From contig NZ_CP022463.1 of NCBI RefSeq assembly GCF_002224485.1, positions 1,770,817-1,834,816 on the forward strand: a stretch of 64,000 nucleotides of DNA, in the 5' to 3' direction. Both the position numbers and the translations under genes were made by a program. Of this stretch, positions 1 to 64,000 are shown in pieces. Each line of letters opens with the position of its first letter. Position 1 is the stretch's first letter. The DNA comes from Sinomonas sp. R1AF57 (GTDB taxonomy: Bacteria; Actinomycetota; Actinomycetes; Actinomycetales; Micrococcaceae). The notes beneath the pieces are model-generated. The model was not told the origin of the DNA and did no database searches. It worked only from the letters and a program-made list of their open reading frames with translations.

Positions 1-1541
1 ACCACGACGGCCCCGGGGAAGGCCCGCCCGAGCTCCTCGGCGGTCCGGAGGGCGCCCACAGCGGTGCGCCGCAGCCCGTGTCCGCCGCACACCCGGCACG
101 TGAAGTCCCGCTCGGGCGTCGCGCACCAGCGGCACTCGACGGTCCGCTCGCGCCCGGCCGCTCGCTCGGCCAGAGGGCCGGCGCAGTGCCGGCAGCGCGC
201 GGGTTCCCGGCAGCGCGTGCAGGCGAGCGACGGCGCGTAGCCGGCCCGAGCGACCTGGACGAGCACGGGGCCGTCTGCGAGGGCATCGCGGGCGAGCTGC
301 CACGCAGCGTGCGGGAGCCGGGCTATCCGGGCGAGCGGGTCCCGCGCCGATTCGACGCTGTCGGCAGTGCTCGTCACGCGCGGCAGCGAGCGGCGCAGGA
401 CCGACCGCTCCGCGGCGATGCGCTGGAGCCATCCGGTGGCCGCGAGCCGCTCCGACTCGGCGCTGACCGTGTGGCCCGCGATGAGCACCGCGCAGCCGGT
501 CTGCTCAGCGCGCAGGAGCAGGACCTCGCGGGTGTGGAAGTACGGCGCGCGGGGCTCGGCGTGGAGGTCGTCCCCGTCGTCCCAGCACACCACCAGCCCC
601 AGGCTGGGAACGGGTGCGAACGCCGCGCCGCGCGTTCCGACGGCGACGTGGGCGCGTCCGGTGAGCAGCTCGAGGAAGCCCCGCGACCGTGTGCTCGGGC
701 CGTCCTCGGCAGCGAGGCGGACGACGCGCTCGCCAGGCAGCGCAGCTTCCAGGGCGGCGTGGGCGCGCGCGAGGTCCCTGCGGTCGGGCACGACGACGAG
801 GGCTCCCCGCCCGGACGACCTCGCCGCGGCGACCGCTCCGGCCACGAGCTGGGGCCACGCCGCGGGGCCGAAGCCATGCACCGCGGACAGCACCGCACGA
901 GGGCTCCCCCCGGCGGCGAGGTGCCGCAGGAAGGCCGCGCCGTGGCGGAGCTCGGTCCAGCCAGCGGCCACCGACGCGTCGGTCACGTGACGGGACGGGT
1001 CCGGGTCCGACGGTCGCGTGCCCGCACGAGGCTCCCCAGCGGCGTCGTCCGCCTCATCCTGCCCCTCTCCCGCGGCGAGGTCGCGGGCGAACTGGGCCTC
1101 GACCTTCGCCGCCCGTGGGGGCACGGCGAAGCGCAGGACATCCCCGAGGGCGCCGGCCCAGCGCTCCGCCACGGCGGACGCAAGCTCGGCCACCTCGGGG
1201 GTGAGCACGGGGAGGGGCGAGAGGACCGCGGCGATCGGCGTGAGGCGGACGCCGGCGTCGGAGGTCTCACGGCGCTCGAGGATGAAGCCGACATGCTCCT
1301 GCCCCGCGACGCGGACCTTCACGCGCACGCCGGGGCGCGCCGCGTCGTGGAGCTCTTCGGTGACGAGGTAGTCGAACGGGCGGTCCAGCTGCGGCAGCGG
1401 CGACTCGACGCTCACCCGCGCGACGGGAAGCTCAGGGGCCGGTCGTGGAGCGGAAGGAGGCGGCGGGACAGCGGGGAAGCCGCTCAGGAGCGAGGGCTGG
1501 ACCGGTTCGCGCTCGGGCACCGCTCGTTGCCCGGTGCTCAC
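1..1541 (-). CDS. priA: Primosomal protein N' (PriA), helicase-inactive actinobacterial type, 3' end cut by window edge
   Basis: Replication-restart protein PriA; 513 codons are visible and the C-terminus lies outside the window. The reading frame shows the N-terminal DNA-binding part ([18 protein letters not shown]) and the zinc-binding cysteines ([23 protein letters not shown]) near the visible end. The helicase motifs are gone: where PriA normally carries the Walker A GxTGSGKT, this protein reads [11 protein letters not shown], and the DEEH box reads CWDDGDD. Actinobacterial PriA proteins are known to lack detectable helicase motifs, so it probably acts as a structural restart or loading factor without ATP-driven unwinding. 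The GTG start overlaps the metK stop (GTGA), so it is the last visible gene of the superoperon. Confidence 0.9.
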
Positions 1542-2773
1542 TCGCCGAAGAAGTCCCTGAGGTCCTGCACGCGGTCGAGGCGCTCCCACGTGAAGTCCGG
1601 CTCCTCGCGGCCGAAGTGGCCGTGCGCGGCGGTCTTGGCGTAGATCGGGCGCTTGAGGTCGAGCGCCTCGATGATGGCCCTCGGGCGGAGGTCGAACACC
1701 TCGTTGATGGCGGCGCTGATGCGCAGCGGGTCGACGCTCTCGGTGCCGAAGGTCTCGACGTAGATTCCGACGGGGCGTGCCTGCCCGATCGCGTAGGCGA
1801 CCTGGACCTCGGCGCGGCGAGCCAGTCCGGCCGCAACGACGTTCTTGGCGACCCACCGCATGGCGTACGCGGCCGACCGGTCCACCTTCGAGGGGTCCTT
1901 GCCTGAGAAGGCGCCGCCGCCATGACGGGCGAATCCGCCGTACGTGTCCACGATGATCTTGCGTCCAGTGAGGCCCGCGTCCCCGACGGGACCGCCGATG
2001 ATGAACGCACCGGCCGGGTTGAGGATGCTCCGCGTGTGGGCCGACTCGAGGTCGCTCATGGCAAGCACCGGCTTGATGACGTGGTCGGCGAGGTCCGCGC
2101 GCAGGGTGGACAGCTCGGTGCCCTCGGCGTGCTGGCTGGAGATGACGACCGTCTCGACGCTCACCGGCCGGTCGCCGTCGTACCCGACCGTGACCTGGGT
2201 CTTGCCGTCGGGGCGGAGGTAGGCGAGCTCGCCGCTCTTGCGGACCTCGGTGAGACGCTCCGAGAGCCGGTGGGCGAGCCAGATGGGGGTCGGCATGTAG
2301 GTCTCGGTCTCGTCCGAGGCGTAGCCGAACATGATGCCCTGGTCGCCGGCGCCCTGGAGGTCGTACTCGTCCTCGTCCGTGCCCTCGCGGGCCTCCAGCG
2401 AGGTGAAGACGCCCTCGAAGATGTCGGAGGACTGCTGGCCGATCGAGACCGAGACGCCGCAGCGCGCGCCGTCGAACCCGTTGGCCGAGGAGTCGTAGCC
2501 GATGCCGAGGATCGTGTTCCGCACGATCTGCGGGATCTCCACGTACGCATCCGTCGTGACCTCGCCCGCGACGTGCACGAGGCCCGTGGTCGCCATCGTC
2601 TCGACCGCGACCTTCGACTCCGGATCCGCAGCCAGGAGGGCGTCGAGGATCGCGTCGCTGATCTGGTCGCAGATCTTGTCGGGGTGTCCCTCCGTCACGG
2701 ATTCGGAGGTGAAGAGGCGCAGGGCGGTGCTGTCAGACGAGTGTCCGACAGCGGCTTCGGGTGCGTGAGTCAC
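1538..2773 (-). CDS. metK: S-adenosylmethionine synthetase
   Basis: Makes S-adenosylmethionine from methionine and ATP in the cytoplasm. The 411-residue product is normal for the family (about 385-410). The ATP-binding GHPDK motif is at residues 29-33, followed by [11 protein letters not shown] and the glycine-rich loop [19 protein letters not shown]. The GTG start at 2773 overlaps the coaBC stop by 4 nt and the stop codon overlaps the priA start, so all three genes are translationally coupled. I see no SAM riboswitch, as expected for an internal operon gene. Confidence 0.97.
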
Positions 2774-4035
2774 TGGTCCACTCTACTGGGTGTCTGCTGG
2801 GCCTCGAGTTCGCGCGTCACGCGCCGTATGACGGCGGCGGCGACCTCGTCCTTCGACCCTTCGGCGTGCTCTGGCTCGCTTCCGTCGCGCGCGAGGATGG
2901 TCACGGAGTTCTCGTCGCGCCCGAACACCCGGTCCGTTCCGACCTCGTTCAGGACGAGCAGCTCGCAGCCCTTGCGCTCGAGCTTGTCGCGGGCATAGTC
3001 GAGGACGCTCGCGCCGGCGTCGCCGGTCTCGGCGGCGAAGCCGACGATGAGCTGCGGGCGCCCGGCCGCGTTGCGGCGCTGGACGAGCTCGGCGAGGATG
3101 TCGGGATTCCGGACGAGGGTGATGACGGGGTCTGCGGTGTCGTCGCGCTTCTTGATCTTGCTCACGTGCTGCTCGGCGGGGCGGAAGTCGGCCACGGCGG
3201 CAGCCATCACGATCACGTCCGCGTCCGGGGCGCGCTCCACCATGGCGTCCCGCAGCTCGAGCGCGGAGTCCGCGCGGACGACGTCGGCTCCCTCCGGGGG
3301 CGCGACGTCCAGATGGGCTGCGACGAACGTCACCTCTGCTCCCGCGGCGAGGGCCGCCCTGGCGAGGGCGACGCCCTGCTTCCCGGACGATCGGTTGCCG
3401 AGGAACCGCACCGGGTCGATCGGCTCGCGGGTTCCGCCGGCCGAGACCAGGACGCGGCGGCCGGCGAGCGGCCCGCTCCGGGTGGCGGCGGCGTCGTGCG
3501 CCTGAGCCGCGGGGAGGACGAGGCCCATCGCGGCGGCGAAGATGTCCTCCGGCTCGGGGAGCCGGCCGGGGCCGGTGTCGGGTCCGGTGAGCCTGCCGAC
3601 GGCGGGGTCGAGGACGGTGACGCCGCGCTCGCGCAGGAGTGCCACGTTGGCCTGGGTGGCAGGGTGGCGCCACATCTCGGTGTGCATCGCGGGAGCGAGC
3701 AGGACGGGGCACCGGGCCATGAGGAGGGTGTTCGTCAGGAGGTCGTCTGCGTGGCCGCCCGCGGCGCGGGCCAGCAGGTCTGCCGTGGCGGGTGCGACGA
3801 CGACGAGCTCGGCCTCGTGGCCGAGGCGGACGTGGTTGACGGTCTCGACGGCCTCGAAGACGTCGGTGCGCACCGGCTTCCCGGAGAGCGCCTCCCAGGT
3901 AGCCTTCCCGACGAACGCCAGGGCGGCCTCGGTCGGCACCGCGGTGACGTCATGCCCCGCCTCGGTGAAGAGGCGCAGGAGCAGGGCCGCCTTGTAGGCC
4001 GCGATCCCGCCCCCGATGCCCAGGACGATGCGCAC
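2770..4035 (-). CDS. coaBC: Bifunctional phosphopantothenoylcysteine decarboxylase / phosphopantothenate-cysteine ligase
   Basis: Carries out two steps of coenzyme A synthesis: ligation of cysteine to 4'-phosphopantothenate (CoaB) and FMN-dependent decarboxylation (CoaC). At 421 residues it has the CoaC half first ([17 protein letters not shown]) and then the CoaB half ([19 protein letters not shown] and the KIKK lysines). Where the E. coli enzyme has the active-site cysteine (ACGDIGPGR), this protein has [10 protein letters not shown], so threonine replaces cysteine; I recall this variant in other actinobacterial CoaBC proteins. It sits 17 nt after rpoZ and overlaps metK by 4 nt. Confidence 0.95.
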
Positions 4036-4052
4036 TCAGCGCCCCCTCTCCC

Positions 4053-4328
4053 CTACTGGTCCTCGGACTCCACGGGCTGCTCGATCGGGTTCGCAACGAG
4101 GAGGCCGTCGTTGATCTCGCGGAGGGCGATCGAGAGCGGCTTCTCGTTGAGCTTGGTGTCCACGAGCGGGCCGACGTACTCGAAGAGGCCCTCGTGCAGC
4201 TGGGCGTAGTAGGCGTTGATCTGGCGTGCCCGCTTCGCGCCGAAGATCACGAGGCCGTACTTCGAGTCGGACTTCGTCAGGAGGTCGTCGATCGGGGGGT
4301 TGATGATGCCTTCGGGGTTCGAGGACAT
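4053..4328 (-). CDS. rpoZ: RNA polymerase omega subunit
   Basis: Small subunit that helps fold and assemble the beta' subunit of RNA polymerase. The product is 91 residues with the family core [20 protein letters not shown] and an acidic tail (PVESEDQ). The ATG start follows a GGAG ribosome-binding site 7 nt upstream. It lies between gmk and coaBC, the usual actinobacterial order (gmk-rpoZ-coaBC-metK). Confidence 0.96.
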
Positions 4329-4366
4329 GATGGCTCCAATGCTCGTTGCGGGAGGGTGTGCTGGCG

Positions 4367-4987
4367 CTAGCGCGTCGTCTGGCGCGCGTGCGGGGTCAGT
4401 CCCATGAGGGACACAAGCTCGTCGGCCGCGCGCTTCACGTCGTCGTTGACGACCGTGACGTCGAATTCCGACTCGGCAGCGAGCTCTATTTTAGCCGTTT
4501 CGAGGCGGCGCTGCTGCTCCTCCGGGCTCTCGGTGCCGCGGCCGACCAGCCGGCGCACCATTTCGTCCCAGCTCGGAGGGGCGAGGAACACGAATCGGGC
4601 GTCCGGCATCGCGGCCTTCACCTGGCGGGCGCCCTGGAGGTCGATCTCGAGGAGGACGTGCTTCCCGGCGGCAATGGCCTCCTCGACGGTCCGGCGCAGG
4701 GTGCCGTAGCGGTTCCTGCCGTGGACCACCGCCCACTCGAGGAATGCGCCCTCCTCCACGAGCCTGTCGAACTCCTCGGGCGCGACGAAGAAGTAGTGGA
4801 CGCCGTCCTGCTCCCCCTCGCGCGCAGGGCGCGTGGTGGCTGAGACGGACAGCCACACCTCGGGATACGTGTCGCGGATGTACGTCGACACGGTGCCCTT
4901 GCCGACCGCCGTCGGACCGGCCAGTACTGTGAGCCCGATGTCAGTGCCGCCCGGCATGCCGGCGGCTGGGGCGTGTGCCTGGTCCAC
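4367..4987 (-). CDS. gmk: Guanylate kinase
   Basis: Phosphorylates GMP to GDP with ATP. The P-loop [10 protein letters not shown] and the GMP-binding segment ([21 protein letters not shown]) are clear, with RNRYGT and the lid region following. I chose the GTG at 4987 because GAGAGGA lies 4-5 nt upstream, giving 206 residues, the usual size. A GTG at 5029 (220 residues) and an ATG at 4957 are alternatives with poorer ribosome-binding sites. It follows mihF closely and precedes rpoZ. Confidence 0.94.
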
Positions 4988-5030
4988 TCTGTCCTCTCGA
5001 TCGTGCTGCGGCGCCTGCGGGCTCCGCACG

Positions 5031-5348
5031 TCAGTTCGCTCCCAGAAAATCTACCAGCGCCCGGCGCTGGTGCGCCCCGAGGCCCCGGAGCCGGCGGCTC
5101 GGCGCGATGCCCAGCCCCTCGAGGATGGCGAGCGCGCGCACGGGGCCGACGCCGTGGAGCGACTCGAGCATGTCCGTCACCTTGAGCCGTGCGAGGGCTT
5201 CGTCGGTCTGGGCGCGCTCGAGCACCTCTCCCACCGTCGCCTCGCCCGACCGCAGCAGCGCCTTGGCCTCCGCCCGCGCGACCCGAGCCGCCACCGCCTT
5301 CTCGAGGGCGTCGCGCCGCTGGGCGGGGCTGAGCGGAATCAGGGCCAC
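5031..5348 (-). CDS. mihF: Integration host factor, actinobacterial type (mIHF)
   Basis: Nucleoid-associated DNA-binding protein specific to actinobacteria, unrelated to the HU-like IHF of proteobacteria. The 105-residue product starts [18 protein letters not shown] and contains the helix-two-turn-helix part [18 protein letters not shown] that contacts DNA in characterised mIHF. The start is GTG with an AGGGTGAG ribosome-binding site. It lies between pyrF and gmk, the same neighbourhood as in Mycobacterium and Streptomyces. Confidence 0.95.
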
Positions 5349-5363
5349 GGGCTCACCCTACGC

Positions 5364-6231
5364 TCAGCCGGCGAGCTCGGCGAGGGTGCGCTGGGCCCGC
5401 CCGCGCACCCCGGCGGCGGTGGGACCACCGGTGAGGATGTCCCTGCTCGAGGTGCCGAGGACCTGCCTGTAGGCCTTCCCGAAGGTCGTGCGCAGGTCGG
5501 CCGCGGTGGCGCCCTGGGCGCCGAGGCCGGGGGCGAGGATGGGGCCGGCCATCGCCGCGAGGTCGAGCCCCAGCGCCTCGACGGCACCTCCCACAGTCGC
5601 CCCGACGACGAGTCCGACCGAGCCGTGGCCCTCCGCGGAGCCGGCATAGCGCCGGTTCTCGGCGGCGGCGGCGTCGACGATGCGGCGCGCCACGGAGGCG
5701 TCCCCGCCGACGTGCTGCACGGAGGCGCCCTCGGGATTGGAGGTCAGGGCCAGCACGAAGACGCCGCGGCCGGTCTCGGCCGCAAGGTCGAGGGCCGGGC
5801 GCAGGGACTCGAAGCCGAGGTACGGGCTCAGCGTCACGGAGTCTGCCGCCAGTGGGGAGCCGTCCCGCAGCCACGCGTCCGCGTAGGCAGCCATCGTCGA
5901 GCCGATGTCCCCGCGCTTCGCGTCGGCGATCGTGAGCACGCCCGCGTCGCGGGCCGCGGCCAGGAGCTCCTCGAGCACCGCCAGGCCGGCCGAGCCTTGG
6001 CGCTCGTAGAGCGCGACCTGCGGCTTGAGCGCGGCGGCCACGTCGGCCACCGCCTCGAGCACGGTGAGGGAGAAGCGCCGCAGCCCGTCGGCGTCGTCCG
6101 CGAGCCCCCACGCTGCCAGGAGCGACGGGTGCGGGTCGACGCCGACGCACAGGGGGCCGCGCGCGGCCGTGGCCGCCGCGAGGCGCTCGCCGAACGGCGC
6201 ACGCCCCGCGGCAGTCGCTCCTGCCGGAGCC

Positions 6232-6239
<8 letters not shown>
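5364..6239 (-). CDS. pyrF: Orotidine 5'-phosphate decarboxylase (type 2)
   Basis: Last step of UMP synthesis. The 291-residue product is of the longer type-2 class: [12 protein letters not shown] near the N-terminus, [12 protein letters not shown], and the catalytic Asp-Lys signature [12 protein letters not shown]. The open frame extends further upstream into carB, but the GTG at 6239 ([12 protein letters not shown]) is the plausible start because it overlaps the carB stop by only 8 nt. Coupling to carB fits co-expression with the rest of the pyrimidine operon. Confidence 0.95.
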
Positions 6240-9566
<3,327 letters not shown>

Positions 9567-9567
<1 letters not shown>

Positions 9568-10763
9568 TACTTGGCTTCCTCGGTCTCGGGGGTGGCGGTG
9601 GACTTCTTGGAGGACTCCATCAGCTCGATGAAGCGGTCGAACAGGTATGCGGCGTCGTGCGGGCCGGCGGCGGCCTCGGGGTGGTACTGGACCGAGAACG
9701 CGGGGATGTCGAGGCACGCGAGGCCCTCGACGACCTGGTCATTGAGGCTGATGTGGGAGACCTCGACGCGGCCGAAGCGCTCCTCCGGGGCGACGGTCGC
9801 GCCGTCGAGCGGCGCGTCCACCGCGAAGCCGTGGTTCTGGCTCGTGATCTCGACCTTGCCGGTCCGGCGATCCATGACGGGCTGGTTGATTCCACGGTGG
9901 CCGTAGCGCAGCTTGTACGTTCCGAAGCCGAGCGCGCGGCCTAGGATCTGGTTGCCGAAGCAGATGCCGAAGTAGGGCATCCTCTCGTCCAGGACCGACC
10001 GGAGCAGTCCCACCTGGGCATCTGCCGTGGCTGGGTCTCCGGGGCCGTTGGACATGAAGACGCCGTCGGGGTTGATGGCGCGCAGGTCCTCGATGGTGGC
10101 GGTGGCGGGGAGGACGTGGACCCGGACGCCACGCTCGGCGAAGCGGTGCGGCGTCATGGACTTGATGCCGAGGTCGATCGCGGCGATCGTGAAGCGCGGG
10201 TCTCCGTCCCAGCCGCGGTCGGCGGGCTCGACGACGTAGGCTTCGTCGATGCTCACCTCCTCGGCGAGGCGCGAGCCCTCCATGGGCGCGCTTCCGAGGA
10301 CGTCGTCGAGGAGCTCCCGGTCGGAGCGCTGAGCGGCCTCGCCGGAGAAGATGCCGGCGCGCATCGTCTTGTGCTCGCGCAGGTGGCGCGTGATGGCGCG
10401 CGTGTCGACGCCCTGGATGCCGACGATGCCCTGGTCCTCGAGCTCCTCGTCGAGGCTGCGCTCGCTGCGCCAGTTCGAGGGTCGGCGCGCGGGGTCCCGC
10501 ACGACGTACCCGGCAACCCAGATGCGGCGGGACTCCGCGTCCTCGCCGTTCACTCCGGTGTTCCCGATGTGCGGGGCCGTCTGCACGACGATCTGCCGCG
10601 CGTAGGACGGGTCGGTGATGGTCTCCTGGTAGCCGGTCATTCCGGTTGCGAAGACCGCCTCGCCGAGCGAGGTGCCCACCGCCCCGTAGCTGTGCCCGCG
10701 GAACATCTTCCCGTCCTCGAGCACCAGGACGGCCGGCTGCCGCTGCTTCGCCTTTTCAGTCAC
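9567..10763 (-). CDS. carA: Carbamoyl-phosphate synthase, small (glutaminase) subunit
   Basis: Class I glutamine amidotransferase that supplies ammonia to CarB. The 398-residue product has the CarA-specific N-terminal domain ([32 protein letters not shown]). In the glutaminase domain the nucleophilic cysteine sits in YFGICFGNQ and the catalytic His/Glu in VQYHPEA. The GTG start overlaps the upstream membrane-protein stop as GTGA. Together with carB it forms the pair within the pyr operon. Confidence 0.97.
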
Positions 10764-11287
10764 GATTCACTCTTTCCCTGACCCGCGCCGTCGCCCGGCG
10801 CGGAACCCATCAAATCCTCGATTGCTGCCACAAGGGCATTCTTCTCTTCGGCGTACCGGGGCCGGAAGCCCGTGTCCACCGGCTGCCCGCCGAGCTGCCA
10901 GCCCACGACGACGAGCCCGTCCTTCTCGACGAACTTCCCCGCCATCCCGGACTCGAGCCGGACATCCCGCAGATCCTCGGCCGGGACGAACAGGGGCGCC
11001 GCCCCCGACCGGTCGAAGACCAGGCCGGCGTCCGCCACCACGGCGTCGGCGGTGGTCCGCACGCCGAGGCCGTGCACCGCGATCCGGTCGAGCCAGTCCC
11101 CGGCGCTCGTCGTCACGACGTACTGGCCGGGGCAGCGGAGCCTCTCGGCGCCCGTGTCCTCAGGGACCGGCGCGGGGGCAGGCACGCCGCTCTGGCGTCG
11201 GAGACGTCCGCGCCAGCCGATCCACACGAGCGCGACGAGCACGACGGCGATGCCCAGCATGAGCAGGCCCGGGCCGAGTCGCTCCAT
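10760..11287 (-). CDS. Membrane-anchored PH-like domain protein of the pyr operon
   Basis: A 175-residue protein with one N-terminal membrane segment ([19 protein letters not shown]) followed by a basic stretch and a beta-rich domain ([20 protein letters not shown] ... [17 protein letters not shown]). A gene of this kind sits between pyrC and carA in many actinobacteria; the mycobacterial equivalent is Rv1382, annotated as an export or hypothetical protein. It overlaps both pyrC and carA by 4 nt, so it is co-translated with pyrimidine enzymes. Its role is unknown, and I infer only a membrane-tethered soluble domain facing the cytoplasm. Confidence 0.85.
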
Positions 11288-12627
11288 CAACGGGCCTCGG
11301 CCGCGTGGTCCCCCACGAGCGCGGGGTGCGGCGTGTTGAGGGCGCCGTCGAGCACCGTCGCGTGGCCGCGGAAGAACGTGGCCACCACGCGGCCGGGGAG
11401 CTCGCGTCCGGCGAAGGGCGAGTTGCGGCCCTTGGTCGCCTGCACGGCAGGGTCCACGGTCCAGCGCGCGGCCGGGTCCACGAGCGTCACGTTCGCGGGC
11501 TCGCCCTCGGCAAGCGGCCGGCCCTGGTCCGCGAGCCCGCCGATCCGCGCCGGCACCTCGGACATCGCGCGGGCGACGCCGCGCCAGTCCAGGAGGCCCG
11601 TCTCCACCATGGAGTGCTGGACGACGGAGAGGGCCGTCTCGAGCCCCGTCATGCCCATCGCAGCCTGGGCCCACTCGCACTCCTTGTGCTCGCTCGGATG
11701 CGGCGCGTGGTCGGTGCCGACGACGTCGATCGTGCCGTCGGCGAGGGCCTGCCGGAGGGCCTCGACGTCGCTGGGCGTGCGCAGCGGCGGGTTGACCTTG
11801 TACACCGGGTCGTACGTGCGGACGAGCTCGTCCGTGAGCCAGAGGTGGTGAGGGGTCACCTCCGCCGTGACGCCGATGCCGCGGGCCTTGGCCCACCGGA
11901 TGATCTCGACCGACCCGGCGGTGGAGACGTGGCAGACGTGCAGGCGCGACCCGACGTGCTGCGCGAGCAGGACGTCGCGGGCGATGATGCTCTCCTCCGC
12001 CACCGCGGGCCAGCCGGGCAGGCCGAGGACCGCGGACACGGCGCCCTCGTTCATCTGCGCGCCCGCGGTGAGGCGCGGCTCCTGCGCGTGCTGGGCCACG
12101 ACGCCGTCGAACGCCTTGACATACTCGAGCGCGCGGCGCATCAGGACGGGGTCGTGCACGCACATGCCGTCGTCCGAGAACATCCGCACGTGCGCTGCCG
12201 ACTCGGCCATCGCGCCGAGCTCGGCGAGCTGCTCCCCGGCGAGTCCCACGGTCACGGCGCCGACCGGACGGACGTCGACCCACCCGGCGCGCCGGCCGAG
12301 CGTCGCGACTTGTTCGACGACGCCGGCGGTGTCCGCGACCGGATTGGAGTTGGCCATCGCGTGCACGGCGGTGTAGCCGCCGAGAGCCGCTGCGCGGGAC
12401 CCGGTCTCGACGGTCTCCGCATCCTCGCGGCCGGGCTCGCGGAGGTGGGTGTGGACGTCGACGAGGCCCGGGAGCGCGACGAGGCCGTCGGCGTCGACCA
12501 CGGTGGCGCCCTCGGCGTCGAGGCCCGAGCCGATGCGGGCGATCCGCCCGTCGGCGATGAGCAGGTCGGCCCGCTGCCCGCCGTAGAGCGAGGCGCCCCG
12601 GACGAGGTACGTCTCTGAAGCGGTCAT
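11287..12627 (-). CDS. pyrC: Dihydroorotase (type I)
   Basis: Zinc amidohydrolase that cyclises carbamoyl aspartate to dihydroorotate. In 446 residues I see the metal-binding HxH ([12 protein letters not shown]), the SDDG segment supplying an Asp ligand, further His ligands in [11 protein letters not shown] and [11 protein letters not shown], and the catalytic Asp in VVGTDHAPH. The ATG overlaps the pyrB stop by 4 nt, and the stop overlaps the PH-like gene. Confidence 0.96.
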
Positions 12628-13649
12628 GAGGCAGTCTCCTTGGCGAGGTGTGCGGGCAGGGCCTGTCGTTCAGGCGTGGGCGGACCGTCCAGGCCCCCGG
12701 ACATGAGCAGGTAGAGCACGGCCATGCGCACCGACACGCCGTTGGCCACCTGGGCCAGGACCTGTGACCGCTCCGAGTCGGCGGCGGTCGAGGAGATCTC
12801 CAGGCCGCGCACCATCGGGCCGGGGTGGAGGATGATCGTGTCCTTGAGCCCGAGCTCGTCCAGGCGGGCGAAGCGCTCGTCCCCGAGCCCCCAGCGCCGC
12901 GAGTACTCGCCGGTGGACGGGAAGTACGAGGCGTTCATGCGCTCTGCCTGGACGCGCAGCATCATGACCGCGTCGGGGCGCGAGGCGAGGGCAGTGTCGA
13001 GGTCGTAGGAGACCGCGCACGGCCACTGCTCGATGCCCACCGGCAGGAGCGTGGGGGGCGCCACGAGCGTCACGGAGGCGCCCAGGGCGGTCAGGAGCCA
13101 CACGTTGGAGCGCGCGACGCGCGAGTGGAGGATGTCGCCGACGATGATGACCTTTGCTCCCGAGAGCGCGGTGCCGGTCGACGCGGTTCCCGCGAGCCGG
13201 GCCCAGTGGCGGCGGAGCGTGAACGCGTCCAGGAGTGCCTGGGTCGGGTGCTCGTGCGTTCCGTCGCCCGCGTTGACGACGGCGGCGCTGATCCAGTCCG
13301 TCGTCGCCAGACGGTGCGCGGCGCCGGAGGCGCTGTGACGGATCACCACGGCGTCCGCGCCGATCGCCTCGAGCGTCTGGGCGGTGTCCTTGAGCGACTC
13401 CCCCTTGGAGACGGACGAGCCGCGTGCGGCGAAGTTGATCACGTCCGCCGAGAGCCGCTTGGCCGCGGCTTCGAAGGAGATCCGCGTGCGGGTCGAGTCC
13501 TCGAAGAAGAGGTTGACCACGGTGCGGCCGCGCAGCGCGGGGAGCTTCTTGACCTCGCGGTCGTTGACGGCGCTCATCTCCTCGGCGGTGTCGAGGATGC
13601 GGATGGCGTCGTGGGCGGAGAGGTCCTTGGTGCTCAGGAGGTGCCTCAC
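12624..13649 (-). CDS. pyrB: Aspartate carbamoyltransferase, catalytic subunit
   Basis: Condenses carbamoyl phosphate and aspartate. The 341-residue product has the carbamoyl-phosphate loop [13 protein letters not shown], the [14 protein letters not shown] loop, and [12 protein letters not shown]. No regulatory pyrI follows, as usual outside proteobacteria and archaea. The GTG start overlaps the pyrR stop (GTGA). Confidence 0.97.
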
Positions 13650-14272
13650 CGGGCCGCTCCCTCGCCGGCCGGGGCCTCGATCGAGACCAGGTCCTCGTCG
13701 TAGCCGCCCGCGGCGTCCACTTCGGTGAGGCGCACGCGGACCTTCTCGGCGCGCGACGTCGGGAGGTTCTTGCCCACGTGGTCGGCCCTGATCGGGAGTT
13801 CGCGGTGGCCGCGGTCCACGAGGACGGCAAGGCGCACCGAGCGGGGGCGCCCGAGGTCGGTGAGGGCGTCGAGTGCGGCCCTGATGGTGCGGCCCGAGTA
13901 AAGGACATCGTCGACGAGCACGACGACGCGGTCGTCGATGCCGCTCGCGGGGAGGATGGTCCGGGCGGGCGAACGCGTGGGCTGGCGTGCGAGGTCGTCC
14001 CGGAACATCGTGATGTCGAGCTGGCCGACGATCGCGGCCGCGTCGACGCTCGGGTCGGCGGTTGCGAGCTTGGCCGCAAGCCGGACGGCGAGGGGGTAGC
14101 CCCGCCGCGGGATGCCGAGGAGGACGAGCCCTTCAGGGCCCTTGTTGGCTTCGAGGATCTCGTGCGCGATGCGCGTGAGGGCGCGGTCGATGTCGCCCGC
14201 GCTCAGGACGATGCGCTCCGCCCCTGAAGAGAGGTCCTCGCCGCCGGATTTCTCTGCCTGGGATGATGCCAC
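13646..14272 (-). CDS. pyrR: Bifunctional pyr operon RNA-binding regulator / uracil phosphoribosyltransferase
   Basis: UMP-responsive RNA-binding repressor of the operon it heads, usually with weak uracil phosphoribosyltransferase activity. The 208-residue product carries the PRPP-binding loop [17 protein letters not shown] and [14 protein letters not shown]. The GTG start at 14272 has AAAGGGG about 7 nt upstream, and that ribosome-binding site is part of a PyrR-binding hairpin (separate entry). It is the first gene of a run continuing without gaps through pyrF. Confidence 0.96.
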
Positions 14273-14278
14273 GGCAGA

Positions 14279-14315
14279 CCCCTTTCCCCGCCTCGCAGGA
14301 CGGAATTAAAAGGAC
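14279..14315 (-). promoter_or_regulatory. PyrR-binding RNA hairpin over the pyrR ribosome-binding site
   Basis: In the transcript orientation the leader reads CCUUUUAAUUCCGUCC, then UGCGAGGCGGGGAAAGG. It folds as an outer CCUUU/AAAGG stem, an internal loop, and an inner CCG/CGG stem capped by the UCC-UGCGAGG signature typical of PyrR binding loops (compare the UCCAGAGAGG core in Bacillus). The 3' arm contains the Shine-Dalgarno bases AAAGGGG. There is no attenuator hairpin beside it, so PyrR binding should block translation initiation, as described for Mycobacterium smegmatis. A weak -10 candidate TAGCGT lies at 14328-14333. Confidence 0.7.
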
Positions 14316-14439
14316 AACGGTCGATCCACGCTACCACAGCGCCGGGGGGCCCTCGGGGCCCCTGTGGCTCCCGTCACCGGCACCCGGCGCAGGCAGGCTG
14401 CAGGGTCCTCACGCTCCCCGCGGGAGAGCGCGCCGGCGC

Positions 14440-14445
14440 TAGCCT
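14440..14445 (+). promoter_or_regulatory. Candidate -10 of a leaderless prsW transcript
   Basis: TAGCCT fits TANNNT and ends 6 nt before the ATG at 14452, so transcription would begin at or next to the start codon. There is no Shine-Dalgarno sequence before the ATG. No clear -35 is visible. Confidence 0.4.
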
Positions 14446-14451
14446 TGAGCC

Positions 14452-15621
14452 ATGACCAGGTACGACGCCGGCTGGCCGCCTGCCTTTCCCAGTCAGGCTC
14501 CCCAGCCGCCGCCCGCCCGCAGGGGCGCCGGGCTCCTCGCCCTCTTCGTCGCGGGCGGAGTGCTCGTGGTCGCGAGCCTCCTGCTCGTCGTCCCCTTCCT
14601 CCTGCGCTCGACCGGCAGCGCCGGGTTCGCGATCGGATTCGTCCTCTCGCTGTTCCCGCTCGCCGTCGTGCTCCTGGCGGTGTATGCCGTGGACCGGTGG
14701 GAACCGGAGCCGAAGCGCCTGCTCGCCTTCGCCCTGGCGTGGGGCGGGGCGGTCGCCGTGGCAGCGACGACCCTCGTCCAGCCCCTGTTCATGGCAGCGT
14801 TCGCCCCGCGGGGGGCCACCGAAGCCCGCACCATGGAGTTCCTCGCCACCGTCCAGGCCCCCATCGTCGAGGAGACGGCCAAGGGCGTCGGACTTCTCAT
14901 CCTCATGCTCGTGGCGCGCAGGCACGTGGGCGGACCGGTGGACGGGATCGTCTACGGCATGACCGTGGGCGCGGGATTCGCCTTCACCGAGAACGTCCTG
15001 TACTTCGGGCGCCTCTATGACGACAGCTCGGGCTCCCCGGCGTCGCTCGCGGTCATCTTCACCCTTCGCGGGATCCTGTCGCCCTTCGCCCACGCGATGT
15101 TCACCGGTGCCATCGGCCTCGCGATGGGATTCGCCGCGCGGCGTTCCGGCCCTGGAGGGATTGCGGTGGCGTTCGTCGTGGGCCTCGTCCCCGCCATGCT
15201 CCTGCACAACGTGTGGAACGGCGCGGGCGAGGACTTCTTCATGCTCTATGCCCTCGTGCAGGTCCCGCTCTTCGCCGCGTCGGTGGCCGGCGTCTACGTC
15301 CTGAGGCGCGCCGAGGCGCGGATCACGTACGCCCGCCTGGTCGAGTATGCCCAGGCCGGCTGGTTCACCCCGCTCGAAGTCGAGATGCTCGCGACCCCCC
15401 GCGGCCGCTCCGCCGGCCTCCGGTGGGCCACGTCCGCAGGACGGCGTGCGCCGATGCAGGCGCTCATCCGCACGGCGACGCAGCTGGCCTCGAGGAGGCA
15501 GCGCGTCCTCAGCGGGCGGGACTTGGACGGCTACGAGGGCGCCGAGCGCGACCTCCTCGACCGCGTGGTCCGCCTGAGGGCCGAGATCACGGGCATCCCC
15601 CACGACCGCCCGCAGCTGTGA
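14452..15621 (+). CDS. PrsW-family intramembrane protease
   Basis: A 389-residue polytopic membrane protein with about eight hydrophobic segments between residues 25 and 290 and a soluble C-terminal tail. It carries the three PrsW signatures: EETAK near residue 140, FTENVLYF about 35 residues later, and HAMFTG in a later membrane segment. PrsW of Bacillus cleaves an anti-sigma factor; the substrate here is unknown. The short N-terminal cytoplasmic stretch is Pro-rich. It stands alone on the plus strand, divergent from pyrR and convergent with nusB. Confidence 0.85.
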   Translation: MTRYDAGWPPAFPSQAPQPPPARRGAGLLALFVAGGVLVVASLLLVVPFLLRSTGSAGFAIGFVLSLFPLAVVLLAVYAVDRWEPEPKRLLAFALAWGGAVAVAATTLVQPLFMAAFAPRGATEARTMEFLATVQAPIVEETAKGVGLLILMLVARRHVGGPVDGIVYGMTVGAGFAFTENVLYFGRLYDDSSGSPASLAVIFTLRGILSPFAHAMFTGAIGLAMGFAARRSGPGGIAVAFVVGLVPAMLLHNVWNGAGEDFFMLYALVQVPLFAASVAGVYVLRRAEARITYARLVEYAQAGWFTPLEVEMLATPRGRSAGLRWATSAGRRAPMQALIRTATQLASRRQRVLSGRDLDGYEGAERDLLDRVVRLRAEITGIPHDRPQL

Positions 15622-15654
15622 AGCTCAGGACGCCGCGTGCCGGGACCACGCAAG

Positions 15655-15683
15655 GAGGGGCCCCGCCAGCGGCGGGACCCCTC
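15655..15683. terminator. Bidirectional hairpin terminator between prsW and nusB
   Basis: Arms GAGGGGCCCCGCC and GGCGGGACCCCTC pair over 13 bp with one wobble or mismatch, around the 3-nt loop AGC. It sits between two convergent stop codons and can serve both strands. There is no clear T-run, which is common in high-GC actinobacteria. Confidence 0.7.
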
Positions 15684-15704
15684 ACTTCACGCGGACACCG
15701 GAGC

Positions 15705-16115
15705 TCAGGCCAGCAGGGTCGGCTTGAGCTGCTGCAGGCGCCCCAGAAGGCCGTTGACGAACTGCGGCGACTCGTCGGTGGACATCGTCCGGGCGAGGGC
15801 GACGGCCTCGCTCACGGCAACACCGTCCGGGACGTCGTCGTTGAAGAGCAGCTCCCACGCGCCGATCCGCAGGACGATCCGGTCGACGGCAGGCATCCGT
15901 TCGAGGGTCCAGCCCTGCGCGTACGTGCGCAGGATCTCGTCGATCTGCGCCTGCTTGGCCGTCACGCCGTCGACGATCTCGACCGTGTAGGGGTTGATGG
16001 TCTGCTCGGTCGAGTCGCGGCGCCGCTGGATGACCTCGGACGGCGTCACCGAGCGCTGCTCGGCTTCGAAGAGGATGTCGAGGGCCCGCGAACGGGCCTT
16101 TCCACGGGCGCTCAC
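15705..16115 (-). CDS. nusB: Transcription antitermination factor NusB
   Basis: RNA-binding partner of NusE/S10 in rRNA antitermination. The 136-residue all-helical product starts MSARGKARSRALDILFEAEQR, with the family core RIVLRIGAWELLFNDDVP and a C-terminal FVNGLLGRL. Its GTG start overlaps the efp stop by one base (TAGTG), giving the efp-nusB pair common in actinobacteria. Confidence 0.95.
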   Translation of the reverse strand: MSARGKARSRALDILFEAEQRSVTPSEVIQRRRDSTEQTINPYTVEIVDGVTAKQAQIDEILRTYAQGWTLERMPAVDRIVLRIGAWELLFNDDVPDGVAVSEAVALARTMSTDESPQFVNGLLGRLQQLKPTLLA

Positions 16116-16678
16116 TAGTCGTTGACACGTCCCAGGTAGCTGCCGTCACGGGTGTCGACCTTGACCTTGGTCCCGGTCTCGAGGAAGAGCGGCACCTGGA
16201 TCTCGTAGCCCGTCTCGACGGTCGCGGGCTTCGTGCCGGCGGAGGAGCGGTCCCCCTGGAGGCCCGGCTCGGTGTAGGTGATCTCGAGGACCACGCTCGG
16301 CGGGAGCTCGACGTAGAGCGGGGAGCCGTCGTGGAGGGCGATGAGGATCGTCTGGCTCTCCAGCATGAAGTTCGCCGCGTCGCCCACGGTCTCGCCCGGA
16401 ACGGTGATCTGGTCGTAGGTGTCCGTGTCCATGAACACGAAGTCGGCGCCGTCCTTGTAGAGGTACTGGTAGTCGCGGCGGTCCACCGTGGCCGTGTCGA
16501 TCTTGGTTCCGGCGTTGAACGTCTTGTCGACGACCTTGCCCGAGAGGACATTGCGCAGCTTGGTGCGCACGAACGCCCCGCCCTTGCCCGGCTTGACGTG
16601 CTGGAACTCGATGACGTTCCACAGCTGGCCGTCCAGGTTCAGTACGGTGCCGTTCTTGATGTCGTTGGTGGTTGCCAC
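16115..16678 (-). CDS. efp: Translation elongation factor P
   Basis: Relieves ribosome stalling at polyproline stretches. The 187-residue product has the KOW-like N-terminal domain with the tip loop [15 protein letters not shown]; the lysine in PGKGG is the position modified in some bacteria, and no modification genes are seen here. The OB-domain ending GSYLGR is present. The GTG start follows GAGAGG. A TAGAAT -10 lies about 40 bp upstream, so efp-nusB is probably its own transcription unit, separate from the aro genes. Confidence 0.96.
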
Positions 16679-16717
16679 GAAAAGCCTCTCTGGTCTGCTG
16701 TGAGAAATCCGCAGACC

Positions 16718-16723
16718 ATTCTA
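16718..16723 (-). promoter_or_regulatory. Candidate -10 of the efp-nusB promoter
   Basis: TAGAAT on the minus strand matches 5 of 6 positions of TATAAT. The predicted start of transcription near 16711 would give a leader of about 33 nt containing the GAGAGG ribosome-binding site of efp. No convincing -35 is seen. Confidence 0.4.
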
Positions 16724-16735
16724 CCCGTACGGGAC

Positions 16736-16757
16736 GCCTCCGCCCCGACGCGGAGGC
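16736..16757 (-). terminator. Hairpin after the TPR gene
   Basis: Perfect 8-bp arms GCCTCCGC and GCGGAGGC around a 6-nt loop, 9 nt past the stop of the TPR gene. There is no T-run. It may separate the aro operon from efp. Confidence 0.4.
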
Positions 16758-16766
16758 TCCGGAGCG

Positions 16767-18965
<2,199 letters not shown>

Positions 18966-18969
<4 letters not shown>

Positions 18970-20165
18970 CCAACCACCGAGTCGAGGTTCGCGGGGATGG
19001 CGGCGACGTACGCTTCGAGGTTGCGCCGGGTCTCGGCGACCGAGTCGCCGCCGAACTTCTCGAGCACGGCCTGGGCCAGGACGAGCGCGACCATCGCCTC
19101 GGCGACGACGCCGGCGGCGGGGACGGCGCAGACGTCCGAACGCTGGTGGTGGGCCTTGGCCGCCTCCCCGGTGGAGACGTCGATCGTGCGCAGGGCGCGC
19201 GGCACCGTGGCGATGGGCTTCATGGCCGCGCGGACGCGCAGGACGTCGCCGATGCTCATGCCGCCCTCGATGCCACCGGCACGGTTGGTCGAGCGGACGA
19301 TCTTGCCCGCGGCGTCCCGGACGATCTCGTCGTGGGCGGCGGAGCCGCGGCGGGCGGCCGTGCGGAAGCCGTCACCCACCTCGACGCCCTTGATGGCCTG
19401 GATGCCCATGAGCGCCCCGGCGAGGCGCGCGTCGAGCCGGCGGTCCCAGTGGACGTAGCTTCCGAGGCCCGGCGGGAGCCCATAGGCGAGGACCTCCACG
19501 ACACCGCCGAGGGTCTCGCCCTCCTTGTGCGCGGCGTCCACCTCCGCGACCATCGCCTCCGAGGTGGCGGCGTGGAAGCAGCGCAGGGGGTCGGCGTCGA
19601 GCGCCTCGACATCCGCCGGCAGCGGCAGCGGAGCGTCCTCGGGGGCGGCCACTGAGGCGATCTGGGTGGTGTGGCTCACGAGCTCGATGCCGAGCTCGCG
19701 CAGGAACGCGGCGGCCGCGGTGCCGAGTGCGACCCGGGCAGCGGTCTCACGGGCTGACGCGCGCTCGAGGACCGGCCTGGCCTCGTCGAAGCCGTACTTC
19801 TGCATCCCGGTGAAGTCGGCGTGGCCCGGGCGGGGCCGGGTGAGCGGTGCGTTGCGCGCCTGTCCCTCGAGCTCGGCGGCATCGACGGGGTCGGCCGCCA
19901 TGATCTGCTCCCACTTGGGCCACTCGGTGTTGGCCACCTGGATCGCGACGGGACCGCCCTGGGTCAGCCCGTGGCGCACACCGCCGACGATCGTCACCTC
20001 GTCGGCCTCGAACTTCATGCGGGCGCCGCGGCCGTAGCCGAGACGGCGGCGGGCGAGCGCCGCCTTGATGTCCTCGCTTGTCAGGCCGACGCCGGCCGGG
20101 AGGCCCTCGACGATTCCAACGAGTGCCGGGCCATGGGACTCACCGGCGGTCAACCAACGCAACAT
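18966..20165 (-). CDS. aroC: Chorismate synthase
   Basis: FMN-dependent final step to chorismate. The 399-residue product begins [21 protein letters not shown]. It has [14 protein letters not shown], the serine-alanine-arginine segment [15 protein letters not shown], and [10 protein letters not shown] near the active site. I chose the ATG at 20165 because GGATGGA precedes it; an in-frame ATG three codons upstream (20174) is possible. It follows aroE with a 26-nt gap. Confidence 0.96.
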
Positions 20166-20191
20166 GTATTCCATCCTGCCACGCGCGCGCA

Positions 20192-21073
20192 CTAGGCCGT
20201 GCGCCGCGGTACTCCCACTGAGTCGCACATCACATCTATGACGCGCGGTTCCCTCGCGTCCTCGCGGCTGGTGAACAGCACGATCTGCTCGACGGCCTGG
20301 TAGACGAGCATCTCGAGGCCGTGGAGCACGACCCCGCCGCGTTCGGCCCATGCCTGACCGAGCCTGCTGGGCCACGGATCGTAGGCGACGTCGAGGAGGA
20401 CCCGGGGGGCGCCGTCGTGCGTGGCAGGCAGCCCTGCCAGCTCTGCGGCCAGCGAGTTGCCGGCGCGCGGGGGCAGCGTGCTCACGACGGCGTCTGCCGC
20501 TGCGAGGCGGGCCGCTCCCCCGTCGATCGGCGCGAGGGAGACCGCGAGGCCGAGCCGCTCGGCGAGGGCTGCGGCCTCGCCCGCGCGCGCCGCATCCCGG
20601 ACGAGGAACCCGACGCGCTCGGCGCCGAGCTGCGAGAGCGCCGCGACGGCCGCGAGGGCGGTGTTGCCGGCCCCGACGACGACAGGACGGCTAACGCGCC
20701 CCAGGCCCGCATGGCGGAACGACTCGACGATCCCGGCGACATCCGTGTTGTGCCCGACGAGCACTGGATTGGCCTGGCCGTCCTCGACGACAACCGTGTT
20801 CAGGACGCCGAGCTCAGCAGCGAGGCCGTCCAGCCGGTCGACGAGTGGGACGAAGGCAGCCTTCAGGGGCATGGTCACCGAGAGCCCCCGCCAGCCGGGC
20901 TCGCTCCGCACGCGCGAGGCGAACGCAGGCAGCTGGGCCTCCGTGAGGTCGAAGGATCCGTACTCCATGTCGATGCCGAGGGCCGCGTAGGCGGCACCGT
21001 GCAGCGCCGGGGACTTCGAGTGGCCGATCGGATGCCCGAGCACCGCGGCGCGGCGGCGGGGGGAACCGGTCAC
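20192..21073 (-). CDS. aroE: Shikimate dehydrogenase
   Basis: NADPH-dependent reduction of 3-dehydroshikimate. The 293-residue product has the substrate-binding [10 protein letters not shown], the catalytic lysine in [11 protein letters not shown], and NTVVV; the nucleotide-binding loop is [10 protein letters not shown]. The GTG start at 21073 overlaps the mltG stop by 4 nt. It could also be a quinate/shikimate dehydrogenase, but its place next to aroC, aroK and aroB favours AroE. Confidence 0.92.
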
Positions 21074-23085
21074 TTGCACTTCCCCGCGTTCGCCTGGCAC
21101 CACTGCTCGTACTGCTGCGCGTACCCGAGGTGCTCGGCGTACGTCTTGGAGAACTTGGTCTCCCCCGTGTCCAGGTTCACGGTCACCCAGTACAGGTAGT
21201 CGTTGGGCGTGGGCTTCGCCGCGGCCTGGATGGCCGTGGCTCCCGGCGAGCCGATCGGTCCCGGCGGCAGGCCAGCGTGCTGGTACGTGTTGTACGCGTT
21301 GCCCTGGTCCGCTTTCTCGGCCTCGCTGATGTGGTAGCTCTTCTTCCCGATCCCGTACGTGACGGTCGCGTCCGACTGGATGAGGCCGTTCGTCTCGGGG
21401 TTGGGCTTGAGCCTGTTGTAGATGGCGCCCGCGACGTTCCCGTAGTCGGCTCGGCCGCCCTCCGCCTGGACGATGCTGGCAACGGTGAGGACCTGGTACT
21501 GCTTCGCCGGGTCGGTCACCCCCGCCTGCTTGAGCTCGTCGAGGGTCGTGTTGACGAGCTTGGACAGGATGTCCTTCGCGGAGCTCCCCACCGGGAGCCG
21601 GTACTCGCCGGGGGCGAGGTATCCCTCGAGGTTCTTCGCCTGGGCCGGCAGGCCGAACTCGGACGGCTTGGCGTTGAGCGCGTCGAGGTCCTTGCGGTCC
21701 ACCGAGGCCGCCTTGGCGATCTCGTCGAGGGACTCCGAGACGCGCAGTCCCGCGTTGAGGGCCAGGTAGATGACCTTCTCGCCCGAGGTTCCCGCCAGCA
21801 CCTGGGCGGCGTCCGACGAGGGCATCTCCTTCTTGAAGGTGTAGTCGCCGGGATGGAGGCTGCCCCCGGTCGCAGCGAAGGCCTTGAGGAAGGTGTTCGC
21901 GTCGGCGACCACGCCCTGCTTCTCGAGGCTGTTCGCGACGGCGGCGGGCCCCGATCCGGGCTGGACCGTCACCGTGACCGAGCCTTCGCCCGGGCCGGGA
22001 TAGTCGGTGACCTTCCCGATGCCGAGCACCGGGCTGAGGATCTGGACGACGACGAGGGAGGCGCCCACGAAGAGCGCGATCGCGAGCCCGAGCCCGACCA
22101 CCAGCCGGAAGCGGCGGGACCGCTTCGAGGGCGCGGGCGCCACGACGGGCTCCCCGAAGACCGCGTGGTCCACCTCGTGGGGCTCGTCGTACGCGTGGTC
22201 GTGCCCATGGTCGTACGCGTGGTCGTGCCCATGGTCATGCACGGCCGTCTGGACCTCGTCCCCGTAGCCGGCGGGTGCCTGGACGTGCCATTCGTCGCGG
22301 CGGGAATCCTCGAGCGTGTCCGCGTGCCGGTGGCCGGCACCGGCGTGGCCGCGGGTGTAGCCCTGGGCGGCGAGCGGGAAGACGCTGCGCCGGTCCTGCT
22401 GGTCTGCCGAGCCGGTACGGGCACGGGTCTGCTCGTCGGGGGAGCTCACGCGGCTCACCGGGACGGTCGCGGGCGCCGACTCGGGGACGGCCGGGAAGAA
22501 GGCGGTGGGCGGCGGCAAGGCCGGTTCGGCGGAGCGGGCAGGTGTGGGCGCGGGGACCACGGGCTCCGGAACGACGGCCGGGGGGCCGGCGTCTGCCGCG
22601 GGGACGGGCGACGGCGGCGTGAACGCGAGCGCGCTGGGGCCGGACGACGGCGGGTACGCACCCCATCCCATGGCGGCGGAGGTGGGGCTCGTGCCGGATG
22701 AAGGCCGGGCCTGGGGTGCCTCGGGGCGGCTCGGACTCTCGGCGGGCGCTGCGGCCGAGAATGATCCGCGACGGCGGCCTTGGGGCGTCTGCCGGTCCCG
22801 ATCGTGCGCGGGGGCAGCGGGCGAGGAGGCGGGCTGGACGGAGGAGGTGGGGAAGGCCCCGCTCAGCGCGGCCGCCGCCGCCGGCGAGGGCGTGGCGGTT
22901 GGCGCGGGAGGGGTCGGATCCGACGGCAGGCGCGGGAACGCCGAGGGCGGCGGCGCGTAGGCGCGCCGCTGGGGCGTGAGCATGCGCTGCTGCGCCTCCT
23001 GCCGGGCACGCTCGCGCTCGCGCAGCTCCCTGCGGGTCAAGGGCCGATCAGGCACGGCGGGGGTCGTGTTCTCCTGGGGGTCCAT
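21070..23085 (-). CDS. mltG: Endolytic murein transglycosylase (MltG/YceG-like) with long disordered N-terminus
   Basis: Cleaves nascent glycan strands and so sets peptidoglycan strand length. The 671-residue product is nearly twice the E. coli size. The extra length is a cytoplasmic, Pro/Ala-rich, probably disordered region of about 320 residues beginning MDPQENTTPAVPDRP, with a His-Asp-rich tract near residues 275-300. One membrane segment follows (RLVVGLGLAIALFVGASLVV), then the extracellular YceG domain with the catalytic glutamate in VASIVQAEGGR and the closing TNGLIQSDATVTYGIG region. It is coupled to aroE and lies 5 nt after ruvX. Confidence 0.92.
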   Translation of the reverse strand: MDPQENTTPAVPDRPLTRRELRERERARQEAQQRMLTPQRRAYAPPPSAFPRLPSDPTPPAPTATPSPAAAAALSGAFPTSSVQPASSPAAPAHDRDRQTPQGRRRGSFSAAAPAESPSRPEAPQARPSSGTSPTSAAMGWGAYPPSSGPSALAFTPPSPVPAADAGPPAVVPEPVVPAPTPARSAEPALPPPTAFFPAVPESAPATVPVSRVSSPDEQTRARTGSADQQDRRSVFPLAAQGYTRGHAGAGHRHADTLEDSRRDEWHVQAPAGYGDEVQTAVHDHGHDHAYDHGHDHAYDEPHEVDHAVFGEPVVAPAPSKRSRRFRLVVGLGLAIALFVGASLVVVQILSPVLGIGKVTDYPGPGEGSVTVTVQPGSGPAAVANSLEKQGVVADANTFLKAFAATGGSLHPGDYTFKKEMPSSDAAQVLAGTSGEKVIYLALNAGLRVSESLDEIAKAASVDRKDLDALNAKPSEFGLPAQAKNLEGYLAPGEYRLPVGSSAKDILSKLVNTTLDELKQAGVTDPAKQYQVLTVASIVQAEGGRADYGNVAGAIYNRLKPNPETNGLIQSDATVTYGIGKKSYHISEAEKADQGNAYNTYQHAGLPPGPIGSPGATAIQAAAKPTPNDYLYWVTVNLDTGETKFSKTYAEHLGYAQQYEQWCQANAGKCK
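22187..22234. repeat. Two perfect 24-bp tandem copies inside mltG
   Basis: The unit at 22187-22210 is repeated exactly at 22211-22234. Being 24 bp it stays in frame and encodes two copies of a DHGHDHAY-type octapeptide in the cytoplasmic His-rich tract of MltG. Confidence 0.9.
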
Positions 23086-23090
23086 CCTTG

Positions 23091-23645
23091 CTAGCCTCTC
23101 ATATCCGAGTCGTCGCCACGGATTTCCCCATTCCGCGGACTGCGGGCCATCACTGCAGTCCCCGCTTCGCCGCGCCCTCTGAGGAGGTCCAGCGCGTGCT
23201 GGAGGATGCCCACGGCGGCCACTTGGTCCACCACTCTACGATGCTCGCGCGAGTCGAGGCCAGCTGCGTGGAGGGTCCGGTGGGCCTCGACGGTCGAGAA
23301 CCGTTCGTCCACCAGCCGGACCTCGCATCCGGCCCCGGCGTCGGCCAGCCGGTCCGCGAGCAGCTCTGCGACGCCGCGCGCGAGTGCCGCCGACGCGGTC
23401 TCCCCGCCTGCCAGGGTGCGCGGCAGGCCGACATAGACCTCGACGGCGCCGCGTTCGAGCACCTCACGCACGAGCACCTTGATGTCGCTGTTGCGCTTCG
23501 GATCCCGCGCGAGGGTCTTCAGCGGCGTCGGCAGGATGCCGTCGGCGTCGCATACCGCGACGCCGACGCGCACCGTGCCCACGTCGACTCCCAGGCGTAC
23601 TCCGCGCCTGAATCCTTCCGACACCATGCCTTCAGCGGTGGCCAT
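23091..23645 (-). CDS. ruvX: Holliday junction resolvase-like RuvX/YqgF
   Basis: RNase H-fold nuclease linked to 16S rRNA maturation and possibly recombination. The 184-residue product has the three acidic motifs: GVDVGTVRVGVAV, VDERFST, and a C-terminal VDQVAAVGILQHALD aspartate. The N-terminus carries about 12 extra residues. It sits between alaS (12 nt) and mltG (5 nt), the standard actinobacterial alaS-ruvX-mltG order. Confidence 0.93.
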   Translation of the reverse strand: MATAEGMVSEGFRRGVRLGVDVGTVRVGVAVCDADGILPTPLKTLARDPKRNSDIKVLVREVLERGAVEVYVGLPRTLAGGETASAALARGVAELLADRLADAGAGCEVRLVDERFSTVEAHRTLHAAGLDSREHRRVVDQVAAVGILQHALDLLRGRGEAGTAVMARSPRNGEIRGDDSDMRG

Positions 23646-23657
23646 AGGCGCCCGCCC

Positions 23658-26339
<2,682 letters not shown>

Positions 26340-26430
26340 GTGCGTGTGCTTCAACCTTCCGCAAAGTTGCGGGCGCGGTGCGTCCGCGCCGAGCATGCGC
26401 CCCCTCCCCTGCGGGCGGGCGCCTCCATCA

Positions 26431-26436
26431 ATTCTA
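26431..26436 (-). promoter_or_regulatory. Candidate -10 upstream of alaS
   Basis: TAGAAT on the minus strand lies about 92 nt before the alaS start, just past the stop of the small membrane-protein gene. It would give alaS-ruvX-mltG-aro its own promoter. No -35 match is evident. Confidence 0.3.
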
Positions 26437-26446
26437 GGCGTCCGGG

Positions 26447-26659
26447 CTAGGCCTCGAGCCCGAGCCCCTTGCGCAGCTCCGCCTCGCGCTCGCCCATGCC
26501 CGCCCTCACCTGGTCGGCGAAGTGGGCCACGCTGTCAGCGAGGGAGGCGACGGCACGGTTCAGGCCGCCGGGCGAGGCCAGCGAGCGGGCCTCGGTGATC
26601 TTCTGGTAGGCGATGACCCCAAGGGCCACGCCGACGCCGAGCCAGACAATGCGCTTCAC
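26447..26659 (-). CDS. Small membrane-anchored protein (DUF6167-like)
   Basis: A 70-residue protein with an N-terminal hydrophobic segment (MKRIVWLGVGVALGVIAYQK) and an amphipathic helical remainder (ADSVAHFADQVRAGMGEREAELRKGL). A similar short gene lies between the DUF948 gene and alaS in Streptomyces; from memory the family is DUF6167. The function is unknown. The position suggests co-expression with the DUF948 gene 24 nt upstream. Confidence 0.75.
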   Translation of the reverse strand: MKRIVWLGVGVALGVIAYQKITEARSLASPGGLNRAVASLADSVAHFADQVRAGMGEREAELRKGLGLEA

Positions 26660-26683
26660 GTGGTGGGTTCCTTCGTCTGCTTC

Positions 26684-27064
26684 TCAGCGGCTCCGCCGGC
26701 CGGACCGGCGGGCACCGCGCTGCGGCTGGGAGAGGGCGGAGCGGACGCCGTACGAGAACGCGGCGACCTTCACGAGCGGGGACCCGACAGTCGCGGCGAC
26801 GAGCGATGACAGGGCAGAGACGTTGGCCGTCGTGTCGGACACGTTCTCCGCGATCACATCGACCCTCTTGAGCTCGCCGTGCGCCGTCGTGACGGTCGCG
26901 GTGACCTCGTCCATGAGCGGTGTGGCGCCGTCCGCGAGCGTGCGGATGGAACCGCGGAGCTCGTCCAGGACCCTCCCGAGCTTCAGGATCGGCACGGCCA
27001 GCAGCGCCACGAGGACGGCGAACACGCCTGCGGCGATGAGCCCAGCGATATCCCCTCCGGACAC
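26684..27064 (-). CDS. DUF948-type membrane-anchored coiled-coil protein
   Basis: A 126-residue protein with one N-terminal membrane helix (IAGLIAAGVFAVLVALLAVPIL) followed by a long helical region of the DUF948 type (LDELRGSIRTLADGATPLMDEVTATV) and a basic C-terminus. I placed the start at the GTG at 27064, which has AGGTGG 5 nt upstream; the frame stays open further upstream into the rpsD terminator. Upstream lies a 7-bp palindrome (27093-27109) of unknown role. The cellular role is unknown; the rpsD-DUF948-small protein-alaS order is shared with other actinobacteria. Confidence 0.8.
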   Translation of the reverse strand: MSGGDIAGLIAAGVFAVLVALLAVPILKLGRVLDELRGSIRTLADGATPLMDEVTATVTTAHGELKRVDVIAENVSDTTANVSALSSLVAATVGSPLVKVAAFSYGVRSALSQPQRGARRSGRRSR

Positions 27065-27127
27065 GGATTCCACCTCTTCTTCCTCCCCGATTTCCGCACC
27101 AGGTGCGGACCCTCTGGCTACCTTACA

Positions 27128-27169
27128 CACGCAAGGAGCCCGCGGCGCGCGCCGCGGGCTCCTTGCGTG
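27128..27169 (-). terminator. Strong hairpin after rpsD
   Basis: A perfect 19-bp stem (CACGCAAGGAGCCCGCGGC and its complement) closes the 4-nt loop GCGC, 36 nt past the rpsD stop. It is followed on the minus strand by TGTAAGGTAG rather than a T-run. It separates rpsD from the DUF948 gene. Confidence 0.8.
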
Positions 27170-27205
27170 CACCCCGTCCGTCCCCTCTCGGGGGACGAAG
27201 CGGGA

Positions 27206-27829
27206 TCAGCGGGCGTAGTACTCGACGACGAGCTGCTCTTCGCAGGTCACGGGGACCTCGGAGCGCTTCGGACGGCGCACGAGGCGGGCCTGGAGGGCCT
27301 CGAGCTTGACGTCGAGGTAGCCGGGAACGGCCGGGAGGACGTCGCGGTGGGCGCCGGCAGCGGCGACCTGGAACGGCGTCATCGTCTCGGAGCGCTCGTG
27401 GACGCCGATGAGCTGGCCCTCGGCGACGCGGAACGACGGACGGTCGACGCGCTTGCCGTCCACAGTGATGTGGCGGTGCACGACGAGCTGGCGGGCCTGG
27501 GCGATCGTGCGGGCAAAGCCGGCACGGAGCACGAGGGCGTCGAGACGCATCTCGAGGAGCTCGATGAGGTTCTCACCGGTGAGGCCCTTGGTGCGCTTGG
27601 CCTCCTCGAAGGCGCGGGTCATCTGCGCCTCGCGGATGCCGTACTGGGCGCGGAGGCGCTGCTTCTCGCGGAGGCGGACGGCGTAGTCCGAGTCCTGCTT
27701 CTTGCGGGCGCGGCCGTGCTCACCGGGGCCGTACGGGCGGCGCTCCATGTACTTGGCGGCCTTGGGGGTGAGGGCGAGGCCGAGAGAGCGCGAGAGGCGC
27801 GTCTGACGGCGGGCACGAGTGCTCGACAC
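27206..27829 (-). CDS. rpsD: 30S ribosomal protein S4
   Basis: Primary 16S rRNA-binding assembly protein. The 207-residue product has the zinc-free N-terminus typical of many actinobacteria and the S4 RNA-binding motif (RLDALVLRAGFARTIAQARQLVVHRHITVDG). The GTG start at 27829 (VSSTRARRQTRL) has AAAGGA 5 nt upstream; the in-frame ATG further upstream is unlikely. It is monocistronic, with a 148-nt leader region from rarA and a strong terminator. Confidence 0.96.
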   Translation of the reverse strand: MSSTRARRQTRLSRSLGLALTPKAAKYMERRPYGPGEHGRARKKQDSDYAVRLREKQRLRAQYGIREAQMTRAFEEAKRTKGLTGENLIELLEMRLDALVLRAGFARTIAQARQLVVHRHITVDGKRVDRPSFRVAEGQLIGVHERSETMTPFQVAAAGAHRDVLPAVPGYLDVKLEALQARLVRRPKRSEVPVTCEEQLVVEYYAR

Positions 27830-27977
27830 GTGTGTCCTTTCATACTGCCGCGGCGATGGAAATCCTGGCCTCCGGATGTGGAGAGCGTTGGCCCGCGACT
27901 GCCTCCTGCTGCCGACGGGACGTGCCACATCGAGGGGCGTCCCAGTCGTGCCAGACGAGCGTCAACTCTAGCACGGC

Positions 27978-29363
27978 CTAGGAGCCGCGGACGATTCCGC
28001 GCAGCCGGTCGACGCGGGCCTGCAGCTCGCGCTCCGCCCCGTTGCCCGTCGGGAGGTAGTAGTCCTTGCCGACCAGGTCGTCCGGCGGGTACTGCTGGCG
28101 CGCCACCGAGTGCGGGGCGTCGTGGGCATACGCGTAGCCCTTGCCGTGGCCCAGCCGCTGCGCGCCGGCGTAGTGCGCATCGCGCAGGTGGGGCGGAATG
28201 CCCGTGCCGAGCCCGGCGCGCACGTCCGCGATCGCGGCGTTGATGCCCATGTAGGCGGCGTTGGACTTCGGCGCGGTGGCAAGGTGCACCACGGCCTCTG
28301 CGAGCACGATCCGGCCTTCGGGCATCCCGATCAGCTGGACAGCCTGGGCGGCGGCGACCGCGGTCTGGAGTGCGCTCGGGTCGGCCATGCCGATGTCCTC
28401 GGCAGCCGAGATGATGATGCGCCGCGCGATGAAGCGCGGGTCCTCCCCGGCCTCGACCATGCGCGCGAGGTAATGCAGCGCGGCGTCCACGTCCGAGCCG
28501 CGGATCGACTTGATGAACGCGCTCACGACGTCATAGTGCATGTCGCCCGCGCGGTCATAGCGGACGGCGTGGGCATCGACGGCCTTCTCGGTGTGCGCGA
28601 GCTCGATGGTGACGGGCCCGTCCCCGCCCTCGCCGGCCTGGTTGAGCGCGACGGCGGCGGCGGCCTCGAGCGCGGTCAGGGCACGCCGGGCGTCCCCGCC
28701 GGCCAGCCGCACGAGGTGCTCGGCGGCGTCGTCCGCGAGCACGACGGCGCTGGCCAGCCCCCGCGGGTCCGTCACTGCGCGCTCGACGAGGTCCCGGATG
28801 TCCTCGTCCGTGAGCGGCTTGAGGGTGAGGAGCAGCGAGCGGGACAGCAGCGGGGAGACGACGCTGAACGACGGGTTCTCCGTGGTTGCCGCGACGAGCA
28901 CGACCCACCGGTTCTCGACGCCCGGCAGGAGCGCGTCCTGCTGGGCCTTGGTGAACCGGTGGATCTCGTCGAGGAACAGGACCGTGGTGGTCCGGTGCAG
29001 GTCACGGGCGGTGAGCGCCTCGTCCATGACGCGCCGGACGTCCTTGACGCCGGCGGTGATGGCGGAGAGCTCGACGAACTTCCGGCCGGGTCCCCGGGCG
29101 ATCACGTGGGCGAGCGTGGTCTTGCCGGTGCCCGGAGGGCCCCAGAGGATGACCGAGCTGGGGCCGGTCGGCCCCGAGCCCGCCGCGCCGGCGGCGAGCT
29201 GCCGCAGGGGAGAGCCCTCGCCGAGCAGATGCTGCTGGCCCACGACCTCGTCGACGCTGCGTGGCCGCATGCGCACCGCGAGCGGCCCGCGCTGCGCCTC
29301 GGCCGCCGCGCGGGCGGACGAGGGTTCCCCAGCGGCAGGCTCCGATCCGAACAAATCTTCCAT
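27978..29363 (-). CDS. rarA: Replication-associated recombination protein A (RarA/MgsA)
   Basis: AAA+ ATPase acting at stalled replication forks, related to the clamp-loader subunits. In 461 residues I see Walker [17 protein letters not shown], Walker [21 protein letters not shown], sensor 1 AATTENPSF, and the C-terminal tetramerisation part ([14 protein letters not shown]). It reads in the same direction as aspS, 52 nt downstream. A TAGCGT hexamer 7 nt before the ATG and no Shine-Dalgarno sequence suggest a leaderless transcript. Confidence 0.95.
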
Positions 29364-29370
29364 CGCCCCT

Positions 29371-29376
29371 ACGCTA
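29371..29376 (-). promoter_or_regulatory. Candidate -10 of a leaderless rarA transcript
   Basis: TAGCGT (TANNNT) ends 7 nt before the rarA ATG on the minus strand, with no ribosome-binding site in between. Confidence 0.4.
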
Positions 29377-29415
29377 CCGCGTGGGACGAGGACGATTCAC
29401 ACAGCCCTGCCTCGC

Positions 29416-31191
29416 CTACGCCTCGGGCTTCTTCGGCTCGGGCTTGGCGTCGACGCCGGCCTCCTTGCGCTGCTCCGGGGTGATCGGAGCAGGGGCCGCG
29501 GTGAGCGGGTCGTAGCCGCCGCCGGTCTTCGGGAACGCGATGACCTCCCGGATCGACTCCACGCCCGCGAGCAGGGCGACGACACGGTCCCACCCGAAGG
29601 CGATGCCGCCGTGCGGCGGAGCGCCGTACTTGAACCCCTCGAGGAGGAAGCCGAACTTCTCCTGCGCCTCGTCCTGGTCGATGCCCATGACCTTGAACAC
29701 GCGCTCCTGGACATCGCGGCGGTGGATACGGATTGACCCTCCGCCGATCTCGTTGCCGTTGCACACGATGTCGTAGGCGTAGGCGAGGGCCTCGCCGGGC
29801 TCCTCGTCGAAGGTGTCCATGAACTCGGGCTTGGGCGAGGTGAAGGCGTGGTGCACGGCCGTCCACGCCGAGTAGCCGAGGGCGACGTCGCCCGAGGCGG
29901 TCGCGTTCGCCGCAGGCTCGAACAGGGGCGCGTCCACAACCCACACGAACGCCCAGTCGTTGGGGTCGATGAGGCCGGTGCGGTGGCCGATCTCGACGCG
30001 CGCTGCGCCGAGAAGGGCGCGCGCGTCATCCTTGGCGCCCGCGGCGAAGAATATGCAGTCGCCCGGGTTCGCGCCGACGGCCGCGGCGAGGCCCGCGCGC
30101 TCGGCGTCGGTCAGGTTCTTCGCGACCGGCCCGGCGAGCTCGCCGTCCTCCTTGAACAGGACGTATGCGAGGCCCTTGGCGCCGCGCTGCTTGGCCCACT
30201 CCTGCCACGCGTCGAGCGTGCGGCGGGGCTGCGAGGCGCCGCCGGGCATGACCACCGCACCGACGTACGGTGCCTTGAACACGCCGAACGTCGTGTCCTT
30301 GAAGTACTCGGTAAGGTCCGTGAGCTCGAGCCCGAAGCGGAGGTCCGGCTTGTCGGAGCCGTACTTCGCCATGGCCTCGGCGTAGGTGATGCGCCGGATC
30401 GGAGTCGGGATCTCGACGTCGATGAGCTTCCACAGCGCGGACACGATCCGTTCGCCGAGCGCGATGATGTCGTCCTGCTCGACGAAGCTGGCCTCGATGT
30501 CCAGCTGCGTGAACTCCGGCTGCCGGTCGGCACGGAAGTCCTCGTCCCGGTAGCAGCGGGCGATCTGGAAGTACTTCTCGATCCCGCCCACCTGCAGGAG
30601 CTGCTTGAACAGCTGCGGGGACTGCGGGAGCGCGTACCACGAGCCCGGCGCGAGGCGCGCGGGCACGAGGAAGTCCCGGGCGCCCTCGGGGGTCGAGCGG
30701 GTCAGCGTCGGGGTCTCGACCTCGAGGAAGTCCTCGCCGTGCAGGAGCTCGCGGGCCACGCGGTTCGCCTCCGAGCGCAGGCGCATGGCGCGGGCCGGGC
30801 CTGGGCGGCGGAGGTCCAGGTAGCGGTGGCGCAGACGCGCCTCCTCGCCGACCTCGACGTGCTCGTCCACCTGGAACGGGAGCGGGTCGGCGGTGTTGAG
30901 GACCTCGACCTTCTCGGCGATGACCTCGATCTCACCGGTGGCGAGCTGCGGGTTCTCGTTGCCCTCAGGGCGGCGCTCGACCGTTCCGGTGACCTGCAGC
31001 ACGAACTCGTTGCGCAGGCCGTGGAAGACCTCCTCCTCGCGGACCACAATCTGCGACACGCCCGTGGAGTCGCGGAGGTCCACGAAGGCCACCCCGCCGT
31101 GGTCGCGGCGGCGGGCTACCCAGCCCGCGAGGGTGACGGTCTGGCCAATGTGCTCGGGGCGCAGTGTCCCGAGGCCGTGTGTGCGCAGCAA
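29416..31191 (-). CDS. aspS: Aspartyl-tRNA synthetase, probably non-discriminating
   Basis: Class II synthetase charging tRNA-Asp. It has an OB anticodon-binding domain ([20 protein letters not shown]), motif 2 ([19 protein letters not shown]), a GAD insertion domain, and motif 3 ([15 protein letters not shown]). The histidine in RRDHGG is the residue (His31 in Pseudomonas) linked to relaxed recognition, so it may also charge tRNA-Asn for later amidation. I take the TTG at 31191 as start ([10 protein letters not shown], 591 residues): it has GAAGGAAG upstream and matches the family N-terminus. An ATG at 31227 (603 residues) lies almost on the -10 and lacks a ribosome-binding site. Confidence 0.95.
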
Positions 31192-31205
31192 AGGTCTTCC
31201 TTCAC

Positions 31206-31235
31206 TAGGATCGACAGTGGTTCGCATCGAGTTTA
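31206..31235. promoter_or_regulatory. Overlapping divergent promoters for aspS and the amino-acid permease
   Basis: Plus strand: TAGGAT at 31206-31211 would start a short leader containing the GGAGG site of the permease. Minus strand: TAAACT at 31230-31235 would place the aspS transcript start near 31223, about 32 nt before the TTG start. The two -10 hexamers face each other within 30 bp, so the promoters probably compete. Confidence 0.4.
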
Positions 31236-31247
31236 CCCGGAGGTCCC

Positions 31248-32507
31248 GTGCCGCCCGCCCCCCGCCTCGGCCGACGCCTTGGAACGCTTGACGCGACGGC
31301 GATCGGCCTCGGCTCGATGCTGGGGGCCGGTGTCTTCGCCGTCTTCGGCCCGGCGGCTGCGCTCGCGGGCCCGCTCCTGCTGCTCTCGCTTCTCCTCGCC
31401 GGCGCCGTCGCGTACGCGAATGCGGTCGCCTCGGCGGCGCTCGCGGCCAAGTACCCCTCGAGCGGTGGCACCTATGTCTACGGCCGGGAACGGCTCGGCC
31501 CCTGGGCGGGCTTCCTCGCCGGCTGGGGCTTCGTCACGGGCAAGAGCGCCTCGTGCGCGGCGATGGCCCTCACCTTCGCTCACTATGTCGCGCCCGAGCA
31601 TGCGGTGCCCGTCGCGGTGGCCGCTGTGGTGGCGCTGACCGGGGTCAACCTGGCCGGGATCACGCGGACGGCCCTGGTCACGAAGGTGCTCCTCGCCGTC
31701 GTCCTCGCCGTCCTGGCCTTCGCCGCTGCGGCAGGGCTCGCGCTGCCTGCGCCCGGGCTGTCCGCCTCCGCGCACGACGGCGCGCCGCCCGGCCCCCTCG
31801 GCCCCGTCACCGCCGCCGGGGTGCTGTTCTTCGCCTTCGCCGGCTACGCGCGCATCGCGACGCTGGGCGAGGAGGTGAAGGACCCCTCCCGCACCATCCC
31901 CCGCGCGATCTTGGGGGCACTCGCCGGCGCCTTCGCCATCTATGCCGGCCTCGCGCTCGTCCTCTCGGCGCGCCTCGGGCCCCGGCTCGCGGAGGCAGCG
32001 GCCCCGGTCCACGATCTGGTCGCGGGGGCGGGACCCGCTGCGGGCGGGATCGTCCAGGCCGGGGCGGCTGCGGCGTGCCTCGGGGCGCTGCTGGCGCTCA
32101 TCGCGGGGGTGGGCCGCACCTCGCTCGCCATGGCGCGCGAGGGGGACCTGCCCGGGGCGCTCGCACGCATCGCCGGGTCGCACAGGGTCCCGTGGGCGGC
32201 GGAGCTCGCGGTGTGCGCCGCCGTCGTGCTCCTCGTGGTGGGCGGGAACGTCCTGACCGTGATCGGCTTCTCGAGCTTCGGCGTGCTCGTCTACTACGCC
32301 GTGGCGAACGCCGCGGCGTTCACGCTTCCCCGTCCCGAGCGGCCGTGGTACTCGCCCCGCTGGCTCAACGCCGCCGGCGCCGTGGCGTGCCTCGCCCTGG
32401 CGTTCACGCTGCCGTTGACCTCGGCCCTCGTCATGGCCGGAGTGCTCGCGGCGGGCGTGGCCGGACGCGCCGTCGTGCTCGCCGCACGACGGCGCCGGGC
32501 CGGCTGA
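31248..32507 (+). CDS. APC-superfamily amino-acid permease
   Basis: A 419-residue membrane transporter with about twelve hydrophobic helices. It begins [22 protein letters not shown], the first helix with the Gly-rich substrate-binding break of the APC fold, and has [10 protein letters not shown] and the conserved [20 protein letters not shown] region. The GTG start follows GGAGG at 31239. The substrate cannot be read from the sequence; an amino acid or amine is likely. It interrupts the aspS-hisS neighbourhood and converges on hisS with 20 nt between stops. Confidence 0.88.
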
Positions 32508-32527
32508 GGCGCGCGCCTCGCCGGCGC

Positions 32528-33871
32528 CTAACGGCCGGCGGGGAGGACCTGCGGCACGAGGTCCGGGGCAGGGGGCATCCAATTCGCCGGATCTGCCTCG
32601 ACCTGCTCGCCGGAGCGGATGTCCTTGACCTCGTGGCGGCCGTCCGCGTGGGAGAACCAGACGAACGGGATCCCACGGCGGTCCGCGTACTTGATCTGCT
32701 TGCCGAACTTCTCGGCCTTCGCCGCGACCTCCACCGGGATGCCCCTGCTGCGCAGCTGCGCGGCAACGCGCTGCGCGTCGGTCCACGAGTCGTCGTCGAC
32801 GAGCGTGACCAGCACCGCCGTGGGGACCGAGCGGCTCGCGGCCGCGAGGTCCTGGCTCAGGATGCGGGATACGAGGCGCGTGACGCCGATCGAGAGGCCC
32901 ACGCCGGGGAACTTGCGGTTCCCCTTGGTCGCCAGCGCGTCGTAGCGGCCGCCGGAGCAGATCGAGCCGAGCTGCTCGTGGCCCACCAGGACCGTCTCGT
33001 ACACGGTGCCCGTGTAGTAGTCGAGGCCGCGGGCGATGCTCAGGTCCGCGACCACCTTGCCCGGGGCCACGGCGGACGCGGCGGCGATGACCTGCTCGAG
33101 CTCGGCGAGGCCCTCGTCCAGGAGCTCGTCCTGCACCCCGAGCGCCCGCACCTGGTCCACGAACGAGGTGTCCTCGGTGCGGATCGACGCGAGCTCGAGG
33201 GCGGCCTTGGCCTGCTCGGGTGTGGCGCGCAGCTCCTGCTGGAGGAGCTCGGCGACCTTCTCTGGGCCGACCTTCTCGAGCTTGTCGATGCTCCGCAGGA
33301 CGCCGGCCGTGTCGGCGAGGCCGATCCCCCGGTAGAACCCCTCGGCCAGCTTGCGGTTGTTCACCCGCAGCCTGAACGGCGGGATCGGGAGCGCCGAGAG
33401 GGCCTCCGCGATGACGAGCGCGAGCTCGACGTCGTAGCGGAACGGCAGCTCGCCGTCGCCCACCACGTCGATGTCAGCCTGCGTGAACTCGCGGGCGCGC
33501 CCCTCCTGGGGCCGCTCGCCGCGCCACACCTTCTGGATCTGGTAGCGACGGAACGGGAACGCGAGGTACCCGGCGTTCTCCACGACATAGCGCGCGAAGG
33601 GGACAGTGAGGTCGAAGTGGAGCGCGAGGGCATTCGAATCGTCCTTCGACGCCGAGTCCTCGTCGTCCTGCAGGCGGGAGAGCCCGTAGACCTCCTTGTC
33701 GATCTCGCCCTTGCGGAGGAGCTGGCCCACCGTCTCCACGGCGCGGGTCTCGATCGAGGCGAAGCCGTGCAGTTCGAAGGTGCGCCGGAGCGTGTCGAGC
33801 ACATGGAGCTCCACGAGCCTCTCCTGCGGAAGCCACTCGGGGAATCCGGACAGCGAGGCGGTACGTGCCAT
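32528..33871 (-). CDS. hisS: Histidyl-tRNA synthetase
   Basis: Class II synthetase for tRNA-His. In 447 residues I see motif 2 (RYQIQKVWRGERPQEGRAREFTQ), the HisRS-specific signature GLDYYTGTVYE, the SICSGGRYD loop, and the C-terminal anticodon-binding domain. It starts with ATG behind AAGGAG. A TAAACT -10 is visible at 33911-33916. Confidence 0.96.
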   Translation of the reverse strand: MARTASLSGFPEWLPQERLVELHVLDTLRRTFELHGFASIETRAVETVGQLLRKGEIDKEVYGLSRLQDDEDSASKDDSNALALHFDLTVPFARYVVENAGYLAFPFRRYQIQKVWRGERPQEGRAREFTQADIDVVGDGELPFRYDVELALVIAEALSALPIPPFRLRVNNRKLAEGFYRGIGLADTAGVLRSIDKLEKVGPEKVAELLQQELRATPEQAKAALELASIRTEDTSFVDQVRALGVQDELLDEGLAELEQVIAAASAVAPGKVVADLSIARGLDYYTGTVYETVLVGHEQLGSICSGGRYDALATKGNRKFPGVGLSIGVTRLVSRILSQDLAAASRSVPTAVLVTLVDDDSWTDAQRVAAQLRSRGIPVEVAAKAEKFGKQIKYADRRGIPFVWFSHADGRHEVKDIRSGEQVEADPANWMPPAPDLVPQVLPAGR

Positions 33872-33892
33872 GGGTGAAGAACTCCTTGTGCG

Positions 33893-33916
33893 TAGACTGA
33901 CTGCTGCACAAGTTTA
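33893..33916. promoter_or_regulatory. Divergent -10 elements for hisS and the cyclophilin gene
   Basis: TAGACT at 33893-33898 (plus) and TAAACT at 33911-33916 (minus) both fit TANACT and lie 40-70 nt from the respective start codons, each of which has a Shine-Dalgarno sequence. No -35 boxes are obvious. Confidence 0.4.
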
Positions 33917-33964
33917 TGCGCCTCTCATCCACCCAGAAGCGCCAGAGCGTAGGAGGAGACGTCG

Positions 33965-34747
33965 GTGGCCAAGCGGAACGTGCGTGAGGACCGCCGTCGC
34001 GTCCGGCTCATGGAGGCGAAGGCGCAGCTGCGCCGGGAGAAGGAGCGGCGTCGCCGGCGCGACAACACCATGGCGGCCGCAGTGGCCGCAGGGGCCATCG
34101 TGCTCGCCGCCGTGCTCCAGGGGACGGTCTTCGCCTCCAATCCCACCGCGGCGGACTATGCCGCTGTGCAGGCCGGGCTCAACCAGGCCTCGGCCAGCCC
34201 CTCCCCCAGCGCGAGTAACGGGCCGCAGATCCCCTCGCCCGAGACCGCCGCGGGGAAGACGTTCACCGGGGACCTCGTGCTCAACGGCAAGACGCTCGGG
34301 GTCGAGCTCGACGGGACGAAGGCGCCGCAGGCAGCGGCGGTGTTCTCCTCGCTCGCCCAGGCGGGCACCCTCAACGGGCGCTCGTGCGCGCGGCTGACCA
34401 CGGGCGCGCAGTTCGCGCTCCTGCAGTGCGGGCAAGTGGCCGAGGGCCAGCCCCAGCCGGACTACACGTGGGGGCCGCTCGAGAACACCCCCGCGGACGC
34501 GATGTACCCGGCGGGGACCATCGCCGTCGCGAGGACGGCGAACAATGCGTACGGCAACGGGCAGCAGTTCTTCATTGTGTACCGGGACACCACGATCCCT
34601 GCGGACAGTGCGGGCGGGTACACCGTCGTCGGCAAGGTCACCTCGGGCCTCGACGCCGTCCAGGCCATCGCGGCCGGCGGTGTCACGACCGGCGAGGACG
34701 GGGCCCCGGTGACACCTGTCACGATAGACTCGTTCACGGTGAAGTGA
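33965..34747 (+). CDS. Membrane-anchored peptidyl-prolyl isomerase (cyclophilin type)
   Basis: A 260-residue protein with a strongly basic cytoplasmic N-terminus (about 35 residues), one membrane segment (AAAVAAGAIVLAAVLQGTVFA), a Ser/Pro linker, and a cyclophilin-like domain from about residue 95. The domain keeps TIAVARTANNAYGNGQQFFIVY but replaces the catalytic arginine/FHR region with ARLTTGAQFALLQCG, so isomerase activity may be weak. It presumably helps fold exported proteins. The GTG start has AGGAGGA upstream. Confidence 0.88.
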   Translation: MAKRNVREDRRRVRLMEAKAQLRREKERRRRRDNTMAAAVAAGAIVLAAVLQGTVFASNPTAADYAAVQAGLNQASASPSPSASNGPQIPSPETAAGKTFTGDLVLNGKTLGVELDGTKAPQAAAVFSSLAQAGTLNGRSCARLTTGAQFALLQCGQVAEGQPQPDYTWGPLENTPADAMYPAGTIAVARTANNAYGNGQQFFIVYRDTTIPADSAGGYTVVGKVTSGLDAVQAIAAGGVTTGEDGAPVTPVTIDSFTVK

Positions 34748-34821
34748 CGTGGCGGCCCGTGCCTACTGCTGTGCCGGCAGTGCCACCTGAAATGCAACCT
34801 CTAAGCGAAAGAGTTCTAGCG

Positions 34822-36222
34822 GTGACCGAAAGTCAGAAATCCGACGACACCGCGGCCCCTTCGGCCGCTCCCGTTCCCTCCCCCGCTGCCTTCGCGGCGA
34901 AGCCGAGGCCGGCTTCGCCCGCGGTCGTGGCGCCCCAGGCGCCGACCCCGGCACCGGCACCGCCGGTGTCGCTCACGGAGGCCGCGAAGTGGGGCCGCGT
35001 CGAGGGTGACGGCCACGTCTTCCTCACTGTCGACGGCGAAGAGCACCCGGTGGGCCAGTACCCGGGGGTCTCCCCTGAAGAAGCCCTTGCCTATTTCGCG
35101 CGGAAGTTCGAGGACGTCGTCGCGCAGATCTCGCTGCTGGAGCAGCGCGTGAGCTCCCATGCTTCGGTTGCGGACGTCCGCAAGGCCGTCACGCACCTGC
35201 GCGAGCAGCTCACGGAGCGGGCCATGGTCGGCGACGTGCGCTCCGCCGAGGGCCGCCTCGACGCGCTCGAAGCCTCCCTCGCCGACGCCGAGGCCCAGGA
35301 GAAGGCCGCCCACGAGACCGCCCGCGCAGAGGAACTCGCCCGCCGCGAGGCCATCGTCTCCGAGGCCGAGCAGATCAGCGGGCAGGACCCGGAGCGCACG
35401 CAGTGGAAGTCCAGCGGCGCCCGCATGAACGAGCTGTTCGAGGAGTGGAAGACCTCCCAGAAGTCCGGGCTCCGTCTGGGCAGGGCCACCGAGGATGCCC
35501 TCTGGAAGCGCTTCCGCGCCGCGCGCACCCAGTTCGACCGCCACCGCCGCGCCTACTTCTCGCAGCTGGACAGCCTCAACGCGCAGGCCAAGTCCGTCAA
35601 GGAGCGCCTGATCGCCGAGGCCGAGTCGCTGCAGACATCCACCGAGTGGGGATGGGCCGCGGGAGAGTACCGCCGCCTCATGGACGAGTGGAAGGCCGCG
35701 CCGCGGGCGAGCCGCAAGGACGACGACGCCCTCTGGCTGCGTTTCCGGGCGGCGCAGAACGTCTTCTTCGAGGCCCGCCAGGCAGCGAACGAGGCTGTGG
35801 ACCGCGAGTACTCGGCCAACCTGAAGGTCAAGGAGCAGCTGCTGGCGGAGGCCCAGCAGCTCCTGCCCATCACCGACCTCGCGACCGCCAAGAAGGCGCT
35901 CCAGTCCATCCGTGACCGCTGGGAGGAGGCCGGCCGCGTTCCCCGGGCAGACATGGGCCGTGTCGAGGCCGGCCTGCGCAAGGTCGAGGACGCCATCGCC
36001 CACGCGGACCAGGAGAACTGGCGCCGGACGGACCCCGAGACCAAGGCGCGCACTGATTCTGCCCTCACGCAGCTCGAGTCGTCGATCGCCGCCCTCGAGG
36101 GCGAGCTCGCCGACGCCGAGAAGTCCGGCGACGCACGTGCCGCCTCCAAGGCCCGCGAGGCCCTGGACGCCCGCCGCGCCTGGCTCGAGACCCTGCAGCG
36201 GTCCGCGGGCGAGCTCGGCTGA
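34822..36222 (+). CDS. DUF349 repeat coiled-coil protein
   Basis: A 466-residue protein of unknown function. A Pro/Ala-rich disordered N-terminus of about 50 residues is followed by a small domain (VEGDGHVFLTVDGEEHPVG), a coiled coil, and several DUF349 repeats recognisable by W...(K)...ALWKRFRAA and EWKAAPRASRKDDDALWLRF. The charged helical composition predicts an extended cytoplasmic rod. I chose the GTG at 34822 (VTESQKSDD) because longer forms run back through the cyclophilin gene. A strong terminator follows. Confidence 0.85.
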   Translation: MTESQKSDDTAAPSAAPVPSPAAFAAKPRPASPAVVAPQAPTPAPAPPVSLTEAAKWGRVEGDGHVFLTVDGEEHPVGQYPGVSPEEALAYFARKFEDVVAQISLLEQRVSSHASVADVRKAVTHLREQLTERAMVGDVRSAEGRLDALEASLADAEAQEKAAHETARAEELARREAIVSEAEQISGQDPERTQWKSSGARMNELFEEWKTSQKSGLRLGRATEDALWKRFRAARTQFDRHRRAYFSQLDSLNAQAKSVKERLIAEAESLQTSTEWGWAAGEYRRLMDEWKAAPRASRKDDDALWLRFRAAQNVFFEARQAANEAVDREYSANLKVKEQLLAEAQQLLPITDLATAKKALQSIRDRWEEAGRVPRADMGRVEAGLRKVEDAIAHADQENWRRTDPETKARTDSALTQLESSIAALEGELADAEKSGDARAASKAREALDARRAWLETLQRSAGELG

Positions 36223-36240
36223 GCCCCGACGTTCCGCCTC

Positions 36241-36281
36241 CGGGAGGGGGCCCGCAGCAAGCCGCTGCGGGCCCCCTCCCG
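36241..36281 (+). terminator. Rho-independent terminator after the DUF349 gene
   Basis: A perfect 17-bp stem (GGGAGGGGGCCCGCAGC and complement, 18 bp with the closing C-G pair) around a 5-nt loop, followed by GCTTTAT, begins 18 nt past the stop codon. Confidence 0.85.
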
Positions 36282-36343
36282 CTTTATCCACAGGGGCAGC
36301 GGACGGGATGCGCGGTTCGCGCGCACGTGAGCATGATGTCCCC

Positions 36344-36949
36344 ATGCCTACCCCGCTCCATCCCGCACCGGCGCCAGACGCCGATCCGCCGGTCCTTGTC
36401 GCCGGCGGCCCGTTCACCGCAGTCGAGCTCCAGGCGATGGAGCACGACGGCGTGCTCCGCCGCCTGATCGCCGACGCGTACGTGCCGGTCCAGTGCAGGG
36501 AAGTTCCGGAGCTCCGGGCTCGCGGTCTCTCCTCGATCCTCGCGCCGCGCCTTGTCCACCGGACGGTGGTCGGCCGCCTGACGGCCGCGTGGGTCTACGG
36601 CTGCGCGGGGACGCCGGACATGCCGGTCCTCCTCGTCGACGGTTCCCGACGCATGTCCACCCTGCGTGCTGCTCATCGGCTGCTCGTCCACGAGGTGCAC
36701 TTCGGGCCCTTCGACATTGTCGAGCTGGCCGGGGTGAGGGTCACGAGCCCGCTGCGCACCGCCGTCGACCTCGCCATCCACTCCGAGGACGGCGTGTCCG
36801 TCCCGGTGCTCCGCAGGATGCTCGCCCAGCCGCGGCTCGGCCTCACGGTCGGTCTCGTGGCGCGCGGGCTCGATGCACTCCCACGGCAGCCGCACCTGGC
36901 GCGGGCGCGCCGCGTCATCGCCCGGGTGGCGGGAGCGCCGGCGTCGTGA
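36344..36949 (+). CDS. Orphan AbiEi-like protein
   Basis: A 201-residue soluble protein. The segment DGVLRRLIADAYVPVQ, the middle VHRTVVGRLTAAWVYGCAGTPD, and VELAGVRVTSPLRTAVDLAI resemble the AbiEi family (antitoxins of AbiE type IV toxin-antitoxin systems), which also occurs as many unpaired genes in Micrococcaceae. No AbiEii nucleotidyltransferase toxin is adjacent: relA converges 6 nt away and the upstream gene is the DUF349 protein. The ATG at 36344 is my choice; an ATG at 36308 is also in frame. Function unknown. Confidence 0.65.
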   Translation: MPTPLHPAPAPDADPPVLVAGGPFTAVELQAMEHDGVLRRLIADAYVPVQCREVPELRARGLSSILAPRLVHRTVVGRLTAAWVYGCAGTPDMPVLLVDGSRRMSTLRAAHRLLVHEVHFGPFDIVELAGVRVTSPLRTAVDLAIHSEDGVSVPVLRRMLAQPRLGLTVGLVARGLDALPRQPHLARARRVIARVAGAPAS

Positions 36950-36955
36950 ATCCCC

Positions 36956-39379
36956 TCAGGTGCGCCGGCGGTTGCCGGTCGTGCGGTACACGTCGAAGAC
37001 CCCGTCGATCCGCCGCACGGCGCTCAGCACGTGGCTGAGGTACTTCGGGTCGCCCATCTCGAACGCGAAGCGCGAGACGGCCAGACGGTCGGTGGACGTG
37101 TGCACGTGCGCGGAGAGGATGTTCACGTGGTTGTCGGAGAGCACACGGGTCACGTCCGAGAGGAGGCTCTTGCGGTCGAGGGCCTCGACCTGGATCTCGA
37201 CGAGGAACACGCTCGACTGCGTCGGCGCCCACTCGACGTCCACCATCCTGTCCGGCTCCGACCGCAGCGTCGCGATGTTCGTGCAGTCAGTGCGGTGGAC
37301 GGAAACGCCGGAACCGCGGGTGACGAAGCCGACGATGGGGTCCGGCGGCACGGGGGTGCAGCACCGCGCGAGCTTGACCCAGACGTCCCCGACACCCTTC
37401 ACGATCACGCCGGAGTTCGAGTACTTGGGCGGGATGCTGCCCTTGGTCGGGGCGATCGTCTCCGCGATGTCCTCGGCCGCGCCCGCGGCGCCGCCGAGGC
37501 TGTCGACGAGCTTCTCCACGACCGACTGGGCGGAGGCGTGGCCGTCGCCGATCCCTGCGTAGAGCCCGGCGATGTCCTGGTAGCGGAACTCCTGGGCGAC
37601 GGCGAGGAGGGCGTCGTGGCTCAGGAGGCGCTGGAGCGGGAGGTTCTGCTTGCGCATCGCGCGCGTGAGCAGCTCCTTGCCCTTGTCGATGGCCTCCTCA
37701 CGCCGCTCCTTGGTGAACCACTGCCGGATCTTGTTGCGCGCGCGGGCGCTCTTGACGAAGTGCTGCCAGTCCTGGCTCGGACCGGCCCCCTCCGCCTTCG
37801 ACGTGAAGATCTCCACCCAGTCGCCGTGGTTCAGCTCGCTGTTGAGCGGCACCAGCTTCCCGTTGACGCGGGCGCCGATGGTGCGGTGGCCGACCTCCGT
37901 GTGGACGGCGTAGGCGAAGTCGACCGGGGTCGATCCGGCCGGGAGGGCCATGACCTCGCCCTTCGGCGTGAAGACGAAGACTTCCTTGGCGTTGATCTCG
38001 AAGCGGAGCGAGTCGAGGAACTCCCCCGGGTCGGAGGTCTCCTGCTGCCAGTCCACGAGCGAGCGCAGCCAGCCCATCTCGGAGGCCTTGCCGCTGGGAG
38101 TATGGCTCTGCCCGTTCGGCTGGTTCTTGTACTTCCAGTGCGCGGCGACGCCGTACTCCGCGCGGCGGTGCATCTCATGGGTGCGGATCTGGATCTCGAC
38201 CGGCTTCCCGCTCGGCCCGATGACCGTCGTGTGGAGCGACTGGTACATGTTGAACTTCGGCATCGCGATGTAGTCCTTGAACCTGCCCGGAAGCGGGTTC
38301 CACCTCGCGTGGAGCGTGCCCAGGGCGGCGTAGCAGTCGCGTACCGAGTCCACGAGCACGCGCACGCCCATGAGGTCGTTGATGTCGTCGAACTCCTTCT
38401 GCCGGACGATCATCTTCTGGTAGATGGAGTAGTAGTGCTTCGGGCGCCCGGTGATCTCGGCCTTGATCCGCGCGGAGCGCAGGTCCTCGGCGATCTGCGC
38501 GCGGATCACCGACAGCTGCTTCTCGCGCTCCGGGGTGCGTGCCCCCACCATCCGCACGATCTCCTCGTACACCTTCGGGTAGAGGGCCGCGAAGGAGAGG
38601 TCCTCGAGCTCCCACTTGATCGTGTTCATGCCGAGCCTGTGCGCGAGGGGCGCGAAGATCTCGAGCGTTTCGCGCGCCTTCCGCGCCGACGACTCCGGGG
38701 AAACGAAGCGCCAGGTGCGGGCGTTGTGCAGGCGGTCCGCGAGCTTGATCACGAGGACCCTGATGTCCTTGGCCATCGCCACGACCATCTTGCGCACGGT
38801 CTCCGACTGGGCCGCGTCACCGAACTGGACCTTGTCCAGCTTCGTGACTCCGTCGACCAGCATGGCGACCTCGGGGCCGAAGTCACGCCTGAGGTCGTCG
38901 AGGGTGTAGGGGGTGTCCTCGACCGTGTCGTGCAGCAGCGCGGCCGCAAGGGTCGTGCCTGTCATGCCGAGCTCGGCGAGGATGGTGGCGACGGCGACGG
39001 GGTGGGTGATGTAGGGGTCGCCGCTCTTGCGCTTCTGCCCCTGGTGGCTGCGCTCGGCAACCTCGTAGGCCCGCCGGATGAGGTCGAAGTCCTCCCGGGG
39101 GTTGTTGGCCCGGACGGTCCGCAGGAGGGGCTCGAGGATCGGCGAATGGGCGTTCGGGCCTCGCCCGGTGAGCCGGGCGAGGCGCGAGAACGTCCAGTCG
39201 CGGCGGCCCAGCGTGGGCCGCTCGAGGAGGCTGTTGCCCCCGGCCGGCGCATCGGCGAGGGCCGCCGCCACAGGGTCGGCGGCGGCCGGCGACGTCGTGT
39301 CGGGCGTGCCGCTGTCTGCGGCGCCGGGCGCCGCGGGCTGAGCTGGCGTCGGACGCTCTACCACTGGCGGCACCTCCAC
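36956..39379 (-). CDS. relA: Bifunctional (p)ppGpp synthetase/hydrolase (RelA/SpoT homolog)
   Basis: Makes and degrades the stringent-response alarmone (p)ppGpp. The 807-residue long-type enzyme has a disordered N-terminus of about 50 residues, an HD hydrolase domain ([23 protein letters not shown]), a synthetase domain with [21 protein letters not shown] (RFKD, the charge signature of bifunctional enzymes), a TGS domain ([21 protein letters not shown]), a conserved-cysteine region (LARCCTPVP) and a C-terminal ACT domain. The start is GTG at 39379; another GTG lies two codons in. A TACACT hexamer at 39401-39406 may be its -10. Confidence 0.96.
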
Positions 39380-39422
39380 ACTTCTCGTCGGGATTCCCTC
39401 AGTGTATGCCTCGTCGAACCGC

Positions 39423-40418
39423 TCAGACGCCCGCGTTCGCTGTGGACCGACGCGACCGCACCCGGTCCGCCTGCTTCACGAGCTCGGGCTCGCGCTCACG
39501 CAGCCACGCATACATGGGAGCCGCAATGAAGATCGTCGCCGCGGTGCCGATGAGGATGCCGACGAACAGGGCGAGCGAGAGGTCCCTGAGGGTGCCGGCA
39601 CCGAGGAGGCCCGCACCGATGAACAGGATCGCCGCGACGGGAAGGACCGCGACCATCATCGTGTTGATCGACCGCACCAGCGTCTGGTTCACCGCGAGGT
39701 TGACCTCCTCCGCGAAGGTCCGCCGGGTCGACGCCGTGATGTCCGCGGTGTTCTCCCGGATCTTGTCGAACACCACGACGGTGTCATACAGCGAGTAGCT
39801 CAGGATCGTGAGGAAGCCGATGATCGCCGAGGGGGTGACCTCGAAGCCGCTGGCCGCGTAGACGCCGCCGGTGACCACCATGGTGACGAGCATCCCGGTG
39901 AGCGCCGAGAGCGACATCTTCCATGTCCGGAAGTACAGCGCCATGAGGACGGCGGCGAGGAGAACGAAGACCACGAACCCGATCATCGCCTGCTGGGTCA
40001 CGTCAGCGCCCCAGGTCGGGCCGACGAACGACGACGTGACCTTGTCCGCCCCGACGCCGTACGCCTGCGCGAGCTTGTCCTTGACCTGGATGGTCTGGTC
40101 GTCGGTGAGGCGCTCGGTCTGGACGCGCATCGTGCCCGGGGCGATGTTGCTGGCCCGTGGAGCGCTGTCGGCGGCCACCGACGTCACTGCCGCCTCGCCG
40201 AGGTGGGCATCGGTCGTGGACACCTGGGACACGCGGAACTCGCTGCCCCCGCGGAACTCGATGCCGAGGTTGAATCCGCCGGCGAGGACGGGGATGAGGA
40301 TCGAGGCGAGCACCAGGATCCCCGCGACCCCGAACCAGATCTTCTTGTTCTGGACGAACCCGTAGGAGCGCTTGCCCGTGTAGAGCTCGTTGCCGAACCG
40401 TGCGAAGAAGTTGGACAT
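39423..40418 (-). CDS. secF: Protein translocase subunit SecF
   Basis: Partner of SecD in proton-motive-force-assisted secretion. The 331-residue product has six membrane segments, the [12 protein letters not shown] motif after the first helix, and [18 protein letters not shown] in the RND-type core. The ATG overlaps the secD stop (TGATG). A basic tail follows the last helix. Confidence 0.95.
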
Positions 40419-42184
40419 CAGTTCTCCTCCTCGGAACGCCCGTCGGCGCGGCTGGCGCGTCCCGCCGGCGACGAGACCCGTGCCCGCTCCGCCTCGGCCG
40501 CGCGCCGTTCTGCGATGGTCATGCGCCGCCCGGCCTCGCGGGCAGCAGCCGCGTTCTTCGGCCTGAGGTTCGCCTTAGCCGCCTCCGACGCCTCGCGCAG
40601 GCGCCCCGCTCCCCGGTACAGCGGGACCGCGCCGAGCCGCTCGGGATCGAGGCCGGAGAACCGGTGGCCCTCGCCGAAGAACCTGGTCCGCGCGAGGACC
40701 TGGAGCATCGGGTGGGTGAACATGAACACGACGAGGAGGTCGGCGATCGCCGTGAGGCCGAGCGTGAACGCGAAGCCGCGCACGTTGCCCACCGCCACGA
40801 AGTAGAGCACCACGGCCGCGAGGAGGTTCACGGCCTTGGACGCGAGCACGGTCCGCTTGGCACGCTTCCAGCCGTTCTCAACGGCGGAGACCAGACCGCG
40901 GCCCTCGCGGAGTTCGTCGCGGATGCGCTCGAAGTACACGATGAAGGAGTCCGCCGTCTGGCCGATCGCGACGATGAGGCCCGCGACGCCGGCCAGGGAG
41001 AGCCGGTAGTTCTCCGTCCAGCCGAGGATCGCGATCGCGAGGTAGGTCAGGACCCCGGCGACAACGAGCGAGGCAATCGTGACGAAGCCGAGCGCCCGGT
41101 ACTGGAAGAGCGAGTAGATGACGACGAGCAGGAGGCCGATTCCGCCGGCCAGCAGGCCCATCTCGAGCTGCTGGCTGCCCAGGGTGGCCGAGATCTGCTC
41201 TTCGCTCTGGATCTCGAAGCTGATCGGCAGCGCCCCGTAGCGGAGCTGGTCGGAAAGGGTCTTGGCGGTTGCCTCGGTGAAGTTGCCGGTGATCTGCGGA
41301 CGACCGTCCGTGATCACGGCGAGGGAGCGCGGCGCCGAGATGACCTTGTCGTCCAGCACGATCGCGAACTGTGCCTTCGGATCGTTCTGGTTCGCCACGT
41401 AGAACCCGTTGAGGCGCTGCGTCACGGCCTTGAACTTCTCGGTACCGGAGTCGTTGAACTGGATGTTGACGGCCCACTCGTTGGTCACGGCGCCCTGCCG
41501 GCCCTGCTGCAGCTGGAACGAGGAACCGGCGATCTCGGTGCCGAGGACCTCGACGGGGCCGAGGATGTACTTCACCGCGCCGGCGCCGCTCCCAGCGGTC
41601 TCGCACGTGACGAGCGGCTTGGAGGGATCGGAGCGCTGGGTGGTCTCCGGCAGTGCCCCGGTGCAGTCGAGGGCCTCGAACTGCTGGTAGACGTCGGCGG
41701 TGATCCAGTTGGTGTCGCTCGCGTTGGCCGGTGCGGCCGTCGGCTTCGGGAGCTGGTCCGCGGGAGTGCGCTGCTCTGCAGGCACCGCGGCAGGGTTGCC
41801 GGCCACGAGGACGGGACGGAAGTTCATGTCGGCCGAGGCCTGGATGAGCTGGCGGGTCTCAGCAGACGGGGTGCCCGGCAGGCTCACGACGACGTTGCGG
41901 CCCGACTGGGTGCTGATCTCCGCCTCGGAGACGCCGGAGCCGTCGACGCGCTGGCGGATGATCTCGACAGCCTGGTTGAGCTGCTCCTGGTTGATCTGGG
42001 AGCCACCGGCGACCTTCGGCGCGAGGATCATCTGGGTGCCGCCCTCAAGGTCGAGCGCGAGCTTCGGCGCCCAGGAGGCCTGGCCGGCGATCGTGCCACC
42101 GGCGAGGATGCCGGCGAGGGCCAGCAGGAGGACGACGAGCGAGAGGAGTGTCTTCAGTCCCGGCCGCGTGCGGGATCGTGCCAT
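40418..42184 (-). CDS. secD: Protein translocase subunit SecD
   Basis: In 588 residues: an N-terminal helix, the LDLEGGTQMIL motif, a large extracytoplasmic P1 domain, and the C-terminal RND membrane core (AIGQTADSFIVYFERIRDELREG). The P1 domain contains an insertion of about 70 residues (KPTAAPANASDTNWITADVY ...), common in actinobacteria. The cytoplasmic C-terminal tail is long and basic. The ATG has an AAGGA site. It lies downstream of yajC with 96 nt between. Confidence 0.95.
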   Translation of the reverse strand: MARSRTRPGLKTLLSLVVLLLALAGILAGGTIAGQASWAPKLALDLEGGTQMILAPKVAGGSQINQEQLNQAVEIIRQRVDGSGVSEAEISTQSGRNVVVSLPGTPSAETRQLIQASADMNFRPVLVAGNPAAVPAEQRTPADQLPKPTAAPANASDTNWITADVYQQFEALDCTGALPETTQRSDPSKPLVTCETAGSGAGAVKYILGPVEVLGTEIAGSSFQLQQGRQGAVTNEWAVNIQFNDSGTEKFKAVTQRLNGFYVANQNDPKAQFAIVLDDKVISAPRSLAVITDGRPQITGNFTEATAKTLSDQLRYGALPISFEIQSEEQISATLGSQQLEMGLLAGGIGLLLVVIYSLFQYRALGFVTIASLVVAGVLTYLAIAILGWTENYRLSLAGVAGLIVAIGQTADSFIVYFERIRDELREGRGLVSAVENGWKRAKRTVLASKAVNLLAAVVLYFVAVGNVRGFAFTLGLTAIADLLVVFMFTHPMLQVLARTRFFGEGHRFSGLDPERLGAVPLYRGAGRLREASEAAKANLRPKNAAAAREAGRRMTIAERRAAEAERARVSSPAGRASRADGRSEEEN

Positions 42185-42280
42185 GGTGGTCCTTCGGGTG
42201 AGGGAGCGTGCGCGCCATCAGCGCCTGGAGCGCCTGACGCCGCGCAGCCCGGGATTGCGGGCCGGGCGGCGCGTCAGGGA

Positions 42281-42715
42281 CTACTTGTCGTTCTTGCCCT
42301 CATCGTTGAGGCGCCTGATCGTCTCTTCGGGAGTCTCATTCAGCTGCGACTGCGTGCCCGCCGCGGGGGTCTCACGCTTGTCGAGCCCAAGGGTCCCGCC
42401 AGCAGGAGCCGCGTCACCGGGCTCCTCGGAGAGCGCAGCGTCGGCGGCCGGAGCGACCGGCTCGACGATCTTCGTGACCGCCTGGCGGTGCACGGTGGCC
42501 TCGTTGCCGGGGCTGAGCTCGAGAACCACCTTGTTCTCGGCCTCGTCGATGGAGATGATCGTGCCGTAGAGGCCGAAGCTCGTCATGACCTCGACGCCCG
42601 GGCCGAACTTGGACTGCATCTGCGCCTGCTGCTGCTGCGCCTTCTTGTTCCGACGGAACATCGTGAAGATGAAGAAGGCGAAGACAGCCAGCAGGAGGAT
42701 GGTCATAAAGTCCAT
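42281..42715 (-). CDS. yajC: Preprotein translocase accessory subunit YajC
   Basis: Single-span membrane protein of the SecDF-YajC complex. The 144-residue product begins MDFMTILLLAVFAFFIFTMF (membrane helix), followed by a Lys/Gln-rich stretch and the YajC core (GVEVMTSFGLYGTIISIDEAE). A charged C-terminal extension of about 55 residues (PAADAALSEEPGDAAP...) is additional. The frame is open upstream, but the ATG at 42715 fits the family. Confidence 0.94.
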   Translation of the reverse strand: MDFMTILLLAVFAFFIFTMFRRNKKAQQQQAQMQSKFGPGVEVMTSFGLYGTIISIDEAENKVVLELSPGNEATVHRQAVTKIVEPVAPAADAALSEEPGDAAPAGGTLGLDKRETPAAGTQSQLNETPEETIRRLNDEGKNDK

Positions 42716-42838
42716 GGAAGGTCCAATCTTTTTCGTCGGCGCGGACACCGGCCACCGGGCGGGCCCGGGCACAGCGTAGCGGCCCCCGGCAAGGCGGGAG
42801 CGTGTATTCAGTCTAAGCGCACACGCGCAGCGCGCCGC

Positions 42839-43912
42839 TCACTCCTCCAACGATTCATCGGGCTCATCCGAGCCCAGACCGAAGAGGGTTGCGCTCTCGG
42901 CGAACGGAGCTGACGCCGGCACAGGGAGCCCGAGGTGCTCGTAGGCCAGCGGGGTCGCGACGCGACCGCGCGGCGTGCGCCCCATCAGGCCCTCCCGCAC
43001 GAGGTAGGGCTCGGCAACGGTCTCGACCGTCTCCGGCTCCTCCCCCACCGCGATCGCAAGGGTCGAGAGCCCGACGGGGCCCCCGCCGAACTTCGTCGCG
43101 AGCGCCGTCAGGACGTTCCTGTCGAGGCGGTCCAGCCCCTTCGCATCCACCTCGTACATGTCCAGGGCAGCACCGGCAGCCCGCGCATCGATCTGGTCGA
43201 TCTGGTGCACGAGCGCCCAGTCGCGCACCCTGCGCAGAAGCCGGTTCGCGATGCGCGGCGTCCCCCGCGACCGACCGGCCACCTCGGTGAACCCCGCTGA
43301 GGTGACCCTCAGGTCCAGCAGGCCCGCCGAGCGCCGCAGCACGAGCTCGAGCTCCTCGACGGAGTAGAACTCGAGGTGGCCCGTGAACCCGAAGCGGTCC
43401 CGCAGGGGCCCGGGCAGGAGGCCCGCGCGCGTCGTCGCACCCACGAGCGTGAACGGCGGCAGGTCGAGCGGGATCGCGGTCGCGCCGGCGCCCTTGCCGA
43501 CCACGATGTCGACGCGGAAGTCCTCCATGGCCATGTACAGCATCTCCTCGGCAGGCCGGGACATGCGGTGGATCTCGTCGAGGAACAGGACCTCGCCCTC
43601 CGACAGGGACGAGAGGATGGCCGCGAGGTCCCCCGCGTGCTGGATCGCTGGGCCCGAGGAGATGCGCAGCGGCGCGTTCATTTCGCCCGCGATGATCATG
43701 GCGAGCGTGGTCTTCCCGAGCCCCGGCGGCCCTGAGAGCAGCACGTGGTCGGCAGTGCGGCCGCGCAGCCGGCTCGCCTCGAGCACCAGCGAGAGCTGGC
43801 GGCGCACCCGCGCCTGCCCCACGAACTCGTCGAGGAACTTGGGCCGGAGAGCGGCCTCGATGACGCGTTCCTCGGGCTCCTCCTGGCTCGCGACGAGCGA
43901 CGGTTCAGCCAC
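42839..43912 (-). CDS. ruvB: Holliday junction branch-migration ATPase RuvB
   Basis: Hexameric AAA+ motor driven onto DNA by RuvA. In 357 residues: [11 protein letters not shown], Walker [19 protein letters not shown], Walker [11 protein letters not shown], sensor [18 protein letters not shown], and the C-terminal winged helix ([15 protein letters not shown]). The GTG start overlaps the ruvA stop by 8 nt. Confidence 0.97.
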
Positions 43913-44546
43913 GCGACCCCGCCTTCACGCCCCGGGTCCCCTGGCCCAGCCAGCGCAGGGTCGCACGGAGGATCTCCGGCACGCTTCCCGTCTCGGCCAC
44001 GTCGGGCTGGTCCGCCATGGCCTTGTCGATGCTGGATGCCGCGTCCTTCTCGCTCCAGCCCAGCGACGACATCGCCTCGATGACCTGGGGCTTCCACCCG
44101 GCGCCGTCGGTGGCCGCGGCCGGCGCAGGCGCATCCCCGCTGCCGAGCGGCACGAGCTTGCCCTTGAGCTCGAGCACGAGCCGCGCGCCGACCTTCGGGC
44201 CGATCCCCGGAACCTTCGTGAACGCCTTCGCGTCCTCGGAATGGGCTGCCACCCGGACTGCCTCGGGACTGTGCACCGCCAGCACCGCCAGCGCGAGGCG
44301 GGGCCCGACCCCGGAGACACCCAGGAGCACCTCGAAGACCTCGCGCTCCTCGGGCGCTGCGAAGCCGAAGAGCGTCATCGAATCCTCGCGGACCACAAGC
44401 GACGTGTGCACGACAGCCTCATCGCCCACCCGGAGCCCCGCGAGGGTCTGCGGCGTGGCCCAGAAGGACATACCGGCCCCGTTGACATCGATCACGCCTG
44501 ACGACAGGCCCACATGCGCCACCGGACCGCGGAGGAAGCTGATCAC
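43905..44546 (-). CDS. ruvA: Holliday junction DNA helicase subunit RuvA
   Basis: Tetrameric junction-binding protein. The 213-residue product has an N-terminal OB domain ([13 protein letters not shown]), two helix-hairpin-helix motifs ([32 protein letters not shown]), and the C-terminal RuvB-binding helical domain ([15 protein letters not shown]). I set the start at the GTG at 44546 because AAGGAG lies 5 nt upstream and VISFLRG is the usual N-terminus. It overlaps ruvB and is separated from ruvC by a 198-bp repeat-bearing gap. Confidence 0.96.
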
Positions 44547-44630
44547 CGGGACTCCTTGCCTGTCACCCACAAACCGAACATATCTACGAGAACTCTAGCG
44601 GCCGACGGCGCCCAGTCCCCTCATCTGCTG

Positions 44631-44774
44631 CGGCGCGCCTTCGCTTCGGCCCGCACCGTCCGCCACCCGGATTCCCCTCGCCTCATCGGCCGCGGCGCGC
44701 CTTCGCTTCGGCCCGCACCGTCCGCCACCCGGATTCCCCTCGCCTCATCGGCCGCGGCGCGCCTTCGCTTCGGC
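44631..44774. repeat. 62-bp tandem repeat (2.3 copies) at the ruvC 3' end
   Basis: Two identical 62-bp units (44631-44692 and 44693-44754) are followed by the first 20 bp of a third (44755-44774). The partial unit encodes part of the ruvC C-terminus (AEAKARR). The ruvC stop lies in the second unit, and the remaining copy lies in the ruvC-ruvA gap. The unit is not a multiple of 3. The sequence looks like a duplication of the ruvC tail region. Confidence 0.9.
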
Positions 44775-45377
44775 TTCTTGCCATAGCCTCTGCGCCGGTG
44801 TCAGCGCCGTCGCCGTCATCGCCGTCGTGCGCCCGGCCGCCGACGGCGAGCCCGGAGCGCTTCCCCTCCACGCGTGGGCCAGGGCCAGCGCGAGGGCGTC
44901 GGCGGCGTCGGCGGGGCGCGGCGCCGTCTCGAGCCGCAGGATCTTCATCACCATCCTGGTCACGGCGGCCTTGTCGGCGCGCCCGCTCCCGGTCACGGCG
45001 GCCTTGACCTCGGACGGCGTGTGGAGCGCCACCGGGATGCCGCGCTTCGCTGCGGCGGCGATCACGATGCCGGACGCCTGCGCGACTCCCATCACGGTGC
45101 TCACGTTCATCTGCGAGAACACGCGCTCGACGGCGACCACCTCCGGTTCGAAGCGGTCGAGCCAGTCCTCCACAGCCTGGGCGATGGCGAGGAGCCGCGC
45201 GTCGAGGGGCTCCTGCGCCGTCGTCCCGACCACGGTGACGCCGACCAGCGTGGCCCGGCGGTCGCGCTCGACGTCGACGACCCCGATACCGCAGCGCGTG
45301 AGGCCCGGGTCCACGCCCAGCACGCGCAGGGCAGACCCGGGCCTCACGGGAGCTGCGGCTCCATCAGAAGGCGCCAC
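44745..45377 (-). CDS. ruvC: Holliday junction resolvase RuvC
   Basis: Dimeric endonuclease that cuts Holliday junctions. In 210 residues the acidic active site is visible: [24 protein letters not shown], and a C-terminal [14 protein letters not shown]. The C-terminus is about 30 residues longer than the usual 170-190 and ends [10 protein letters not shown] inside a tandem repeat. The GTG start lies 2 nt after the yebC stop. Confidence 0.95.
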
Positions 45378-45379
45378 AG

Positions 45380-46135
45380 CTAGTCGTTCTCGAGCTCCGC
45401 CATGACGTCCTCGCTCATGTCAGCGTTCGTGTACACGTTCTGCACATCGTCGAGGTCTTCGAGCGCGTCGACGAGGCGGACGAACTTCCGGGCGCCGTCG
45501 GCGTCGAGCTGGACCTCCATCGAGGGCACGAACTCGGCCTCGTCGGTGTCGTACTCGATCCCGGCCTCGGCCAGAGCATCGCGGATCGCCTGGAGGTCAG
45601 CGGGCTCCGAATAGACCACCCAGTTCTCGCCGCCGTCCTTGACCTCCTCCGCCCCCGCATCGAGGACGGCCATGAGCACGTCGTCTTCCGAGAGTCCGTT
45701 CTTCGGCAGGCTCACGACGCCCTTGCGGTTGAAGAGGTAGTTGACCGAGCCCTGGTCGGCCATGCTGCCGCCGTTGCGGGTGACCGCGAGGCGCACGTCG
45801 GCCGCGGCGCGGTTCCGGTTCTCGGTGAGGCACTCGATCAGGAGCGCAGAACCCTGGGGGCCGCGGGCCTCGTACATGATCTCGGTGTAGTCGATCGCCT
45901 CGCCGGTCAGGCCGGCGCCGCGCTTGATGGCGCGGTCGATGTTGTCGTTCGGGACCGAGTTCTTCTTCGCCTTGCTGACCGCGAGCTCGAGGTTCGGGTT
46001 GCCCGAGAGGTCCGGGCCGCCAAGCCTCGCGGCAACCTCGATGGTCTTGATGTACTTGGCGAACGCCTTGGCACGCTTGGCGTCGATGACCGCCTTCTTG
46101 TGCTTGGTGGTCGCCCATTTGGAGTGGCCGGACAT
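45380..46135 (-). CDS. YebC/PmpR-family protein
   Basis: A 251-residue product of the universal YebC family, starting [23 protein letters not shown], with [17 protein letters not shown] and the acidic C-terminal domains. Members are described as transcription regulators or, more recently, as ribosome-associated factors helping translation of difficult sequences. The ATG is preceded by GGAGAAG. It lies 2 nt after pdxT and 2 nt before ruvC. Confidence 0.95.
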
Positions 46136-46137
46136 GC

Positions 46138-46827
46138 CTACGCTTCTCCTCTGATCATGCGGATGAAAAGTTCATGGATCCGTGTCTCGCCCGTCACCTC
46201 GGGATGGAACGATGTGGCGAGCAGCCGTCCAGAACGCACTGCGACAATTCTAGACCTGCCCCCGAGCGCGGCCGTGTGCGACGCGTGCGCGGGATCCACC
46301 TCGGCGAGCACCTCGACATCGGGCCCCACCCGCTCGACCCAGGGTCCCCTGATGAAGACGGCGTGGACCGGGCCCCCCGACTGGTCGACCTCCTTGAAGT
46401 CCAAGTCCGTCTCGAACGACTCGCGCTGGCGCCCGAAGGCATTGCGGCGGACGGTGATGTCGAGTCCGCCGAACGTCTCCTGCGGCTTCCCGGAGAGGTC
46501 CGCCGTGGGGTCCGCGATCTCGTCTGCAAGCAGGATCATCCCAGCGCACGAGCCGTAGACCGGGAAGCCCTCCCGGATTTTGGCGCGCAGGGGGTCGGTG
46601 AGACCGAAGGCCCGGGCGAGCTTGTCGATCGTCGTCGACTCCCCGCCGGGGATCACGAGCCCGTCGAGGTCGTCCAGTTCTTCAGGCCGCCTGACCTTCA
46701 CGGCGCGGGCGCCCACGTGCGTCAGTGCCGCGAGATGCTCGCGGACGTCCCCCTGGAGGGCGAGCACGCCGACAAGGGGCGCGTTTCCGGTGCGCTCGGA
46801 CGGAGGGGGCGGAACGAGAGAAGTCAC
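46138..46827 (-). CDS. pdxT: Pyridoxal 5'-phosphate synthase glutaminase subunit PdxT
   Basis: Glutaminase that feeds ammonia to PdxS in the DXP-independent PLP pathway. In 229 residues: [25 protein letters not shown], the nucleophile in [11 protein letters not shown], and the catalytic SFHPEVT. The GTG start at 46827 has the hexamer TAGACT only 6 nt upstream and no ribosome-binding site. Its partner pdxS lies 6.3 kb away, on the same strand but beyond three plus-strand genes. Confidence 0.96.
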
Positions 46828-46833
46828 CGGGAC

Positions 46834-46839
46834 AGTCTA
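46834..46839 (-). promoter_or_regulatory. Candidate -10 of a leaderless pdxT-yebC-ruvCAB transcript
   Basis: TAGACT on the minus strand ends 6 nt before the pdxT GTG, the spacing of a leaderless start. It would give pdxT a promoter of its own, independent of pdxS. Confidence 0.45.
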
Positions 46840-46937
46840 GTCAGCCCGCCGTCACCGCGAGTGGCCCGCCCCCGAGTGCGCAGGCCGCCGGTAGCATGGA
46901 GCCCAGACCCCGACGGACAACAGATGAGGACAGCACT

Positions 46938-49601
46938 ATGTGCGGAATCGCCGGATACTTCGGCGCCGGGCTCGACGAATCGCTCCTGAAGGAGATGAAC
47001 TCCTGCATCCTGCACCGGGGGCCCGACGGCGAGGGGTACTTCGCCGACGGGAAGGTCGGCCTGGCGCACCGCCGGCTCGCCATCGTCGACATCGCCCACG
47101 GCCAGGAGCCGATGGTCAGCGCGGACGAGGAGACGGTTCTCGTCTACAACGGCGAGGTCTACAACTACCGGGAGCTGCGGGGCGAGCTCGAGGCGCTCGG
47201 CCGCACCTTCCGCACCGCCTCCGACACGGAAGTCGTGCTCCAGGCTTATGAGCAGTGGGGCACGGAAGCGTTCGACCGCTTCAACGGCATGTTCGGCCTC
47301 GCCATCTTCGACCGACGCCGCAACCAGCTCGTCCTGGCGCGCGACCACTTCGGCATCAAGCCCCTCTACTGGGCCAACGCCGGCACCGAGTCCGAGCCGC
47401 AGCTGCTCTTCGCCTCCGAGATCCGCCCCATCCTCGCCACGGACCTCATCGAGGCCAAGCCCAATGAGCGGATCCTCTACCGGTACCTCCAGTACCGGAT
47501 CCACGACGACACCGCGGAGACCTTCTTCGAGGGGGTCAACAAGCTCCTGCCCGGCGAGATGATGACGGTCGACCTCGGCACCGGACGCTTTCGCATCTCC
47601 TCGTACACACGGCTCCGCGAGGAGCTCGAGGAGCTCGCCAAGGTCGGCACGCCGTACACGCCCGAGGTCGTCGACGAGTACCGCCGCCGGTTCACGGAGG
47701 CGATCCGCATCCGCCTCAACTCGGAGGTCCCCGTGGGCAGCGCCCTCTCGGGGGGCCTGGACTCGTCCGCCGTCGTGGTGACGATCAACCGCCTCATGCA
47801 GGAGAACGCCGAGGGTCTCGAGGCCGTCGGCGCGAAGCAGAACACCTTCAGCGCGGTCTTCCCGAACGCGATCAACGACGAGGAGAAGTACGCCGACGCG
47901 GCCATCAACGTCTGCAGCGGCAACATCGCGGCTCACAAGATCAAGCCGACCCCCGAAGGATTCGACGCCGACCTCGTCGACTTTGTGCGCACCATGGAGG
48001 AGCCGATCATCTCCTCGGGCCCCTACGCGCAGTACTGCGTGATGAAGGAGGCCAGCAAGCATGTGACCGTGCTCCTCGATGGCCAGGGCGCCGACGAGAT
48101 GATGGCCGGCTACATCCCCTACTACTTCGCCTACCTGCGCCAGCTCAAGGCCAAGGGCGACTACGCCACGCTCGCCAAGGAGACGGCGTCGAGCCTCGAC
48201 ATCTTCTACCGGCTCGGCCGGTTCCGCCTCCAGGGCAAAGTCAGCGGCAAGAAGACCGTCAGCATGGGCTCGCTCCTGAAGAAGGCATGGACCAAGCAGT
48301 TCGCGGGCGAGACCTTCGGGAACATCCCGGCGAACCTCAAGCTCCGCCTCATCGACGACCTCTTCGCCAAGTCCCTGCCCTCGCTCCTGCGCTACGAGGA
48401 CAAGAACACGATGCGCTTCTCGCTCGAGGGCCGCGTGCCGTTCCTCGACAAGGAGGTCGTGAAGTACCTCTTCTCGCTCTCGGACGAGGCGATCATCAAG
48501 GAAGGCTGGAACAAGCGGGTCCTGCGCGACGCCACCCGCGGGCTGCTCCCCGAGCTCATCAGCAACCGGCGCAACAAGATCGGCTTCACCACCCCCGAGG
48601 CGGAGTGGTTCACGCTCATGAAGGAGCGCCTCTACAAGATCTTCATGTCCAACTCGTTCTACTCGCGCCCTTACTGGGACCGCGAGCAGGTCCTGACGGC
48701 CTTCGAGGAGTACCTCGACGGCAAGAACGACGCGGACACGATGATCTTCTGGCGCCTGCTGAACGTCGAGCTCTGGCTGCGCGAGTTCATCGACAAGGAC
48801 GAGGCCCCCGCGGACGTCAAGGCCAACAAGAGCGACTACGAGGCAAACCCGGGCAAGGAGCTCGACATCGCCTCGAACGGCTCCGTGTTCCGGCGCTACC
48901 CGCTGCAGACCGACGTCTTCGCGAAGGACACCGATCTCGCCGCCGGCGTCACCTCCTACGTCAAGCGCTTCTTCGACGGGCTGCCGGACGCGCCCGCCGA
49001 GGCGCGGACCGCCGTCGAGGGCAAGAAGTGGTACCTCCTCGTGAGCGAGAAGATCGTCGCGATCACCCAGGGCCGCTCGTTCCCCGTCTGGGAGATCAAG
49101 GTGACTCCTGCGGCGCGCGTGCTCTCCAAATTCGTGACGCGCACCCCGGCCGGGATCGGCCTCGGCAGCCCGTGGTCGATGCAGATCGCGATCAACGAGG
49201 TCGGCCTGCCGCTCATCGCGAAGGCCGCCGCCGCCTCGGTCGTCGGGAAGCTGCAGGGCAAGAGCGGCGTCTTCTACGACGTGGTGGGCCACAACATCAA
49301 CGCGATCGACGGCGCGACCCCGTACAGCCTCGGCGCGGCCAGCAACTCGGTGAAGCTCGCACCCAAGGACCCCGACGGCGTCGCCCGCGCCCTCAGCGCG
49401 GCGGTGAGGGCGGCGCTCCCGGCCGAGGCGGCGGCGTCGTTCGGCGGCAGCGCGGTCATGGACGCGAACGACCTCGGCGTCGTCGTCATGGGCCACGACA
49501 CCGATCTGCCGAAGGAGACCATCGCCGGGATGTTCAAGGACAACCCCCAGGGGCAGGGCTCCCAGGCCACGCCGATGTCCCTCGTCTTCGCGCAGGACTG
49601 A
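46938..49601 (+). CDS. Asparagine synthetase (glutamine-hydrolysing) fused to a CofE-like gamma-glutamyl ligase domain
   Basis: An 887-residue fusion. Residues 1-210 are a class II glutaminase with Cys2 (MCGIAGYFG), RGPDGEG and YNGEVYNYREL. Residues 240-617 are the AsnB synthetase domain with the ATP loop SGGLDSS at 271-277, LLDGQGADE and RVPFLDKEVV. From about 650 to the end is a second domain resembling the F420-0:L-glutamate ligase family: WYLLVSEKIVAITQGR, a GVFYDVVGHNINAIDG stretch, SNSVKLAPKDPDGVARAL, MDANDLGVVVMG and KDNPQGQGSQATP. Known AsnB enzymes are about 550-640 residues and lack this part. The ATG follows GAGGA. It could make asparagine or amidate another carboxylate; the extra domain suggests peptide-like ligation to Glu or Asp. 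Domain identity is from recognition, not a search. Confidence 0.88.
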   Translation: MCGIAGYFGAGLDESLLKEMNSCILHRGPDGEGYFADGKVGLAHRRLAIVDIAHGQEPMVSADEETVLVYNGEVYNYRELRGELEALGRTFRTASDTEVVLQAYEQWGTEAFDRFNGMFGLAIFDRRRNQLVLARDHFGIKPLYWANAGTESEPQLLFASEIRPILATDLIEAKPNERILYRYLQYRIHDDTAETFFEGVNKLLPGEMMTVDLGTGRFRISSYTRLREELEELAKVGTPYTPEVVDEYRRRFTEAIRIRLNSEVPVGSALSGGLDSSAVVVTINRLMQENAEGLEAVGAKQNTFSAVFPNAINDEEKYADAAINVCSGNIAAHKIKPTPEGFDADLVDFVRTMEEPIISSGPYAQYCVMKEASKHVTVLLDGQGADEMMAGYIPYYFAYLRQLKAKGDYATLAKETASSLDIFYRLGRFRLQGKVSGKKTVSMGSLLKKAWTKQFAGETFGNIPANLKLRLIDDLFAKSLPSLLRYEDKNTMRFSLEGRVPFLDKEVVKYLFSLSDEAIIKEGWNKRVLRDATRGLLPELISNRRNKIGFTTPEAEWFTLMKERLYKIFMSNSFYSRPYWDREQVLTAFEEYLDGKNDADTMIFWRLLNVELWLREFIDKDEAPADVKANKSDYEANPGKELDIASNGSVFRRYPLQTDVFAKDTDLAAGVTSYVKRFFDGLPDAPAEARTAVEGKKWYLLVSEKIVAITQGRSFPVWEIKVTPAARVLSKFVTRTPAGIGLGSPWSMQIAINEVGLPLIAKAAAASVVGKLQGKSGVFYDVVGHNINAIDGATPYSLGAASNSVKLAPKDPDGVARALSAAVRAALPAEAAASFGGSAVMDANDLGVVVMGHDTDLPKETIAGMFKDNPQGQGSQATPMSLVFAQD

Positions 49602-49608
49602 ACGCACC

Positions 49609-51621
49609 TTGGTTAACCCGCTCCGCTCGCCCAGCCCGCTGCCCTACGGGCTCCCGCCGTTCGCCGTCCTCCGCGAGGAGGACTACGCGGAGGCCGTCCG
49701 GGCCGGCCTCGCCGAGCATCTGGCCGAGATCGAGGCGATCACCGGCTCGGACGAGGCGGCGGACTTCGAGAACACCGCTGTGGCGATGGAGCGTGCGGGA
49801 ACCCTGCTCAACCGGGCGGTCTCGGCGTTCATGACCCTTGTGTCCTCCCACGGCACCGAGGGCATCCGCGCTCTCGAGACGGAGCTCATGCCCGAGCTCA
49901 CGGCGCACGAGGACGCGGTGTACCTCAACCGGGCGCTCCACGAGCGTTTCGCGGCCATCCCCACGGAGGGCCTCGACGAGGAGTCCGCGCGCCTCGTGTC
50001 CGAATGGCTCGCCGCGTTCCGGCGTGCGGGCATCGCGCTCGACGACGCCGGGCAGGCCCGCCTCCGCGCGATCAACGCCGAGCTCTCGCGGCTCGGCACG
50101 GAGTATGGCCAGCGGGTGGCCAGGGGCATCAACGACGCCGCCGTCCTGGTGGTGGACGAGTCTGAACTCGCCGGCATGCCCGAGGACGACAGGGCCTCCG
50201 CCGCTGAGGCGGCCCGAGCAGCCGGGCACGAGTCCGGCTGGCTCCTGACCCTCATCCAGCCCACGGGCCAGCCGCATCTCGCGGTCCTCGAGGACCGCGG
50301 GCTCAGGCGCCGCATCTTCGAGGCGTCTGTGGCGCGCGGGAGCTCTGGCGGCGCGACGGACGTCCTCGGGCTCGTCACGGACATGGCCCGCCTGCGCGCC
50401 GAGAAGGCGGCCCTGCTGGGCTTCGCGGACTTCGCGGAGCTTGCAGTGGACGATCAGACCGCGCCCTCCATCGCCGCGGTCAGGGACATGCTTGCCCAGC
50501 TCGCGCCGGCCGCGGTGCGGAACGCTGCGGCGGAGGCCGAGGTCCTCGCCCGGGCGGCCGGCCATGAGCTCGCGCCCTGGGACTGGGAGTTCTACTCGGC
50601 GAAGGTGCGCCGCGAGAAGTTCGCGGTGGACGAGCAGGCGCTGCGGCCCTACCTCGAGCTCGACCGGGTCCTCGAGGATGGCGCCTTCTACGCCGCGGGC
50701 CAGCTGTTCGGCCTGACGTTCCGCGAACGCGACGACCTCGTCGGCTACCACGAGGACGTGAGGGTCTGGGAGGTGCTCGACACCGACGGGACTGGGCTGG
50801 GCCTCTTCCTCGGGGACTACTTCGCCCGTCCCACCAAGCGCGGCGGCGCGTGGATGAACTCGCTCGTCGAGCAGTCCCGCCTCCTCGGCCTCCGCCCCGT
50901 GGTGGTCAACAACCTCAACGTCCCCAAGCCCGCTCCGGGCGAGCCGGCCCTCCTGACGCTCGACGAGCTGCGCACCGTGTTCCATGAGTTCGGGCATGCC
51001 CTGCATGGGCTGCTGTCCGACGTCGCGTACCCGCGGTTCTCGGGGACGAACGTTCCCCGCGACTTCGTCGAGTATCCCTCGCAGGTGAACGAGATGTGGA
51101 TGTTCGCGCCCGAGGTGGTGCGGAACTACGCGCGGCACCATGCCACGGGAGAGCTGCTGGGCGCCGCAGTGCTCGAGCGCCTCGATGCCGCCCGCCTCTG
51201 GGGCGAGGGATTCGCCACGACCGAATACCTCGGAGCCGCGCTGCTCGACCTCGCGTGGCACAGCCTGCGCGCTGGCGACGAGCCCGGCGATCCCGCGGCG
51301 TTCGAGGCGAAGGCGCTCGCCGATGCGGGCGTCGCGGTGCCTCTCGTGCCGCCCCGGTACCGCACCGGCTACTTCCAGCACATCTTCGCCGGCGGGTGGT
51401 ACGCCGCCGGCTACTGGTCGTACATCTGGAGCGAGGTGCTCGACGCGGACACGGTCGAGTGGTTCAGGCAGAACGGCGGACTCACGCGCGCCAACGGCGA
51501 CGCGTTCCGCCGCGAGCTGCTCTCCCGCGGCAACTCCCGCGACCCCCTGGCATCCTTCCGTGCTCTCCGCGGCCGGGACGCCGACATCGGCCCGCTCCTC
51601 GCCCGGCGCGGCCTCGCCTGA
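49609..51621 (+). CDS. M3-family zinc metallopeptidase (oligopeptidase A / peptidyl-dipeptidase Dcp type)
   Basis: A 670-residue cytoplasmic oligopeptidase. The zinc motif HEFGHALH is near residue 458, followed by GTNVPRDFVEYPSQVNEMW with the third ligand, and the C-terminal substrate-binding YRTGYFQHIFAGGWYAAGYW. No signal peptide is present. The start is a TTG 7 nt after the stop of the AsnB fusion and lacks a good ribosome-binding site, so translation probably depends on coupling to that gene. It may degrade short peptides, perhaps including products of its neighbour, which is inference. Confidence 0.93.
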   Translation: MVNPLRSPSPLPYGLPPFAVLREEDYAEAVRAGLAEHLAEIEAITGSDEAADFENTAVAMERAGTLLNRAVSAFMTLVSSHGTEGIRALETELMPELTAHEDAVYLNRALHERFAAIPTEGLDEESARLVSEWLAAFRRAGIALDDAGQARLRAINAELSRLGTEYGQRVARGINDAAVLVVDESELAGMPEDDRASAAEAARAAGHESGWLLTLIQPTGQPHLAVLEDRGLRRRIFEASVARGSSGGATDVLGLVTDMARLRAEKAALLGFADFAELAVDDQTAPSIAAVRDMLAQLAPAAVRNAAAEAEVLARAAGHELAPWDWEFYSAKVRREKFAVDEQALRPYLELDRVLEDGAFYAAGQLFGLTFRERDDLVGYHEDVRVWEVLDTDGTGLGLFLGDYFARPTKRGGAWMNSLVEQSRLLGLRPVVVNNLNVPKPAPGEPALLTLDELRTVFHEFGHALHGLLSDVAYPRFSGTNVPRDFVEYPSQVNEMWMFAPEVVRNYARHHATGELLGAAVLERLDAARLWGEGFATTEYLGAALLDLAWHSLRAGDEPGDPAAFEAKALADAGVAVPLVPPRYRTGYFQHIFAGGWYAAGYWSYIWSEVLDADTVEWFRQNGGLTRANGDAFRRELLSRGNSRDPLASFRALRGRDADIGPLLARRGLA

Positions 51622-51709
51622 ACCGGGCACCGGGCGGAACACGGCCCTTCGCCCCTGCCCGCGCACGCGCACCTGCGCGACAGTGGAGGGGACACGCGAG
51701 GAGGACCAG

Positions 51710-53005
51710 ATGCACGTGTTCAAGGACAGGTCCGAGGCCGGCCGTGAACTTGCCCGCGCGCTCACACGCTTCCGCGGGCCGGGGACAGTCGTCCTCGGGC
51801 TCCCCCGCGGCGGCGTCCCGGTGGCCTTCGAGGTCGCTGTGGCCCTAGACGCCCCTCTGGACGTGATCGTGGTCCGCAAGCTCGGCGTACCTTTCCAGCC
51901 TGAGCTCGCGATGGGGGCGGTCGGCGAGAACGGCGTCCGTGTCCTCGACGACCGGGTACGCTCGCTGTCCGGGGTGACCGAGCGCGAACTCGCGCTGGTG
52001 GAGGCGCGGGAACGCGAAGTCCTCGAGAAGCGCGTCGCCCAGATCCGGGCCGTCCGCCCGCCCGAGGACCTCCACGGGAAGACAGCCGTCATCGTCGACG
52101 ACGGCATCGCCACCGGCTCGACCGCCCGGGTCGCCTGCCGGGTCGCCCGCGCGCTCGGCGCCGAGCACGTCATCCTCGCCGTGCCGGTGGGCCCGAAGGA
52201 CACCGTCGGGGACCTCCCGGAGGCCGACGACGTGGTCTGCCTGACGACTCCGTCTCCGTTCCGGGCGGTGGGGCGCTTCTACAACGACTTCTCCGCGACG
52301 GAGGACGACGAGGTCCTCCACCTCCTCGATGCGGCCGCGCGGCGCCCGGCCGCGGTGTCCCCGCAGAAGGATTCCGCACCGGTGCACGAGGACGTGCTCA
52401 TCCCGCTCGACGGGGTCACCGTCCAGGGCAGCCTCCACCTCCCGGCCACCGGCGGCGTCGTCGTGTTCGCCCATGGAAGCGGCAGCAGCCGGCACAGCCC
52501 GCGGAACCGGGCCGTGGCCCGCGTCCTCCAGAACGCCGGACTCGGCACCCTCCTGCTCGACCTCCTGTCCCCGGACGAGGAGCTGGAGCGCCGGGCTGTC
52601 TTCGACATCGGGCTCCTGGCCTCCCGCCTCACGGCAGCGACCGACTGGCTGCGCTCGGAGCGCGCCGGGTCCAGGACCGTCGGGTATTTCGGGGCCAGCA
52701 CCGGCGCGGCAGCCGCCCTGTGGGCAGCGGCGGAGCCGGACTCCGGCATCTCGGCCGTGGTCTCGCGCGGCGGCCGCCCGGACCTCGCGATCGGGCGCCT
52801 CGGCGATGTGCAGGCGCCCACGCTCCTGATCGTCGGCGGGGCGGACCACCAGGTCCTCGAGCTCAACCGCGAGGCGGCCCGGCACCTCAGGTGCCCGCAC
52901 CGGCTCGAGGTCGTCCCGCGCGCTACCCACCTCTTCGAGGAGCCTGGCACGCTCGACGCCGTGGCGCGCCTCGCCCGGGACTGGTTCGCCGAGCACCTGG
53001 CCTGA
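51710..53005 (+). CDS. Phosphoribosyltransferase / alpha-beta hydrolase fusion
   Basis: A 431-residue two-domain protein. Residues 1-215 are a type I phosphoribosyltransferase-like domain (VVLGLPRGGVPVAFEVA, PRPP loop AVIVDDGIATGSTARVA). From about 225 to the end is a dienelactone-hydrolase-like domain with the nucleophile elbow YFGASTGAAAALWA, an acid-containing VGGADHQVLELN and a catalytic histidine in PRATHLFEEPG. The same fusion is seen in mycobacteria (Rv0571c). Its substrate is unknown. The ATG at 51710 has GAGGAGGA 5 nt upstream. It ends in a bidirectional terminator facing pdxS. Confidence 0.9.
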   Translation: MHVFKDRSEAGRELARALTRFRGPGTVVLGLPRGGVPVAFEVAVALDAPLDVIVVRKLGVPFQPELAMGAVGENGVRVLDDRVRSLSGVTERELALVEAREREVLEKRVAQIRAVRPPEDLHGKTAVIVDDGIATGSTARVACRVARALGAEHVILAVPVGPKDTVGDLPEADDVVCLTTPSPFRAVGRFYNDFSATEDDEVLHLLDAAARRPAAVSPQKDSAPVHEDVLIPLDGVTVQGSLHLPATGGVVVFAHGSGSSRHSPRNRAVARVLQNAGLGTLLLDLLSPDEELERRAVFDIGLLASRLTAATDWLRSERAGSRTVGYFGASTGAAAALWAAAEPDSGISAVVSRGGRPDLAIGRLGDVQAPTLLIVGGADHQVLELNREAARHLRCPHRLEVVPRATHLFEEPGTLDAVARLARDWFAEHLA

Positions 53006-53030
53006 CGGTGTGCGGCCGGTGGCAACGCAA

Positions 53031-53064
53031 TGCGGGGTCCCTGGCGTCTGCCAGGGACCCCGCA
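53031..53064. terminator. Bidirectional terminator between the hydrolase fusion and pdxS
   Basis: Perfect 15-bp arms (TGCGGGGTCCCTGGC and complement) around the loop GTCT, between two convergent genes. Confidence 0.85.
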
Positions 53065-53134
53065 ATCGAGCACCCGAGACCTCTACCGAGAGAGGCCAGA
53101 GCCTCAAGGCTGCCGTTTGGGCGTTGAGCGCCTG

Positions 53135-54043
53135 CTACCAGCCGCGCTCGGCGAGGCGGTGAGGTGCCGGGATGTCGTCGACGTTGATGCCCACCATGGC
53201 CTCGCCCAGGCCGCGGGAGACCTTGGCGATCATGTCCGGGTCGTCGAAGAAGGTCGTGGCCTTCACGACGGCGGCCGCGCGCTGGGCCGGGTTGCCGGAC
53301 TTGAAGATGCCGGACCCGACGAACACGCCGTCGGCGCCGAGCTGCATCATCATCGCCGCGTCCGCCGGGGTCGCGATGCCGCCGGCGGTGAAGAGCACCA
53401 CCGGGAGCTTGCCGGTCTCGGCGATCTCGCGCACGAGCTCGTACGGGGCCTGCAGCTCCTTCGCCGCGACGTAGAGCTCGTCCTCGGGCATCGAGGACAG
53501 GCGCTTGATCTCGGCCCGGATCTTGCGCATGTGGGTGGTCGCGTTCGAGACGTCGCCGGTGCCGGCCTCGCCCTTGGAACGGATCATTGCCGCGCCCTCG
53601 TTGATGCGGCGCAGCGCCTCGCCGAGGTTGGTCGCACCGCACACGAACGGGACGGTGAAGGCCCACTTGTCGATGTGGTTCTCGTAGTCGGCCGGGGTGA
53701 GGACCTCGGACTCGTCGATGTAGTCGACCCCGAGGGACTGCAGGACCTGGGCCTCGACGAAGTGGCCGATGCGGGCCTTGGCCATGACCGGGATGGAGAC
53801 CGCGTTGACGATCGAGTCGATCATGTCCGGGTCCGACATGCGGGACACGCCGCCCTGGGCGCGGATGTCAGCAGGGACGCGCTCGAGCGCCATGACCGCC
53901 ACGGCCCCGGCGTCCTCGGCGATCTTCGCCTGCTCGACGTTGACGACGTCCATGATGACGCCGCCCTTGAGCATCTCGGCCATGCCACGCTTGACCCGGC
54001 TGCTGCCGGTCGTGGGTGCCGAGGCGTTTGCTTCAGTAGACAC
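53135..54043 (-). CDS. pdxS: Pyridoxal 5'-phosphate synthase subunit PdxS
   Basis: TIM-barrel synthase making PLP from ribose 5-phosphate, glyceraldehyde 3-phosphate and ammonia from PdxT. In 302 residues: [19 protein letters not shown] with the catalytic Asp, [13 protein letters not shown] with the Schiff-base lysine, and [13 protein letters not shown]. The GTG at 54043 (VSTEANAS) is the sensible start; the open frame runs further upstream into pgsA. It lies 68 nt after pgsA, where TAGACT at 54099-54104 could be its own -10. Confidence 0.96.
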
Positions 54044-54111
54044 GTACTCGTCTTTCTTGTCGCGCGAAAAAGCTTGGATACGTCTGGTGGGACACCCCAG
54101 TCTATCGCCCG

Positions 54112-54732
54112 TCAGGCGGGCGCGTCCCCAGTGGCGGCCTGAACCCGGACGGTCGCGATCCGCTGCCCCACGGTGACCGCGCTGGCGACGGCGAGGACCC
54201 CCAGGGCCCAGGCCAGGACCACGGTCGGCAGCCCCAGCCCGCACAGTCCCGTGACGACCAGCGTGAGGACGAGGCGCTCGGCCCGCTCGGCGATGCCCAC
54301 GTTCGCGTCGAAGCCGAGGGACTCCGCCTTCGCACGGGCGTAGGAGACGAGGTTCCCGAGGGCAAGGCACACGACGGCGAGGACGCCGACGGCGGGGCTC
54401 CCGCCCGCTCCGAAGAACCAGAACGCGATTCCTGCGAAGACGGCACCGTCCTGGACGCGGTCCAGGGTCGAGTCGAGGAAGCTCCCCCACCGGCCGGTGC
54501 GGCGCGTCAGCCTGGCCATGATGCCGTCGAGGACATCCGAGAAGATGAACACCGTGATCGCGATCGTGCCCCAGAAGAGCTCGCCGAGCGGATAGAGCAC
54601 GAGGGCCGAGGCCGTCACCCCGAGCGTGCCCACGGCGGTCACGGCGTCCGGGGACACGCCCAGGCGCAGGAGGAATGCCGCGAGCGGCGTGAAGAGCCGT
54701 GTGAAGAGCGCCCGCGCGTGCCTATTGAGCAC
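54112..54732 (-). CDS. CDP-alcohol phosphatidyltransferase, probable phosphatidylinositol-phosphate synthase
   Basis: A 206-residue membrane protein with about six helices and the CDP-alcohol phosphatidyltransferase signature DVLDGIMAR ... [12 protein letters not shown] (DGxxAR-x8-GxxxDxxxD). The gene order thrS-HIT-this gene matches the mycobacterial pgsA1 locus, whose product joins inositol 1-phosphate to CDP-diacylglycerol. Phosphatidylglycerol-phosphate synthase is the alternative. The mannosyltransferase and acyltransferase that follow pgsA1 in mycobacteria are absent here. The GTG start overlaps the HIT gene by 11 nt. Confidence 0.88.
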
Positions 54733-55426
54733 CCGTGTCCGTCCCCGGCCCGCGCCCGGCCAGCCGCTCGCCGTCGTCCTCCCCCGTCCCCGGCCCGCGC
54801 CCGGCCAGCCGCTCGCCGTCGTCCTCCCCCGTCCCCGCCACGGTGGGCCAGGCCTCCGCGATGACCTCCCGGGTCTCCCCGAGAGTCTGGGTGATCTGCT
54901 TGGTCTGGGCGATGATCGGCAGGAAGTTGCCGTCGCCTCCCCAGCGGGGCACGACGTGCTGGTGGAGGTGCGCGGCGATGCCCGCCCCGCCGGCGTCGCC
55001 CTGGTTGATGCCGAGGTTGAAGCCGTGCGGTCCGGCCACCTTGCGGATCACGCGCATCGCGGTCTGGGTGATCTCCGCCATCTCAGCCGTCTCCTCGGCG
55101 GTGATGTCGGTGTAGTCGGCCACGTGGCGGTACGGGCACACGAGGACATGGCCGGGGTTGTACGGGTACAGGTTCAGGATGGCGAAGCACGTGCGGCCGC
55201 GGTGGACGATGAGGGCCTCCTCGTCGGTCCGGCCGGGCGCAGCGCAGAACGGGCACTCCTTGTCCTTGTACTGGCCCTGGCCGCCCTTGATGTAGGCCAT
55301 GCGGTGCGGCGTCCACAGACGCCCGAAGGCGTCGGGCGTGCCCGGGAGCTCGAAGTCGTCGGTCACCTCGCTGTCCTGCGGCGCGGGGCCCGCAGGAGCG
55401 CTCTGCGCGCCGGTGGGGTCCGCCAT
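54722..55426 (-). CDS. HIT-domain nucleotide phosphorylase/hydrolase
   Basis: A 234-residue protein of the histidine-triad superfamily. The triad is AAHLHQHVVPRW. The N-terminal half resembles the diadenosine-tetraphosphate phosphorylase of mycobacteria (Rv2613c): PHRMAYIKGG, ECPFC, LNLYPYNPGHVLVCPYRH. The position between thrS and pgsA is conserved. Aminoacyl-tRNA synthetases make Ap4A as a by-product, so an Ap4A-removing enzyme beside thrS makes sense. The C-terminus carries two exact copies of GTGEDDGERLAGRGP. Confidence 0.93.
   Translation of the reverse strand: MADPTGAQSAPAGPAPQDSEVTDDFELPGTPDAFGRLWTPHRMAYIKGGQGQYKDKECPFCAAPGRTDEEALIVHRGRTCFAILNLYPYNPGHVLVCPYRHVADYTDITAEETAEMAEITQTAMRVIRKVAGPHGFNLGINQGDAGGAGIAAHLHQHVVPRWGGDGNFLPIIAQTKQITQTLGETREVIAEAWPTVAGTGEDDGERLAGRGPGTGEDDGERLAGRGPGTDTGAQ
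54741..54838. repeat. 45-bp tandem repeat at the HIT gene 3' end
   Basis: Two identical 45-bp units (54741-54785, 54786-54830) plus 8 bp of a third. The repeat is in frame and duplicates a 15-residue acidic/basic tail just before the stop and the pgsA overlap. Confidence 0.9.
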
Positions 55427-55427
55427 G

Positions 55428-57458
55428 TCAGCGCGCCCTCGTGCGCACGGCCTCGACGATGCGCTTGACCGCCTCGTCCACGGGCACGCCGTTGTCCTGG
55501 CTGCCGTCCCGGAAGCGGAACGAGACCGCTCCGGCCTCGGCGTCCTCTCCGCCGGCGATCAGCACGAACGGCACCTTCTCCTTGCTCGCCGTGCGGATCT
55601 TCTTCGGGAACCTGTCGCTCGAGGCGTCCACCTCGGCGCGGATGCCCTCCTTCTTCAGGCGCGCGACGACGTCGAACATGTAGTCGTTGAACGCCTCGGC
55701 GACCGGGATCGCGACGACCTGCACCGGGGCGAGCCACGCGGGGAACGCCCCCGCGTAGTGCTCGGTGAGGACCCCGAGGAAGCGCTCGATCGAGCCGAAC
55801 TTCGCCGCGTGGATCATGACCGGCTCCTGGCGCGTGCCGTCGGCGGCCTGGTACTCGAGGCCGAAGCGGGCCGGCTGGTTGAAGTCGTACTGCACCGTGG
55901 ACATCTGCCAGGTGCGGCCGATCGCGTCCCGCGCCTGCACCGAGATCTTGGGGCCGTAGTAGGCCGCCCCGCCCGGGTCCGGGACGAGCTCGAGACCGGT
56001 CTCGCGGGCCACCCGCTCCAGGACGGCGGTGGCCTCCTCCCACTGCTCGTCGGTGCCGATGAACTTGTCCGACTCGGGGTCACGGGTGGAGAGCTCGAGG
56101 TAGAAGTCGTCCAGGCCGAAGTCGCGCAGGAGGGACAGGATGAAGTCCAGCAGGTGCTTGACCTCGGCCGGCGCCTGTTCCTTCGTGACGTACGAGTGCG
56201 AGTCGTCCTGGGCGAAGCCCCGCACGCGGGTCAGGCCGTGCACCACGCCCGACTTCTCGTACCGGTACACGTGGCCGAACTCGAAGAGGCGCATCGGGAG
56301 CTCGCGGTAGGAACGGCCGCGCGAACGGTAGATGAGGTTGTGCATCGGGCAGTTCATGGCCTTGAGGCGGTAGTCCTGGCCCGGCTTGGTGATGTTGCCC
56401 TCGTCGTCGCGCTCCTCGTCGACGTGGAGCGGCGGGAACATCGTGTCCGCGTAGTACGGGAGGTGGCCCGAGGTGTGGAACAGGCCGTCCTTGGAGATGT
56501 GCGGCGTCCCGACGTACTGGAAGCCCTCCTCAATGTGGCGGCGGCGGACGTAGTCCTCCATCTCGCGCTTGATGATGCCGCCCTTGGGGTGGAACACGGG
56601 AAGGCCCGAGCCGAGCTCGTCCGGGAAAGAGAACAGGTCCAGCTCGGCGCCGAGCTTGCGATGGTCGCGGCGCTCGGCCTCGGCGATGCGGTCCTGGTAC
56701 TCCTTGAGGGCTTCCTTGGTAGGCCACGCCGTGCCGTAGATGCGCTGCAGCTGCTTGTTCTTCTCGGAGCCGAGCCAGTAGGCCGCGGCCGAGCGGGTGA
56801 GCGCGAACGCGTTGGAGATGAGCTTCGTGTTGGGCAGGTGCGGGCCGCGGCACAGGTCGCACCAGACGACCTCGCCGCTCTTGCGGTCCACGTTGTCGTA
56901 GATCGTGATCTCGCCGGCGCCGACCTCGACGTTCGCGCCCTCCTTGGCCGCGGCCTCGTGCGTCTTCGACGTGTCGTCCTTGGCGCCGAGGATGATGAGC
57001 TTGTACGGCTCGTTCGCCATGGCGGCGCCGGCCTCGACCTCGGTGACGACGCGGCGCTTGAAGAGCTGGTTCTGGTTGACGATCTTGAGCATCATCTTCT
57101 CGAGGGCGCGCAGGTCCTCGGGGGTGAAGGGCTCGTCGACGTCGAAGTCGAAGTAGAAGCCGTCCTTGATGTACGGGCCGATGCCCAGCTTCGCGTCGGG
57201 CCGCAGCTGCTGGACCGCCTGGGCCATGACGTGGGCGGTCGAGTGGCGCAGGACGTTCAGGCCGTCCTGGCTCGCGATGTCGACGCCCTCGACGGCGGCG
57301 CCGGCCGGCACGGGCTGGTCGAGGTCCTTCAGCACGCCGTCGACGCGCATGACGACGATCTCACGGCGCCCCTCGAAGAGGCCGGTCCCCGTGGCGCCCT
57401 CCGCGACGGTGCGCTCCTCGCCGTCGACGGTGATGGTGATCTGCTGGGCATCTGACAC
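55428..57458 (-). CDS. thrS: Threonyl-tRNA synthetase
   Basis: Class II synthetase with N-terminal TGS and editing domains. In 676 residues: [16 protein letters not shown] (TGS), [14 protein letters not shown] (editing HxxxH), [33 protein letters not shown] (zinc cysteine and motif 2), and a C-terminal anticodon-binding domain. I prefer the GTG at 57458 (VSDAQQITI), which has GAGGAG about 6 nt upstream, over the ATG at 57488. One base separates its stop from the HIT start. Confidence 0.96.
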
Positions 57459-57557
57459 GGGGGTCTCCTCTTCATCTGTGGGCTTCATAGCTTGTGGCGT
57501 ACGGGGACCACAGCCAGCCACCGACAAGCCTATCGGACGCCGGGCACGCCGGGCGGC

Positions 57558-59471
57558 TCAGGCCAGCTCGAGGGCGAGCTGGCCCGTCACCGGCGGCGTG
57601 GTCCTGCCCGACGGCGTGGACACGAGTTCGGCGAGGTGCGCGACGACGTCGGCGTGGGTGCCCGCGCTCGCCGCCGCCCGGTGCAGGGCATCGAGGGCGC
57701 CGGCATCGGCGAGACGGCGGAGGGCCGACGGCGAGAGGCGCGCGCGCTCCCGCACCTCGGCGATCGACGCGTACGGCTGGCCGGCGACGAGCCGGCCCAC
57801 GTCGCCCCGGGACAGACCCGGCACGCTCCCAAGCGGGAGCCGGACCCCGAGCCGACCCTCTTCCGGCCCCGCGGCGACCCGCTCGACGCGGTGGCCGGCC
57901 CCGCTCAGGGCCACGTCGACGGGCAGGAGCGGGATGCCGAGGTTCTCTGCCTCGGCGCGGAGGTCGCGCTGGGAGCGGGGGTCACGGCAGTGCTCGAGCC
58001 TGGCGGCGAGGAAGGCCTCGGGATGGTGCTCCTCGAGCCAGCGGGCCTGGTCGTCGGCAGCCGTCCCCGCCGCCTCCGGGCCCAGGCCGGCGCCGCCCAT
58101 CCGCCGGGCGTCGGCATCCGCGTACGCCACGATGTCCAGCAGCGCCGATCCACGCAGGCCCACAGGGCCCAGTCCCAGGAAGGCTAGGTCCTCGGGCGCG
58201 AACTGGGCCGCCGGCAGACCCAGACGGCTGGGCTGCACCGGCACGCGGCCCAGGAGCCCGGCGTCACCGAGGACGATGCCGACGGGATCCGCCGGGACAG
58301 GGCCCTGCGCCGGCCGGGCGGCGGGGAGCAGCTCGGGCTGCCCGCACGCGGGCGGCGCCGGTGCCGCCGCGGTCGTGGCTGGAGCGCCATGGGGCGCAGC
58401 CGCCAGCACGGCGCGGTCCGGGCCGAAGCGCGCGACGACGCGCCGGAAGACCCGCTCGACCTGCGCGGCCTCGACGTCGAACCCGTGCCCGGGGAGGCCG
58501 GAACCGGCGTCCCACGGCGCGAACCGGACGTCCAGCTCCCGGAGGGTCTGGGCGACATCGTCGGCGACCGCTGCGGCGGCCCCGATCGCTCCCCAGCCGA
58601 GGTCCGGCCCGGGGTCGAGCCGGCAGCGGCCGGCGATGCTCTCGGTGTTGGACAGGAGGTTCCCCAGGTCCGCGGGACCCAGTCCTGCCGCAGTGATGAT
58701 CCGCCGCGCGGCCTCGTGCATGAGCCCCGCGGGCTTGAGCCACGACGCTCCCACCCCTTCGTCCCCCGGGACCGCGGCGCGGGCGGCGTTGGTCAGGACG
58801 GCGGGGATCCCGTGCTCGGCGGCCAGGCGGAGCATCCGCACGGTGCCCCCGGCGATCGGAGCCTCCGCCTCGCCGTCCGCTGGGGCCACGAGTTCGACGG
58901 CGGCCACCCCCGGCGGCAGCGCCTCCAGCCATTCGCGGAACAGGGTGCGTGGACGGAGGAACCGGGGTCCGTGCATCGCGCGCCCCACATCCGAGTCCGG
59001 CCCGATCAGGACCGTCAGGACGGGACGGCCGCTGCGCCGGTCGAGGCAGCGCGCGGCGAGCTCGGACCGCAGCACACCGACCGGCACCGTCCCCTTCGGC
59101 TTCCGGCCGGTGTGGGCATGGGCATCGGACACGAGCCGGCACAGTGCCGCCCAGCCCGCCCCGCCGTTGCCGCCGCGGGCCAGCACGACGACCCGTCCCG
59201 CCACTCCCGCGCCTCCCCGCCCGGGCACGGACGCGCCGTCGTGCGCCGGATCCTCGGCGAGCACGGCGAGGTCGACGCCGACGATGGCTCCCAGCCCGTG
59301 TCCGAGGCACGCCCGCACATGCCGGAGGGCGCCATAGAGCCCGTCACGGTCGGTGACCGCGAGCGCGGCTGCTCCGTCCGCGGCGGCCGCCTCGGCGAAG
59401 TCCTCGGGCCACGAGGTCCCGTGGCCGGGACTGAAGGCGCCGGCGGCATGGAGATGGGTGAACGGGGCCAT
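57558..59471 (-). CDS. DnaE2/ImuC-like protein with contracted polymerase core
   Basis: A 637-residue relative of error-prone DNA polymerase DnaE2/ImuC, which is normally about 1050-1150 residues. The N-terminus is a PHP-like domain (FTHLHAAGAFSPGHGTSWPEDFAEA, AVTDRDGLYGALRHVRA). Remnants of the polymerase follow in family order: VERVFRRVVARFGPDRAVLAA, FAPEDLAFLGLGPVGLRGSALLDIV, HHPEAFLAARLEH, IPLLPVDVALS, and the C-terminal helix-hairpin-helix (LPLGSVPGLSRGDVGRLVAG, LADAGALDALHRA). The palm-domain aspartates (the DxDxDF region) are not found, so polymerase activity is unlikely. The ATG at 59471 has AGGA 5 nt upstream. The frame is intact, not an obvious pseudogene. It is divergent from an HMCES gene across a LexA-box-like palindrome. 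Confidence 0.85.
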   Translation of the reverse strand: MAPFTHLHAAGAFSPGHGTSWPEDFAEAAAADGAAALAVTDRDGLYGALRHVRACLGHGLGAIVGVDLAVLAEDPAHDGASVPGRGGAGVAGRVVVLARGGNGGAGWAALCRLVSDAHAHTGRKPKGTVPVGVLRSELAARCLDRRSGRPVLTVLIGPDSDVGRAMHGPRFLRPRTLFREWLEALPPGVAAVELVAPADGEAEAPIAGGTVRMLRLAAEHGIPAVLTNAARAAVPGDEGVGASWLKPAGLMHEAARRIITAAGLGPADLGNLLSNTESIAGRCRLDPGPDLGWGAIGAAAAVADDVAQTLRELDVRFAPWDAGSGLPGHGFDVEAAQVERVFRRVVARFGPDRAVLAAAPHGAPATTAAAPAPPACGQPELLPAARPAQGPVPADPVGIVLGDAGLLGRVPVQPSRLGLPAAQFAPEDLAFLGLGPVGLRGSALLDIVAYADADARRMGGAGLGPEAAGTAADDQARWLEEHHPEAFLAARLEHCRDPRSQRDLRAEAENLGIPLLPVDVALSGAGHRVERVAAGPEEGRLGVRLPLGSVPGLSRGDVGRLVAGQPYASIAEVRERARLSPSALRRLADAGALDALHRAAASAGTHADVVAHLAELVSTPSGRTTPPVTGQLALELA

Positions 59472-59509
59472 CGGGATCCTGACAGGGTCCTTCCTCGCAT
59501 CAGCCTCAA

Positions 59510-59525
59510 TCGAAGGTATCTTCGA
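59510..59525. promoter_or_regulatory. LexA (SOS) box-like palindrome
   Basis: TCGAAGGTATCTTCGA is a perfect inverted repeat with 6-bp arms around 4 bp. It fits the actinobacterial SOS box TCGAAC-N4-GTTCGA except for the symmetric C-to-G change at the inner arm position. It lies 39 bp upstream of the DnaE-like start and 75 bp upstream of the HMCES start, in a place that could control both. Confidence 0.5.
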
Positions 59526-59587
59526 ACCAGCCCAGTCTAGCCCGACCCCGACGGGCATCAACCCGGCGCGGGTCCTGCAGGGCGGGC

Positions 59588-59593
59588 AATAAT
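59588..59593 (+). promoter_or_regulatory. Candidate -10 of a leaderless HMCES transcript
   Basis: AATAAT matches TATAAT at 5 of 6 positions and ends 6 nt before the ATG at 59600; there is no Shine-Dalgarno sequence between. Confidence 0.4.
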
Positions 59594-59599
59594 GGCCTC

Positions 59600-60337
59600 A
59601 TGTGCGGCAGATACGTGATGGCCCAGTCCGTGGGCGACCTCGTGGCGGAGTTCGACGTCGACGAGACCTACGTCGAGACGGTCGAGCCCTCGTACAACAT
59701 CGCCCCCACCGACCCCGTGCCGATCGTCCTGGACCGCCGCGACAGGGAGACCGGCGGCACGTCGCGGAAGCTCGTCCCGGCCCGGTGGGGCCTCGTGCCG
59801 CCCTGGTCCAAGGACACCAAGGGGGCCGCGAGGCTCATCAACGCCCGCCGCGAGACCGTGACCGAGAAGCCCTCGTTCCGCAAGGCGGCCGCGTCGAAGC
59901 GGGCGCTCGTGCCGGCGAACGGCTACTACGAGTGGGAGAAGCGGGCGGCGCAGGAGGCTGCCGGCAAGGCCGGGAAGGTCGAGAAGATCCCCACGTACCT
60001 CCACGCGGCCGACGGCGGCCTGCTTGCCTTCGCGGCCCTGTTCGAGAACTGGCCAGACCCGACGCTGCCCCCGGACCACCCCGAGCGGTGGCTCCGGACC
60101 TGCACGATCCTCACCGGCCCGGCGTCGGACACGCTCGGCTACATCCACGACCGGACCCCGGTGATCGTCCCCCGCGGGATGTGGGACGACTGGCTCAACC
60201 CGGAGACGACCCGCGAGGAGGACGTCCGGGCGCTCATCGACTCGATGCCCGAGCCCCACCTGACGCCGCGGATCGTCGGCACCATGGTCAACAGCGTCAG
60301 GAACAACGGGCCAGAGCTCATCGAGCCCGTGGGCTGA
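59600..60337 (+). CDS. SOS response-associated peptidase / abasic-site crosslinking protein (HMCES/YedK family)
   Basis: Forms a stable thiazolidine crosslink to abasic sites in single-stranded DNA through Cys2, shielding them from cleavage. The 245-residue product keeps all key elements: Cys2 (MCGRY, after Met removal), SYNIAPT, the WGLVPPW and INARRET segments, the catalytic glutamate in GYYEWEK, and the histidine in YIHDRTPVIV. It is divergent from the DnaE-like gene and shares the LexA-box-like palindrome, which fits a DNA-damage role. Confidence 0.93.
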   Translation: MCGRYVMAQSVGDLVAEFDVDETYVETVEPSYNIAPTDPVPIVLDRRDRETGGTSRKLVPARWGLVPPWSKDTKGAARLINARRETVTEKPSFRKAAASKRALVPANGYYEWEKRAAQEAAGKAGKVEKIPTYLHAADGGLLAFAALFENWPDPTLPPDHPERWLRTCTILTGPASDTLGYIHDRTPVIVPRGMWDDWLNPETTREEDVRALIDSMPEPHLTPRIVGTMVNSVRNNGPELIEPVG

Positions 60338-60408
60338 GGCTCGGAATACGCTGCGGCTGCGCGCCGTTGACACCTTTCGGATCCACCTACCCCTCCAGGA
60401 GCACACCT

Positions 60409-60669
60409 ATGGACACCTTCACCCCCACCGACGGCACGATCACGATGTTCTCCACCACCTGGTGCGGCTACTGCAACCGGCTGAAGAAGCAGCTCGACGC
60501 CCAGGGCATCGGCTACACCGAGGTGAACATCGAGGAGGTCGAGGGGACGGCCGAGCTCGTCGAGCAGATCAACGGCGGCAACCGGACCGTTCCGACCGTG
60601 ATCTTCCCCGACGGCTCCGCGGCGACGAACCCCTCCGCGGCCCAGGTGAAGGCCAAGCTCGGAGTCTGA
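60409..60669 (+). CDS. Mycoredoxin (glutaredoxin-like protein)
   Basis: An 86-residue thioredoxin-fold protein with the redox motif WCGYC near residues 18-22, the cis-proline segment RTVPTVIFPDG and the usual helices. It resembles mycoredoxin-1 of mycobacteria, which reduces mycothiol mixed disulfides. The ATG at 60409 follows AGGAG. It lies 71 nt after the HMCES gene and ends at a bidirectional terminator. Confidence 0.9.
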   Translation: MDTFTPTDGTITMFSTTWCGYCNRLKKQLDAQGIGYTEVNIEEVEGTAELVEQINGGNRTVPTVIFPDGSAATNPSAAQVKAKLGV

Positions 60670-60688
60670 GGCCCGGCGCTGCAGCGCC

Positions 60689-60727
60689 CGACGGCCGGCC
60701 CCTCCCCCACGAAGGCGCCGGCCGTCG
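60689..60727. terminator. Bidirectional terminator between mycoredoxin and the lipoate-ligase-like gene
   Basis: Perfect 11-bp arms CGACGGCCGGC and GCCGGCCGTCG around a 17-nt loop, between convergent genes. No T-run. Confidence 0.6.
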
Positions 60728-60732
60728 GCGTC

Positions 60733-61500
60733 TCAGCCGAGCGCGCCGTGCTCCCGGTACATCGACAGCAGGGCCTGCTCGACCTCGCCGACGCCCAGGC
60801 CCGGGACGAGGTCGTCGAGGGCGCCCGCGGTCGCCGGGTCGAACGGGAGCTCCAGCGCGCGGTACACGTCGGTGAGGACCGAGCGGACGGGAGCGGCATG
60901 GGAGACGACGAACACCGAGGAGAACAGCCACGCACCGGAGACCACGCGCTGGGCGGTGCCGACCAGCTTGAGCCGGCTGCCCGGCACCGTGCCCGGGGCG
61001 GGAACGCCGTGGACGCTGAACTCGCCCGGGCAGTACTCACCGGGGATCTCGCCCACGCGCGCGTCCACGCCGAGGCCGCGCAGGACTTCGGCATAGACCT
61101 CGCCGAAGACCTCGAAGCGGCGGCGGTGATGGACCATGGCCTCGCGGGCCGGCTCGATGTGGTCCACGATGAGCGTGCCCTCGTGGTAGGCGGCCGCGCG
61201 GCCCCCGGCCTTCCGCACCACCGGCTCGAAGCCGTGCGCGAGGCTCGCCGCACGGGCCGCCTCGAAGCCCGGCAACCTCGTGTCCCGCTGGCCGAACGCC
61301 ATCGTGGGGCGCGGCCGGTACAGCCGGAGGGTGCCGCCCCTCACGCCCCGCTTGACCTCGTCGAGGAGCTCCGCGGCCCGGGACAGCTCCGCGGCGGCGT
61401 GCACGTCGCCAGCTGCCGCGTCACCAGCCTCACTGTCCGGCAGGCCGCTGCCCATGATGACGTCGAGGGTGACGTCTTCCCCCTCGTTCCAGACCGCCAC
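60733..61500 (-). CDS. Lipoate-protein ligase A-family protein
   Basis: A 255-residue protein of the BPL/LplA/LipB fold. Recognisable parts are LRLYRPRPTMAFGQRDTRLPGF, VVRKAGGRAAAYHEGTL (substrate loop), and the lysine in SRLKLVGTAQRVVSGAW. It could ligate lipoate or octanoate to carrier proteins or be an octanoyltransferase of the LipM type; the sequence does not decide. The start is GTG, 2 nt after the thioesterase stop. Confidence 0.82.
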   Translation of the reverse strand: MAVWNEGEDVTLDVIMGSGLPDSEAGDAAAGDVHAAAELSRAAELLDEVKRGVRGGTLRLYRPRPTMAFGQRDTRLPGFEAARAASLAHGFEPVVRKAGGRAAAYHEGTLIVDHIEPAREAMVHHRRRFEVFGEVYAEVLRGLGVDARVGEIPGEYCPGEFSVHGVPAPGTVPGSRLKLVGTAQRVVSGAWLFSSVFVVSHAAPVRSVLTDVYRALELPFDPATAGALDDLVPGLGVGEVEQALLSMYREHGALG

Positions 61501-61502
61501 GC

Positions 61503-62339
61503 TCAGCTCCGGCGGAGCGTGAGGATCTGCTCGGCCCGGCCGAACGGGCCGTCCACGTCATGGAGCACGGAGGAGGTCAGGCCGATCCCGTCCGCGCCGA
61601 AGGAGACCGCGTTGTCGATGCCGAGCCACTCGCCGTGGGGCAGCCGGTAGAGGTGGATCTGCAGGTCCACATTGGGGAAGACCCAGCTCCCCGGCCCCGG
61701 CGGAACGCGCGTGGCGATGCCGTTGGCGGTGTCTACCAGGCCCATGAGGCGAGCCCAGTCGGGCGTCTCCACGCCTCCGACGAGCGGGTGCGCCGTGCGG
61801 ATCCAGACCGTCCCGCGCCCCGAGCGGTGGTGCGGGGCCTGGTACATCTCGAGCGAGCGGATGTAGCCACCCGGCCACTCGGTGGCCCCGTCCCAGCGCT
61901 CGCACTCCTGGCGCGGGGTGATCGGGGCGTCCTCGACGGCGGCGACCTCGGAGCTGTCCGACGTCACGAGGCGCCACGCGCTGGCCCGGATCGCGACGCG
62001 CCCGTTCGCGGTGAGCTCGGCCTCGACCAGCTCGATCGTCCTGCCGGGACGGACCGTGCGGGTCGTGACCTCGAACTCGCCGGCGTGGATGAGTCCCAGG
62101 ATCTCGTAGCCGATCCTGGCAATGCGCATGTCCGGGCGGGGCTCGTGGAGCGCGAGGCAGTGGGCGATGATGCCCGACGCCGGCGCCATGTGCTGCTCGT
62201 GGGGGTTCCAGGCGCCCTGCGCGTGGATGGTCGAGCGGAACCTGCCGCCGCCGAGGTCCTCGTAGTAGAAGTCACCGTCGGCAAGCTCGGGGAGCTCCTG
62301 CTGACTCCACCCAGACTGTGCCGATGCCTGCTGCGTCAC
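61503..62339 (-). CDS. Double hot-dog acyl-CoA thioesterase-family protein (TesB-like)
   Basis: A 278-residue protein with two hot-dog halves: FYYEDLGGGRFRSTIHAQGAWNPHEQHMAPASG and VWIRTAHPLVGGVETPDWARLMGLVDTANGI. It resembles the TesB/thioesterase-like superfamily; the substrate is unknown and no catalytic residues are obvious. The GTG start overlaps the DedA stop by 4 nt, so the DedA, thioesterase and lipoate-ligase-like genes form an operon. Confidence 0.8.
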   Translation of the reverse strand: MTQQASAQSGWSQQELPELADGDFYYEDLGGGRFRSTIHAQGAWNPHEQHMAPASGIIAHCLALHEPRPDMRIARIGYEILGLIHAGEFEVTTRTVRPGRTIELVEAELTANGRVAIRASAWRLVTSDSSEVAAVEDAPITPRQECERWDGATEWPGGYIRSLEMYQAPHHRSGRGTVWIRTAHPLVGGVETPDWARLMGLVDTANGIATRVPPGPGSWVFPNVDLQIHLYRLPHGEWLGIDNAVSFGADGIGLTSSVLHDVDGPFGRAEQILTLRRS

Positions 62340-62896
62340 GTCCCGCTCCTCTCCTGGTCCGCCCCTCCTCGGGCGACCCCGTCCACACTAGCCGCCCCGC
62401 CGCCGTCGTGCGTCGCCGCGCCCTTGCGGGCCCGTCTCAGCAGGGCCACGCGCACGACGGCGACGAGCACCGCCGCGGCGACGATCACCCACAGCCACGG
62501 GGAGGCCGAGGCGTGCTCGAACCAGAGGTCGAACGCGGCGAGCCCGACCGTCGCGTAGAGGAACGCCCAGACCACGGACCCGACAGCCGTCGCCGGGATG
62601 TAGTAGCGCAGGTGCATCCGCCCGAGGCCGGCGGCCAGGTTCACCGCCGTCTGGAGCCCGACGGTGAGGAACGTCAGCACGATCGCGAACGGGCCCCAGC
62701 GGTCCAGGAGCTTCTGCGCGCGGGCGATCCTGCGGGCCGAGGCCGGCCGCTCGAGCCTCTCGGCGATCCGGGCGCTGCGCGCGGCCCCCGCCGCGATCCC
62801 GCGGCCGAGCCAGTAGGTGGCGTTCGTCCGGGCGAGGACGATCACGAAGAGGACGGCCCAGGCGACCCCGAAGGGCAGCGAGAGGATCTGGTCCAC
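62336..62896 (-). CDS. DedA/VTT-domain membrane protein
   Basis: A 186-residue membrane protein with the DedA-family layout: an N-terminal helix, a cytoplasmic basic stretch (ARSARIAERLERPASARRIARAQKLLDRWG), re-entrant VTT helices (LTFLTVGLQTAVNLAAGLGRMHLRYYIPATAVG), and a C-terminal helix with a charged tail. DedA proteins move polyprenyl or other phospholipids across the membrane. It is shorter than usual (about 200-220) at the N-terminus. The start at the GTG at 62896 is preferred over the GTG at 62902 because the G-rich ribosome-binding site directly abuts the latter. Confidence 0.8.
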   Translation of the reverse strand: MDQILSLPFGVAWAVLFVIVLARTNATYWLGRGIAAGAARSARIAERLERPASARRIARAQKLLDRWGPFAIVLTFLTVGLQTAVNLAAGLGRMHLRYYIPATAVGSVVWAFLYATVGLAAFDLWFEHASASPWLWVIVAAAVLVAVVRVALLRRARKGAATHDGGGAASVDGVARGGADQERSGT

Positions 62897-62912
62897 GCAC
62901 ACCCCCCTGAAC

Positions 62913-62942
62913 TGATTACGGCAGGAACTACTGCCCTAATCA
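62913..62942. promoter_or_regulatory. Operator-like inverted repeat in the DedA-MFS intergenic region
   Basis: TGATTACGGCAG and CTGCCCTAATCA pair over 12 bp with one mismatch around the 6-nt spacer GAACTA. It lies just upstream of the DedA start and in the promoter zone of the divergent MFS gene, as expected for a TetR- or MarR-type operator. Confidence 0.55.
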
Positions 62943-62948
62943 TTCAGC

Positions 62949-62973
62949 TTAGTCCACCCGTCGCCGGGACTAA
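62949..62973. promoter_or_regulatory. Second inverted repeat upstream of the MFS exporter
   Basis: Perfect 7-bp arms TTAGTCC and GGACTAA separated by 11 bp, 29 bp before the MFS ATG. The TTA/TAA ends echo those of the larger palindrome next to it. Confidence 0.45.
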
Positions 62974-63002
62974 TCCGCGCCTCTGCGCGGTTCTACGCCA
63001 CC

Positions 63003-64000
63003 ATGAGCATCTCTCGCGCCGACGTCGGCCTCCGTTCCGAGCGCGGCCCCATCCTGGCGGCCCTGATGCTGACCACCGGGCTCGTGGCGATCGACGCGAC
63101 GATCGTGGCGACCGCCGTTCCCTCGATCGTGGCGGACGTCGGCGGGTTCTCCTCGTTCCCCTGGCTCTTCTCGGCGTACATGCTCGCCCAGGCCGTCTCC
63201 GTGCCGGTGTACGCGAAGCTCGCGGACACGCTGGGCCGCAAGCCGGTGGTCCTCGCCGGCATCGGACTGTTCCTGGCCGGGTCCGTGCTGTGCGGGATCG
63301 CGGGCTCCATGGGGGCGCTCATCGCGTTCCGGGTCATCCAGGGCCTCGGCGCCGGCGCGGTCCAGCCGATGTCGATCACCATCGCCGGGGACATCTACAC
63401 GGTCGCCGAGCGGGCGAAGGTGCAGGGATACCTCGCGAGCGTGTGGGCCGTCTCCTCGGTGGTGGGGCCGACGCTCGGCGGGGTCTTCGCCCAGCTCGGC
63501 ATCTGGCGCGGGATCTTCCTCGTCAACATCCCGCTCTGCGTGCTCGCCGGGTGGATGCTCGCACGCACGTTCCATGAGTCGGTCCCGCGCTCGCGGCACC
63601 GGATCGACTACCTCGGCTCGGCGCTCCTGACCGTCTCCATGACACTGCTCATCCTCGGCGCGCTCGAGGGCGGCCAGGCGTGGGCGTGGGACTCACCGCT
63701 GAGCATCGGCGCGTTCGCGGCCGGCGGGCTGCTGTTCGCAGCCTTCCTGGCGGCCGAGCGGCGGGCCGCCGAGCCGGTGCTCCCGCTCTGGGTGGTCTCC
63801 CGGAGGCTCCTGCTGACCACCACGCTCGTGTCCTTCGGCGTGGGGGCGATCATCCTGGGGCTCACCTCGTACGTGCCGACCTTCCTCGAGGGGGCCCTGT
63901 CCGCGTCGCCTGTGGTGGCCGGACTCGCGCTCGCGGCGCTCACCATCGGGTGGCCGATCAGCGCGTCGCAGTCAGGCAGGCTCTACCTGCGCATCGGCTT
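63003..64000 (+). CDS. DHA2-type MFS drug exporter, 3' end cut by window edge
   Basis: 332 codons of a major facilitator superfamily exporter of the EmrB/QacA (14-helix) type. Visible features are TGLVAIDATIVATAVPSIVADVGG (motif D1), the motif A-like KLADTLGRKPVVL, the motif C-like AVSSVVGPTLGGVFAQ, and NIPLCVLAGWMLA. The C-terminal half lies outside the window. There is no Shine-Dalgarno sequence before the ATG. Its promoter region holds two palindromes, so it is probably repressor-controlled; no regulator gene is visible in the window. Confidence 0.92.
   Translation, partial: MSISRADVGLRSERGPILAALMLTTGLVAIDATIVATAVPSIVADVGGFSSFPWLFSAYMLAQAVSVPVYAKLADTLGRKPVVLAGIGLFLAGSVLCGIAGSMGALIAFRVIQGLGAGAVQPMSITIAGDIYTVAERAKVQGYLASVWAVSSVVGPTLGGVFAQLGIWRGIFLVNIPLCVLAGWMLARTFHESVPRSRHRIDYLGSALLTVSMTLLILGALEGGQAWAWDSPLSIGAFAAGGLLFAAFLAAERRAAEPVLPLWVVSRRLLLTTTLVSFGVGAIILGLTSYVPTFLEGALSASPVVAGLALAALTIGWPISASQSGRLYLRIG

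Follow-up and report, generated by a model that had tools for sequence, protein, structure and literature searches.

The window (the whole stretch of 64,000 nucleotides from the soil actinobacterium Sinomonas sp. R1AF57 analysed here) carries a gene that encodes a complete asparagine synthetase (AsnB) joined in one chain to a CofE-like ligase domain, an architecture that is well supported. CofE is the F420-0:gamma-glutamyl ligase, which attaches glutamates to the vitamin-like cofactor F420. We give an even chance to the reading in which the protein is a bifunctional amide-forming enzyme, its two halves working one after the other on a shared substrate, either an acidic metabolite or a peptide precursor. 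The product is probably some amide-containing molecule other than F420, because the host apparently lacks F420 and the fusion is conserved in many relatives. The initial annotation, made from the sequence, knew of no described enzyme of this build, and our full-text literature search likewise found no published AsnB-CofE-like architecture; a term search in an F420 review (PMC8498797) gave no match.

The fusion gene and its AsnB half

The gene is one frame of 887 residues plus stop with no internal stop, as first annotated, and the motifs quoted at that time are all present in its translation (Table 1). The same frame extends open upstream to GTG 46725, which would give 958 residues (ORF list). 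ATG 46938 is nevertheless the likely start codon as judged from sequence context, since it yields an MCGI N-terminus and has a GAGGA stretch immediately upstream. Long frames are frequent in the GC-rich window DNA, where a 927-residue antisense ORF overlaps the fusion gene, and frame length alone could arise by chance; it is homology and conservation across genomes that identify a real gene.

Table 1. Features of the fusion gene, in window coordinates
Feature	Position	Strand	Basis
Whole fusion gene	46938..49601	+	887 aa plus stop; frame and conservation across genus
Class-II glutaminase domain with Cys2 (MCGI), residues 1-170	46938..47447	+	Pfam GATase_7 (PF13537) 151.4 bits, PF13522 147 bits
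Asparagine-synthetase ATP-pyrophosphatase domain, residues 248-615	47679..48782	+	Pfam Asn_synthase (PF00733) 211.5 bits with whole protein, TIGR01536 398.4 bits
SGGLDSS pyrophosphate loop, residues 271-277	47748..47768	+	Invariant in 17 alignment rows
Linker between both enzymes, about residues 616-636	48783..48845	+	PF00733 end to conserved N-P-G-K block
CofE-like ligase domain, about residues 637-887	48846..49598	+	Pfam, hhalign, AlphaFold2/Foldseek, conserved columns
SEKIVAITQGR, residues 703-713, counterpart of CofE segment ending SKAEGR	49044..49076	+	hhalign
Asp791-Gly792, aligned with CofE G-[VI]-D-A-S-N aspartate	49308..49313	+	hhalign; D and G invariant in 16/16 rows
D842-A-N-D845; Asp842 aligned with second CofE aspartate in TD[ST]xGR	49461..49472	+	hhalign
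C-terminal signature DNPxGQ...TP, residues 868-879, typical of this branch	49539..49574	+	Conserved columns

Profiles and motifs bear out the earlier description of a complete AsnB with a Cys2 glutaminase and an SGGLDSS loop. The protein scores well above the cut-off of the TIGR01536 asparagine synthase family (267.1 bits), and contains Cys2 of MCGI, which we take to be the nucleophile of class-II glutaminases, the SGGxDS loop of asparagine synthase and a DGQGADE motif. Of the Micrococcaceae fusions read at full length, 31 in number and 30 of them distinct, all have MCGI and intact catalytic-type motifs; the motifs are also intact in four further genomes (G148, G413, G136 and G331). In the host genome the fusion gene is the only PF00733 match. 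The best PDB match is a 'hydroxyamidotransferase' (7ylz, 162.7 bits), with E. coli AsnB scoring lower at 137.6 bits. Leu483 and Tyr486 lie opposite what we take to be Asp384 and Arg387 of E. coli AsnB, an assignment made by ungapped extension beyond the aligned stretch. According to passages of PMC8554201, AsnB homologues such as LtsA and Listeria AsnB amidate carboxylates other than aspartate, and the mDAP-amidating (LtsA) type has an extra loop and is missing the Asp-binding D and R. The window protein shares with asparagine synthetase B and LtsA-type enzymes the complete glutaminase and ATP-pyrophosphatase, including SGGLDSS and DGQGADE, but differs in being fused to a CofE-like ligase and in belonging to a clade of its own among the AsnBs compared.

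A diverged CofE-like domain

The C-terminal domain begins near residue 637, at a conserved N-P-G-K, rather than at residue 650. Its CofE-like label is weak from the single sequence: against the 25-bit cut-off of the Pfam F420_ligase profile (PF01996), the last 233 residues reach 20.4 bits (E 4.1e-4) and the full-length protein 16.4 bits, and neither the NCBIfam CofE equivalog TIGR01916 nor TIGR04132 (putative folate ligase) matches at E<=1. The label initially proposed is nonetheless upheld by relatives, profile-profile comparison and the structure model. Outside Micrococcaceae the PF01996 cut-off is passed by a fused relative (G148, 50.8 bits) and a stand-alone one (G479, 43.8 bits), and hhalign of 16 relatives against three canonical CofE sequences gave a probability of 96.9 (E 1.5e-10) over 139 columns. 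An AlphaFold2 model of the domain (mean pLDDT 81.2, pTM 0.82) retrieved in Foldseek, at E<=0.001, only five A. fulgidus CofE chains (2g9i, 2phn and 7uld; E 2e-7 to 7e-6). The modelled fold is thus that of CofE, but diverged, because superposition with the Archaeoglobus enzyme gives a TM of 0.45-0.52 and an rmsd of 6-8.

E704, K705, G712 and R713 are invariant in 16/16 alignment rows; the second Lys of CofE SKAEGR is replaced in the window domain. The aspartates of CofE G-[VI]-D-A-S-N and TD[ST]xGR are presumably metal ligands; D842 and N844, around the second, are likewise invariant (16/16), as are N869, P870, G872, Q873, T878 and P879 of the C-terminal signature, with D868 present in at least 90% of rows. 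Of the 272 template positions the hhalign alignment reaches only the first 160, the window domain being shorter in this region. The CofE C-terminal part, in which the F420-contacting Arg234 is placed by a passage of PMC10861534, has no aligned counterpart, although one may exist that is too diverged to align. Structure prediction, as suggested by the initial annotation, recovers the CofE fold, and the profile alignment recovers both aspartates but not this C-terminal part. Since that part is unaligned and the second lysine replaced, GTP and glutamate use cannot safely be transferred from CofE; we only infer glutamate as the added amine, given the unaligned part and the lack of a TIGR01916 match. 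A full-length AlphaFold2 prediction (pLDDT 42.8) gave no support for active sites facing each other.

The window domain has the same fold as CofE and the FbiB N-terminal domain, matches the first two thirds of their profile, and shares with them the K...GR segment and the two aspartates that putatively bind metal. It differs in its sub-threshold PF01996 score, the lack of a TIGR01916 match and the unaligned C-terminal part, and also in an extra helical segment ahead of the first Asp, its own DNPxGQ...TP signature, the fusion to AsnB and a host without detectable F420 genes.

Distribution, phylogeny and gene context

The search for full-length AsnB-CofE fusions proposed at the outset found them across the genus, Micrococcaceae and two further families. 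Fusion-length frames occur in 15/15 genomes of the genus, host included, and in 43 of 197 Micrococcaceae (at least 889 residues), two more having frames of 564 and 588 residues. All 20 named loci, a set that overlaps the genus set, have a single frame from MCGI through the CofE-like domain. Full fusions were read out in G148, G413 and G136, which represent the two other families, and the domain is present in three of the five genomes covered by a search of G148's class. G331 has a split version, in which the AsnB stop abuts the CofE-like start (TAAATG). A plasmid search gave no match, and a viral-contig scan gave 37 pattern matches, of which none was confirmed. Stand-alone CofE-like genes are common, many without an adjoining AsnB, and some relatives lie behind repeats judged by eye to be TPR-like. 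Cys2 and SGGxDSS are missing from the AsnB half in two genomes (G069 and G086), and a third (G056) has lost most of that half; all three keep the CofE-like half. Because stand-alone genes are common and some fusions are without AsnB motifs, a joint reaction is not obligatory in every lineage and the coupling is not general.

A 29-row AsnB tree groups all 16 AsnBs that are fused to the domain or abut it in a single clade (100/100); its rows did not include L052-L054, which are degenerate, or L176, which is intact. The 13 others, which include no characterised LtsA, fall outside it, some of them from the same genomes. Deep nodes of the 30-row CofE-like tree do not resolve, so single and multiple fusion origins are indistinguishable. 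Distances in the two halves correlate (r 0.97, 190 pairs of 20), a value confounded by species descent. Pairwise dN/dS between the window gene and seven Micrococcaceae relatives is 0.11-0.22 for AsnB and 0.07-0.34 for the CofE-like domain. The more distant pairs of L176 with L045 and with the window gene (AsnB 0.38-0.77, CofE-like 0.51-0.97) give no sign of strong constraint, NG86 being unreliable for diverged GC-rich genes. Between G069 and L176 the CofE-like domain is 83% identical (dN/dS 0.32) and the AsnB halves 36% (dN/dS 1.4, alignment uncertain).

On the AsnB side pdxT is the nearest queried gene in 30/30 loci, within 92-233 bases in 28. In the Micrococcaceae loci, some of the 30 being too short, an M3-type peptidase occurs in 26/30 and pdxS in 20/30. 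Contexts otherwise vary, and there is no conserved operon partner pointing to a substrate. By inspection the neighbours seem to lean towards Asp/Lys/diamino-acid genes. In G069 dapA lies downstream and in L176 dapB lies upstream, G086 has the order lysC-asd-TetR-fusion with 4-base overlaps as called, and G424 has an Orn/Lys/Arg decarboxylase. Other neighbours are the proC and divIVA region (G331), metK (G413), a class-III aminotransferase (G099/G114), a sigma-70 gene (G434, and by eye G407), a MurT-GatD-like frame (G204) and, by eye, iscU/suf-like frames (G479/G182). Genes for formate-THF ligase and cyclodeaminase are found upstream of L177, a stand-alone relative.

Candidate functions

In the reaction scheme that we favour, the N-terminal half would hydrolyse glutamine and use the ammonia to turn a carboxylate, first activated to the acyl-AMP, into a primary amide. 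The C-terminal half would most likely be a metal-dependent ligase of the CofE fold, converting a carboxylate to an acyl phosphate with a nucleoside triphosphate; the activated carboxylate would then react with an amino acid, probably glutamate, at its amino group. The core reaction would be that of the CofE-like ligase, and AsnB would tailor the same acidic metabolite or peptide precursor by amidation, a division of roles suggested because the three relatives with decayed AsnB keep the CofE-like half. The architecture is firm; both activities, their order, glutamate as amine and the shared substrate are what we infer. The N-acetylglutaminylglutamine amide system, in which an AsnB-type enzyme amidates the product of a separate ligase of another fold, follows a similar logic of AsnB-type amidation plus ligase, but the window AsnB, at 313 bits to TIGR03104, is far under the cut-off of 570.1.

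The TIGR01536 score and the sole PF00733 match, which may make this the host's only glutamine-dependent asparagine synthetase, would also suit an ordinary asparagine synthetase, the CofE-like half being a separate enzyme that shares its chain or uses asparagine as amine donor. We consider this unlikely. No AsnRS above cut-off is present in 25/25 genomes, so that the established pathway of tRNA amidation can supply the asparagine needed in protein synthesis, and 19 of the 22 tested Micrococcaceae without the CofE-like domain have no strong AsnB match; such bacteria therefore live without AsnB. The AsnB clade tied to a CofE-like partner (29-row tree) and the higher score of 7ylz relative to E. 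coli AsnB also argue against it.

Gamma-glutamyl ligase activity of the C-terminal domain on F420-0 or folate, with AsnB amidating the cofactor tail, is quite unlikely despite the CofE fold found by Foldseek. The initial annotation had seen no F420 synthesis genes in the window and thought another substrate plausible; a profile search of the whole genome makes this likely. The host has no TIGR03551 (CofH/FbiC) match at E<=0.001, and its sole CofD-family match sits in a run read as uvrC-rapZ-yvcK-whiA and is, by locus, to be read as yvcK. F420 is therefore an unlikely substrate in the host, and an F420 function for its fusion was rejected, no F420 genes having been detected. FbiC-type matches occur in 8 of 25 genomes (six over the cut-off; G434 and G407 below), and all eight also have a second, canonical PF01996 gene (167-247 bits); such a gene coexists with a window-type relative in 11/25 genomes. 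Matches in G331, G099 and G424, near threshold for CofH and strong for the CofD family, were rejected as F420 genes, being MqnE, MqnC and YvcK. G114 has one CofD-family match. For folate, FolC2 of Chlamydia (CT611) is a CofE homologue from organisms thought not to make F420, and complemented an E. coli folC mutant (passages of PMC1971073). The window domain resembles it as a CofE-superfamily member where F420 is apparently not made, and L177 adjoins folate one-carbon genes. The window domain, however, is fused to an amidotransferase and has neither a TIGR01916 nor a TIGR04132 match, the best relative tested reaching a weak 24.6 bits against a TIGR04132 cut-off of 350, and the queried window neighbours include no folate gene.

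It is very unlikely that the CofE-like domain has ceased to be an enzyme and binds nucleotides only to regulate AsnB or to support its structure. Its divergence from CofE, shorter C-terminus, sub-threshold Pfam score and relatives behind TPR-like repeats would be compatible with such a role, but acidic and polar residues are invariant across 16 diverse members, and the domain outlives AsnB (G069 against L176), whereas one would expect an AsnB regulator to disappear with it. Fusion of two adjacent genes by chance or sequencing error, for which the G331 pair and the long frames of GC-rich DNA offer a route, was rejected as almost inconceivable, since the same single frame recurs in many independent assemblies across the genus, Micrococcaceae and distant families.

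Homology easily labels CofE-type proteins as F420 ligases. Actinobacteria in which no F420 genes are detectable nevertheless retain window-type CofE-like proteins, and where F420 genes exist these proteins occur alongside canonical CofE; some lineages tie the domain to a dedicated amidotransferase. We lean neither towards nor away from the wider view that the domain is a further CofE-superfamily branch beside CofE/FbiB and FolC2, F420-independent and spread over several actinobacterial families, whose form in Micrococcaceae and a few other lineages, fused to its own AsnB clade or in one genome abutting it, produces a glutamyl or isopeptide compound that is amidated and so far undescribed, for example a small metabolite or a cell-wall precursor carrying a modification. 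The G331 split pair and the decayed AsnB of G069, G086 and G056 are natural experiments that make the division of labour testable. Were the product found, the CofE fold would gain a further function and annotations would be corrected; a new metabolite or a new modification of the wall may also come to light in bacteria that are common in soil.

A conserved fusion with a CofE-like domain

Translation of the fusion gene in the host genome (G000, a single 3.94 Mb contig that contains the window) gave 887 residues without a stop. The glutaminase and asparagine synthase domains are both complete (PF13537 and PF00733 in Pfam; TIGR01536 over cut-off in NCBIfam), confirming the complete AsnB within a single frame described in the initial annotation. 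A sequencing error joining two genes is ruled out: all 15 genomes of the genus, host included, have fusion-length frames (894-1008 aa); in each of the 20 named loci a single frame covers everything from MCGI to the end of the CofE-like domain; and 43 of 197 Micrococcaceae genomes have frames of 889 aa or more, these three sets overlapping so that their counts are not independent. Two further Micrococcaceae matches (45 in all) are shorter, at 588 aa in G056 and 564 aa in G560, and the domain was found in 29 of 98 relatives searched. Full fusions were also present in G148, G136 and G413; G159 has a piece of one at a contig end. Another lies on L176 (MT835656.1), a faecal contig labelled Bacteriophage sp. 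that carries ordinary bacterial genes, including dapB and an RNase J-like frame; L177 (MT838774.1), labelled likewise, has formate-THF ligase, cyclodeaminase and a CofE-like gene, and both look like mislabelled bacterial contigs. In G331 separate AsnB (666 aa) and CofE-like (238 aa) genes abut, stop directly followed by start (TAAATG). An AsnB tree of 29 rows placed 12 Micrococcaceae, three distant fused and this abutting AsnB in one clade (100/100) separate from 13 other AsnBs, which have long branches among themselves; characterised LtsA and E. coli AsnB were left out of the tree.

The assignment of the C-terminal domain to the F420-0:gamma-glutamyl ligase family held at the level of profiles and structure, although not by a single-sequence search, where PF01996 matched the last 233 residues at 20.4 bits (cut-off 25); the other tested Micrococcaceae fusions also fall below the cut-off. 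Several relatives pass, among them G148 (a fusion, 50.8 bits) and G479 (stand-alone, 43.8 bits). In 396 genomes sampled across the phylum, a profile built on 17 relatives (A1) picked up fused and stand-alone forms in 24. A profile-profile alignment to three canonical CofE sequences reached E 1.5e-10 and spanned roughly the first two thirds. phmmer returned no PDB relative of the last 233 residues at E<=1. The predicted structure (pLDDT 81) matched significantly only A. fulgidus CofE chains (TM 0.45-0.52). Counterparts of the two metal-binding aspartates of CofE are invariant in all 16 rows of an alignment of relatives (A3), as are Glu-Lys and Gly-Arg of SEKxxxxxQGR; the DNPxGQ...TP signature is mostly invariant, with D868 in 90% or more. 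Compared with CofE, the domain is shorter at its C-terminus, where the part including Arg234, reported to contact F420 (PMC10861534), has no aligned counterpart. By profile and model, then, the domain is CofE-like, as a diverged branch.

F420 and asparagine

The initial annotation reported no F420 synthesis genes in the window, and the same was found across the host genome: TIGR03551 (CofH/FbiC) had no match at E<=0.001, and the CofD-family match sits, in our reading, within a uvrC-rapZ-yvcK-whiA run. On gene content, the fusion gene appears not to concern F420 in its host. TIGR03551 matched in some form in 15 of 25 genomes tested, eight of them FbiC-type: six exceed the cut-off, and long frames in G434 and G407 score 250-255 bits. 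Each of the eight also has a canonical PF01996 gene (167-247 bits). G037, G056, G560 and G204 reach only 23-33 bits, while G331, G099 and G424 were rejected as CofH carriers, their near-threshold matches being MqnE and MqnC. G180, G069 and G086 have no CofH match but a canonical PF01996 gene (146 bits in G069, 151 in G086); the remaining 14 of the 25 have only the CofE-like gene, an extra 14.5-bit PF01996 match in G000 and in G424 being taken for chance. FolC2 provides a non-F420 function within the CofE superfamily (PMC1971073).

The fusion is the sole PF00733 match in the host. No AsnRS exceeded the cut-off (342.6 bits) in 25 genomes, all of which gave matches below it (best 230 bits, G434). 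Among the 152 of 197 Micrococcaceae without the CofE-like domain, a tested sample of 22 yielded three strong PF00733 matches (G030, G034, G044), one at 23 bits and 18 with none. Micrococcaceae therefore do not depend on such an AsnB gene for free asparagine. There is precedent for other substrates: some AsnB homologues amidate the diaminopimelate of peptidoglycan (PMC8554201).

Genomic neighbourhood

Gene names of neighbours were assigned by eye unless a family search is stated. In 30 Micrococcaceae loci with an intact fusion (L024-L051, L055, L056; 29 distinct), the closest of the queried genes on the AsnB side is pdxT; the distance is 92-233 bases in 28 loci, 711 bases in L050 and 3229 bases in L048. 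An M3-type peptidase is present in 26 and pdxS, completing the flanking pair, in 20, its absence from the rest being partly due to loci that end too early. pdxT and pdxS are often adjacent elsewhere; in the window the fusion gene lies between them, together with a peptidase-like frame and one further gene. This neighbourhood speaks for vertical inheritance at one fixed position rather than for an operon from which a pathway could be read.

Coordinates of the fusion gene, its neighbours and related loci
Feature	Location	Coordinates	Strand
pdxT	window	46138-46827	
AsnB-CofE-like fusion gene	window	46938-49601	+
Phosphoribosyltransferase-like, then alpha/beta-hydrolase domain, one frame (by eye)	window	~51704-53005	+
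pdxS	window	53135-54490	
HIT-family-like protein	window	54722-55426	-
741-aa MurT-GatD-like frame and stand-alone CofE-like gene	L090	5323-8528	
CofE-like gene and three following genes	L091	5097-9458	
CofE-like gene and three following genes	L092	8908-13608	
Canonical PF01996 gene	G069:C1	1888256-1888846	
Canonical PF01996 gene	G086:C1	662674-663270	

The phosphoribosyltransferase-like frame is present in some Sinomonas loci, not all, and the HIT-family-like protein ends in a 15-residue repeat, with GTGEDDGERLAGRGP twice.

Neighbours differ in other lineages. In G086 the fusion gene closes a compact lysC-asd-TetR run, and in G424 there is a 4-base overlap between the CofE-like gene and an Orn/Lys/Arg decarboxylase gene; these offer no more than a lead towards diamino-acid or wall-precursor chemistry. 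L091 and L092, from two families, share an identical order of stand-alone CofE-like gene, class-III aminotransferase, MtnX-like HAD phosphatase and dnaX-like frame (both aminotransferases and the L091 phosphatase by family search). The L090 frame matches MurT then GatD (200 and 37.5 bits, under the equivalog cut-offs), and the stand-alone CofE-like gene begins 285 bases downstream of it.

Roles of the two halves

Five AsnB motifs (Cys2-type start, SGG[LI]DSS, [DN]GQxxDE, PFLD and GFTTPE) are kept in all 31 full-length Micrococcaceae fusions read (the window, L024-L051, L055, L056; 30 distinct, as L043 = L049), and in G148, G136, G413 and G331. None was found in L052, L053 or L054 (from G069, G056 and G086). 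In the CofE-like domain tree L052 pairs with L176 (98/94), whose AsnB looks intact, so L052 probably lost its motifs secondarily. Between these two the CofE-like domains are 83% identical with dN/dS 0.32, and the AsnB halves 36% identical with dN/dS 1.4 (NG86, uncertain alignment). Elsewhere the domain stands alone or behind TPR-like repeats (by eye). From this motif loss and stand-alone occurrence, we take the ligase as the likely core and AsnB as an add-on. C-terminal CofE-like domains of TPR-like-repeat frames were seen, by eye, in L094, L095 and L096. Within Micrococcaceae (seven pairs) dN/dS is 0.11-0.22 for AsnB and 0.07-0.34 for the CofE-like domain; both halves look constrained, which argues that both are in use there. 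The most distant pairs, L176 with L045 and with the window, gave 0.38-0.97, NG86 being unreliable at that distance.

A full-text literature search, with most subscription papers outside it, returned nothing relevant on an AsnB/F420-ligase combination. AsnB converts a carboxylate to an acyl-AMP, to which ammonia is then attached. CofE, as described in PMC10861534, uses GTP and two Mn2+ to convert a carboxylate to an acyl phosphate and then attaches glutamate, the pocket for this lying at the dimer interface. Both chemistries on one chain suggest a substrate that would be given an amino acid by the CofE-like half and a primary amide by the AsnB half.
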